Source: Ulota crispa (lineage: Eukaryota; Streptophyta; Bryopsida; Orthotrichales; Orthotrichaceae). Taken from it: DNA of 64,000 bases. A model generated the notes under the pieces. The model was not told where the DNA came from, did not search any database, and saw nothing but the letters and a program-made list of their open reading frames with translations. Made by a program: the position numbers and the translations under genes. The stretch spans positions 23,150,002-23,214,001 of the forward strand of contig OY987242.1 of assembly GCA_963920765.1 (NCBI GenBank), given 5' to 3'. This document shows, in pieces, positions 1 through 64,000 of the stretch. Every line of letters begins with the position of its first letter. Within the stretch, counting starts at the first letter, position 1.

Positions 1-300
1 ATTTGAATTTTTTTGAGATTGCACAATTGAAATGTGGCACTCTTCTTGGATGTTTGATGTATTGTGTTGTTGCTTTGATCCTTCTTTGACCAAACATGGA
101 TACGTATTTTGAGACCATGATGTATAAACACCATTATTTATCAACTCCCATATCCGATTCCATTGTCATTTTTTGGGTTGGATGCAAAACTCTTGTAATT
201 ACAAGCGTTCTTCAAGATCATTTTCCAAATTGTTGAGTGATTTTACTATATAGGCCAAAAACTACTCTCCCAAACCAAAATATGGTTCGATGGTCTCTAA
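1..300. other. AT-rich non-coding DNA
   Basis: No coding frame or recognisable repeat was found. It is plain AT-rich flank of the TTAA-bounded element that starts near 301. Confidence 0.5.
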
Positions 301-1230
301 ACTCCTAAAGGACTGAGCCTTTTTTTCAAGTTAAAGTGATTGATAACTGCCACTTCTAGGGGAATGAGTAGAAAAGTAGGAAAATTTGTTTTTATTTAAA
401 TCTGGCTCCAGGATCTTGCTCTAGACTGCCAGAAGACTTGTGGGAAAAAATAAAGTCAATTTAGATGGAGAGGAGTGAGATATTTACAGTTAAAGTGCAA
501 AAAAAAAGTTTTTTTCCCTTATGCCTAAAATTTCAGAAGTCTTTGACCACTCTTATATCAAAAAAATTACTCTATGCAAAGTTGAGGTTTATTTTTCCCA
601 TGTAGGAGATCAAGTTAGGTATATGTGGGAGAATTTTCAAATCAATTGGAACTATACAATACATGGGAAAAAAATAGTAAGTAAAATGAAGTAGAGAATG
701 AGTCAAAACACTAAATTGTTAAGAATTTAATTATTGAAATGAAAAATGCAAATCTCAATGGTGTAATGTTGCAATAAACAATATACTTCTTTTGGTTTAG
801 GTTTTTTTCCAAAATAATGAAAATTGAGTAAAATAAAGGACTTCAAAGTTTATTTTAGAGTAGAGAATCCCTAACTACCTGCAAACAAAAACTCCTCATA
901 ACTTTCATCTCATTGATTGAAATTGAATGGTTCAAAGCTACTCACGTATAAAAAAATCTAAAGAACCAATTTCAAAAAACAAAATTCAAAAAATGTAATT
1001 TTTAAAGAAATTTTTGGGCTGCCCGGATGGGCAGTCCTCCCCAAATTTTCATAAAATCATGCATAATTTCTTTGTCGAATGTCGAAATGAAGAAAAAATT
1101 AGATGTCCACAGAGATCTTTGAATTCCCCACCTACAATAAAAGTTTCAAAACATTGCACAAAACAGTTTAACCATAGGTACATGCCCAAAATCCATTTGT
1201 CCCCCAAACGGACAAACAATCCTTTAGGGG
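301..1230. mobile_element. TTAA-bounded non-autonomous element, copy T1
   Basis: The left terminus reads ACTCCTAAAGGACTGAGCC after CTAA, a likely decayed TTAA. The right terminus is the inverted CCCCTAAAGGATTG followed by an intact TTAA at 1231-1234. Length is about 930 bp and there is no meaningful coding capacity. Its interior is shared with sequence at 22.88-23.64 kb, 37.17-37.63 kb and 39.79-39.96 kb, so it is a repeat family rather than a chance pair of termini. TTAA target choice and C-rich ends suggest a piggyBac-like origin; that assignment is inference. Confidence 0.55.
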
Positions 1231-1234
1231 TTAA

Positions 1235-1607
1235 ATTCAATCATCGGAATTATTAAGTTTTTCAAAGACAAAGCACATGTCTCTGACAATAAATAAAAAA
1301 TAAAAAAATTGTGATGATTTTTAATTGTGAGGTTTAACCAAATATATGTAAAAAAAACGACTTTTTTTACATCAATATAAAATAAGCTTTACGATTTTGC
1401 AAAATTCATGATACATGTACGTAATTGTCTCAAAAACCCAAAGTATCATTCAAGTTTTAGAATTTCTAGATTTGAGAAACTCCAAAATTTAGAAATTTAT
1501 AGATTTCACAACTTCAAATTGGATTAAAATTTAGACTTGTTTTGTACAAGTATTCCATAGTCCAAACCACACGTGTATGTTTATTCTCAAAAGCTAGTTT
1601 TTACTAG
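1235..1607. other. AT-rich spacer between T1 and the LINE
   Basis: No gene, RNA or clear repeat was seen. It ends at the left target-site duplication of the LINE. Confidence 0.45.
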
Positions 1608-2022
1608 GTTCAAGAAGTGGCCCCGGACCATTCTTCTCCTTTGTGCTACCGGAACCCCGGAGCTCCGCTAGGATTCCAATTAGGGTTTCAAGCACAAGAG
1701 GGTTCCTGCAATTGTTCATGTCGTTTTGCTGCAGCAATCTCGAGTGTCTTCAGGAGGTAGAGAATGTAGCATCGTAGTCATGACCACCACAACAAAAGTG
1801 CGAGGCAATACCGATAGAATATAGAGTAGCGTAGTCATAGAAAGTTTTGGGGAAGGATGACCAATGACGTCCGCTGAGGTCACGGTAAAGTTTAGAAACA
1901 ATCAGAGAAGTAATCCAAGAGAATTTAGCTGTAGCTAGTGACAAGCGGCAACTGTCAAGGCCCAAGGCGTCAACACCAAACAACTGGTTTCACGCCGACG
2001 CCAATCTGCACAATAGCTTTGA

Positions 2023-4452
2023 ATGGAGAATCTTCAGGAACATGCAGAAGGAAATGAAGGAGTAGAAGAACCCCTCTCCGCGCCAAGGGGAGAAAGCAAA
2101 GTCCGGCTACCAACGGAGCAGGAGATGGGCTGGGGAATAGAGTCCCAGCCAAAGCTGCCATCACCAACACTCATATACAAGCGTGCTGCGATCTCGGAAG
2201 AGGAGGAAAGAGCAAAGACAGCTCGCGAAGAATCGGCAGAGCCACTTATTAACTCCAGCTGGAAGCCATTGGTAGAACTTTCAAGGGAGCAGCTCAAAAA
2301 CATAAGATCAACACGCCAACTGACGGCCAAACAGTTGGTACATGGAAGAATTTCAAGTACACACTCAGGACACCTAAACCTAGTGAAATTTCTGAAATCA
2401 CACATAACAGACCCAATCGTAGCTATTCAAATGTTAGCCAGAGGATAGTATAGGATCAAATTTGAAGACAAAGAAAGCGCGGTGAGAGGAGCAAACTTGG
2501 CAAATATGGGTTGGGGAGGTAGGGTGGTAAGCTTCAGCAAGTTGCAAGATGGCTTTATAGCCTCAGTAGGAAAAACCCTAGAAACCATAGACAACCATCA
2601 GTCTAAGTACAATTCCTAGATCTGGACACCCCACTAGTATCAGAAGACTACCTCAAACTACTGGGAAGCATGATAGGGAAGGTAGTTGCAATAAAAGGAC
2701 TACACTTGGCAACCAAACGTCCGACAGGCCCTATTGTCAATATTATAATAGCGGACACATCAAAACTTCTAGCAATGTTGAGGGTCCCGATGCTGGTAGA
2801 AGAAAGCCAAAAGCAACGGATTTTTGAACAAAGGGTCTGGTATGCTGGCCTCCCGGAGCAATGCAACAGGTGCAGACAATTCAAGCATGCAACAAAAGAT
2901 TGTCCACTAGGTTGTCAAGGTAAGCAAACCGCAGCTAAAAATTTGCCGGCATCAGAGGAATAGGCATCAAATGAAGATGACTTCACATTGATCAAAAGGA
3001 AAAAACCACGGAAAGAACCAGCATTGGAGGAGAGGGAATCTAGGAACCTAGCAATCACACACAAAGGGCCAACATCACACACAAAGAGATCCAACAAGAA
3101 CGAGGGTCTTGCACCAAGGCCAATCCTAGATATGAACTTCCCTCCCTTAAAAAGCTTCACTAGTCCGCAAGGTGGCAAAGATGGGAACGGAGGCTCGAAG
3201 TCAACAATATACAAAACAAACAAGGAACAGGGAAAGACAGGGGCCACCGACGCTGACAAGGAGGCGGACCCTCCAACGCTCAAGGAACATTCCAGGGGAG
3301 CCCCAAGGAAGGAATTCAACGCAAGGAAAACCCCCAGCAAGGACCTCCCCCCAACTTCACAGTGAAGCAAGGAAAGAATAGAAGACAATGACAAGATGTC
3401 AACACCGCTGCAAGCTCCGAGCAATACAAATGGAGGGGGAGGAAACACCAAACGGGCAACCACACATCTGCCAAAGAATATGTGGTCCTCACTCTCAGTA
3501 GAAGAGATCAAAGAAACCTTCCTAGTAGAAAACAAACCCAGTGGGATGGAGGGGCCAAAATTCCTCACCATCTGGCCGGTGGTCTACAAAATAAACGAGC
3601 AAAGGCAAAAAGTACTATTGGAAGTTAGGGGAGGTGTCCCGGGCCTACAAGACCCGACATCGTTAACATTTACTATCCAAGACCAAGGAATCAAAAAGGT
3701 CAAAGGGAAAATCTTGACAAGCCTGAGGGAGTACCTAAAGGACAACCTCAGAAGACCCCCCAAACTTGCTCAATGGGAAGCTATAAAGTGGCTAGCTAGA
3801 TGGGATGGAGACGGAGAAGCACAAGAACTCACAATTCTTGTTGCAATCTACGTTGCTCCAAAAGCAAAAGCGAGAAGAATGGCAGCAAAGGCGAGAAGAA
3901 TGGCAACGGTTGCGTGGTGGGAAACCAAAACAATCACAAAGCTCGCACATTGGCGAGGCAGAGTGAAGGCCAACCAACTACTAAAGGTTTCGGCAAAGTT
4001 GAATGGAGATATTCAGCTCAATGCGGACTGGCACGCTGGTATCAATGCGTTGCTAGAACAACCCAATAAATAGGATCCCTTAGCGCGTAATCTGCCTTAC
4101 TCAATTATAATTGGGTCGAAAGTCGGTAAGTCAGAAACTAACTATCAGAAGTTCAGGAAAACAAACCTTGACGATGGTCGCCCTACTCTCAGAGGGAAGA
4201 TACCTGGAATTCTACCTGCATGAACTTGGGATATGTGCCGTTTGCAGCATGAGTACTTCTACTACACGAGAGGAAAAAGGAGAACCCTGCGTCGAAAAAC
4301 ACACAAACTCCATGACGATGAACGAGTCAACTAAGGCTCTACAAAAGAGGCCAAGGGTGTTAGAGGCACCCCCAACCCCAATGACAGCAACGTCCACAAT
4401 AAAAGACAGGCTGCAAGAGGACGGCTTGAGCTCGAGATCATCAGCCTTGTAA
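2023..4452 (+). pseudogene. LINE ORF1 (nucleic-acid binding protein), broken
   Basis: ORF1 opens with an ATG at 2023 and an acidic N-terminal stretch. It is then read in pieces across several stops. Around 2845-2915 it carries a CCHC zinc knuckle, CNRCRQFKHATKDC, with C-x2-C-x4-H-x4-C spacing. That knuckle, after an upstream region resembling the DUF4283-type domain, is the usual plan of plant L1 ORF1 proteins, which bind the element's RNA. A lysine- and proline-rich low-complexity tail follows. A C-homopolymer at about 4459-4468 lies in the short gap before ORF2. The exact end of ORF1 is uncertain because the frame changes between 3365 and 4452. Confidence 0.7.
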
Positions 4453-4489
4453 TAAATTCCCCCCCCCCTATACCAAGCAAAAACCAGAG

Positions 4490-5640
4490 ATGATGCAAGA
4501 AGGCCTAACACTAGCAACATTCAATATCTAAGGCTTTGGAGTTAGGACTAGAGGCGCAAAGAAGCAAGTATATATAAGAAGGATTTTTGAGAGGATGGAA
4601 GTCCCACCACGAATTGTATTGCTGCAGGAGCACTGGATGGAAGAGCAACGTTGCAAAAGGTGCCGAAGCCTATCATTTCTAGGAAGCCTGCAAGCATGGA
4701 ACTTTGCGACCAAAGAAGGAGATAGGGTGAGATGGCGAGCAGGCACGGCAATTTTGCTAGACTTGACCATAGCAACACAAGTCAAAGAAGGAAAAATCCT
4801 AGCTCCAAGGAGAGCTCAATACATCAAACTTGAAACGGAAGGAAACATGAAGCTAGTAATTATGAATGTGTATACCCCAAACTCACCAAACAAAAGAAGG
4901 GAGCTCTGGGAGATGATACTAGACGCGGACATCCCAAGAGACGCATTCATCCTTGTTGGGGACTTTAACATGGTCGAGGAACAAAACAATCGAATGGGCA
5001 ACTCCAGATTTGGAAGCACCACATGCCAACAAGAGCTAATGGCGTGTTTGCGCCTGCTTAATCACTACGGAATGGGAGACGTGTACACCTTGGATCTCTT
5101 CCACACAAAAACAAGCAAAGTCTATACTTGAGAAAACAACAGCAGAGGAGCCACTCAAAGAGCAGCACAAATAGACCGCGTTTATGTGTCCCAGAATCTG
5201 TGCGATTAGGGAGGAGTGTACCAAGCATATCCCCACACGCAGATCTCGGACCACGCGCCAGTAACGTTAGGAGTTTTCCCAACTTGTAAAAGAGAAAGAC
5301 GGAGCAGCATGCGTCCCTCTGCATTAAACAAGCCACAGTCGCATAGAATCAAGGCGGCATGGTCTAACGCACCTAAACCAAGGGAGGGTGAATTGTGGAT
5401 ACAATGGATAGAGGAAGCGCAAGTCTGCACGCTCAAGAAGGCGCATATGGTACACAAAGAGCACTCAGCCTATAGATACAAGGAAGAACAAGAGGCAATG
5501 AGACAGGTACAACGGGTAGAAGAGTACCTGCAAGGGAACCAAGGAGACCGGAGGGCCACAAACACACTAGAAGCAATGAGATCCAAGTTGCACAAGCTCA
5601 CAAAAAATATCCTTGATAAACGTTTCCACTAGGCATCAAC
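4490..5640 (+). pseudogene. LINE ORF2, AP-like endonuclease domain
   Basis: ORF2 appears to start at the ATG at 4490. The first residues, LTLATFNI then a stop then GFG, match the start of EEP-family endonucleases. Further motifs follow in order: LLQEHW with the metal-binding Glu, NVYTPNSPNKRRELW, LVGDFNMV, IDRVYVS, and SDHAPV with the catalytic Asp-His. This domain nicks target DNA to prime reverse transcription. Stops occur after the NI motif, after KVYT near 5131, after LCD near 5208 and near 5630, so the frame is dead. The motif order and spacing leave little doubt about the family. Confidence 0.85.
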
Positions 5641-7300
5641 AAGATGGGTAAGAAAAGGCAACAGGGGTTCAAAGGAATTCTTCAAGGCTCATCAAGTGTA
5701 CAGACCATGCACCACCATAGCACAGATAGATGTACACGGCAGAACCCTCACGGCCCAGAATGAGAAATTGGAAGCCATCAAAGACTTCTATCACGGTCTC
5801 TACGCCACGGACGGGAAATTAGCCAAAGTCCAATGCGCCAGAGCCGAGGTGCTTGAGAGCACGCCTAGAGTGGTTGCAGCAGATCACAATGCTAAACTTA
5901 CTAGGCCAGTCTCACTCCAAGAAATCCAAGGGCAATTAAAGCACTGCCTAGTGGGAAAGTGCCAGGAGTTGACGGCATCATAACCAACTTCTACAAAGGC
6001 GACGGGGAAAACACAGACAAAATACTCGCCATAGCATTGGCAGTCCAAGAGGTGTTTGACACCGGGGAGATGAGCGCGGCCCACAACTAGGGGGTGATAA
6101 CGCTGATTCACAAGGGGGGCCTAGCAGGTCTGATTTTGAACTACCGACCAATCACTTTACTAGACGCCTTCTACAAAATGATAGCCAAAACGTTGGCTCT
6201 CCGACTCCAAGCAATATTCCCAAACATTACAAGACCAAACCAGACAAGGTTTGTACAAGGGAGGTGCATCCTTGACAATGTGTTTCTTGCCCAAGAAGTG
6301 ATACACTACGCGGAGATCTCGAGGTAGAGGCTGGCTCTAATCCTATTGGATTTTGAAAAAGCCTACAACAAGATTGAATGGCACTTCATGGAAGCTGTGT
6401 TAAGGAAGCAAGGGTTCTGCAAAGTGTTCATCAAGGGAGTACTCGCCTTATACTCGAACGTCACATCTAGAGTGGTGGTAAATGGGGAAGCAGGAGCACC
6501 ATTCAACCTGTCAAGATCCATAAGACAGGGGTGCCCCCTTGCACTGTTCTTGTTTAAAGTAGTACTAGACTCATTGGGCCACATGCTCTGCAACCCTAAA
6601 TATGAGGTGGAGGGGTTTCAACTCCCCAACGGTAGTATCTTCAAAGACGCATCCTATGCAGATGATACCGCCATCTACCTTAACGGCATACCTACAAACC
6701 TGGACAGAGCACTTGGAATTTTCAACACTTTCTGCGTGGCATCCAGATAAAGCATCAATTGGCCCAAAACAATGGGGATCTAGGCTTTGCATGAGCAGCG
6801 AGACTTTGACTAGGGAACAAATCTTGGCCTTAGATGGGCAAATGATGGGGAGGGCGGGCGTTACCTAGGGCCACTCATCGGTATGCAGCTAAGGCGTGAT
6901 GTCAACACCAGCCCCTTGATGACATCATTGAAAGCAAAACTAAGGTGCTACACCTCAAAAACCTTATCATTAGCAGGCCGCGTTGTCATCAACAACCAAA
7001 TACTGCTTGCTACTTGCTGGTACACAACCGCTTTCTATGGAATTGACTAGAGGACATGTGACAAAATAAGAGCCTTGATGAGAACATTTGTGTGGACTAG
7101 GAAAAGAGATGACAAAAAGGCAGTCAATGTTAAGTGGACATCCTGCATGTTACCACTCACAGAAGGCGGGGTCAAACTGATAGACCCCCACCTTCAAACA
7201 TAGGCTCTGCTTGCAAAATTGGTCGTGCAAGGGCTGATGTTGGGTGAGGAGCCGTGGAAGGCCTTGATGCTCCGCAGATTATAGAGGTGCAAACTAGTAG
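5641..7300 (+). pseudogene. LINE ORF2, reverse transcriptase domain
   Basis: Reverse transcriptase of the L1 type. Visible motifs are NYRPITLLDAFYKMIAK (about 6140-6190), QTRFVQGRCILDN, LILLDFEKAYNKIEW with the first catalytic Asp (about 6340-6380), RSIRQGCPLA, and ASYADDTAIYLNG with the YADD box at about 6652-6666. A thumb-like region follows, with the usual GRVVINNQILLATCWY-like stretch. Stops interrupt the frame several times, for example after 6327 and 6750. No RNase H domain was recognised. Confidence 0.88.
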
Positions 7301-8768
7301 GGGATTCCCGGTGGCACACCTTGGTGAATTGGCTCTTCTTTGCAAAGGGGACCAAGAAGGAGAAGGACTCGGCACTCATGAAAGCATGTCTACATGCCTT
7401 CTCGCAGATTAAACAACAGCTTATCCAAGCCAAATTGGCGATAGAAGCCCAAATACTCAGACAACCCCTCTTCGGGAACCCGCACATACTGGAGGATGAT
7501 GGAACTTCGCTCGGATTTGGCCCTAGCATCAGGTTGCACCTATGGGCACAAGCAAGAGTCCACTAGATACACAACCTTTGGTCCAAACCCAAGGAGAACT
7601 GGTTACGGCTCCCGAAAATATTCATGCTACTTCTAGCCCATGGAAGGGCAACTAAACAGGGAAAGGAGAGATGCCTCAAGGCAATATCACACATACCATG
7701 GGATGCAAGAAGCGGGGAGTCGACGTGGTCCAAAGGAGATAGGGCCTACTATCTGCGGCGAGACTACTTCTTCTATTTCAAGGATCCCGGGTCGATTGAC
7801 AACATGGTCACTTGCTTCCACAAATTGAACGGGACCGATAGGCTCTTTGGGGAGGAGCAAAGCTAGCCACAGCCACAACATCCATTACTACTAGCAAGAG
7901 TAGTGCTATGGGAGGCAAAAAACAAAAATTTCACAACGTGCAACCCTAATTCAAAACCATGGGGAAGAGACCGAATCTGGGCCTACCTAGGGTATGCACA
8001 AGAGAAACTCACCTGGGATCCAGGGGAGTGGGAGTGGAAGGAGATGGCAAATTGCCAAAGGCTCCGTTCTTTGCCTACACCTCAAAGCGAGGGTACAAGA
8101 TACAATTGAAGACGGAAGGGGAACACCCCACATGCAAGTCTCAAATGCTCCAATGGGGCTTCTCAGCAACACAAGTGAAACACTTCTATCGATTCTTATG
8201 GCATGCTTCAAGGCCCCGTAAGGAAGCGACCTTTATATGGCTGGTAATGAGCAATGACATAAACATAGGAGATCGGCTGAGATGGGCAGGGGGACAATAC
8301 AACATATCATGCAGCCTCTGCCCAGATGACTTTGAATTGCAACGGCATCTGCTATGGAGTTGCCCATTCTCTAGGGAAGTATGGCAACGTTACAATTTAC
8401 TAGCTTGCAGAAGCAAGATTCTAGAAATTACATGTTATGAATTAGCGATGTTGGGGCACTTTGACATCAGTTGCACAAACAAGGAGTCAAAGTATGTCTA
8501 CTTGCACCAACCGTGGGATCTACTAAGAACCTTTTTACTCTGGCAAATATGGGTCACGCGTTCCGCCAAGAAATTTCAAGAATAAGAAGTGAGCAAGGAA
8601 GCCACTCTCACAAGAGCATGGGTAAACACAATGCATGCAAGAGCGGCAGTTTGGAGAAACATGCCCGAGGTGATCAAGAACCAGGACACCTTGGCAGATC
8701 TAGAGATTCTATTCTATAAGGAGTGGTCGCCCAATTTTTGTGAGATAGGGTCAAGAGTATATCACTAG
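7301..8768 (+). pseudogene. LINE ORF2, C-terminal zf-RVT-like region
   Basis: The end of ORF2. The best part, about 8040-8585, contains KEATFIWLVMSNDINIGDRL, then a Cys/His cluster CSLCPDDFELQRHLLWSCPF and REVW. This is the arrangement of the zf-RVT domain that ends plant LINE polymerases. The frame continues beyond a TAA near 8584 to a terminal TAG at 8766-8768. Earlier parts, 7300-7960, are open only in pieces. About 95 bp of non-coding 3' sequence follow before the right target-site duplication. Confidence 0.75.
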
Positions 8769-8862
8769 TCCACCCCACTTTTGTTTACAAATTTCCACTA
8801 CTAAATAACAACCACCGCACGGTGGTGTCTTGGGGACATGGCCCTACAAGCCTAGCAAGGCA

Positions 8863-8878
8863 TTCAGGAAGTGGCCCC
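8863..8878 (+). repeat. Right target-site duplication of the LINE
   Basis: TTCAGGAAGTGGCCCC repeats the sequence at about 1609-1624 with one change, bracketing the LINE. Confidence 0.7.
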
Positions 8879-9688
8879 TCAGTATTATCACAATATCCAT
8901 TAACTTGGGAAAAATCTGACGTTGAGACTTTTGAGTTTCTACATCCTCAAAAGAGCATTTATTGAATACTCTTTCAAGGGCATAAAGTCCAAAAGTCCTA
9001 GAATTGGAGTTTTTTTTTTCTAAGTTAATGAATATTCCGTTCATTACTTCCAATGTAAGTATGATGATTTTTAGAAAGAACACCCTAATTAGGTTTAGAG
9101 CTTTGACATTGTAAACTCAAAACTAACTTTGTTAGAATTATAGGGTTTATTTTTTAATCATCAAAGAGTTTAGATTGCATGTTTCAAATCATTTTGATAA
9201 ATATCAATGAATAAAACAATGTCTCTAATCATAGGGGTATTGATGTATGAATCTTGGTGTAGAATTTTGTTGAAGAGCATGCATTTATTGTTCTTTCAAT
9301 TACACTTTATAATTTGTTTTCAGGTTTTTAAATGTATTGAGCACCATGTGTTCATTACATGTTTATGTTGACTATGCACAATAATTAAACTAGGAAAGGG
9401 ATTTGTTTGGAGAAGCTCTATTATAAATTTTGTGTAGTATTTTTCATTTAAAGTAGATTGTATGTTCCTCATAATTTTAACAAAGCAATTTATAAAAATA
9501 TGATCATACAAATGTGGTTCATAATATGCAATAATTATTCATGCCTTGGTGTTTCAGAATCATAATTATAATACACATTTTCAGTACATCATGTTAGTAC
9601 AAGCTAGATACCATGAGGTTTATAATTCAAAAATTAAATTTTTTAAATAAATGGAATGTCATCTTGATGTGTAACTCTTATTCTTTAA
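8879..9688. other. AT-rich non-coding DNA
   Basis: No coding sequence, RNA gene or well-bounded repeat recognised. It ends at a TTAA (9685-9688) that borders the next element. Confidence 0.45.
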
Positions 9689-10598
9689 CCCCTAAAGCCA
9701 TGGGGCCTTTATTTTGTCAAAAGACACTCAAAACTACCATTTCTATTGCAAAGAGTGAAAAAGTTTGAAAATTGGTCTTTTTTCATATCTAGCCTTAGGA
9801 TCTTATACTAGACTAGTATAAGAATATGGGAAAAAAAATTCATAAAATTTGACCTCCTAGACAAGATATTTGCGTTTAAAGTGTAATAAACAAACATTTT
9901 TGCACCTTGCATGACTAGATTGTTTGACTTTGAACTTTTTAAACTTAAACTTTTTGTACCACGGAGTTTTGAGGTTTAATTTTTTATGGTGGAAAATTGA
10001 GTTGAGAATCTTTGGAAAAAAACCAAAACAAAAATACTTAATTTTCATACTTGAAAAAAACATTAGGTAGAAGAAGGTATGAGAATGAACAAAAACTTAA
10101 ATTGTTAATAACCTTGCAATGGAATTGAAATGCAACAATCCCAATGGTAATATTGTTCTAGAAAGCAAACCTCACCCTCTCCAACAATTTTATTTGAAAA
10201 GATGTTAAACTTGCGTTCAAAAATGAACTTTGTAAGTTATTTTTTCAAGAAAATGCTTGAATTGCCCAAAAAACAAGATTGTCCATAACTTTCTCATAAC
10301 TAGTTCAAATGGAATGAATCAAAGTTTCAGATGTACATAAAACTATAACCTATGAGATTTTTTTATTAAATTTAGTTTTTGTAAAATAAATTTGCTGCAC
10401 GATCTCCATAAATTTTTGCTTATCTAGGCATAACTTTTGCTTTTGGGCATAGATTGGAATAAAAATTAGATTCCTCAAAAGCTAATGTGTTTTTTTATCT
10501 TCAAAAAAAGTTTCAAAAAATCAAAACAAAAATTGAGACCATAGGTACTTGCCTGAAATCTCATATGTCCCTCAAGGGGACACTCAGGGTTTTAGCAG
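9689..10598 (+). mobile_element. TTAA-bounded non-autonomous element, copy T2
   Basis: A 910-bp element between TTAA at 9685-9688 and TTAA at 10599-10602. The left end is CCCCTAAAGCCATGGGGCC. The right end is the inverted, mutated CTGCTAAAACCCTGAGTG. Its body matches the reverse complement of 23702-24615 almost throughout; the shared GGCCTTTATTTTGTCAAAAG near the left end is a good anchor. No transposase frame is present. Confidence 0.65.
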
Positions 10599-10970
10599 TT
10601 AAGAGGAGTTATAACATGAAAACCTTATATTTGAAAGCAAAGTTATGAAAGTCAATTTACATGTAAGGTGGTCAACCCTTATATATCAATCTTTGCATCA
10701 AAACATGTAGATCTTTAAAAATTCCTACATATGACTCTTTGAGAATATTCTAACATCTTATATATGCTCAGAGTACTATATTTTTAGGCTTGGAACAAGA
10801 TAATTCTAAATTTGTATAGGTTTGATTATGGGGATTATTATATTGTGAGCTTGGATCCGTGCATCATGAATTTTGAGTGGATTTTTTTGTCAAAATACTA
10901 AATTTTACATATAACTGTGTATATAGGGTTTTATAATTGTGCATTTAAACTTCCACCTCTTGAAACACTT

Positions 10971-11232
10971 AACACCATATTAATTAAATTGGGAAAAATA
11001 GTACATTTTGGGACTTTTGAAGAATTAAGGTGATCATCTTAATTCAAGCTCTAGCATTTTTTTTTGGTACACTTGCCCTCACATGAGAGGAAGAATTTGG
11101 GAGGGAAAACATATTTGTGGCTCAGATTGAATCTAATACCTTCAAATCTAGTTTAAGGTAACTTTTTGGATTTAAGGTGGAGTACAAAATGGGACCCCTA
11201 TTTTTCCCAATTTAACTAATAATTATGGTGTT
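10971..11232. mobile_element. 262-bp MITE with AACACCATA termini, copy 1
   Basis: Terminal inverted repeats AACACCATAT... and ...ATTATGGTGTT enclose 262 bp. A 4-bp direct repeat ACTT lies immediately outside each end (10967-10970 and 11233-11236). The same family is at 59647-59903 with a CTAG duplication, and from 63833 to the window end. The shared core includes GTACACTTGCCCTCACATGA. The element is non-coding and its superfamily is not recognised. Confidence 0.75.
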
Positions 11233-11417
11233 ACTTGCTCTTTTTTAGTTATTCCATTGATTTTGAGTTCAATATTGGTTTCCACTCAAATAATCTTAAC
11301 TCATTGCTCATGGCTCACGTTTTAAGCTCACAAAATAGAGTCTTTGTTTTTATTGCTTTCCAATATTGCAAACCTATAGAATGCCAACAAATGAGGTAGA
11401 CCAAAAAAGTCATTTAA

Positions 11418-11844
11418 CCCCTCATTGCCAGCTATTCTCAAAACAAATGGGTTTTGAGGACAAAAATGTCCCCTTTGGCGATGAGGGGTTAACCCCTAAA
11501 CGTTGAGGACAAAAAATGTCCTTTGGCTCCAAAAAAAACTCAATAGCCCAAAAGAAAACTAATTTTGATTTGGTTTTTTTTCAAAAGTGACCATAAATGC
11601 ATAGCGTATCACGGAAGGCAAAGAAAATTCATCAAATACACTCATATTTTTAGGTATCACAAGTTGTGAGAAAATTTAGAATCATTTTATTAGGTCCAAG
11701 CTGCCCTTATTGCAATTTTCATGGAATCAAGCATGTATTGTTGACTTTTGCAATTATTTGAAGCAATATTATTGGTGCCCAGCTGCAAAATACTGTAGAA
11801 GCTAAGCCAAGGCAAGCCATGGTGACCCACCCAACACTTAAGGA
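11418..11844. mobile_element. TTAA-bounded element, copy T8
   Basis: Bounded by TTAA at 11414-11417 and at 11845-11848. An internal TTAA at 11489-11492 closes a 71-bp unit whose ends are inverted (CCCCTCATTGCC / GGCGATGAGGGG), so the left end looks compound. The part from about 11600 to 11844 is the reverse complement of 45449-45680, which places it in the same subfamily as that copy. No coding capacity. Confidence 0.5.
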
Positions 11845-12162
11845 TTAAATGGATGAATATATGACCCTCTACCCAATATTTTGTCATCTATTTTTGTATT
11901 AGTTGAAAAAAATATAATTTTACAACTTGGCTATAATTTTGTCACCCAAAAATGCTACTACCAACACCACCATATTTAACCTCTAAAGGCCCAAACTATG
12001 TCTTTTGACAACATAGAAATTTTGAGTAGTCTAGTACATATAGAATAACAAGTATATTCCCACAAAAATTGTTAGAGGATGTGTGCCCAAGGAGGAACTT
12101 TACAATGCAATAATTTTCAAATTATTTTGATTCAAAGAAAAAATTTATGATGGAATATATAA

Positions 12163-13177
12163 AGGAAAATATCAAAAATATCCCTTAGTTCTTTCAAAAT
12201 ATCAAAAATATCCCTATACTATTCAAAATATCAAAAATACCCCTGACTTTGTGTAGGAATATCAATTATATCCCTACTTGCCTTTCAAAATATCATTAAT
12301 ATCCCTAGTTTCTTGGGCGTCTTTGCTGCAATTTTTTTAGGGAATTGATATATGCACACTGGGGGTTGATATTTGCACACCTCCCTGGGGTAAACTTTAT
12401 ATTTCTACCATCATAAAGCTGAATTAAAGAATTTTGAATTCAAATTTGAACTTAGGGACCATGATTTAGCCTAGAACCACACAAAAAATTTCAATTCAAC
12501 AACACCCAATGAAAAAGTTTAGCTAGGGGGAAAAGTATTACTTTTACTTTTGTTTGTAAAAGGAGATAATTTTTTCATTGGGTGTTGTTGAGTCACAATT
12601 TATTATTTTGTGGTTCTAGACTAAACCATGGTCTCTAAGTCCAAATCTGAATTCACAATTCTCAAATTCAGCTTTATGATGGTAGAAATCTAATGTTTAC
12701 CCTAGGGGGGTGTGCAAATATCAACCCCTCGGTGTGCATATATCAATTCCCTTTTTTTAAACATCAAATTGACAACAAAAATTATTATGTAATCACCGCA
12801 ATGGCTTTGACCACAATAGACTTACATGCAAACACCCTATATAGAGCTTGAAGAGTTTGCTTCCAAGATAAGGCTTGCATCTAACTTACATTTAGTTTTT
12901 GTACTTTCCATTATCATCCAAGTATTTACAAAAATTTGCAGAAAGAGGCACAAGAGAGTTAGAGGTATTTTTATAATCCAAACAATGCAAAGGAATATTT
13001 GATGTTTCATAATAATTGAGGGTCCCAAAAAACTAAGGATATAATTGATATTCCTACACAAAGTCAAGGGTATTTTTGATATTTTGAATAATATAGGGGT
13101 ATTTTTGATATTTTGAAAGAATTGAGGGGTATTTTTGATACTTTGAAAGAATTGAGGGGTATTTTTGATAATTTCCC
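12163..13177. mobile_element. Foldback element with 9-bp duplication (Mutator-like), outer
   Basis: The long inverted arms carry iterated units of about 26 bp built on TATCAAAAATATCCCT. They lie at about 12163-12300 on the left and 13025-13177 on the right. The flanking 9-mer AATATATAA occurs at 12154-12162 and again at 13178-13186, a perfect target-site duplication. Nine-base duplications are typical of Mutator-like (MULE) elements, and ends beginning with G-rich GGAAA fit. A second foldback (12340-12751) sits inside it. No transposase is present. Confidence 0.7.
12340..12751. mobile_element. Foldback element FB, copy A, nested
   Basis: The arms begin GGGAATTGATATATG and end with its complement, giving about 180-bp arms around a short loop near 12530-12570. 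The 8-mer TTTTTTTA flanks both ends (12332-12339 and 12752-12759). The same family is present at 35532-35964. It lies inside the outer foldback, so it inserted later. Confidence 0.75.
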
Positions 13178-13186
13178 AATATATAA

Positions 13187-14330
13187 TTTTGTTTACACAA
13201 GGGGCAGTACAAACACATTTATTTACATTACAATTGAAATTTTGGATCCTGAAGGTTGTGGGCAAAGATGTTTCCTTGTCAGATCTTACCCAACCTCATT
13301 CCATGAATGCAATCTTTTTTGCTTACTATGCTTTACTTCACCTTTATTAGAAGTGGCATTATGTTGATCAAGCTTGTCAAAGCCATAGTTTTTGGCCAAT
13401 TTTCTTCTTTTCTTTCCCTCTCCTTTAAAGTTAGCTAAAATCAAAACCTCTATTGTTCACATTTTGAAGAGATTATTGTATGTGGAAGCTAAAAATTGTT
13501 GAAAAAGCAGCTTTATATGAGAATTTTCTTCAAGCTAGTTTTGTATTCTGTTTTTTTTTAGTATGTATTCTCCAATTCAAAATGTCATGACATTTTTAGG
13601 TGTATGACCAACTCTGTTTTAAAAGCCAATCTAAAGTATTGCAATCAAAATAGTGAAACATATAGGAATAGAAGCCTCCTCAAGTTAGAGCTGCCCATAA
13701 TTTAAATGTCCCCAAAGAAATCTATTTCTCACTTTAGATTTTATAATCTCACAATTTGTGCAAACTCTTTCATCTTTATACTATATCATAATGAAGTAAT
13801 CCATTATTAGATCCCATAGTAAGTTCTACCAAGATTTTTTTGTTTTTTTTCCTTTGCTTGCAAAACAACCCATTTTGAGTGTTTTTTGGTAAAACATAGT
13901 CAAAGGCCTTCAGGGATAAATAGAACTCATTTTTATACTTGCCACTTCTTTATAACTAGATATGGATAAGACCATATTCTGAATACAAAGTGAATTTGTT
14001 ATTGGCTTACATGACTGTACATGCTTATAAGGAGTTTCAAACTTTGATAAGTTGGTTCTCAATGATGTTTAGAACATGATGTATTTAACTAATTACAGAC
14101 TATTCAAAGTTCATAACTAAAAAATTTTAAGTAAAGAAACTGGTGATACATACATAATTTTATAAAGAGCTCTTGATAATATGCTTAGACATTGACCACT
14201 TTCTAGATATTTGTTCAAGCATCAAGAGATTCCCCAATGTTTTGCATACTCCACAATTATGTGCATAGTTCATAATTATATGAATAGCCCAAATTTAGTT
14301 AAATACCACATGTATGGATGAGATATTTGC
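13187..14330. other. AT-rich non-coding DNA
   Basis: No coding evidence, RNA gene or bounded repeat recognised. It runs up to the TTAA that borders the next element. Confidence 0.45.
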
Positions 14331-14334
14331 TTAA

Positions 14335-14978
14335 CCCCTCACAGCCCATGGTGATTTTGAGTATCTCAAAATTTACTTGAAAGTGAACAAAAGGCTGGCA
14401 TTTTGATCGATCTTATCAATTTTCTCTGAAGCCCAACCATACAAATTCAAAGTAGACATGTTATAGATCACATAGGAAAAGAAATCACAACAACATCATT
14501 TATGGATTGAAAGATTATAATATTTGATCACCAGGGTGTTAAAATTGCAAAAGTGATTTGAAGCCTTTCAATCCTCTTTTTGCATCTCAAACCTAAAATT
14601 GAGGGTACCAAAAAAATATGAGTATGTAAAGTATAACATGCATAACCCCAATCAATTTACAGCTTCTCAAAATCTATCTTACAATTTTTTTAATTGAATT
14701 TTTAATGTGATTTTTTCTCCAAGTTCTAGTGTACTTGAGGCTCATTTCCAAGAGCCTTCAACACTAGAAAGTGAAGATTTGCAATGGACACCCTTGCACA
14801 AAATCTTGCATAGACAAATCACTTTAATTAGTTTTCAAAATCAGATTCTTGATGCTAAAGATAGACTTCAATAAGAATTTAAAAATAATAAGGATCACTA
14901 AAAAAACTTGAAAAAATGTTGCACACTTCTGAATAAAATTCAGAGGGGCCTGGTTTGGGCCCCTTGGGCGGTGAGGGG
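14335..14978. mobile_element. TTAA-bounded element, copy T9
   Basis: A 644-bp segment between TTAA at 14331-14334 and at 14979-14982. The inverted ends are CCCCTCACAGCCCATGG (left) and CCCCTCACCGCCCAAGG (right, reverse complement), matching in 14 of 17 positions. It is one of the cleanest terminus pairs in the window. It has no coding frame of useful length. Confidence 0.7.
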
Positions 14979-14982
14979 TTAA

Positions 14983-16900
14983 TTAACCAAAAGAAAAAGA
15001 AACATTTGGTTTTTCTGAATGACATAAAAAAGATGTATGTTTTGCCAAACCATATAAGCATTTATTTTAAAGAGTGGTTATAACATCCATTGCAACCACA
15101 AGATGTCAAAGTGAAACCCCCTCAATGTTGTGATTTTTTGCTTCCCTTTTGGTGAAGAATCTAGCACTTTGTTCAAACCTCCCAAATATCCCAAAACATG
15201 ATTTCGTGCCATCTACTTACAATCAATATATACATGTACAGTATAAGATTACAATTATGGTATTTATTTAAATTATGCTTGTTTTGTGCTCTCTAATACT
15301 TATTAGCACCAATCAAACTTTCCTACTATCCAATAATGCCAAAGAAACAGTCCATAGGGATGGATATGATATTACATGCTGATTCCAAATTATAAACTTA
15401 ATCAATTATTGAAACTTACAAGATTTTTTAGAAATCTATCTCTAAAACTTCAATGTTATGATTTTAGTATGTTAGGTATCATATAGAGTGTATAATAAGT
15501 ATCTCCAATTTCATCAAGAATCTACATTTTTTTTTCTAAATTCCATAGACACGGTTTCTTGTAACAATCCATAACAATCATTAATCTAAAAACCTCCAAA
15601 ACAACAATGTGTACAGCCAAAATAAAAACTTTTTGTTGAAGATGCAGGGGCCATATTAAAATTTACAAAATCAATGCTAATTCATTATTTTGAATTCCAA
15701 ACATATAGAATTGTATCAATTTTGGTAAACTGGGATGCTTACATTGAACAAAGGTCTTCATATTAGGGATGAAAACCAATCTTCACTGTTATATGTGGTG
15801 CACGCAATGGTTTATAACCAAACAAAGGAATGTTCTATGTCTTATGTCTACAAGATATATGTTGCTCCTCCTAATGAAAACCCACCTAACCATCTTGTAA
15901 CTATCTTTTACCATATTATTGCACTAGGCATTATATACTTACACAAAATGTTATAGATTAAGCTCAAAAAGAACCATTTTTTTGATTTTTTTTACTTACG
16001 AATAGAGTTTGATTTTTTTTACTTATGAATAGAGTTTGATGTCCTCTTGTTTTGAGATTTTGAATTTCAAATTAGTTTTCAAAGTGTGGTTTCAAAGTGT
16101 TTGAAAATTGAATTTTTGAGGCATTTTTGAAGAGCACCGGTAGCCACTTACTTGATGGCATGGGATTGGTTAGCATGCCCATGCTTTTGGACTATATGCA
16201 AGTGTTGCTAGCTTCCTTCCTCCTCCAACAAGATCATTTTGGGACACTAAATAAAGGTCAACAAGAAGATCATTTTGGGACAGAGGGAGTAGTACATAAG
16301 AAAATGGATCATGTATAGCAATACCACTAGGTTTCCAACCTTATTCACCCTTTCAGACACATGACAACCTCAAAACTCAATTACTCACATTCTAAATTGA
16401 TATACAATATAATTAATCCTTTTAACAGCAAATAAGGGGTTTAAAGGCTCAATAGATTTATGATAAAAACTTATTTTCTCTTGATCTTTTTATACAAGAG
16501 AAGAATCCTCTTTTCCCAAGGTGATTTCAAGGTGATTTCAAGGGTGGCTATTTGTCTTTTTTCCTTGATTTTTCAAGCAAAGAGCTTGCACTTTTCTGCA
16601 CCTTGCTAGGTGAGAAAAATACATTATTACCTTCTCATAAGAAGACACAAAATTGCACATTCCATGTTCATCCTCAAAATCTATCATGTTCCATAAACAT
16701 TTGATTAAACAAATTTCACATAATTGTGATCACAGATGAGAGCATTTACGAAGCCCAATTGTGCCTCCAAGACGGTGTCATAACAGGGTTGAGTATACTT
16801 TTTCAAGCTCTTTTGCAGATAGCTCATAGCAAATTACTAAGGGCTACATTTTCCACATTACATTAATCTGATTCACATCTACCTAAATCACAAGTATGTT
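14983..16900. other. Non-coding DNA with small duplications
   Basis: No gene seen. A unit of about 29 bp containing ACGAATAGAGTTTGAT is duplicated at about 15985-16040. At 16228-16292 a 16-bp motif AAGATCATTTTGGGAC occurs twice and ends in GACAGAGGGAGTAG, which resembles the Stowaway/mariner terminus CTCCCTCTGTCCCAAAAT of plant MITEs; only one end is visible. Confidence 0.4.
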
Positions 16901-16959
16901 CACCAAGTACCAAAAATTACCTCTGCAGAATTATCTATACAGGTTCTATGCAGTCAGTG

Positions 16960-19900
16960 CTACGTTTGGGACTTGATCATGTGGCGGGCCGTAACAACAC
17001 GCATAATCTCATTAGTTCCTTCCAAAATTGTGTGCACACGAAGATCTCTCAAATATCTTTCCACCTGCAATGAAATGAAAAAAACGAAAAACTGCATCAG
17101 CAGGGACACCAAATCTTATAAACAGCGCAAATCAAAATTGTACTAGAATTCTTTCTCTGCTACCAAAATAATTCGTGTCAAAAATGCTCATGAGATACTT
17201 TAGACTCCTGATCTCAAAAAAAGTGAGCTTGAAAAGGGTTCAAGCTGACAAACCGCATAGTCTTTCAAAAATCCATAACCACCATGAAGTTGAAGTGCGT
17301 CATTGGCAACAAGGTAGCATTCATCGGTAGCAAACCTGTGTGAACATCCACACATAGCGTTTTGCAGGTATAAAGATGTCCGACAGCAATAATATACTTC
17401 ATAACAGGACTACAACAAGAGTAAACCAATCTCAATTTCAAAGTTAAATCAAACAAAGAGTTGATCAAGTAAGAAAATTAATCCTGTTCTCTTTGTGGTT
17501 CATATGGAACATCTGTTCAGTCAGCATCATGAATTTGAATTATGTGAAGATTTTTTAATCATAGGTCATAAATTTTCGACTTCGTAAAATATGATAATGT
17601 TTCAGTCTTTGTTTAAATGCTACTCACCTCTTCGCCATAGCTGCTGAAGCTGAAGCCCACGGGGACTTAGAATCTAGAGCTGTTGCTGCATTGGCAACCA
17701 TGAAACGGGATGCTTGAACTGAAGTCAACATGTCTGCGAGCTTGAATTGTGTGTTTTGAAAATCAATAATCGCTTTGCCAAACTGCAACCCCGTAGACAA
17801 ACATCAGTGCATTCTAAACTACAGAGAGCACTTCAACAAAAAACACACATCGAGTAAATAGAAGCTCTCGAATCAAAATGCAATGTCAAATTGTCAACAT
17901 CTAAAACAACATCAAAATCAAACCCTGCGAAAATCAACACCCACAACTCAGCAGCGTTTAAGAAGTAAACCACAAGCACTCAATATATACTAAGACGGAT
18001 AGGACAGCCTCCAACAAACATGTGGCCAAATTTTGAAAAAACATTTTTTCTGAAAAAGAACCCCTGCTTACTTGTTTTCGAGAAGAAACGTAGCCCTGCG
18101 CCGCATCTACACAGAACTGAGCTCCCCCAATACTGCCAAAAGGTTAACAAATGGCCCAGCTTAGTGGATACATATCTTAGTTGAATCATATAGGCAGAAA
18201 TTGGAAATGCTAAAACGGGGTTTTTAATGTTGCAGTCTGTAGTCAATGGACTTTGATAGACAGTGCAGGCCTCAATAGCCATTCGATCAACTTGAATATT
18301 TGTAATATAGAATATAATCACCTGCACGTGGCAATGTTGACACGACCCCCATCCAATGCTGACATTGCTATAGCGAATCCGTCTCCTTCCTTTCCAATCA
18401 AATTCCTTTCAGGTACTCGGACATCTTCAAGAATGACCTGAGATTCTTCAAACGATACTTCAGCTCACAAAAATTCTACTAAATTCCCCTAAAGAATTCG
18501 AGAATGTAATGAACAATAGTTTAGGAATATCAGAAAAACTATGGTTATGGAAATAGGAAGAATAATGAAAAGAAGCAGTTGAAGCTGGTGAGGAGACGCA
18601 CAGATGAAGTAGGCTGAGAACGCCACCCAAGCTTGTCTTCCTGGCGGCCATAAGAAAGTCCTTTACTATCCTACACGCAGCCACCCAGAAATTTTCCTAG
18701 TTAAAGATCTCAAAATCAAGGCTCATCTGGAACATCGGGATACAGGGAAACCAGGATTATTGAGTTCACTCCACTTCACTCCACCGCAAGTGAAATGTTT
18801 TGATCCAAACTGCAAGTCTACATCAACCACTATATACACGAATCAATACTCCACATCCAACAAAGCAATACCAAGAGGGCATTGGTAGTGTGTTTGACAC
18901 TATGTAACACAATATTGAAGCAGGCCCAATCACAAAAGTAGAAAAAGGTTCGCAAATGTGAGGAGAAACTGATGCACACCTTTTCAACCAAAAAACATGA
19001 AATGCCTTTCGGACCTGGCTCGCCTGTGCGAGCCATTACCAAGTATACATCACTGACACTGCCACCGCTTATAAACGCCTGTTAAAACATAAGAGGAAAC
19101 AGAAGCCAAATAAAGCTTTGAAACATCATAATACAGATTTAGCTCATCTTTAAAAGATCAATAAACCTTTGCGGATTCTTCTGATCTCTGGCTACCAATA
19201 GATGAGACAAACAAAGAATTAAAATTAAAAAATGAAAATCACTTACTTTCTCCCCGTTGAGTACGTAATCTGTGCTTCCCTCCTCCCTTTTTGCTGTAGT
19301 CTGTTTAAAAAACAAGATCGGCAAGATCAGCATTAAGCTTGATGCCAAAATTAAAAGATATCAGAATAAAGCATATTTTCTGGTCCTGAAAAGATCCAAG
19401 TTTGTGACTGAAATATAAGTTGAAACCAACAAATCATCAATCACATAAGCATAAAACCTGAAGAGAGGCCGCATCACTTCCACTGTTGGGTTCTGTTAAG
19501 CAGTACGACGACAACAACTCCTGTAAAATTCAAATACAGAGCAACGTTAGATAATAATCCCTTCAAAGCTGCATCTATAACGTCCATGCCAGTGAGATTT
19601 CTAACAGCACGATAAATCTTGGGCAAATCAACAGCATTGACTGTCAGTAAGACTCATATACCATGGAAGTAAGCTCGGGAAGGAAGAGTTGACGTTGTTC
19701 CTCCGTGCCAAATCTGCAAACAACAAAAACACCAATCATTCAACAGTTTCCGATCAGAAACATAATGAGAAGCTAATTCTAATAACGAGTAACTGCTACA
19801 TGCACTAGCAATACCCCTTCTAAACACGAAAATACATAATGAAAACAGAGTAAGACGTTCACCTCACGGATTCTGCAAATCGATGGTAATTTATGCACTA

Positions 19901-21368
19901 AAACCAGCGGACGTTTGGTACTCACCGCTCTATAAGAGAAGCACACATATTGTGAATTGTGAGATAAGCCGTGGTGCTCACGTCAGCATAAGCAAGAGCT
20001 TCAAAAATAACCACTCCATCGGCTCGCGTCAACCTGCGGATTTGTGACATTCCAGATCGCATTACTATTTGTGCATCCAAGAGAAAGTGAATCTGCAAAA
20101 TCTTGGAAAGCCTATTAGAGAAAATAAATAACAGAATGAAAAATATCAATCGTAATATGAATGCTTAAAAAACGAAGCTTTCATAGAGTTAACAAGTCTG
20201 GACTGTCCATTAATCCATGAGGTTATGTTCAAGTGTGATAAAATTTCATTCTAAACACTTCAGGTGCATGTTTCTAGTTGTGTTATTCAAAAAATAATCT
20301 AATCTTATTTTCATCTTGCCATTTAAAATCTAAAAGGAAGTTCGATCTTTAATTCCTACGGAAAATTATGATGATAAAATCAATCATCCTACCCGATACC
20401 TAAAATCATTCAGTCATGTGTGAGTCACTTCTAAAGCTCTTCGAGGAGCAATCGTAGTGCAAGTGACGACATATAAAGGACAATTTAAAGCGTTGCTCCA
20501 AGTTAGCCCAAGCAAAGAAAAACCTTGCTTAAACCCTAAACCTCAGGCTCCACATCTACTAGAACCCTAAACCCTACAAAAAGCAACAAAAGCTCAGAGA
20601 ACACGTACTGCGATCCTCCAACGTCGTGGCCACAAAAGATACCCCCAAACCCCAGCTTCGCTGCTTTCCGCAGAACCTCCACTGGAAAATGCTTTCTCTC
20701 ATCCCATTGTGCTGCAAAAGGTAGCAACTCATTCTCTGCAAAATCCTGCTCCCAAGTTCAACAAAAAAAACACGCTTTCTTACAATCAGTACAGGCGCAC
20801 AATTATCGCACTCTACTACAATAAGTTCTTTTCCCTCTCTTTTCAATTACTGGAAAAAGAAGAAGAAGAAGAAGAAGAAGAGAGTGTTTTCTTCGTCCTT
20901 ATTTAGGGTTACAGTAGCTGTATTCTCTAAGAAAGATCTCAAATCGAAACAATTAGTGCATCTTGCAGAAATAGACAGATTCTACCTTTTAAGGCTGCTC
21001 AATTAAAATATCTACAAAAAAGAGTATCATAAATAATCCAAGAGGTGGTTAGAGTGCGATTAGGAAACACAAGGACCATAGAATTCAAGGCGATCACGCA
21101 CCGAGGCAAGAGAACGGAATTGCAATTGATCTGCAGTCAATCGATGCTCGTCCCAGGTCCTCGACTTGACGTTCGCCTCGGCCGCGTTTGCGACTGCATG
21201 CTCCGATGCGGATGCGGACGCCGATTCCGATACTGACGACGACGAAGATGACGACGACGACGAAGATGGCTTCATTACGGCGGAGGAGCAAAAGCTGCGA
21301 GACAAGGTTATTGGTAGCCAACTCCTCCGGGAAGATAAAATCGTCCGCGCTAATTGTGCTTTCTCCAT
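16960..21368 (-). CDS. ACAD8-like: Mitochondrial acyl-CoA dehydrogenase, isobutyryl-CoA dehydrogenase (ACAD8)-like
   Basis: An FAD flavoprotein predicted to oxidise isobutyryl-CoA in valine breakdown, passing electrons to ETF in the mitochondrial matrix. Thirteen coding exons join in frame with GT-AG introns: 21102-21368, 20609-20745, 19926-20033, 19662-19713, 19458-19520, 19247-19300, 18980-19078, 18602-18670, 18322-18437, 18072-18132, 17628-17782, 17254-17335 and 16960-17064, giving 455 aa. Residues 1-30 are Arg/Ser-rich and fit a transit peptide; a run of 11 serines follows (35-45). The FAD/substrate motif [16 protein letters not shown] begins near residue 194. [12 protein letters not shown] and [20 protein letters not shown] mark the C-terminal domain. 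The catalytic Glu is E436 in ILEGTNE, which argues against isovaleryl-CoA dehydrogenase, whose base lies elsewhere. [13 protein letters not shown] is close to ACAD8. Substrate choice is inferred. Confidence 0.93.
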
Positions 21369-21780
21369 GTCCTGAAAACACGTGAAAACGATTCAGTACG
21401 AGCACATAAAGCATAGATTCTTAGTAAACTCGGAAAACTTAACCGAAGTCCCAGAAATTCGAAATTATGTCGAGAAAATTCGAGAGAGTTCGAGAAAAGA
21501 TGAGGAGAGGAGCGATCGGGCTAGAAAGAGGTGGAGAGATTACATTCAGATGGGAATTGAGGCTGGTCTGATGGCAAAGAGAAGTGGAATTGAGTCGGAG
21601 AGACGAATGCTTTTGCTTGGAGTGGCGATGGCGATGGCGATGGCGAGGGCGATGGCGGCAGAGGAGGAGGTTGTGAGTTGTAAGGCTCGTGAGAGGGGTT
21701 TTGGTTTCAGTACTTGGCACGCTTATGCTGACGTGTCGTGGCTTTATGTCCTAGCTGGCACCTCGTCACTAGCATAACAT
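21369..21780 (-). promoter_or_regulatory. Upstream region of the ACAD8-like gene
   Basis: The segment before the ATG is GC- and CpG-richer than the surrounding DNA and has a GCGATG-type short repeat at about 21625-21655. This fits a promoter and 5' leader. No TATA box could be assigned with confidence. Confidence 0.35.
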
Positions 21781-22256
21781 TGTTAACCTTCACTGGATCC
21801 CCTTTTGCTCCCCCAATGTGAGGATCCCAGCAAATGCCATTTGATGGCTGTAGACTGTATCAATCAGTTTCAAGCAGTTTCAAGGATTTATAACTAAACT
21901 CTCTCCCTAAGTATATAGGGAGGAATATCCCTTCACAGCTGTGGGGAGGAATATAATCTGGTGAATAATGTTATAAGGGTTTGGGAAATATTTGAAATTT
22001 TTTAGTAGATTTTTTTTAATTTGTGTATTGAATCAGTTTATCAAGGAGCTCTTTTGGTTATTTTCTCTATTTCATACTATATGTAATTTTTTTCAATAAT
22101 ATTGACCAGTTTGTAGCCAAAATTTATAAATTGCAAGCGATTTTTTCTCATTTTGATCGGCTAACATTGAATTAGCAGTCAGTTCTTCTCGGACCTTGCT
22201 TGTCACTGATTGTACCAGCTCTTGGGGCTCTTTGCTTTTCATGCGGAATTTTTTTA

Positions 22257-22735
22257 GGGTTTTGATACTGTCACCCCCCTTATTGATACGGCAACCCCAC
22301 TCTTTCACATCATTGTTCATTTTTTAGTGGTTTTTGGGAACAATTTCTTTAAATTTAGAATTAAATATGTATCAAACCAAGTGATTTTATGTTGGTGTTT
22401 TTCAAAATTATAAAAGTGCAATCAATTTTTTGGATAAGAAAACATAATAGTGTTGTATTTTCTTATCAATTTTTTTGATTGTAGCTTATCATTTTGAAAA
22501 ACCCCAACAAAAAATCACTAATTCTAATTTGTTTTTTGAAATTGTCCCCAAAAACCACTGAAATATGAACAATGATGTAAAAGACAGGGGTGGCAATATC
22601 GAAAAGGAGGGTGGCAGTATCAAAAAGGGGGGTGGCACTATCAAAAAGGAGGGTGGCACTATCAAAAAGGAGGGTGGCAATATCAAAAAGGAGGATGGTA
22701 GTATCAAAAAGGGAGGTGGCAATATCAAGACCCTT
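22257..22735. repeat. Inverted repeat with a one-sided minisatellite
   Basis: Imperfect inverted arms are centred near 22448: left about 22257-22442, right about 22455-22735. Shared anchors are AACAATGATGT with its complement, and TTTTTGGGGACAATTTC-like sequence. In the right arm a single GGTGGCAATATCAAAAAGGAG-type unit has expanded to about seven 21-bp copies (22590-22731). The left arm holds about two. Confidence 0.65.
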
Positions 22736-22886
22736 CTTTTAACACTGTGAGAGATCTCATTAGGACTAACTTCCATGTTGACAACAAATTTGTACTGTAA
22801 GCTTGTTTGTTGTTTGTTGAGTTCTTTGATTTCTTTATAAGGTTTACTTTGTTTTATTTTGGGACTAATGTGGAAATTTATTCATA

Positions 22887-23640
22887 ACCCCTATAAGCTT
22901 TTGATTAAGTTTTCACCAAAATTGCTCCAAAACTACCTTTTCTAGTACAAGTATCAAATTTTAGAAAAAATCATTTTTGGACACATGTAACCATGAGATC
23001 TTGTAGTACACTAGTATCAAAAGATGTGGAAAAAATTTCAGAAATTTTCACCAAGTAGATTGTTAGATATTTCAATTTGAATTGACAAAAAGCCAATTTT
23101 TGTCCATGCAAAAACTCGGGTAGCTGCACTTTGCAAGGTTATATTTGTCTGAATTTTTTTTCAAAATGGTTGTGACTCTTTGGATTCATTCTTTTAGGCA
23201 AGTTAGATACACACTTGAAAACTTTCAAATCATTTAGAATTGTAAAACACATTGGAAAATGATAGCAAATAAAAAGAAGTAGAGAATGATTCAAAACACT
23301 AAATTGTTAAGAATTTATTTATAAAAATGAAGAGTGCCAATCCCAATGGTTGTAATGTTATAATAAAAAATCTACATCCTTGGGCTTTGTCTTTTTTCCA
23401 AAATATTAAAAATTGATTAAAATAAGGATTTCAAAGTTTATTTTAGAGTAAAGAATCCAAAATTGCCTGCAAATGTAATTTCCTTATAACTTTCATCTCA
23501 ATGATAAAAATGGAATGATTCAAAACTTCCCACATATACATATAGATTTAAAGAACCAATTTTGAGTGTTTATTTTTTAAATATAAAATTCAAAGATGTT
23601 TTCTGAGCTGCCCAGCCTGCATGACAATCAAAGAAAACAA
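22887..23640 (+). mobile_element. Truncated T1-type element
   Basis: The left end reads ATAACCCCTATAAGC. The interior (around 23285-23370 and 23600-23620) matches 690-780 and 1015-1030 of the T1 copy, in the same order and orientation. The right terminus is missing; the next TTAA element starts at 23702. Confidence 0.5.
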
Positions 23641-23701
23641 CATATCATGCAATGACTTTTGAACCATGTAGTCAAAAGTTATGAAAATTATTGGGCTTTA
23701 A

Positions 23702-24615
23702 CCCCTAAATCCTTGAGTGTCCCCTTGAGAGACAAATGGAATTTTGGGCTAGTACCTACGGCCTCAATTTTTGTCTTGATTTTTTGAAACTTTTTTTGTA
23801 GATAGAAAAACACATTAGCTTTTGGGGAATATAATTTTTAATCAAATATATGACCAAAAGCAAAAGTCATGCCTAGATAAGCAAAAATTTATGGAGATCA
23901 GGTAGAATTTTTTTTTACAAAAACTTTTTTTTTCTTGATTTTTTCTTCTCATAGGTTATAGTTTTTCCTACATTTGAAGCTTTGATTCATTCCATTTGGA
24001 CCAGTTATGAGAAAGTTATGGACAATCTTGGTTTTTGGGCACCTCAAGCATTTTCTTGAAAAAAAACTTATAAACTTCATTTTTGAATGAATTTTTAACA
24101 ATTTTCAAAAAAAAATTTGGAAAAGGTGAAGTTTTCTTTCTAGAACAATCTCACCATTGGGATTATTGCATTTCAATTCCATTGCAGGGTTACTAACATT
24201 TAAGTTTTTGTTCAGTTTCATACCTTCTTCTACCTAATGTTTTTTTAAAGAATGAAAATTAAGTAACTTGAGTTTTGATTTTTTTCCAAAGATTCTCAAT
24301 TCAATTTTTCACCATTGAAAAATAAACCCCAAAACTTTGTGGTGCAAAAATTTGAAGTCAAAAAAGATCAAAGTCAAATAATCTAATCATTCAAGGTGCA
24401 AAAAAGTTTGTTTTTGACACTTTATACAGAAATATCTTGCAATCTATGCGGTCAGAGTTTTTGAATTTTTGTTTCCACATTCTTATACTAGTATAGTACA
24501 AGATCCTATGGTTAGATATGCAAAAAGACCAATTTTCAAACTTTTTTACTCTTTGCAATAGAAGTGGCACTTTTGAGTGTCTTTTGACAAAATAAAGGCC
24601 CTAGGGATTTAGGGG
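23702..24615 (-). mobile_element. TTAA-bounded element, copy T3 (inverted twin of T2)
   Basis: A 914-bp element flanked by TTAA at 23698-23701 and 24616-24619. The termini are CCCCTAAATCCTTGAGTG and the inverted CCCCTAAATCCCTAGGG. It is the reverse-orientation counterpart of 9689-10598 along its whole length, and its ends are better preserved than those of T2. An unpaired GAGGGGTTAA end follows at 24731-24741. Confidence 0.7.
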
Positions 24616-24989
24616 TTAAACGTACTCCTTAGGTACTTCATGTTTGAAAATGGAAATTAAAATTTTGAAAAACCCACTTGTAGTGACCTGCCCAAATTTG
24701 CTAGAATGCCAAAAAACATTGATTGGGCCTTGAGGGGTTAAACCCTTTATTCCCTTCCACTTTTGTATTTCAAATGTTCTTGAGCATGACTTGGAACTCT
24801 CATATAATGTTATCCACTAAAATTTAATCTCATCTTCTTCAATGTTTTCAGAAATGTATTTGTTCTTTGGCTAAACTTTGATTTATTTAACCTCTTTTTT
24901 CTTTATTATATTAAATTTTCTTGAAAAACCATTAATTGGAGTGAAAGTTTTAGTTATACTTTGAGTTAAAAAAAAAAAAGGATTGCACA

Positions 24990-25172
24990 CTATGCTAGTA
25001 GAAAACTGCATTGGAACTCACTAAAAAATGTTTAGTGGTTTATGTTGAGTTCCATGTTTTTAACGCAAAATTTTGCTGAACAGCGCAAAATTTTGCGTTG
25101 GAAACATGGAACTCAACATAAACCACTGGACATTTTTAGTGGATTCCAACGCAATTTTCTTCTAGTGCTATG
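24990..25172. mobile_element. Near-perfect hairpin MITE
   Basis: Arms of about 85 bp fold around a loop of about 6 bp near 25078. The inner arms contain GTGGTTTATGTTGAGTTCCA with its exact complement and CGCAAAATTTTGC near the tip. The outer ends are TGCTAGTAGAAAA / TTTTCTTCTAGTGC. It is non-coding, and transcripts would form a long hairpin. Confidence 0.7.
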
Positions 25173-27089
25173 AATTATTTTAATTTTATTGAAAGTCATT
25201 TGACTACAAGTTCATTCTTTGCTAACTTGAATTTTTTACTTTTTTTCTTATAATTAACTGCACTCCAAGTCGTAAACTTGTAATTAAAATAAATTTATCT
25301 AACCTTAGCGCATAAATTCAAAACCAATAAATGCCTATTTGTAGAATTTAATAATTTATCCACTAATATATACTAATGTGAGATAGTGCATCCTTTGATC
25401 ATTCTTTTATCATTTCTTGTAGTAAAAAATTACAACACGTAAAATAACTGAAATTATACCTGTTTAAAACCAAGCTATTAATTATTTTTTACGTTCTTTT
25501 AACAAATTTTTATTAATCAACATTCTTTTGTATATTTGATTTATTTTTTATTTACCAACAAAATTTTAATAATTACATTCACTATGAACACCATATTTGT
25601 TATAATGAGAGAATGAGGACCTCTCAAAATAAACAAGTTGATCTCAACCAAAATCACCAATTTCCATTATAATGAGAGTTTTCAAATTAAAAGAAGAGTT
25701 TTATCTCAAATAAAGCTGAATTGACATAAAGCCCTTCAATTTTAAATCAAATTTGAAAGTTTTTCTTGTCAATTGAGCTCAAATTGAGCTGAATTGAGAG
25801 TCAAATTGATCTAAAATATTTTTGAATTTCCTTTAAAATACATCTCATTTCACTGGAATACTCTTATTATAATGAATACGTTGATAATGTACCATACCTA
25901 ATTTTATTAAATATTAATAATCTGATTTTTGACATTTTTCCTTGTTATTTCATATCTTGAATTTATATCCCCCAATATCTTTTGAAGTGCAACATTTTTT
26001 AGAATACTTTAAACACATTTAAGTCTTGACTTAAGGTAGGTGACCAATTTTCAACCAAGTTCTCAATTCTATCCCTTATGTACCCAAGGTGATTATTTAA
26101 GTTTCAAAATGAATACCTTAGGTGCATGGGATTCAAAATCAAGAGTATGTTCTACAAATGACAATTTTGGCTTATTTAACACTCAAAACTTAAAAAGAAT
26201 TGTATTGTCACTATAAAAATCTATGTCCTAATTGATACGTCTGAATTGACTAAATGTGTCCAAAAAGACAAAAAGACTGTCAAATTGGATAATTTGTGTA
26301 CATATAGCCATGTTGATTTGGACATATTTTTGTCATTTTGGATAGTTTTCATTGTAATGTGTATATGTTTGGAGGAAAATGGATTTATACATAGTTCCTT
26401 ATTATAATTTCATGTTTGGTGATGTTTTAGATGTACTATCTAGTCAACAATATAGTTTACATTTTTTTTAGCTTGAAAATTCAATATTGAACATAGCTCT
26501 ATCAATTTTATATCGGATGAATCATAATTTCTTTGTAGTGTTGAAAAGGTATCAAAGAAGAGTTAAATTCAAAATCAAAAAAGAAAATATAAATAAATTC
26601 ATATATGTATCAAATCAAATATGAAAAATTTGATAAAAGATAATGTAAAGTTCAAGCATGGGTTTAAGAATAATATGAAAAATAATGGGATGAAATTATA
26701 AATATTGTCTCAACATTACACAAAAACCTCATATTTATAAAAACCTTCGCAGTAATAAACCCCAAGAACTGTGCACTCAGTCAGCAAAATTGTGAAATCT
26801 CTAACTCATGTTATAATAACCTATTTGCATATGAAAATTTCAAATAAAATATAAACTAATATTTTTTGCAAAAATATGAGTATTACTTCTAAACCATAAC
26901 TACCAAAATATCAGTAAAACAAAACATGACAAAAAAATAAAATGTGAAAAAATAGAACTAACTAATAAAATATAAACTGGAAAACAAGTGAAATAAAATA
27001 AATGACCTCCCAATTCAAGCAACACTAGACCGTTAGAAAAAGACACGATTTAAATACTCAACGACAAACTTTACTCCACATCACCTCTT
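25173..27089. other. AT-rich non-coding DNA
   Basis: Very AT-rich with no open frame, RNA gene or bounded repeat recognised. Confidence 0.45.
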
Positions 27090-27289
27090 CTAGGCTTTAT
27101 ACTTGTGACGACTCAAAATCGCTCTTAAGTCAAGGATGTATGCATCTTTGCCTGTACCTCCTCCGCATTGATGCTCCATGGATGTGGAGTAAGATTTGGT
27201 TGAGTTTGATTGTAAACCTAGTCTAGAGATGAGTTCGTTTGGGGAGACTATTTTACATAGGTTTGCAAGACTCTTTCCATTATACTTAA

Positions 27290-28055
27290 CTCCTAAAGGA
27301 CCAAAGAGCCCAATATGGCCAAAGGGGGTGCTTGGAGGTGTGAAAACACATAAAAGAGGCGTTTTTAGCTCAAATTTTGGTCTGCCGCTCAAGTCCAAAT
27401 GGAGTTGTTAGTTCAAGAAAAGTTTTTGATCGGCTTGTTGTTCCTTGATGCGCCTCCTTTGCTCTAGATTCTACATGGAATATGAAAAATATTCTATTTT
27501 TTCAACAATTAGGAGAAGAATGTCTTTGGCAAACAAAGGGAGTGGCTTAGAGAGTAGACTGGATGGGTGCTCTCATGTCTTGTATTGTACAAAGGAGAAG
27601 TTTGGTGATGTGTCACTTTTTTTTTCTTGATTTGGGCAAGGTTCTTATAGCTCTAAAGTAAGGAGCTAGTGGAATTTAGCTACTTTGAGTGACCATATCT
27701 TTTGGAGTTTTTATCCATTTGTAGATTTTCTTTTTCCATCAAGTATAGCAAGACACAATCTCATGGGATCAGCCATTAGGTAAAAAAAAATTTGAGAAAA
27801 TATTACATGAAAGTCCAAAATCCATATTTTGAACTGTTGCCCAAATTGGAAAACATGAGATTCTCAATGGTGGGGATTTTGCAGATTTACTTGGATTTGA
27901 AATCAAATTGGTTTAAAACATTTGATTTATAGTTGGGTATAGAATGACCGGTTTGGATTATGTGATTACTTGTTCAACTTTCCAAAAACTTGGGGAATGT
28001 AATGAAGGTTTCATTCTAGAGGTATGCTGAAATTTCTTAGCAAGACACTTAGGGG
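27290..28055. mobile_element. TTAA-bounded element, copy T19
   Basis: TTAA at 27286-27289 is followed by CTCCTAAAGGACC. The right end is inverted CCCCTAAGTGTCTTGC before TTAA at 28056-28059. It is 766 bp and non-coding. It lies between two pieces of the fragmented oxygenase copy, so it helped to split it. Confidence 0.5.
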
Positions 28056-28199
28056 TTAAACCCAAGTAAAAAGTTCCTATTTCATCGGATTATTGGCCAT
28101 GCTCCTAATTGCTATTAGGATGTTTCACTCTTAATTAATGCCCAAGTAGAATTAGAAGAACTTAAATGTAATTGCTTTCTTTTATTTTTCTTCAATCTT

Positions 28200-28960
28200 C
28201 AATGTCTTGAAGCTTTCTTTCTCCAGCTTCAAGTTGTTCTTTTATCTATTCTGATTGGCAGCAATCTTTATCATCCAAGCTTGGCAGATTCAAATCTTTG
28301 GTCTTTACTCCAATTTGCTTTATATCACTCTTACATCCACTTGGCTTTTATGCTTCAAATTGGTGTTTTTGTACCTCACAGCCTCTCATCAAACACTTCC
28401 CAAGTAGGTTGAGATATTATCCTCTTAGAGCACTCCTTTCCAACTAGGCTGAAATCATTCTCTTGGAATTTTCATTATCCAGCTTGGAATTTATTCTTCA
28501 GCCTCTTTATGGTTGATCTTCCAACTTGGTTGAGATAAATTTCCTTTCAGTACACTCTCTTCTCAAACAAACTGGCTATTAATCATTCTTTCAGAACTTC
28601 CACTCTCCAACTTGGTTGAATCTCTCAATAACTCTCCAAATGGGAATTTTATTATACTCTCCTCTCATCATCCTATTTGGCTGATTTATTTTCTTGCTGT
28701 GCCACTCTAACTCCAAATTTGGAACTAATCTCATTTAGTTTTCTTTTCTATGTGAATTCAAATCACTTTTCGATCATTTTCTTTCCAATTTGGATCCTTC
28801 CAGCTACACTTGCCCACTCGGCAGATTCTTATTTAAAATCCAGGAAGAATCAATTGATTCAAGTTCACAACTCTAACTCAAAATATTGCTTTTTATTCTC
28901 TCACTCTAAAATACTATTTGAATTCTATTTGTGCTTTTGATCTAGTTTTTAATTTAGAAC
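28200..28960. repeat. Degenerate tandem repeat
   Basis: The motif CCAACTTGGTTGA and variants recur roughly every 55-80 bp (for example near 28400, 28440, 28520 and 28607), with TTCTTTC-rich spacers. The units are strongly diverged. No coding function is seen. Confidence 0.4.
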
Positions 28961-31144
28961 TACAACGACACAAAATAAACCAGTTTAATTGAACAAGCCT
29001 TTCTCAAGAAAATTCTCATTCGGCAGACTAGAAAGGAATGAAATCAACATACAACCATGCAATTAACATCCAAACCAATTTGATATTAACTTTCAGCAAT
29101 ACAAGCAACAATTGATAAACTTCATGCTCACCAAAGAATCTAAACCAAATATCATTTACTTCCAACACTTGAATTCCTTCCCATTAGAGCTCTAAAATTT
29201 CTTTCTCCTTACTGATCTTACAACTTGGAAACACTCTCAAATACAGTACAATACACTCCAAATTGATTGATCATAACTCAAACCAATCCCACTTGGATTA
29301 CAACTTCAATCTCAACACAAACACACACAACAATTTCACAATCCAATTTGAATTTAAACAAACATGACAACACAACTTCCACTGAAATAATATTCTCTTA
29401 ACAAGCACAATTTGCAAAACAACAAAAATAGCCACTTGGCTAGACTCTCACGTTTCATGCAGTGGGTCCTCAAAATGAGTTCTTTCTACCTATTCGTCAA
29501 ATTTAAAGTTTTTAACACAAATTACATATTCTACAATGGCCAACTTTTTTGTCTTTTTGCTTTAGGATTTGCTAACCTGTAACGAAGTACCAATCCGAGT
29601 GAAACCTTCACGTGTCTCTAATTCCATGGTATTGTGAAAATCATTCTTAAAAATTTGGAGCTTGATACAACACATTGATTTCATTACCTTTTGGATGATA
29701 ACATGATCATGACTTTAGACGCATTGAAGAATTTTTTTGATTTATATTTGAATTAAGGCATAATGATAATATTCAGGTAAACCGCTTGTAATGCGATTGT
29801 ATCAAGACCAAATTCTTGAAAAGAAATAAGCATAATAGAAAGATATTAAAATATATACATATATGTATGTACCTACTACATTATCTTCAGCAGGATGCTG
29901 CTGCTTACCCTTTTTCAATTTCTTCAAGATCTTTTTGTTGACGTTCCGTCAATCCATTTTCTTGAACAAAAAACAAATCATAATAAAGTTGTCAAGAATG
30001 CATTATGTATTAAATTAGAAAAAAATATTATACGATGAGGTTTTTGAAATTTTCATTTTTTTTCATCTTTTAAGGGATTTAAAGTGAATATTATGATGAT
30101 TTTTTCAAGATCTTACATTAGAGATGAAACACCTTTTAGGAACCATCAAAAAAACTCACTTCTAATCATCAAGTATCCTCACAAATGCAAGATTTAATAT
30201 TTCTAAAATAATACATTTTGGAAAAGTGTTTTTCCTAATTTAATGGCCGGTTCCACCGCATAGTTGGGATTATTACGCTTATAGCCTTATATTGATAAAT
30301 AGTATTGGCAACAGTAATTACAAAGCCCGCCATTTAATGTAAGCAATTTCCTCAATGTTACCAACATCAAATGTTAATGCATACAATAATTGTCAACTAC
30401 CATAACTTTTAGGAATATGGTTTGTTTATAAATTTATGTATTGAATTGAAACCACAAAGTTACGATAGACTATTCATCCACATAGGTGAGAAAAAAACGC
30501 CCATCATCAATTAAATGACAACATCAATTTTTTAAAAAGAAATAGAGAAATAACTGCCAACTCACAAGAATGACAAACAAATATCCAATTCCAGAAATTT
30601 GACCCATACATTAGATTGTGATCTTTTCTAACAATTCTACAAGTGAAAATTCAAATTAGCTGATAAGTTAAATGAATAATGCACACATGCATATCCATCA
30701 TAAAATTAATAAAAGTCAAATACATGTCTAGACTTTTTGACTATAGAAACCGTTTATGCCGATGAAGTTTCAACTTAGAGGTGGTTTTAAAATAATTCAG
30801 AGGATTTTTCTCAGTGCCTTTATCATCCTTTTTGTTCTCTTCACCCTCTTCTTTAATGAAAGAATTTGTTTCTTCCTCCTTGTTTGAATCCAATACAGTA
30901 TTTTGAATTTTTGATGATTTGGAATGAACCATGAATGTCAAGCAACGCTCCATGCATGCTACTTCTTAAATTAGACTACTTGAAATTCCACATAATGAAT
31001 TAAACTTTATAAAAGCTGCAAAATGATGGAGAATGGTCAAATAGAAAAAACAAGCTTTCAAGTAAGGCGGAAGCAATTGAGAAGAATAACAAGTATGTTC
31101 TATTTAATGATATTTGGATTCCCTTAAGGATGATTCTAATAAAG

Positions 31145-32294
31145 CTACCAGTAATCATGACGATTCAAAATTGCTTTTAGGTCAAGGATGTATGCATCTT
31201 CGCCTGCACCTCCTCCACATTGATGCTCCATGATCAACTTTTTTGTCTTTCTGCTTTGGGATTCATTGACCTGTAACAAAGTATCAATCTGAATGAAACC
31301 TTCACATTTCTCTAACTCCATGGTATTATGGAAATTATTCTTCCCCCTTCAAATCACATGCACCACTCCATTGCACATGTCAAACTCAAAGTAATTCCAT
31401 AAGATTTCAAAATAAAATGCCCATCGGATGTGTGGAAGCCGTTTGCTTGTCCTACTAAAGCGCCGCCATCTAAATGAATTGAAGCCCATATACCAAACGT
31501 ATAGTTGCTGCTGTTATGGTCCATGTGAAAGTGGTTGCCAAAATCCTCAAGGATGTACGTGATGTTGCTGGAAAAGGTATAATCATTGATATATGATTTT
31601 TTTAGCTCTTCGTCTGACGTGAAGCTAAATTTGGTATTTGCTAAGGTCGGCACACCTGCAAGTAAGAAGTTGGTTCTAACCTGTATGAACAATCGATGGG
31701 CCAACAAGCCAAAATGCCTCCCATACAAAGAAGAAAGGGTCCATCAAATGGTCACATGCCGCTGGCGCCAAGCCTCACGTGTAGTGGGAGTCTTCTGCGA
31801 AGTTGGGGAGGGAGGAAATAATAAATTACAAAGCCTTTTTTATACCATGTATCCATAAAAAATATCACGTAAATTTAATTTAATAAGAGTTGCATGAAAT
31901 ATTTTTTGAACTCCCAAATCCAAACTGATTGTAAGCAAAGAATTAAAAAACATTTAATATGCGGAATTAATTTACCCATGCACCACCTTGCCGCGTACAT
32001 CTTCCTTGACCTTGTTGCTTTGTTGCAATTTATCCAATTGGCTTTGGTCCTCTCGGTCATGAATGATGTAGTGAGGCCCTTGTATTCATCTCGCTTGACG
32101 CCATTCATGGTATCAAAATGCAAGAATCTCACCACATGAACCACCTCATTGCTATCTACGTCTAATACCACCACCGTGTTCTTGTACAAGCGAGTGTAAA
32201 CACCAAGCAAGAAGTTTAAGCGCGGGTACGCATTGTCTATGACATGCTCATCTTTGCGTTTTCTCATCACGTATGCACATGTAAAAATGAACAA
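31145..32294 (-). pseudogene. TET/JBP-like 2-oxoglutarate/Fe(II) oxygenase, damaged
   Basis: Best reading: a double-stranded beta-helix oxygenase of the Tet_JBP type, the family that oxidises 5-methylcytosine or thymine in DNA. The first piece, from about 32294 to 31976, has VVVLDVDSNEVVHVVRF and MYAARWCMG, like the pre-core of fungal TET proteins. A phase-1 GT-AG intron joins it in frame to the exon starting at 31655. That exon holds NHFHMDHNSSNYTFGIW with the HxD iron ligands, then GHFILKSYGIT. The core continues, after a frame change near 31375, as FEFDMCNGVVHVI, a UGA where Trp is usual, RGKNNFHNTMELE with the second His, and a C-terminus ending RHDYW at a TAG (31145-31147). The stop and frame change suggest a pseudogene. 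The true 5' end was not found. Confidence 0.5.
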
Positions 32295-32299
32295 AGGTT

Positions 32300-33216
32300 T
32301 TTTAAATTAGTTATTAATACAACATCAAATTTTGAACTAACTAAAGTAATAAATAAATAAATGAATAAATAAAAAGAATAAGTACATGTAGTTTAATTGA
32401 CTATTGCTTTGCCTCTATTATCATTTTCTCATCTTTAGAAACTCATATGTTTAAAAATTTGGTTTCAAATCCAAATTTATTAAAATTACATGAAAGGTCT
32501 TAAAGCCATTTACTAGTAGTGTAACTTCTATTTCATTTGACCAAAATTCACAAAAAATACAGTAATGAAAATCTTAGTTAGAAATACAATTTGCTACCAC
32601 AATGATTTAGATATAACAACATCAACTGCAAATTAACAAAAAAAACTAAATTTTTTGACTAAGTTAGGAGCACTTATGGTTTGACCGCGGAGGTTAAAAA
32701 AAAGAAAAAGACATTGTAAAATTAAAATGACAAGATATATTCATATACAACAATTGAGAATTCTATAAAAGTTATGAAAAAGTGATAATAGATCAATTTT
32801 AAGTTTGGGTGGAACCTTATCCCAAAACTCATTGAATCTTTATGACTTCACACATTTAAGAATTTGGAGCTCGATACAACACATTGATTTCATTACCTTT
32901 TAGATGATAACATGACAAATTGCCATATTTATTTAGGTATGAGAAGCATAGGTAAGGTACCTACACAAGTGTCTCTACCTTGTGTGAATTACTCAGGTGT
33001 ACTATGGTACATAACAAAATGATTGATGATGGAAAACAATATTATAACATGACAATCCCAAATGCAATTCTGTGATGTATTCTTCTCTAATTCCCCTTTT
33101 TGATAAATTTTATACTTCTAACAACAGCAAAGTGTGCGCCTTTTACAAATGAAAGGAAGTCTTTTGTGTTGGTGCATATTGTTGTAATAGCATGTTCATT
33201 TCATCTCAATGCTATC
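32300..33216. other. AT-rich non-coding DNA
   Basis: No gene seen. It contains an AATAAATAAATGAATAAATAAA simple repeat near 32348-32372. At about 32850-32920 lies a block, TTTGGAGCTCGATACAACAC, also found at 29650-29700, that marks the duplicated oxygenase locus. Confidence 0.45.
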
Positions 33217-33220
33217 TTAA

Positions 33221-34841
33221 CCCCTGAGCACCCAGGCTGATTTCACCAAAAACAGGGTTTTTGGATACTGGCAACTTTTATGCATTGTATCTCAATCAAT
33301 TGGACGATCCACAAAAGTGACCATTGAAAATAGTAGAACACCTACTTAGAAAATGGCTTGCAAATTTTGGGAACAATTAACCATGGGAGATGGGAGATTA
33401 TAACTTTTGATCAAACAACATGTGATGACAAAATCTCATTTTTGGGTAGGTAGTTGCTATTTGATGATTTAAAAAAATTCTATAAGCCCTTGATTCATCT
33501 TAAATTTTGTGAGTAACAATATTAGATGTGAATGCACACACTTGTAAAATACCAAAGATTGCACTTCTTTTTATGTCAAATTTTAGGGCTTCAAATGGCT
33601 ATTGCACGGAAAACAACGATCAGCATAGTTGGTGACAGTTGCCATAATAAGGATCTAGAATTTGCTTGAATTCTTGCCAACAATTTTCCTGCTACCACAA
33701 AGCTTACACAAAAAAGCTTGCAAGGGATATTGACCGGTTGCAGCTCGTTAAACACTACTTGCCATCATGCCCTTATTGCTCTATACGGTGTTTCACCAAA
33801 TCAAATCTCTTGCAATGCTTGTACAACAATTTGGCTTTCCTCACCATTACTCCATTGACATGGACAACTTGAATGCTTTCATAATTGTAGTTTGTAGCAA
33901 GACCAAAAAGTTAGATCCAATGCCTCAAAACAAGGCTTTAACCCCTAAAGGACTTGATCCATTTTCAAATGATCAAACTTCATGTCTAAGCTCAAATTTG
34001 CCTTTTAAAGTGTGTTCAAATAATAATTTTGTATTTTTATTACTTGAAACTATGAATGATATATCACTGCAAGAAATTTCAATTTGTTTCATGAAAATTT
34101 GTAATTGTTATCATTTTCTTTTCAAAAAATGAACATAAATAAGTTAAAATAGCAAAAAAAAATCTGATTTACTTGATTTTTTTCAAAAGGTACAAGTAGC
34201 ATTGAAGATAAGTGTGAAAACTTTTCAATTGGTTTATTTATTTTTTACACCCAAAACAACCACAACAAAGAATCTAAAGTCAAATTTGCCCATCAAACCA
34301 AATTTATCCTTATTTTTAATCAGTTTGTAAAATTTTGATATTTTTACTAGAAGACAAATACATTTTCTATTTACATTATTTTTTTTGATAAGCTTGATGG
34401 AAAATTGGAATTATTGTGCTTTTTAAAACCTAAATGTGGAAATCAAATCATATCAATTAAAATATATATTAAAAAAAATCTATGATTTTTGTTATAGATG
34501 AATGATAGAATGAGAAACATAATTTTTTAATTTAAATTTAAAATTCATTGAAAGAGTAGAAAATATGAATAAAAAACACACCATATTGTGTTATTTGAAT
34601 TCTGACACTTGGAGCTTTCAATGGCAATAATTCTTTTTATATTTGACATTTTTCAAAATAAATAAATGAAATAGAAAGGAAACTTGTCAAGCTTCATTTT
34701 CTTAAATTGAACCCCATACCAAAAATTGATACTTTGAAAGTTACAATCAGGGTTGGCCAAGGCGCATCCACTTTTTGAATGCACGGACCTGTAAGGGTTA
34801 AACTAGGAGAGGCAATACATGGGTGCTGGGGCACTCAAGGG
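33221..34841. mobile_element. TTAA-bounded element T10, carrying a nested element
   Basis: TTAA at 33217-33220 is followed by CCCCTGAGCACCCAGGC. The right end is inverted CCCTTGAGTGCCCCAGC before TTAA at 34842-34845. The termini match in 13 of 17 positions. The span is 1621 bp, but 856 bp of it is a second TTAA-bounded element. Without that, the host element is about 760 bp. No transposase frame was recognised. Confidence 0.65.
33942..34797. mobile_element. TTAA-bounded element T11, nested in T10
   Basis: TTAA at 33938-33941 is followed by CCCCTAAAGGACTTGATCC. The right end is inverted CCCTTACAGGTCCGTG before TTAA at 34798-34801. It lies wholly inside T10 and close to its right end. Confidence 0.55.
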
Positions 34842-34845
34842 TTAA

Positions 34846-35522
34846 AAAATAATTTCAAACGTGGTTTTCAATTTTCACTTATTCCACAGTATCCTGGTTT
34901 TCATTTTAAGAATCTAGATTTATAGAAATCATTAATGTAAGAATGGATGTTATTATTTCCTTGACCAAGTACTGCTGTCAAACCGCAGATATTGATTGAT
35001 TCTATCAACAAGGGTATGACAATTTTCTACTGCCGGATTGTCATCCTCATGTTTATTAACAAAGCGTGTAAAACATAAAATTTGCAAAAATAGACTACTC
35101 CGTGACAGACAAAATCTAAAAAATAGTTATTGAGAAAAGAAGAGTCATCTTGAATGTGCAAATGTAATAAGTTTCCCCCTTTTCTAGGTTGTTTATGAAG
35201 AAGATATCAAGTAATGAGATATTTGCAATATATGAACTTCATTATCTCAATTGTTCTCCTCAAATTTTGTTCTTTACATAATAGTGTGAATTTTGCAAAC
35301 GTTGGGTTAATAACTAGTTCTTTAGAGCTTAGTATATTGTAACAATTTTTATAGGAGATACGGACTATGTTTAATGTACTTCTATACTCTTGTAATAGAA
35401 AAAATGACAAACACTGCAACATGCAATACCTACTAAAATTTCATCTTTCAATCTTCTAAAGCCCAACCAACTAATTTTGGATTTCTAGATTAGTTCAAAT
35501 TTTTGTTATTTATAATCAAGAT
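34846..35522. other. AT-rich non-coding DNA
   Basis: No gene or bounded repeat recognised. Confidence 0.4.
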
Positions 35523-35531
35523 TTATGGTTA

Positions 35532-35964
35532 GGGAATAGATATGTGTACTACACCCTTTCAAGTACTGTACCACACCCCATAGTAAATTTAAGATTTCTA
35601 GCATGAAAAAATTGAATTTGAGAATTTGGAATTCAGATTTGGACTTAGAGACCATGATTTTGTTTAGAACCACAAAAATAGTTGCAATTCAACAACATCC
35701 AATGAAAAAGCTTATTTTTTTTTACAAACAAAAGTAAAAGTAACATTTTTCTCCTGACTAAACTTTCTCATTGGGTGTTGTTGAATTGCAACTTTTTTTG
35801 TGGTTCTAGACAAAATCATGGTCTCTAAGTCCAAATTTGAATTCCAAATTCTCAAATTCAGCTTTTTGATGCTAGAAATCTTAAATTTACTATGGGGGTG
35901 TGGTACAGTAATTGAAAGGGTGTGGTACAGTAATTGAAAGGGTGTGGTACACATATCAATTCCC
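35532..35964. mobile_element. Foldback element FB, copy B (Mutator-like)
   Basis: A 433-bp foldback whose ends are GGGAATAGATATGTG and ACACATATCAATTCCC. A perfect 9-bp direct repeat TTATGGTTA flanks it at 35523-35531 and 35965-35973, the duplication length of Mutator-like elements. The arms match 12340-12751 over stretches such as GGTTCTAGAC and CCCAATGAAAAAG. On the right, GGGTGTGGTACAGTAATTGAAA is locally repeated. Confidence 0.8.
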
Positions 35965-36282
35965 TTATGGTTAATGTGATTATCTTTTTGAGAAGTAGCA
36001 TGGCAAGATAATTGTACAATGTAACATTTGGAAATAGAAATATGAGAGCAATTTACTTAGTGGACTATTAGTTCAAAGTGAGCCTGAAGAAATGTATTTG
36101 TACATCATATTAACAAAAACTATTCATAAATCATTGTAGCAAGATTATCAAGTTTCAAGAGCACCTTATATGAGTATACTAGTGGTTGTATTGATATTAT
36201 TTGTGGTTATATTGATGTATATAACCATCTATCTATATCTATACTACTAAGTGGGAGTCTAACCCTCATTGACTCCGTGCCC

Positions 36283-36480
36283 TTTTCTAGAATCTTCTAT
36301 AACTTTTAGTGGAAGTTGAAGCAATAAAAAAATGTCCTAAATACAAAACACCAAGCACCCTCCATCCATGTCCTTTTCCAAAATCTTCTAGTAAGAACTT
36401 TTTGGTGGAAATTGAAACACTCAAGGATGTCCTAAATATAAAGCACCAAATGCCTTTCAACCATGTGCTAGAAAACTAAC
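36283..36480 (+). repeat. Two-copy direct duplication, about 100 bp
   Basis: The segment from about 36283 (GTGCCCTTTTCTAGAATCTT) through GTCCTAAATACAAAACACCAAG recurs from about 36378 (GTCCTTTTCCAAAATCTTCT) through GTCCTAAATATAAAGCACCAA. No coding frame. Confidence 0.55.
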
Positions 36481-36499
36481 AAAATGCCAAGTGCCCCCT

Positions 36500-37160
36500 A
36501 ATAAAGTATTAAAGAGTAGCATTGTAATGGAGGCATTACCTATTTTTGATTCAAAAAATGGATTAAAATGACAATGCATCAAGGTTAAATTTTGAACCAG
36601 TTACGAGATATTGATTTTTTATGAAGTATATTGGGATTGTATTTTAGACCAATTGATTTGTGAGATGTTGCTTTTTTGTATAGTTGAATGGTGCATAATC
36701 CATACATGTCCAACTCATGCAAAGCATGTGCCTGTATAATAGTATGAATATAATCTGAAACTTTAAAATGTATGACCCGTATTCATTTACCAACCAAACT
36801 AATCCTCCATGTAGAACGCTATAATGAATCTTTTAATCTTTAAATATTGTAAAAATATGAAGAGACAAAGTGACTTTCAATGATTTTGCCCACTACAGTA
36901 GTGATTGTTTTCTACAAATGGTTAAGGTTCTTAGTTAGATACTCAATTAGTAGTTTTTTGTATTTAGCTATATAAATTTTTAAATTTCTAATGTTTCATG
37001 CTTGAACTTGTTCTTTGAATCATGTTGGTTGTGCTTGAAAGACTCGTAAATATGAGACATTAGTGAATTTTGTTTTTACAATATGGATGTAACGCCAACA
37101 TACCTAACAATGTTCATCCATACAAAAGGATACATGGACAAAATACAAATCATATTTTCA
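36500..37160. other. AT-rich non-coding DNA
   Basis: Nothing recognisable beyond AT-rich sequence. Confidence 0.4.
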
Positions 37161-37165
37161 CATTA

Positions 37166-37630
37166 CTCCCTAAAGGACCGTTGCCCCCTGGAAAGGATCG
37201 TTAGACTTTAAGGGGACAAATGGAATTTTAGGCGTGTACTTACAACTAAAATATTTTATGTACTTTAAACTTTTATGGAAGATGGGAAATTCAAAGATTT
37301 GCATAGGTATCTAATTTTTTCATCATTCTAACGTTTATTGAGGAAGTTATGCATGAATTTCTGGAAAACAAAGAAGGCGGACAGCCCAAAAACTTCTTTC
37401 AAAATTGCATTCTTTCAAAATAAAAATATGGAATTGGTTCTTTAGATCTACATGTATGTAAGAAGCCTTGAATCATTCAATTTTGATTGATGAGATGAAG
37501 GTGATGATAAGTTTTACTTTGCAAATAAGTATGGAGTCTTTCAAAACCATATTTACTAGCAAACAAAAACTTCTTATAACTTCTACTTTATTAATCAAAA
37601 TTAAAAAAAAATTTTGAACTGCCTGCTATT
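37166..37630 (-). mobile_element. Truncated T1-type element, reversed
   Basis: The end CTCCCTAAAGGACC is followed by GGGGACAAATGGAATTTTAG. The latter is the reverse complement of the T1 right-hand region near 1190-1210. The opposite half is missing. Confidence 0.5.
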
Positions 37631-37639
37631 GGGTTGAGA

Positions 37640-39400
37640 AGAGCATGCCTTAGAAACACGAAGGGTGTCTCCCTGCAATTGTGCGTTGCTAACTAATATT
37701 GTCTTCGGTCTTGATCTTCATTTTTCAGATCTTTAATCTTCAGTCTTCTGTTGACCTATTTTGTGGCTGGCTCTAGGGGTATAAGAGTAAAAATAGGGAT
37801 AAGAGTCCACTAGATACGGGACGGGTAGATTAGGATAGCAAACACGAGCTGTTGTTCGTATGACGGGATCCTAAATTCAAATTCACGATTTGCTGGCCAA
37901 AACTCTAGATCGTGAGAACAAAGCAAGTCTCGATCATGTGGGTGATCAATCCCACTTCGTCACTACGGCAATAAATGGGACTAAATTTGGTTTATCCTAA
38001 ACTATCCGCAACAAAGTTTACAAAATGGAATGGAAATGAATTGTCAAACGAGCCTCCAAAATCGGCTAAGAATAACAAAGCCACATCCCACACATACATA
38101 AAAAAATAAACCCATAATATTCCTCTTAAAGTTTTCATATCTTCAGATCTTCAAGTCTTTATGTTTTAATAAAAACAATGAGGAAAATCACAAATAACAA
38201 GTCCTAGAAAGGTTGCAACCTTCAATCTAGTGCCACAAATGGCTCAAGGATCTAAATGGTAAGTGTAATAGCAATTTAGAAAGCTCTTTTAACCTTCTAA
38301 CATCTCTTTAATTTTTTTTAAATCAATCTAAGCTACTATCCAAAAGTTATGCGGGTTCAAAGTAGAGGCTTTTCTTCCTCCTTACAAACTAAACACTGCC
38401 TTTATAAACTTCTATAACTTTTGTTCTACACATCACTCATAAAAATGTAATATCAATTTCAAAAGATGATACCACTAGCTACAACTTGTAAAATTTTCAC
38501 TTCAAATAAAATTTTGTCCAAAAATTCTAGTCAATCAAAATGTGGGTCTCAATTTTTTAGAGAGCACCCAAATCTCCAACTTTTGCATACTATAATTTCT
38601 TCAATAAGATTTCAAATGGAATGATCAAAGATAATTTGGAAAGCTTTGACAATAAACTTTCACTTCTAAAATTTTGAAAAGAAAATTTTATATTGTTCAA
38701 AAATTGTAGCTCTTCAAAGTTTTGGGCTTCTCATAACAAAAGGGCAGCCACCTCTAATTCTTCACACTCTCATAACTTTTTTTTTCAAGCTTCAAATTTT
38801 GAGTTTAAGGACTTTTTAGAGAGCTGAGACTAAGATAAACATTCCTTTCAAATAATGTTGCAAAATAATATATAGATCATAAGCTATGGTTTGTCAAAGT
38901 TTTAACCTTTCTTCATAATTTGATTTTTTGACTTTAAAATTCAAACATTCATAACTTTTGCATCACAATTCTAAATTAAATTTGCAAACTCATTTTGAAA
39001 AGGTAATCACACAAAAAACAATTTTTCTAAATATCAATTCAAAATCATGTATATACAAATAATTCTCTCACATCAAAATTTTGAAATTTCTTCTTTCTTC
39101 CTACCAACATTCATATACTAATTTTCAACAACTAAAAAATCTCTCTTCCTTAATTTTGACCATATCTAAAGTAGGAAAGTGGAGCACATCAGTTCATGCC
39201 CCTCTCTATTCTAACCCCACCATAGATGTCAAACTCCTTTTTTTTTTACACCTTTCCCATTCATTTCTAAATCCTTATTAATTTTTAATCAAACAAAAGC
39301 AAAATATATGAGCCTTCCAAAATCTCTAAATAAACATATAAAAATGATTAAATTACAAAATAAACACCACCGTAAAATAGCCACGTGCTCTTGCGAATAT
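37640..39400. other. Non-coding DNA, part with higher GC
   Basis: 37640-38030 is less AT-rich than its surroundings and may be a decayed transposon of unknown type. The remainder is AT-rich. No coding frame is supported. Confidence 0.35.
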
Positions 39401-39419
39401 ATAATAGCATCAAACGCTT

Positions 39420-39670
39420 GTCTTCAGTCGCCAAGTCGTGGACTTGATGGCTGAAGAAGCAATCGTCTTTGGCTGCCCGCTAGTCTAAGTTCAAATCTCA
39501 TTGGACTCGTCGAGCAGTAATGGTGGCCCACGACTTGGCAGCTAGTGATGCAAGAAATTTGCCTAGTCAATCCGCTACCTACCCTCCTGAGCTGTACATA
39601 TGACAAGATAGCGCAGTGCACTGGAATCTATGGCCTACGCGCTGTCACCAAACCGTGGTCCTCACCACGA
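39420..39670 (+). mobile_element. Possible tRNA-derived SINE
   Basis: A GC-richer island with TGGCTGAAGAAG (A-box-like, near 39447) and AGTTCAAATCTC (matches the B-box GWTCRANNC, near 39488) about 40 bp apart, as in pol III SINE heads. No target-site duplication or second copy was found, so this stays tentative. Confidence 0.3.
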
Positions 39671-39786
39671 CCATCTCTTTTGCTTGAACTGTTGCTTTAT
39701 TGAAATCAACACAAATATAAATAAATAATGAGTATCTATGTGATAAAGAAATCTCTATTAGGATACCGTTCTCTACCGCTTTTTAG

Positions 39787-39961
39787 AAATTCATACATAA
39801 TTTCTTCAATAAATGCCATGAAAAAAAAATTAGATGTCTATGTAAATCTTTGAATTTCCCATCTTTCATAAAATTTCAAAAAATCACAAAAACTAGTTTA
39901 GTTATAAGTATATGCCCAAAATCCCATTTGTCCCTTAAGGGATCAATTGGTCATTTAAAGG
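39787..39961 (+). mobile_element. Right-end fragment of a T1-type element
   Basis: This matches 1060-1230 of T1 (for example ATGCCCAAAATCCCATTTGT) and ends at TTAA (39962-39965). Confidence 0.55.
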
Positions 39962-40098
39962 TTAAGTAGACAAAATCCATCCAAGTTTATGCAAAGAAAC
40001 CCGGCATAACTGTTTAAATTTTGCACTAATTGTAACAGCTTATTATACTAATCTAACAAAAAAAAAAAACGATACAAAAAAATTCGCCATAATTGATT

Positions 40099-40385
40099 GG
40101 CTTAGTCTAATGCACATACATCAATGTGAGGCCGGAGTGGAAAACCTCAGATTTTTTCACAAAGAAGGGTAATGGTAATAATTTGTCTTCTATTTTGTAT
40201 TGTTCAATTGTATCCTCCTCCACGCCCTAGATTAGTGAAGTGACTTTGAATTCAAAAATGAATTCAAAACTTTGTAATTCAATCACCAGATGGCAATACT
40301 TAAACTCTTACATTTTTTTGGCAAGTGAAAAACCTGAGGTTTTCCACCCTGGCCCCACATTGACATATGTGCAATAGACTAAGCC
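40099..40385. mobile_element. MITE with long inverted ends
   Basis: Long inverted termini start GGCTTAGTCTAATGCACATA and continue through ATCAATGTGAGGCC and TGGAAAACCTCAG, mirrored on the right, around an unrelated centre of about 180 bp. It is non-coding. Confidence 0.7.
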
Positions 40386-40395
40386 TAAGATAGGA

Positions 40396-40716
40396 GACTC
40401 ATAAACCATCTAGGCTCTAAAACTGCTCACCCTCTAAAATATACTTCTTCTATACATGCCATTTTTCATAAATTTCCAAAATATACAAAAGGTGTACATT
40501 TGAGGAGGTGGGCAGTTTTAGAGCCCTATGCCAATGCAGATTTAAAATTTCATAACTAATTCCACAAAACTCCAAAAAATATGAAACAACTTGGATTAGA
40601 TGTCAATTCTTCTTGTCTTTCAAAAAAAATTTACTGAAAAATACTTCAGGAAGTTCCACCTCTCCAAAATTGAGTTTCAGCCCTTAGATGGTCGGTTTAT
40701 GAGCGGTTTATGAGCC
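40396..40716. mobile_element. Second inverted-repeat element, with inner palindrome
   Basis: Outer arms ATAAACCATCTA / TAGATGG...TTTATGAG enclose an inner inverted repeat at about 40413-40525 (GGCTCTAAAACTG / CAGTTTTAGAGCC). It lies directly beside the previous MITE and just upstream of the annexin gene. Confidence 0.5.
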
Positions 40717-40779
40717 TTTTACCTTCATTGATTGATAGGGTCACCAACCAAATTCATAAAAAAAAAAAGAAAAGGCAAT

Positions 40780-42335
40780 GTTCTAGAATGTCCTGGGCCC
40801 ACGGATCCTTCCACGCAATCGTAACTAAGACCGGCCACGGTGGCGACCTTCGTCACACTCGCCAGGTGGATACTTGCCATGTCAGCATCTGACGAAGACT
40901 GTCACAAAGGCGGGCGGCGTCCCAACCAAGGCAACGAAGTTGGCCGCCTACCCCCGCCACTCCACCTTCTTCCGCGAAACAATCTGCACATTCGGGTCAC
41001 CACCGGATTGGTTGCATCCAGACCGCTGCTATTTCGGTCTTTCTCTCCAATCGGCACTTGTCTGCAGACTCTGATTTTTCCGCACTGCCTTGTCTTTGAG
41101 TACACCGCCGCGCAATCTCTGCCTACTCCGCGTCCAATTCTCTCTTCGTTTACATTTATATGCACTAGCTAGGTTATTACGCTTTCTTATTCTTAGGATC
41201 CCTTCTTTCTCAAACTCATTGCAGATTTTGAAGCTTTACGAAGTTTTCTTAGCTCTAAGCTTAGTCATTGCAGCAGCAGATCAATTTTTGACTGCAGTCT
41301 TGGATTATAGGTTTGCCTCGAATCGCACTGCGGGAAGGTCACTTGAATTTGTTAAAATTAAGAGGTACGCGATGAGTCTCACCTCTGTCTGTGTTGATTT
41401 TTAGTCCAAAGATTGACGTGTATTTAAAGATTCTTGTTCCTCTGATTGCTGGTGCAAAGATCGCTTCAGAAATTTGAATCGCCTTCGATCTTGAAGCTGG
41501 TAGAAAATTTAGGAGTGTTTCTGTTTAGCAAGATTTTGAAACGTTGTTTGATGTGCTATCGCTTTGTATTGAAAGCCTCCCTTCTTTCTTAGATTCGATA
41601 CAGATTTAGAAGCGTTACGAAGTTATCTTAGTTCTAGTCATTGCAGCAGCAGATTAATTTTTGACTGCAGTCTTGGTTTATAGGTTTGCATCGAGTCGCA
41701 GTGCGGGAGATTACTTGATTTTGTTAAATTAAGACGTATGCGATGATTTCTGTGTTGGTTTTCCGTCCTGAGTTTGACGTGCATTTAAATTTTCTTGTTT
41801 CCTCTGATTGCTGTTGCATAGATCGCTTCAGAATTTGAATCGCTTTCGATCTTGAAGCTGGTAGCGAATTTAATTACGAGTGTTTCTGTTTAGCAATGTT
41901 TTGAAGCGTTGTTTGATTTGCATCGCTTTTTTATGAAAGCTTGTGATAATTTGTGATCTAATTGAGTTCTTGATGACCTTAATAGTTCATATGTAGGCCG
42001 GCATAGTAGTTTGTAAGTTTAGATTTCGTAAACCGCTGTTGTTCAGGTTTTGTTTCTAGTTAGTGGCGTTTGCCTTTCTGCCGTTTGTTGCGATTAGTTT
42101 AGGTATTCGTTCAAGCTGGTTCCCTACTTTCACTTGCAAAGAGTGCATGAATAGCAACTCTCTGATATAAAATTATTGTTGCACATTGTTTGGACTCTTA
42201 ATTTTGTGATAGAAATTAAGCTTTTGCGGTGCCTTCAAGCCGCCGTGCTTGCAATCATCTGCAGTGTTAGGCCTTCGAACAACATTTGAAGCACCTGGAA
42301 AATCGTTTCCTAAGGTGTGTTTAATTTTTCTGCAG
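40780..42335 (+). promoter_or_regulatory. Annexin promoter and 5' non-coding region
   Basis: 40780-41150 is CpG- and GC-rich against an AT-rich background, as expected of a promoter and leader. A strong acceptor TTTTTCTGCAG ends at 42335 and leads to a short 5' UTR exon, 42336-42390, before the ATG. At least one 5' UTR intron is therefore likely. A tandem duplication (41199-41945) lies in this region. Confidence 0.5.
41199..41945 (+). repeat. Tandem duplication in the annexin 5' region
   Basis: Copy 1 is about 41199-41577 and copy 2 about 41578-41945. Both begin CCCTTCTTTCT and contain GTCATTGCAGCAGCAGAT, TTTTTGACTGCAGTCTTGG, GATCGCTTCAG and CTTGAAGCTGGTAG in the same order. Identity is high but with several small indels, so the event is not recent. 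Each copy has a possible splice donor after TTAAGA (GTACGC and GTATGC). Confidence 0.8.
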
Positions 42336-42390
42336 GTTTATTGGTCGTAGCGTAACTGCAAGCTGGTTGAAAAAAGATTGAAAGGAAACC

Positions 42391-44391
42391 ATGTCAATGA
42401 TTACAGTGCCGCCGTATCTCAACATGTCTGAAGACGTTTATAGTCTTTATCGAGCATTTAGAGGTATTTACTCACCGCAGCTGCTGAAATGCATAACACC
42501 AGCGTGTTCTCCCGTCCCTGGTTCAAAAGATTGTCTGATTTTCCTGTAGTGGCTTCTAGAGGTGTCCTTGTGAACATCAATTACTACAGTAGCATCTCAC
42601 TCGTCACCGACAAATTAAATTAGTGAACACACCGACTCCATTTATATAGAATGACGTTCAAATTTTACCTGCAGGTATTAGTTATAATAATAGTATCCGT
42701 TATCGTAACTCAAGGGTCATGGGGTTGGCGCTTTTACAGGATTCGGCTGTGATACAAAGAAGGTGATTCAGATCCTGGGTCACAGAACTCAAACACAGCG
42801 TTTGGCCATAGCTGATGCTTACCAGCGGCAATATGGAGAGAGCATTCACAAACGCCTGAAATCTGAACTTCGCGGCAAACTTGAGGTGCGTCAACCGCAA
42901 CAAACGTTGTTTCTTAAACACTTAGGCATAATTTTTTAGTTATGTCCATTGCATTGGCATGTTTGAAAGTTCAAAGAGACTTCAAGTTCATGGAGCTTTA
43001 AAAACTAGGATCGATGTAGATATGAGGCAAATGCCAGTTTCTCGAAATTGTGCCTATTCTGGTGTCCACGTTTATTGCCAGTTTTTTGTTGAGTTTACCT
43101 TTAATGGACTCGGCTTTTTCCTGAAACTACTCGTTTTATATGCAGAAAGCAATGCTGTTATGGATGATGACTCCAGCACAACGGGATGCAACTTTGGTGA
43201 ATGATTCAACGAAGGGGCTGGGTACGAGAGACAGAGCATTGATCGGCATCATCTGCTCCCGAACTCCATCTCAGATTTATGAAATCAAGCAAGCGTACCA
43301 AGCGATGTATTACCAAACTTTAGAACGCCAAATTGAAGGAGATACGTCGGGAGATTACAGAAAGGTAAGTAGAAAGAGTCTCTGCAGTTTGTAGAAGCTT
43401 CACTAAAGTGTTTTTTTTCTATCGAAGTTCGTATTTGTTTATAAGTACTTTATACTAAGTGGCTGTTTCTAATGTGGTTTTTGCTGTGCAGCTTTTGTTA
43501 GCACTTGTACGAGGGAACCGCTCGGAGACTATTGCTGTGGACCCCAACTACGCATTGGCAGATGCGCACGCCCTCTACCAAGCTGGTGTAGCTCGACTGG
43601 GTACAGATGAAAATGCTTTCATTCATATTCTGACAACTCGCAGCCCGGCTCAGTTGAACTTGACCTTGCAGTATTACAGGCAGCAATATGGCCATGATTT
43701 TGAGAAGGTTGATAACTGCACCATATTTATCTGGCCATGGCCGTAGGAATGCGAATTTTGTCTTGTTTCCCATGTGATTTATTAAATAACGAAAGTGAAT
43801 GTAATCAAAAGAAATGTATAGAATTATGTGATTTCTCTTATGAATGAATGCTGTGGATGCACCATGTGACGGTTTCATATTTGTAGCAGGCAATAAGGAA
43901 GGAGACTTCTGGACGTTTTGAAGACGCACTTCTGGCTGTTGTTCAATGCGTTTGTTATCCTGCCAGATTCTTTGCTGAGGTATGTTTTGCGTCATAGGAT
44001 TTTCAGTTTTGAATTAGATTGATTTAGGAGCTTGTAGACAACATTATAAAGAGAATCTTCCTCGTGATTTATGTGGTGGTCTCCATAGCAACATCAAAAC
44101 AAGATGATCGAGGTTTATGGTTTGACTTTTGCGTTGAGTATTTTCATTTTTTTAAAGGTCTACGATTTATTGTACTTTTATTTTTTGCAGGAATTGTATT
44201 CGTCAATGAAAGGGCTGGGCACGAATGACCAAGATTTGATACGGGTTATTACCACACGCGCCGAGATTGATATGTACTACATAAAAGTGGAGTTTCAAAA
44301 CATGTACAGGACCACTCTTGAACAAATGATTGCAAGTGACACGTCTGGAGACTACAGAAATTTCCTTCTGACGCTTGTGGGAGGAGCTTAA
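42391..44391 (+). CDS. Annexin
   Basis: A cytosolic protein that binds acidic phospholipid membranes through Ca2+. Six coding exons with GT-AG introns join in frame: 42391-42463, 42740-42885, 43146-43364, 43492-43707, 43890-43979 and 44191-44391, giving 314 aa, the usual plant length. Four annexin repeats are seen: repeat 1 with GFGCD near residue 25, repeat 2 with GLGTRD at 97-102, repeat 3 with RLGTDE at 181-186, and repeat 4 with GLGTND at 256-261 and a distal acidic residue at D298 or D302. The full G-x-GT...D/E type II Ca2+ site is best in repeat 4. Repeat 1 has Cys in place of Thr, common in plants. Exon 5 has a tandem acceptor (TAGCAG), so one Gln might be added in some transcripts. 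The ATG at 42391 is chosen because MITVPPYL-type starts precede repeat 1. Confidence 0.95.
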
Positions 44392-45444
44392 ATACAAAGG
44401 AAGGAACTCATTTATGTTTCAGCCTTTATTTCTGCCTCTTAGCAAGTGGGCGTTATTGAGGCTGCCACGTCGACTCTTGGAGCAGCCGTCATCAGACATC
44501 ATGTCCTTGTTTATAATCCGGCTGTTGCGATATTTGCATTGGAGGTTGGACTGAGTTTTATCAGAGACTCGGTTATTTCCCTATCAATATGCAATCCTGG
44601 AGAAGTTTTTTGAGCTTCATCGGCAGCTTTCCTTCATTTCCAATATTCAACCGGGTTTATCTCGGTACTTACCCAGGATATTGCCTTTGTTTATTTCATA
44701 ATTAGAAACACCTTTGAATATTTGACCGGTTTTTTTCCTCATCTTCACCGGTTCATAATACAGTGACTGCCTGTTCTTCCCAAACATTGACTGCGACCCT
44801 CTGGAATCAGAAGTGCACCAGCTCTGGTGCATCCGGATACCATGTAGAGTATTGGAATCTATGTACGATACCACGGTAGGAAATATTTGGATAGAGGACT
44901 TGAGGTATTTGTGGCCTCTGGATAGCAGAGATTGCAAAGAATAGGACAAGGTACAAAAGTCTAGAAGTTTTGGTAAGAATATGCTCTTGCTCAATCCAGT
45001 TTCTGCATTTCGGACGTGTGTTGTTTCTCTTTCAGCAATTTTGGGGCGGAGGTTGGATTGGGCATTTGTATACTGTACTGGTTTCAATGAAAAAAAAAAG
45101 TCTGAAAGGGTGATGTGTCTTTCTTGAATTAGAAAGAAGAGGTTAATACTTAGGAGTTTTCTGATGATTTGGCATTGATTCTTGAGGTTAACCCCCTAAT
45201 ACTGTAGAGCAGGCACCCAATGGTGAATGAACGATTCACCTAATGTTTCGAATAGGTGATTTAGGAGCTGTGTGAAATGGAAGAAGTATATGCAGGTATA
45301 TTTAGTAAGTTGAAAAATAATAAAAACTGATACCATATTAGTTTGATCAATGGACGTTTCCATATTTATGTGCAAAATTCTGAATCAGTTCGAGTACAGA
45401 TGTGGTTAAAAAGTAAATTAAATACTCATTTTTTGGAATGTTCT
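44392..45444. other. Annexin 3' flank
   Basis: Probably contains the 3' UTR; its end could not be fixed. No other gene is seen. An unpaired TTAACCCCCTAATACTG end lies at 45188-45204. Confidence 0.4.
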
Positions 45445-45448
45445 TTAA

Positions 45449-45906
45449 CCCCTGAATGCCCAATTGGTTGCTATGATTACCCCTCTACACTAATTCTACA
45501 TTGTTATACAATGGTGTGGCAAGAGCCCACCAATTATAATATTGTTTTCAAAAGTTGTAAAAGTCAACAATGCATGTTGACCTCATGAAAATTGCAAGAA
45601 GGGCAGCATTGGACCTAATATTGTATGTGAATTTTCTCACAATTTGAACTAAAAATATGAGTGTATTTAATAAGTTTTTATTTTTATTTTTTTTTATTTT
45701 TTATTTTTTACTTCAAATAATGAACCATGTACTTATGATCTCTTCTGAAAAAAATAAGTTGAAAAACGGCTATTTTTTGTCTTACAAAAGATTTTTTTGG
45801 TAAACAGGGACAAACAACGTCTCCCTGGAACGTTCCAGGCATGAGGCATAATTTATTGCCTCAAAATTCCGGAACTATATGCACACCTCTCACGCCCTCT
45901 TAGGGG
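45449..45906 (+). mobile_element. TTAA-bounded element, copy T12
   Basis: TTAA at 45445-45448 is followed by CCCCTGAATGCCC. The right side ends CTCTTAGGGG before TCAA (45907-45910), a likely mutated TTAA. The left half matches the reverse complement of 11600-11844. An AT-only stretch at 45675-45712 has expanded inside it. Confidence 0.5.
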
Positions 45907-45910
45907 TCAA

Positions 45911-47270
45911 GCATCAATTTGATACAATTGGTGAGATCCTCACAACGAACTGTGAAGCTTGCCCTAGTACAATTTAGCTCGCCTACCAAGTCTATTGAAC
46001 TTCAAATGTAAACCTACCCTGCAGGGTTCAGTATGGAAAATTCAATTTGTATGTGGGTGTGCAATTGACTTAGGTTTTCGGTACAAAATGATTTGGAAAT
46101 CTGAACTGGAAGATTTTGGAAACAAGAGGGTGAAAATAATGATCATAAAAGAAAAATTAATGTATTTCAATGAGGAGAATTATTGAGAGCTTTAAAAACT
46201 TCATTAAAAGCTTTAATAAAGTACACAGTGAAGTATACATGGACAATTTTAAAGTGAGCAGAAAAAGGTAGAATGGATAGTAATTGTTTCAGAAGCTCAT
46301 TTTAATATTTATGTCATTGGTTATTTGGTTGTTCAACAAAATGTTAGCAAATATGTTTTACCTGTATCAAAAAATATACATGTAAATCGTTTTGAATACA
46401 TCACTACTTCAGAAAATTGTAAATATTTTGAACAAGCAAAAACATATCACACTCACATATGCCATGGGTGAACAAGAGACATGTTGATGTTGCGCACTCT
46501 AAACATAAAGGGATCTCTCCGTGCAATACAATGAAGCCAAATATTAGCAAATCTTTTACCTTCTCCACACTTCATGGTGTGACTTAATTTCTAGACTTTG
46601 AACCACTCACAACAAGTCAAATATGGCACACACAACTAAAGACAAATAATCCAACATCTATTTGAGTCACAAAATGAGGCAAGCGTTTCTTCCTTCTAAA
46701 CTCTTAATCCAAATACAACACCAAAAGTTTGAAATGTGCGATTGTTATTGACACATGTACACAAATGAAGCCAACTGTTGCTTCTTTACAACAAGAAGTC
46801 CAGTAAAAAGGGAAGTGTTTCCAGCTGAAATTGAACAACCATCTCCGCTCTTAAACTCAAAATACAGTTCCTTTCAAGTCAAGGAAATCTTGTCGCTCCA
46901 TCCCATATACAAGCTTCCCTAAAGAGAACGAAAAAACCACAGAATATTTCAGAATTAAACTTATCAAGTTATCTTTCGGGATCCAAATTAGCCATGCCAC
47001 TTACGCTTGTGGCCTATAACCACTCCACAGATCAATACATCTCTCAGATACCACACTCGTACATATACCAAATTGTTCTTTATGCTGCATCCCATCAATT
47101 GCTGATAATTTTGACCAAGTGTGTGAAGAAATGAGTTGCTGTTGGTAACAGGGATTAATACAGGATAGGGATCAGTTCACACCGGTTTTTTTATCCTCAA
47201 CAATATGCTCTAAAATTGAGCATAAGTAAACATTTGGAACAGCCTCACCACAGACACCAGTATATGACAT
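45911..47270. other. Non-coding DNA
   Basis: No coding evidence. The part after about 46800 may be 3' UTR or downstream flank of the minus-strand transcript at 47279-49020. Confidence 0.35.
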
Positions 47271-47278
47271 AAAGCATC

Positions 47279-49020
47279 TCACATCATCCTCTTAAAATAG
47301 AGCACCGCCTCTGCGGATGCAATACAAATGATCAAATAGATCTGAATACCATCCACTCCGAGCTAGATAGAATTAAAAACTTAGGTATTAATATGCCGAC
47401 CAACTAGCGACGCTAACTTGGATTTGTATTATCACATACCACACTGTAATCCTAATTGTTAACGAAATTTATTCCACAAAATCTGAGTTATTAACCCTTT
47501 ATGGTCAATGGTTGATTTAGGGGGCAGGCAAGAGGGTTTCTTGTACTAAACTCAATACAGATGAGAAATACCTACGTGTGATTTGTGATGAAGATCTAAC
47601 TGTACCATTGGAATGGGATTTGATGTTTAGACCTTCACAATAAATTTGGTGGCAATTGAGGGTTCCTTGGTTGCAAATTATAATAGATCTCTTAGTCCGT
47701 ATATGGTGAAATGAGCATGCATACAACAAGCTACCTTTGCCACTGTATTTCTTGCCAAGGAATTCTTTTTTGTTCTTATAAGGCCAGGTACCATCAAGAA
47801 CCATATGGAACTCCAAACTGACGTTCCCCAAACTCATATCTATTAGTATACATGCCATTCTCTTTTACATTTAGGGATGTATTTCTCCCAATGATTTGCA
47901 TATTTTCAGCATGCATGCAAGCAGTTTTTCAACTCCTGCACTGCACCACATGCCAGCACGGATCTTCATGGAATCTGTCCCATTATATTCATTTTCAAAT
48001 TCCACAGGCCCGCCCCCTTTCCTCCATAAACAAATTCATTGTCAAACTTTGGCTACCAATGACTAAATCGACCAGAAAGTGGTCGACCAGACCTTAAAGG
48101 GTTAACGTGACCAATGCTTCTTACCATACCAAGCCAGGATAGATTATTCACCAAACACTTAGCAGGGAAGAACTAAGAGAGAGAAAGTGGCATAAACAAA
48201 CATACCTTGGCGGAAAAGATGCCATTGATCAGTTCTGAGAATGATGAGGCCTGGACGGCGGCGGCCCTGCGTGTCCGTGCGCGGCATTGCCTGCTCCATG
48301 GCTCGACGGAGCAGACGGAGCCCTGTGCTCGGGACCTGAGTTCCCGCCACCGAATAACCACGGCAGACACATGGCTTTTGCGCTTACCCTACGAATTAAG
48401 AAGAAAGACAAAAAGACTTAGAGAACAAAAAGGATTAGAAGACAAACATCCGCAAAACAAATGGTAATCAGAACCCTAATCTAAACCAATCAACGACTAC
48501 AAAAGAAGTCCAAGCCACGGGTTAGACAACTCTTTATTCTCTCAATCCTGAGAGCTGTTACATTTGTTCCAGGCCGTGATGCTCGAGAAAGAGAATTAGT
48601 ATTCGAGTGTTATGAATTACGACTGCGACCATGCGAAATATTCTAATCGAGCAAGATCACCAAACCCCAAACAAGGCTAATTTCGAACATGTGTGCGTCA
48701 TGTATTCCTAAGCATGATAATCCCTGGCAGTGACGAAGTGATTTACCTGGAATCGTGATAGAAATGTATTCGCGCAGATCCGTTAGACCGAATGCTTCGA
48801 TTGATCGCAACAAACCTTCGTGAGAAACTCGCTGAAGCTTCAACTCCGCGGTGCCTTCGAGGATGCGGGATTGCGGGAGAGAGACAAGAAGCCGAGTCAC
48901 GGTATCTCTGAAGCTGCCACGTATTAAAGACACGTGGCAAACGTCAACGTAGAGAGATAAGCTTTCTTTATTATCACCTATCCAAATATCATACTGTACC
49001 AGGAAACTCCTAACTTCCAA
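47279..49020 (-). other. Probable spliced transcript of unknown function
   Basis: A GC- and CpG-rich block (48240-49000) against AT-rich DNA suggests a real promoter and first exons. Plausible borders on the minus strand: exon 1 ends at 48747 (CCAG|GTAAAT), exon 2 is 48206-48388 (TTCGTAG before, GTATG after), and exon 3 starts at 47362 after TTCTATCTAG. The coding frame is unclear. One ATG (48369-48371) opens MCLPWLFGGGNSG and runs 47 aa. A different frame stays open through exons 2 and 3 and ends with a hydrophobic IQIYLIICIASAEAVLYF segment, but has no ATG. I do not recognise the family. A TTAA element occupies the second intron. Confidence 0.3.
47495..48101. mobile_element. piggyBac-like TTAA element, copy T13
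   Basis: A 607-bp segment between TTAA at 47491-47494 and at 48102-48105. The termini are CCCTTTATGGTC and inverted CCCTTTAAGGTC, close to the CCCTTT start of piggyBac ends. The minus strand has an open stretch at 47517-47858 containing FHMVLDGTWPYKNKKEFL; it has a pattern loosely like the YHVYTDNWYTS region of piggyBac transposases, but that is weak. Confidence 0.6.
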
Positions 49021-49029
49021 GTAAGGTGG

Positions 49030-51665
49030 AAGCAGGGTTTAATTTTTGATTTTGTCAGGGTAGAGCGACCTGCACCTTAGAATGCAGGCAGGTAAGGAAA
49101 ATTTGTCTAAAATTGGTATAAATGAATGTTATATGAAAATTCATCCAAAAGCATGCTAATATAAGCTATTTTCATACAAGATAAGGTGAATTGGGATTTT
49201 GTCCAGGAAGGATTTGGCAATTTCATCAATATTATTACACGGATTTCTTAGTGTAACTATTGCCAGCAAGTTTTTGGGGTAAGATTTTGGCAAAATCTTG
49301 CCAAGAAATTAAACCCTAGGTGGAAGCACCCATAATGTAGATAGTCCTAATTCCAATTATGGTCAAAATTAAGAATGTCTACCTTAGCTGATAACGCCCC
49401 ATACCCAACTAGAAGGGGGTGCTATTTCCACCATGAGTAAAGATAGGTGCTTTGGAATGTGTTTTTTTGACTTTTTTAAGGTTGAGGCCATTTAAGTCAT
49501 GCCACATGTCCCAAAGTGAGGTAGGAAGTAATGAGCTAAAATTAGTTTGGCTAGTATCGGAATTGCATACATCTAGACATTGGCAATGGGTGAAAAACAC
49601 TTTTTGACTCCCAAAATTCATAATAATTTCAATCTTGCAAATAAAATTATGAAAAAATTGCAATCCCAATATTTCTTATCTTCCTACATGGGAAAAATAT
49701 TTTTTGCCTCAAACTCTTTGCTCGGGGAGATCACTCCTTCTTACATTTTGCATACACTTGCAATAATGACCTATTTAAATGGGGGTTATTTACCTTGTCC
49801 AAAAGATTATAAGACATGGTATTTTTTAAAATAAAGGTAAATGTTAGTGATTAAGTGCACTGTATTGATACTTATAATTTTTCCAGTGGCTCATTTTAAG
49901 CTACCCTATATTACTTACAATCCTTTATTTTCCTTATACCCTAATTATTCCTTGAAAATCATTAGATTTGTTATCTGCATTTTGTTTCCTAAGTTTTATT
50001 AGTACTATCTTGAAAATGTCTAGTATCATGAGCCATTGTGCAATGACATATACACAATTTCAACATAAGAAATTAAAGGCAAAGAAGAGCTGGTAGAAGC
50101 CTTGGTAATATATATGGTAACATAAGAAACAATAGAAGAGTATAATTTGTGTTGAAAAACACAGTGAAGGGTAAGAACATGTGCCCTCCATTGATGTACA
50201 TTTGTTATTCAAAGTTTGCCCAAGAGTATGCAGCACATAGGCGGGAATTTTTTTCAAACAACTTGGACTTCCATTAGTGTTCCATAGCAATGAAGGCAAG
50301 TCCAAAAGGCAAAAAGTAATACTAAAACCATTGGATACCCACTCCTCTAGTGATGACCAAGCAGTTGGTGACAGCCATCCATCCACAAATTTTGGACAGT
50401 AAAGTGTACTTTTTGTTCTTGTTGAATGAACCCTAAAGGCCATGGCCCCAAACCCTTTAGTCTACACCCTATATCCTGAGTACTCACTAGTCAATACCAG
50501 TGTTTTTTTTTGGGCCTCATGAGGCCACCCTGTCAGAAAATGGACCAATGCTCCTCTCTCCCTCTCAGAATTCTCCATTCCTGGGAGGGCAAGTGGCGCG
50601 GTAGGTGAAAAAAAAAGCACTGGTCACTACAAACTTTTTTTCTCTATGCTATTTTATATCTACGGCTTACATAATTCTATCATTTTTTGTCTACCCTATA
50701 TTATATATAATCATGTTTTCCACTACTAAACCACCCTATATTATATGTAAATTTTAATACAAATTTTACCCATAATTAATATAATAGACCCTATATTTTA
50801 TCGCACATAGTTTCTACTTTTTTTGCAAGTGACCTCCCCAAGACTCTTTGTAGTTTTCTACAGAATCGCTTAAGTTATTGGTTACAGGTGCTTCCACCTT
50901 AATCGAGTTTAATACAAAATTGGAAAATATAAAATTCAACCTACACCAAATAGTGCATTTAGGTTGCCTTACCTTGGCAAAGTTACCTCATGACTCACCC
51001 TTGGCTATTTGGAAGGACCTGCAACTCTCTTTATGCTATAGTAATTCTTGGTATTGTTTAAAGTTCTAACTTCCTTGCTCCTTGATTTTGGCACTTGTTG
51101 TTGCGCCCAACCTCTACTTGCTTCCTCCATTATTTATCATAGTAATTATTAACAAAAGTTACAAAAATCATGGGAAATGTTTAAATAATGTGAAATATCA
51201 AGAAAATAGTATGGGGCAACCTAAATGCACTATTTGGTGTAGAGTCAATAGTTAGTCCCAAACACTTATCAATGTGGGTTCTAAGTGTATTAGTTGGTTC
51301 AATATTGAATTTGCATTGAAATTGTATTGATTTGGTGTATTTGAACATAATAACAGTGACTTGGTATCTATTTGAAGATGGGTTTTGACATCACTTTCAA
51401 CCTTTATTTTATCTTTTCTTTTGTCAACATAGAGTTATTATGAAATCAATATTGAAACAATATTATATTTCATTTATGTAAAGGCCAATATTGTTTTAAT
51501 ATTAGTCTCAAATACTTGGGACTTTCTTCATGCATATTGCTATTTCATTGAACAATCCCAAAAGAATAGAGAACATGAGCTTAAAACTTACTTTATACTT
51601 GCACTTCCACACTTGATTTGGTCACTTATAATTATTTTTAAAAGTGATAATAAGGAACCAAAACT
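49030..51665. other. Non-coding DNA
   Basis: No supported gene. A 28-bp sequence CTACACCAAATAGTGCATTT at about 50940 recurs inverted at about 51213-51241. Open frames at 49409-49669 and 50060-50443 (minus) match nothing I recognise. Confidence 0.4.
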
Positions 51666-51673
51666 TAAATTAA

Positions 51674-52570
51674 CCCCTAAAATTCTTTTGTGTTTAGAAG
51701 CCCAAAATTGCTGCAAAATACTAGTCCCCAAACTAGGGTCAAAGTCTTCATTGAAACTTACTTTTTCACAAATTCAATGGTAGGATCATTCGTTAACTTG
51801 CACAAGTACATTGTCTCAAAAGTTCAGAATGAATATCCCCACCAATTGCAAGATCAATGTGCCTAAACTTCAAAATGTTGGCTTTTCTAGTCCTTCCCAG
51901 AAGGTGAAGTTTTGTTTTTCAAACTTTTAGAGAAAAATATATATGTTGTATTTCTTGTGCAATTTTGGCAATATGTTGGAAAATGGGTTGAAAGTATATA
52001 TACAAAAATTTAACCAAAAAATTTGGATTCATTTTTACAAAAGTTGTAAAGTGAAAGGTATTGATGGATGAAAGATATAACTAATATGCTAATAAGTTTT
52101 GGAAGAATTTGAAATAATTAATCCCAATGGTGAGAATGCTCTAACAAACAATTAGTAACTTTAAATTTTCATTTGGAAATTTTCAAAATTGAGAGTAAAA
52201 GATAACTTTATATGTTTTTTCTACGCTCTTCCTACCTTCATTGCCTACAAAATAAAACTCCTTTTAACTCTTACCTCATTATTTGGAATTGAGTGATTCA
52301 AATTTTTTTTGAGTAGGTACCCCAATCTATTCAATTCTATAAATAAATTTTAAATAAATTTAGGATATATTTTTTGCTGCAAGATTTGACATTGAAATTG
52401 AAAAAACCTTCTAATTTTTGCATTACTCATTAGAATGACATGAAATAAAACTTCACATGTAGATTGTGATGAGTAGCATCCATCCTAAAAAGATTTCATG
52501 AAAAAATTCCAAATTGTGAAGTCAATAGAGCCTGCCTGAGTTCTCATAAAGCCCAAAGTGGCTTTAGGGG
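51674..52570. mobile_element. TTAA-bounded element, copy T15
   Basis: TTAA at 51670-51673 is followed by CCCCTAAAATTC. The right end is inverted CCCCTAAAGCCAC before TTAA at 52571-52574. It is 897 bp, similar in size to T2 and T3, and shares short blocks such as AATCCCAATGGTGA with them. Confidence 0.65.
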
Positions 52571-52574
52571 TTAA

Positions 52575-53370
52575 TGTGTTTCATGTGATGCATAATAATT
52601 GTACTTTCAGAGTGACAAAATTTAAATTAAGTATAAATATTTCCATGTTGAAATATGTGCGAATTAAGCTTTAGATTCTAAATGATGCAATTTCTATACC
52701 TCTATATGAAAATAAGCTACTTTTTCTAGGAGTGGTTTCACAGGCATGACGCAATAAGACCAACACATTGTTCATCCATTGCCTCGTATGGATGAAATTA
52801 AGCAATGAACTGTATTCAAGTAAATATTTTTTACAGAATAACAATTATTGGTACACATTCCAAGTCATAGAAAGCACGCCTCAATTTTTTTAAAGTGACA
52901 ACATTGCTACTCCCAACCTTGGATGATGCAATGCATGAAAATTTTGACTAAGTATAGACTCACTTATTCATAATTATATTATAAAATCATAGAAATTTCT
53001 GAATCGAAATTTGCCATTGAGAGCTACAAGTATATTAACACCAAATGGTTACGACATGGATATGAAAATTAAGTGATAAAACATCTTCTTCGATTGTTAT
53101 TTGCATAAGGTAACCGAACCCATACCTGGGGGTTTAAGGGTTTAGGGTACTTAAGAGTTTTGGAAAATTCAGAAATTTTTCATAGGGTTAGCCTTTCAAC
53201 AAGTTATCATGGGACGTAATTTTTGTGGAAAAAAGTATTGTAGATTGTTTTATATTAAAGGGTAAAATTGCAACTCATAGATTTTTATTAGCAGCTCTAA
53301 ACTATCCTTGAAGCTGCTTTGATGTGTTCCTATACATGTACTTGACGGTCTCAATCTCAACCATCTCACA
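52575..53370. other. Non-coding DNA
   Basis: AT-rich; nothing recognised. Confidence 0.4.
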
Positions 53371-53375
53371 AAAAC

Positions 53376-53815
53376 TTAGAAACTGACATGTGGCAAGATT
53401 TTCTTGTGCAAGTGACAATGAGTGATGAACACCTCAAAAATAGGGCTCCGCTTCTGGGACTGCTCATGTATGGGTGCTGTTACCTTACCACATCGTAGTT
53501 TGGTTTGTTGCCAACTTACCGCATGATGATGCAAATGGATTTTGTAAGATAATAGTGTAAAAAGGAGAATGGTCGCTAGGAAGTGACATAAATACAAACC
53601 AAATCTCTTCAACTTCAACGTCTTCAATCTACTCCTCGAACAAGCGTATCCACGCTTCATTTTACCAAAAAAATTGATGCTGACACTGGACACTAATATC
53701 CTCCTACCCTCCCACAAGCTGGATGCAACTAGGTTTGCGTCTGACATTTGAGAAGGCACAGGATAGTTTTTTGTGACAAAAACCAGTCTCGTGAGCCACT
53801 TGGAGCAGTAAAGGG
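53376..53815 (-). pseudogene. Possible piggyBac transposase remnant with a right terminus
   Basis: The minus strand carries an open stretch with GYACSRSRLKTLKLKRFGLY and later LLSYK. This recalls the C-terminal part of piggyBac transposases (Y-x-C-x-R, then R-x-F and Y-K). On the plus strand the segment ends at inverted CCCTTTACTGCTCC directly before TTAA (53816-53819), a convincing piggyBac-type end. The opposite terminus was not found, and the protein match is weak. Confidence 0.35.
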
Positions 53816-53819
53816 TTAA

Positions 53820-55195
53820 TTAGACATCACTGCTTTGCTGATTATAATGTGAAACTTATATGTCATTTGTTTTGGACACGTAATTATGTTGACCAATTTC
53901 GTCATATGTCAGAATCTTAATGAGGCCTTTTAATCTATAAGTGGCAGGTAGCCATTTCCAAAAGAGGAATCTGATCCCAAGCTTAAAACATTCCTCTCCT
54001 TTCATTTTCTGCTTTAACATTCAATTTCCCAAAATCTATTTGTTTTCACGATCAGGTCATTCAAGATCATGGCAAACTCATTCAGATTATGCTAGGTCAC
54101 ACAAAAAAACGGAGGGTCGTTACGGAAAAATCACATCCTAGATCAAATTGCGTGGCTTGCTTCAGCCCAGACCTCGGATGTAGCTCCAACTTAATTGCGG
54201 AACGCTCCCTTATCAACAAATCTTGTTACTGTAGCAGCAACATAACATGGTCCTCTATTCCATTATGCTCAAAACCTATACGAAGACTGAAACCTAGCTA
54301 TAGCTCTTCTTAACCCTTCAACATTGCCCTATTGCCATACATTAGATTCCCGGACACATGAGTGAGATGCTCTTAGCAACCAAAAGTCTAGGATTGATCA
54401 CAGACGTGAATCTGTCGCCAGGTACCTTCAAACGAGTCAGCTTATGCATCTTTATAAGAGTTTCTGCCTCTCCATCACCCAGTGTGCCAACACTCCCCAA
54501 GTTCTTCTGAGGCCATTGTGACTTCCTGCAAGTAACCTAATTCCTCAGCACCAAAAGACAAATATAAAATCCTTAACTCACTAAACCTGAACAGAAAAAG
54601 AGCTCTCCCAAATTCAATACAGATCAAGCTCATGAGTCAACTAGCAGTCTCCTGCAAAGAAAATCACTCACTCAAGGACGCAAGCACAATCCCACACTTC
54701 CTTGCAATGTAGAGCCAACGAGATGAAAATATACATTAAAACTGAGTTGCATGCTAAGCCAATTGCTCTAAATTTAGAATGCATACATTCAGAGATAGTG
54801 CGTACCGGGTGATTATTGACGAAGCGAACAGTGATGTAGTGATGACGAAGCTTGAACCCTGATAAAGTTTGGGTCCTCGTTTGCAAAAGGATCTGTGAGA
54901 CGACATGGGTGGCGACTTCAGATCCGTGGAGTTAAAAGCCAATAGACCATGAATTTCAAGCAGAAAAGTAGTTAGCAATATGGTACAGCACACCTTGAGA
55001 AGATATAGGATGCAGAAGTGTACCTGTCTAAAATTACACGGCTCGGCCCTGCTAGACCTTGTGGAAATAAGATGTAAAACCCTAGTGTGTGTCAACTGCA
55101 TCACATCCATGAAACAAGAGAACAACATGCCATTTGCAATTGACAAAGAACAGGCTGCACCGTGAAAAAAGAACAAACTACATTGATCAATGAAA
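53820..55195. other. Non-coding DNA downstream of the CCDC25 homologue
   Basis: The part next to 55200 is likely 3' UTR. An unpaired TTAACCCTTCAACATTGCC end occurs at 54310. No gene is supported. Confidence 0.4.
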
Positions 55196-55200
55196 ATATG

Positions 55201-57288
55201 TCACATAAAATCCTCTTCCAACTCCGCCAGGGATTTTCCCTTAGCAGCGATATCCTTGTTCGATGTCATCTTATCCTGAACCATGAGCCTTGTATAGCTC
55301 CGTATTTCTGCCTGTCTCTCTTTCTCCAGCCGTTCTATTTCCTCTCGTCGTTTCTGCATACCAATAAAACATTGGACATATTGACGACTCAATAAACCCT
55401 ATAATTAACAGTCACCTGCTTTAATTATTCCAAAAGAATCATCCATAATTTATCGAATGTGCATAGCACCAAGTCCAAAAAGACAGAATAGTACCTTCTC
55501 TTTGGTATGTTGCTTCCTTTCATTTCTTTCTGCAGCGTTGTAAGCTTCTCTTTCAGCTGCATAAAACAGAGTCATCAAGGATGTCAATCCGTAGAATCTT
55601 AACATTGAGTGAGTTTCGAACAAAACATGGTAGCTTTCTGGTCGAACATGATTAACGGAGATAAGAGACAGAGACGGTATTCCACCTTTCAGATCTGGCG
55701 TCTGTTCAGTTTTGGTTTTGTTCAAACGATTCACAATTTCATTCTTGCGTGTCTCAATCCGGATCGTTCGCACCTGTAAATGCAGTATCCACTTAGTACA
55801 ATTTAAACAAATGAGTCAAAAAAGTCAACAAGGAAACAAGTATCTTCTAAAACAAGGAAGTGAGTCTACAAAATCTCACCAGCTTAGAGTTGTGAAAGCC
55901 AACTTGACCAACGTCCATGCTTGGAGTCTTCCTCAGGTTGTACCAAGGTGTGTACACAACATCCAAGTTGTTGAGCTTGTTCCCTAGAAAAGATAACGCT
56001 CGGGTGTCCATTAGGCTCAACCTCAACAGCAAAATTGCACTCACTACACCACAAGCATTTCTGACGTGTAATAGACGAACGCAACAATCTATACACTACA
56101 CAGACAGTAACTTCAGAGATTGAGAGTGACCGCATACCTTGGATAGAGTTAGCCTTCACAAGCTGCGCACAATCTTCAAGAAGTTCAGGAGTGATCATCT
56201 CCATAGTCTGGCCCTTGTGCATTCTTAGGTACACATGAGCAGATGACAATTTATCCACATGAAACCTGTAAAAAAAACAGTGCATCTTCTTGTTATTATT
56301 ACAGAACTTCACTTCCACTTCGCAACTCATGTAACGACTGAACGGCAATACAAAACCAAATACATGATGAAACCTGTTCAGAATTCCGGAAGCTCCGAAC
56401 TAAAATCAACAACTATAACTCCAGACATTGCAGGCCTTCAGCACCAATTGTGACTTATCGTCAAATGCAGATCAAATCGGCACCAGGCCAAAAGAAATAG
56501 ATCCTTCAGTAGTTCAATTTCTTACACATCCAATCTGACGTCCTTCTACAGAATCTTTCCTTTCAACAGATGTACGACAGCCGAATAAACAACAATCAAG
56601 GCCTTATTGAACATCGCCTAAAAGCGAATAGCAGCCTTCTCTCATACGATTCTAAACTCAGGGCCATTAATCATTCGACAATACAATCATTATGCCTCCA
56701 TTTAAATTGGTGAAATCAAAGACAACATAGATGATTGGTCTCTACTTTTCATGAAGAAGGTTAAGGAATCCGTAACTCATAGAAATTACACGAAATTTAA
56801 TTAATCCGAAAATTTTCAGTCGGCAAAAAAAAACCTGACAGACAAACTCTAAAAGGTCCACAAACCGCAATTTCAAACACAAAAAACTGTGAAACCTCAT
56901 CTCGCACACCAACGAAACTCGCTGCCTCGACTAATTCCAAAATCCACGGAACGAAAAAATTACAAGAAAACGAAATCGACAGCCAAACTGATTTCTAGTG
57001 CAAGAAGCAGAGACAATAATTCACAAAAGGAATAAGTACTGAAAGTCCTCAGAAAGACGGAGGAGACGTTATCGCCAAACCCTAATTTCGTTTCACAAAC
57101 ATCACGACATGTTATAATAAGAAAAAAGAGAACCAGTAAGCGCTGTTTGTCTTGAAAAGGGAGGAAGGACTGTACCAGATGTCCTCGGGCAAGCCGTACT
57201 TGATGAGGTCCTCGTTCTCGTGCTTGTCGAGGCCCATGTAGATGATGTAGTCCCCGACCTCGGAGCGCGCCTTGAAGTAGAAGACCAT
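55201..57288 (-). CDS. CCDC25: CCDC25 homologue (NFACT-R domain, coiled-coil protein)
   Basis: Six coding exons join in frame: 57176-57288, 56138-56265, 55880-55983, 55686-55773, 55495-55556 and 55201-55353, giving 215 aa against about 208 in human CCDC25. The N-terminal half (about 1-115) is the NFACT-R/DUF814 domain: [64 protein letters not shown] and [10 protein letters not shown]. The C-terminal half is a charged coiled coil ([30 protein letters not shown]) ending [10 protein letters not shown]. Human CCDC25 has been reported as a membrane sensor of extracellular DNA; the plant role is not known to me, and NFACT-R domains elsewhere act on tRNA or ribosomes. All introns are GT-AG, and the start is fixed by the conserved MVFYF. 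Confidence 0.95.
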
Positions 57289-57540
57289 GGTGGCGGGCGG
57301 AGAGAGCGAGGGCGGGGCGGTGGGCGGTGCGCGCTCTTGCCTCACTGGACTTCGGAAGCGGACATGGCGATGGTGGCAGGCCAGGGGAGTTAGTGCAATT
57401 GACGGAGCAGCAAGGCCTGCACCTCGTGAGACGAGAAGAGAGAGGGAGAGAGAGGGAGAGAGAGAGGGGCTGCGGGAAGCAAGGACAAATCTACGAATGC
57501 CGTAGAGTAGAGTAGATGGCTCCACCCCCACCGTAGTTAT
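57289..57540 (-). promoter_or_regulatory. 5' UTR and promoter of the CCDC25 homologue, with a GA tract
   Basis: A GC-rich upstream region with a (GA)n/(TC)n purine tract at about 57436-57469. Such TC tracts are frequent in plant 5' leaders. The transcription start is not determined. Confidence 0.4.
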
Positions 57541-57671
57541 TTCATAAACATGAGCCGTCAATCTACAATTTTTTTCAGAACATGGAGAACACGGAGAACA
57601 TGGAGAACGGAACCTTCTCCTGTATAATTCTTCAAAATTTTATTAGCGGTTGGCGCTTGCTACCCGACACA

Positions 57672-57860
57672 TTCACCATTAGAATTTTATTAGGATTCAC
57701 CATTAGAATTTTATTAGGATTCACCATTAGAATTTTATTAGGATTCACCATTAGAATTTTATTAGGATTTACCATTAGAATTTTATTAGGATTCACCATT
57801 AGAATTTTATTAGGATTCATCATTAGAATTTTATTAGGATTCACCATTAGAATTTTATGA
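57672..57860 (+). repeat. 24-bp minisatellite, about 8 copies
   Basis: The unit ATTCACCATTAGAATTTTATTAGG is repeated about eight times with few changes (TTCACC to TTTACC or TTCATC). Because 24 is a multiple of three, it stays open in several frames, which creates false coding frames on both strands. Confidence 0.9.
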
Positions 57861-58299
57861 GGATTTTTCTATGTTAAATAGAATGCAAAAGTAAAATTTT
57901 TAATAAGTTTTTAAATTGTATTTATGTTATAATTTAGAATACAATCTCTATTAGTTGAGAGTTGTAAGTAAAGTATGATTTTTAAAATTGGTGATTGGCC
58001 AAGGGCAAAAAACAAAGTGAAAATTTTGTGATTGGTCGAAGGTCAAGGGGCAAAGTGATGAACATGGGTGTTGTGTGTGAAAGGACATCTTTGGTGGAAC
58101 TCATTGAATCTTTTTCCAACTTGAATTTGGAATTCGCATATAAAGGGGTTGGGAGGGAGATGAAGAGGCAAATTGATTTGAATCTAAAATTGAATTTGAG
58201 TTCATATTATCCCATGGAATATTTTTGTGAATAGCATGGGGATAGCATGGGCACAATGACCTTCTGCAGGAACGGCTGGTGTATAAGTCCACTAGTGTT

Positions 58300-58560
58300 A
58301 TAATATTAAAACAGACTTTAGATGTGATATTAAAGTATAAGGGTGCAAATGTGATGTTATAGAGGTCTTTGTGATCTTAGTAGTATGATGTGATATTACA
58401 AAGAATGAGTATGTGGTATTATAAAGGACTTTGGGATTTTAGTAGTTCCCATATGATATCACAAAGATTGGAAATGTGATATTACAAAGGTGCAAATGTG
58501 ATATTACAGAGGTGCAAATGTGATATTACAAAGATCGTTGTGTTTATGGTAGTATGATGT
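58300..58560 (+). repeat. Degenerate tandem repeat with GTGATATTACA
   Basis: Units of variable length (about 24-60 bp) built on AATGTGATATTACAAAG occur at least eight times, interrupted by TTAGTAGT blocks. Confidence 0.6.
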
Positions 58561-59642
58561 TGCCTTGAAAATATAATAACTAAAGGGAAAATATGATGGA
58601 GACTCTTGAAGTTTGCAATATTTGTGTAGATATCATTGGCTTTTCAAAAGTTGCGCAAATGTCCTTAGACCATAGTTTTGAGACGTTTGTTTTATTATGC
58701 ATTCCACATCCTTTATGACCAATGTTGAAGCAAGGTGTGCAACAAAACACAAAAAAAAAACATCTTGTGCACCAAGGGAAAAGGAAGTGGCACACACAAC
58801 AAAACAAATGCTTGAAAATTATGATTTGAGGGTATATGTACAATTTTTGAAAAACAAGGGGGATTTATACAAATATGGCAAAATTTAGGGGTATCCACCA
58901 TAGAACTCCATTGCTCTTTGCACTGTCACATCAAAATTCTAAAATGTTTAATTTGTACACAAAATAACATTTTTAGGTATTGCAGTGTTAAATTTTTCAT
59001 CAAATCCTAAGAATAAACATACTTAGTGCAAAACTAACTTTACTTTACTGTCATTACTTTTTTGACAAGGTTCTATTTTTTTGTTTTTTAACTCCTTTTA
59101 TCGTAAACACCTTTTCCATATTTGAAGGTCTAAGAGTATAGTTCAAATTTCTTAAAATGTAGAGATTTCTTAAAGAATATAGCTCCCATAAAAGATTTAG
59201 AGACAATAGACGAAAACAAGAAAAATTTGACTCTGGAAATGACTCATTTCAAAGTCGTTTGGGTCACAAACTACTGTATTACAACTACACCACTCCTAGT
59301 CGGCTCCCAGTCATGCAAACTTGTTGTTTAGGACACAACAACTAAGAAGCATTTCTCATCCTTCTGACACTTTTGCCAAAAAAGTTCTTCATTGGTGTCA
59401 GTTGCATGTCAAATTTTTTATTGTTAGCCATCAAAATTGCCTCTTTCTCCTCCATGTGCCTATCCAAAAGAATACTCTCTCAACTCCAACACAACTGTGT
59501 ACAAGTACAGTTACAACTTATTTATGACTCATGGTGGAAGGTTTCTTGTACCAGGTGATGTATGTCTATTTGCTAAGAGCAAAATTGTAGTGAATTAAAA
59601 TACACATGAATCTGCACATGAGAGTTGTAATTTTGTTCTAGC
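58561..59642. other. AT-rich non-coding DNA
   Basis: No gene or bounded repeat recognised. Confidence 0.4.
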
Positions 59643-59646
59643 CTAG

Positions 59647-59903
59647 AACACCATATTAGGTAAATTGGAAAAAAGGGTACATTTTGGGACTTCTGCAGGT
59701 TGTACATGATCATGTACAATTGAGCTCAACGTTTTTTTTTTGTACACGTGCCCTCACCTAAGAGGAGGAATTTGTAAGGGAGAAAATCTTAATGGCCCAA
59801 ACTAAATCTGATAACTTCAAATATGGTTTTGGGTGACGTTCTCAGACGTAGGTGAAGCACAAATTGGGACACCTTTTTTTCCCAATTTACCTAATATGGT
59901 GTT
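59647..59903. mobile_element. MITE with AACACCATA termini, copy 2
   Basis: 257 bp with ends AACACCATATTAGG and inverted AACACCATATTAGG, flanked by CTAG at 59643-59646 and 59904-59907. Same family as 10971-11232, including the shared block GTACACGTGCCCTCACCTAA. Confidence 0.8.
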
Positions 59904-60009
59904 CTAGTTGATTTAAAGTTGTGTGTAAAGAGTAAGGGTTTACTTTCCAATAATGATTGTGTAGATCCATAATTGCATTATAGTAGTTTTTGGTTGGAAT
60001 TTGAAATTA

Positions 60010-60900
60010 CTTATTGTAAAACAACTTACTTGCCATATAATTGAGTTGCAATAGAGTTGTTATGCAATTGCAACTAGATTGACCATCAGGTCGTAACAAG
60101 GTTGCCAACGAGTTGTAGTACACTTGTAGACTAGTGACCAATAAGTTATAATAGAGTTGCAATCCAGTAGCTATTGAGTCATGTAGTAGTGGCACTTAGT
60201 GGTCATAAAGTCATATGACTGTCGTCACTTAGTTGTCACCGAGTCATGGTAGAGTTGTATGGATTGTCATATAGTTATAGCTTAGTTGCCGTTGAGTTGG
60301 TTTATAGTAGTAACCTTGTGGGCTATTAGTCTTGGTCTAGTTCAATCCAAGTGGCATGAGGGTAATGAAATAGTTGGTTTTTAGTCACCACAAAGTTGTA
60401 GTGCAGTAGTCAAGGGAGTGACTCTAGAGTCGTAGGCCAGTGGCTAATGAGTCATTAAATAGTAGTAACAAATTGATCAATAAAACATAGTAGAGTTGTA
60501 TTTGAGTGATCACTCAATTAAGGCATAGTAGACATACAGTCATAGAATTAGGCTTCACAATGCAATAACTATTCTAGTAGAATATAGTCACAAACTAATC
60601 ATAGAAGCATACAAATTGTAGTCACATACCAATCACAAATGCAAATCCCATTTAAACATTACATGGCCAAATATATAGTCTAACCACACAATCAAATTGA
60701 GGTCACTCTAAAGTCACAATTAAGTTGTTCTGCAGTCACTGTGAAGACCCATCACAATCATAATACAATTACAATTTGGTCGTAATGTAGTAAAGGCACA
60801 ACCACTATGCAGTTAAAATCTAGTCAATTTGCAGTTGTTGTTCAATCAATTGCAAACTCCATGTAAAATATAGATCAGCAATTCAATGTCATGGAGCATG
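60010..60900. repeat. Degenerate short-period repeat (AGTTGTA / GAGTCGTAG type)
   Basis: TAGAGTTG, GAGTCATAG, CTTAGTTGTC and similar 8-10-mers recur about every 15-25 bp across roughly 900 bp. A similar texture reappears at 62280-62400. It has no coding value and looks like an eroded satellite. Confidence 0.45.
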
Positions 60901-61079
60901 GACTTGACTTTCAAAATCTCATAATGCATTCATTGTTTATTTAGCAATCACAAACTATTACACATTGCTTTCTGTACCTACTCAGCATTATGTGCACAAA
61001 CTTATAATTCCATATAGACAATGAAAGCAAAACCTCAAAATTAATTATAATGTGGTAGCGCACAGAGTCAAAAAACCAT

Positions 61080-61360
61080 AACGAGTGCATGGAACAAGCA
61101 AACATGCAAAGAACATGGAGCCAACAAATCTAGAGAAGTGCACGGAGCCAACAAACTTTGATAAGTGCGCACTGCAAGCAAACATGAGAAGAGTGCAAAA
61201 CAAGCAAACTTGAGAAAAGCGCGGAACAAGCAAATCTAAGAAGATTGCGGAGCAAACAAATGGTAGAAGATTGCAAATCAAGCAAACTTGAGAAGAAAGC
61301 GTAGAGCCAACAAACCTTAACAAGAGCACACAGTCAACAAACCCTTAAAAGAGCATGGAG
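61080..61360 (+). repeat. Degenerate tandem repeat, about 31-bp unit
   Basis: About nine units of the form GTGCGGAACAAGCAAACTTG-AGAAGA, with AGCAAAC or GCCAACAAA always present. On the minus strand the repeat makes an open stretch of 94 codons with repeated KFVGS motifs, which is a by-product of the repeat. Confidence 0.6.
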
Positions 61361-63830
61361 ATAGTTTGTGGAGCTAAACGCTGAACTCAAAGTTGGCGGC
61401 TGCATCTTCACCCTACAAATTACCAACCCTAATCTCAATGAAGGGTCCAAATTGATTCTAAAACTACAACTTGAATTTAGGGCTGATTGTTGTTAAAACT
61501 TAAATATGTATATATTTTTTGGCAAATTTAACATCAACAATGTCTGAAACACATATTTACCTCAAAATGGATTATTTGCAAGTCAAGATCCAAATTGTAA
61601 AGCATTAGAGACAAACTTTCTTGCAAATTTTAAAATTCTAACTTCTAATATTTGAATGTGTTAAAAAACTTTAATAAATAAATCATGTTTTTTTTAATTT
61701 CTGTCTTCTATCTTTAAAAAATAGTCCAAATTATGAATTTTTAATTATTTATTGTGAATCATAAATTTTTAAGCTTTCATTTCAAAGAGCATTAGATGTA
61801 GCTTTTTAATTGTTGTTAATAATGATAATAATAGTAATTTTATTATTAATTGAATTTATTACTAAAATACAACTAAGATACAACTAGCACATGCTCAAAA
61901 AATATTTTAATGATCTCATTACAACTCATGTAAATCTAAAATACAACTAAATCCCAAAACCTATGGTTTAGTGACCTAACTAAAATACTTTTCTAAATAG
62001 TTGGTTGGAATTAGAGTAGGAAGAGCATAATTTTTTTTTGTTTTGTAAACTTTCTTTAGTAGGTGCTATTGAATTGTTTGCCAAAGAGGACTTGTTAGCA
62101 TGTGCAAGGTATTAGTAAACATTTGGTTATTGACACTTTATGTAATGCAGTCATTGTTAACATTGATGATATGAGTTGGTCGAGACATTTTAAACAGCTA
62201 AAGAGAAGGGGTGTAGAAGAAGAATAAGCAATAAATGACTAGATTAGAACAACTACACAACAATTACATAAGTAACTAAGTCAGTTTGTGGTCATTTAGT
62301 AGTCGATGTAGAGTCTTGTAGTTGTTGTTTAGTCAATGTATAGTTGTTGTTTAGTCTTGTAGTTGTTGTATTGTTGGTATCAAGTCAATTTACAATCGAG
62401 TAGTTGTTTAGCAATGACAATTACCTAGTTGTTTTCATGACCAAATCTAAAGATGAAAACCTCAAAAATGTATCACAAGTAGCAAAATAGTTCAATTGAG
62501 AAGAAGAAACGCATTGCATCTACAATACAACCGCATCAGTATAGTCCCTAATTTGAAAGAATCAAATATAGCATTCTAGCACTAATTAACGACTATAGAA
62601 CAATTAGGAAACTACTCACTAATGTGTACACTTTCCAACCAAAATAAGAATGCTATTGGAAGCTCCAACATGGGCAGCCTAAATACAAAGTTTATTACTT
62701 ATTTAATTTCATTCTATCAAGAGATGTTTTATAGTCATTCTACAGTAATACTCTAGTAGTAAAGAAGGAGTTGTTGTTTCATACTACTCACATACAACTC
62801 AAAGTCAAAGATGTCAGATTGTTCATCTGATCATGAACCCAAAATCATTCCAAAATTGTTCATCCCAAAATGTACACAACAGACCTCATCCCTCAAGTCA
62901 AATAAAGAACTGCATTACAACTACTACAACTTTAGCCATGCCTAGAGTTGCTTTGTTGTTTTTGTGCAATCATTTAGGAAAATAAGTCATTTGCTGTCAA
63001 TCAAATTTACCAGTGTTTTCTTCTAGTAAGATCTCAAACCAAAATTACAAACCAAATTCATAAATCACATCCAAAGGATTATGTCTATTACTGCATTCAT
63101 TAATACCTATCAATAGTACTAGCAGTTTTCATAACAATGACCATGGTAATGAGTTTAAAAATATGAATACCACTTAGAATGAGTTTTTGGATTTTTAAAA
63201 ATTCAAGTCTTTTACTACAGTCACTTTGAAAGGCCGTGCATTGAAATTAAAATAGATTTGGGTTTGTGAGAAAAATTCCAATTAATTGTATTTTCGCAAA
63301 GAAAGATTTAGATGATCTAAAACATGTAAATGTTTGAAAACTAATAAAATCATCTCAAATATTTGAGACACTTGAAAAAGAGTTTTGTTTATATATATGA
63401 TACATGCTTGAGTTCATTCACAATCTACGATGTATATACCAAAATAATTTGACATTACTGCATTTACATAACTTTAAATCATTGGAATGTTCTTGAATTG
63501 TATGTCGTTACAAAGATAAGGGACGACTTGTTGAAGCACCCAGTCTCAATTCAATGTTAGATTGCAACTCTTTTTCTCTTAACTCCAAGATTTTGTGCCA
63601 AAATTTTCAGAGATTCTACAATCTTTCCAAATGAACTTAGACTTGAGATTTAAAACAAGATTTGAAATTTGGAGTATAGTGTGAAAGTTTAAGTCCCAAT
63701 TTCCAACCTATTAATTAGAACATTTTGTAAGTTTAACAAAAATTGGCACATGGTGTGACCTCAAGAGTTGCTATCAAAGAACACCCAAGAGTAAAAAACT
63801 ATTTATGTATGTTGTTGCATTTGAAAGATG
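61361..63830. other. AT-rich non-coding DNA
   Basis: No gene seen. A short stretch with TAGTTGTTGTTTAGTC repeats lies at 62280-62400. Confidence 0.4.
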
Positions 63831-63832
63831 AT

Positions 63833-64000
63833 AACACCATATTTGTTAAATTGGAAAAAACAGAGGTACCATTTTGTACTCCACCTTAAACTCAAGTAGT
63901 TATCTTAAACCACATTTGAAGATATTAGATTCAGTTTGAGCCACTAAGATTTTTTCCCTCGTAAATTTCTCCTCTCAGGTGAGGGCACGAGTACCAAAAA
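63833..64000. mobile_element. MITE with AACACCATA terminus, copy 3, cut by window end
   Basis: Begins AACACCATATTTG and continues as the reversed counterpart of copies 1 and 2 (ending GTGAGGGCACGAGTACC). The other terminus is beyond the window. Confidence 0.7.

Follow-up and report, generated by a model that had tools for sequence, protein, structure and literature searches.

The gene copy under study lies on the minus strand of the window, by which we mean the whole 64,000-nucleotide stretch of DNA that was analysed. Comparison with paralogues shows that the gene consists of an upstream exon A, intron 1, exon B, intron 2 and exon C. Exon B (31976..32278, reading KNTVVVLDVDSNEVVHVVRF ... ARWCMG) was delimited from its open reading frame and by comparison with the loci L021 and L022 and other paralogues. 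It is followed by intron 2 (31846..31975), placed by paralogue comparison, whose donor GT is kept at 31975-31974 and whose 3' end is approximate. Exon C (31145..31845, with its terminal stop at 31147-31145) contains most of the PF20515 domain and was recognised from the profile match at 31357-31743 and from paralogues. Its start is also only approximate, because a frame read from 31845 meets an extra TAA at 31828-31826 and an extra frame change before TREAW; either the copy carries more lesions or the acceptor lies elsewhere. All the peptides quoted in the preliminary description are found on the minus strand. The GT-AG intron by which it joined two pieces in frame, given there without coordinates, was not borne out, as intron 2 lies at about 31975-31846 to judge from paralogues. 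A join in frame from ARWCMG to VPTLANT would need an acceptor near 31657; this was rejected because it would delete LSSLYGRHFGLLAHRLFIQV..., a stretch within the PF20515 match (profile position 76 onward) that paralogues have conserved.

The predicted Fe(II) site can be read from the sequence of exon C. Its HxD part is the HMD at 31519..31527, and the second predicted Fe(II) histidine is at 31328..31330, within FHNTMELE. Both had been pointed out before and both are present, except that the histidine sits in the next open reading frame past a frameshift, so that the HxD and His triad of the window copy is split over two frames. Past the distal histidine the sequence is EGFIQIDTLLQVN; it has Gln in place of the Arg found in several other copies. 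In its conserved part, the window copy has in-frame TGA codons at 31746-31744 and 31353-31351 and a frameshift near 31395. Moreover, both expected acceptors have lost their AG: at intron 1 the window reads ACAT as against ACAG in L021 and GTAG in L022, and at intron 2 it reads ACATG as against GCAAG in L021, L028 and L030 and TGTAG in L009 (the AG at the intron 2 acceptor is also missing in L023 and L027). Two or more in-frame TGAs, a frameshift and the loss of both acceptors mean that the window copy is dead; the decay proposed earlier from one stop and one frame change is thus confirmed, and its extent had been put too low.

A second copy of the gene (29536..31148, minus strand) adjoins the first head-to-tail and was recognised from direct repeats within the window. 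It comprises an upstream region (31148-30574), an exon A-like piece (about 29960-29880), the start of the intron 1 element described below (about 29790-29647) and a fragment of exon C (29648-29536) that reads KNDFHNTMELETREGFTRIGTSLQVSK. The repeat pairs that link the two copies are 29541-29648 with 31235-31342 (85%) and 29647-29706 with 32856-32915 (95%). The middle of the second copy is missing, intron 1 being fused straight to exon C, and the exon C fragment retains both the distal His and the Arg. Further on, 25394..27180 on the minus strand is a 3' flank common to other copies, matching L025 in three pieces; within it, 27106-27180 is 91% identical to 31158-31232.

In a profile search, the open reading frame at 31357-31743 of the minus strand matched Pfam PF20515 (2OG-FeII_Oxy_6, 'Tet-like 2OG-Fe(II) oxygenase superfamily') with E=1.6e-16 and 61.4 bits against a curated cut-off of 27 bits, over profile positions 76-189 of 211. 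Searched alone, the pieces on either side (31145-31348 and 31977-32306) gave no profile match. PF20515 was matched by all 10 jointly aligned copies, and no other family was common to all 10. The match lies far above chance, and the proposal that a plant genome here encodes a Tet-like Fe(II)/2OG oxygenase stands. Its narrower form, membership in the TET/JBP family PF12851, was not upheld: a whole-genome profile search with PF12851 (Tet_JBP) gave no match, which is weak evidence taken alone because no control genome gave matches either, and the best of the 10 scanned copies, the single one to touch this profile, did so with E=0.097 and 12.3 bits, below the curated cut-off of 34.9 bits. When a profile built from 10 copies was run against solved chains, none was reached at E<=10, and an AlphaFold model of one partial single sequence, the window frame, was uninformative (pLDDT 37.7). 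Searches of viral contigs, prokaryote contigs and phages found no relatives.

The genome that carries these genes was read as that of a moss. The chlorophyll a/b-binding family, present on contigs C1-C9, has 56 matches in it, and the LEAFY C-terminal domain is matched by two exons, one of which reads KMRDYVHCYALH...GAWCQACY. We take Asp and Cys at the two specificity positions of LEAFY to be a moss mark. The plant-type genome of the preliminary description is thereby borne out and can be narrowed to a moss on the rule for the LEAFY residues.

The search of this genome (274.8 Mb in 157 contigs) showed that the window copy is one of many, and all match and locus counts given here are lower bounds. 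With the window frame as a protein query, at least 46 places were found at E<=10, the query itself included. With PF20515, at least 58 exon-level matches were found at E<=10, all on contigs C1-C11 (6.3 to 41.4 Mb each, C6 left aside). Clustering of the 58 matches on the same strand and within 2 kb gave at least 44 loci, of which at least 37 are above the cut-off and seven have no stop in any match; those above the cut-off are spread over 10 of the contigs C1-C11, C7 having none. Two loci with identical scores, C10:378078 and C10:542415, may have arisen by recent duplication or reflect the assembly.

That an intact paralogue may exist elsewhere had been anticipated, and the search of the same genome did find better-preserved ones. 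L022 (C4:11.297 Mb; PF20515 E=1.7e-34, 120.1 bits) retains HKD, the distal His and the Arg with no stop, and its intron 2 has GT...AG ends and joins the exons in frame; its upstream exons were looked for and not found. L026 (C1:17.263 Mb; E=7.3e-39, 134.4 bits) has a frame of 325 amino acids that covers profile positions 23-209 of 211 and is intronless across both intron sites; its drawbacks are a Cys at the Arg position and a stop in the upstream part. Judged from their sequences, then, there are dozens of related copies in the genome, and one looks intact over the enzyme domain. L026 (4393-5367), L031 (8162-9327) and L020 (1209-1818, close to L026) form a sub-group of the Tet-like copies. 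L026 and L031 both lack the introns seen in other copies; the sub-group possibly consists of retrocopies or is a separate branch. Neither a poly-A tail nor a target duplication was recognised by eye in L026 and L031, and retroposition is therefore not demonstrated.

Residues were tallied over 20 fetched loci and the window, some of them holding two copies (L002 and L003 were dropped as repeating L030 and L025, and L014 was unreadable). HxD is intact in 14 of the 22 readable copies, the other eight having HxN, YxD or YxN. The distal His is kept in 13/18, and an Arg past it is present in 8/15, L022 and the tandem fragment of the window included. Where present, this basic residue would be the candidate for binding 2OG. 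An HxD...H triad in a single frame was found in L022 and L026. Among the stop-free loci, HxD and the distal His are followed by Arg in L022, by Cys in L026 and by Lys in L025, where the first copy was tallied as His and Lys and an overlapping frame shows Arg. L024 has HxD, the rest being unreadable; L021 has HxN, L031 has YxD, and L023 has YxD with Tyr for the distal His.

Substitution rates were estimated by the Nei-Gojobori method from codon alignments no shorter than 45 codons, and 114 of 216 rows were left out as saturated. In the 102 usable rows, in which some pairs are present in both directions, the median dN/dS is 0.45: 81 rows fall at 0.25-0.6, seven below, 11 at 0.6-0.9 and three above 0.9. 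Examples are L021-L030 (0.42, 215 codons), L023-L028 (0.53, 155) and L031-L029 (0.60, 151), and the window copy gives 0.32 with L025 (93 codons) and 0.41 with L030 (115 codons). The youngest or closest pairs have higher values (0.63-0.91 for L026-L031, up to 1.18 for L028-L016). These ratios fit constraint during part of the copies' history followed by decay, and are not evidence of present selection.

Intron 1 of the window copy contains, at 32383..32915 on the minus strand, the diverged part of a MITE-like element of ~630 bp, identified by repeat comparison. Its terminal inverted repeat (TIR) is CAGGTAGTTTACCC, flanked by a TA target-site duplication, and the element occurs at the same place in L009, L021 and L030. 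By its look it is a mariner-like MITE. Free-standing elements of ~630 bp with the TIR CAGGTAGTTTACCCTATTATCA are found at L037 (3181-3808), L038 (3270-3898) and L039 (3014-3631), and the 22-base TIR end has 98 exact matches in the genome as against none for a reversed control pattern, several of the matches being inverted pairs ~600 bp apart. Because many of the 41 matches cover only the ~530 bp just upstream of exon B, this part was at first considered as the terminal repeat of a mobile carrier. This candidate was rejected in view of the three free-standing elements: since the element also stands alone elsewhere in the genome, it is a passenger of the intron and not the end of a carrier. As it occupies the same intron 1 site in the window, L009, L021 and L030, it was a passenger of an ancestral gene copy. 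The family thus appears to have spread mainly by duplication of DNA, because copies keep their introns and the intron 1 passenger, four of them demonstrably.

Taken together, we consider that the window most probably holds a dead copy from a birth-and-death family of moss Tet-like Fe(II)/2OG nucleobase oxygenases (PF20515), the nature of the substrate being the inferred part. What the sequences show is family membership, copy number as a lower bound, the motif residues, the decay and a partial past constraint. In a live copy, H-x-D and the distal His would hold Fe(II), and the Arg about 13 residues past that His would bind 2-oxoglutarate. Such a protein would oxidise a nucleobase at a methyl group, and its substrate would most likely be DNA. 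We infer the use of 2OG, the oxidation of bases and a nuclear role, and it is the family name and the order of the motif residues that suggest action on DNA bases. Repeated duplication at the DNA level, introns included (some copies being intronless), would spread the family, and pseudogenisation would often follow.

The copies could encode oxygenases of the same fold whose substrate is RNA, a protein or a small molecule, since 'Tet-like' is the name of a profile, and the lack of a PF12851 match above the cut-off and of any solved structure within reach would agree with this. Against it, the Tet-like family is the only one matched by all 10 scanned copies, one of which weakly touches Tet_JBP, if below the cut-off, and we regard an activity of this other kind as rather improbable. 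In a second alternative, a DNA transposon would carry the gene, as happens in fungi, perhaps to remove silencing methyl marks, so that the dispersed copies would be transposon copies. TET-bearing transposons of fungi have been described (PMC12730594), and the dozens of dispersed and mostly decayed moss copies share flanks beyond the gene.

However, when open reading frames of at least 60 amino acids were compared among fourteen 10-kb stretches (about 5 kb on each side of a copy) and 20 kb of the window, the Tet-like protein was the only widely shared cluster (14 of 15 stretches), the next cluster occurring in five stretches and lying antisense to exon A. No shared transposase frame was found beside the copies in these 15 stretches. 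KDZ transposase, a family that carries some fungal TET genes, has a single match in the genome, on contig C152, where a fragment is interrupted by two TGAs, and was rejected as a carrier of the Tet-like genes, while the TIR element of intron 1 is a passenger, as it also occurs alone. On these flanks and the KDZ search, the cargo model of fungi is not supported here, and we consider it unlikely for the moss genes. By far the least probable explanation is that the genes come from contaminating fungal DNA, or that a symbiotic fungus passed them on very recently. PF20515 is best known from fungi, and the KDZ fragment on C152 would point in the same direction; yet the 58 matches lie on contigs C1-C11, of which C1-C9 also hold chlorophyll a/b-binding matches, intron positions are common to the copies, a repeat scattered through the genome is found inside them, and dS between copies ranges from 0.2 up to saturation.

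The unusual points are the moss host and the copy number of the Tet-like genes, and we do not claim that such genes are absent from print. No moss TET gene was found in the literature as excerpted here; the papers Iyer 2013, Iyer 2014 and Aravind 2019 may mention early-diverging land plants. Within PF20515, the moss L026 is near full length, the window copy covers the shorter span given above, and the host is a moss. The order HxD...H...R is the same as in TET/JBP proteins (PF12851; human TET2, NgTET1 and CcTET), whereas the moss copies do not match PF12851 above its cut-off. Lineage-specific expansion, as in the moss copies, has likewise been reported for TET/JBP in fungi.

CMD1 of Chlamydomonas is an algal TET homologue that acts on 5mC in DNA and makes 5gmC (PMC7854593). 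It is likewise an HxD...H enzyme of the green lineage, with His345, Asp347 and His397. The moss profile reached no solved chain, and CMD1 chains are assumed to be in the set searched. The transposon-borne TET genes of fungi (PU, AG and PE types; PMC12730594) resemble the moss genes in having many dispersed copies and in HxD, whereas the PE type is marked by HxE, which none of the 22 readable moss copies has. They differ in that no transposase was found beside the moss copies in the 15 stretches compared. A 2024 paper describes plant TET homologues as 'unidentified' and says that information on plant TET/JBP genes is lacking (PMC11233409), and DNA glycosylases are held responsible for the active demethylation of plant DNA (PMC8594673).

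It is conceivable, if doubtful, that this land plant has an expanding and fast-turning family of Tet-like base oxygenases, with at least 37 loci and a few possibly live copies, able to oxidise methylated bases. If true, plants would have an enzymatic route for editing DNA marks besides DNA glycosylases, and it might be engaged in an arms race with silencing by methylation. A moss family in which at least one copy retains HxD...H...R would make it directly testable whether bases are enzymatically oxidised in land plants. Moreover, the family survives as dozens of copies, of which many are dead, and this raises the question of why it keeps multiplying.

The window also contains other repeats and genes. 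A palindromic repeat of ~400 bp (35545-35929), 85% identical to its own reverse complement, also occurs near the Tet-like loci L023, L026, L028, L029 and L033, and a repeat of ~2 kb (37618-39769) is 73-84% identical to stretches near L017, L021, L024 and L026. On the plus strand, 2023-8582 is a degraded LINE in which pieces of a reverse transcriptase (RVT_1, E=2.2e-10) and of zf-RVT (E=5.2e-13) were recognised, along with a piece resembling an endonuclease that scores under its cut-off. On the minus strand, 55887-57639 contains exons of an NFACT-R domain (PF05670, E=2.2e-10 and 5.9e-7) that probably belong to an ordinary host gene, whose start is presumably CCDC25-like.
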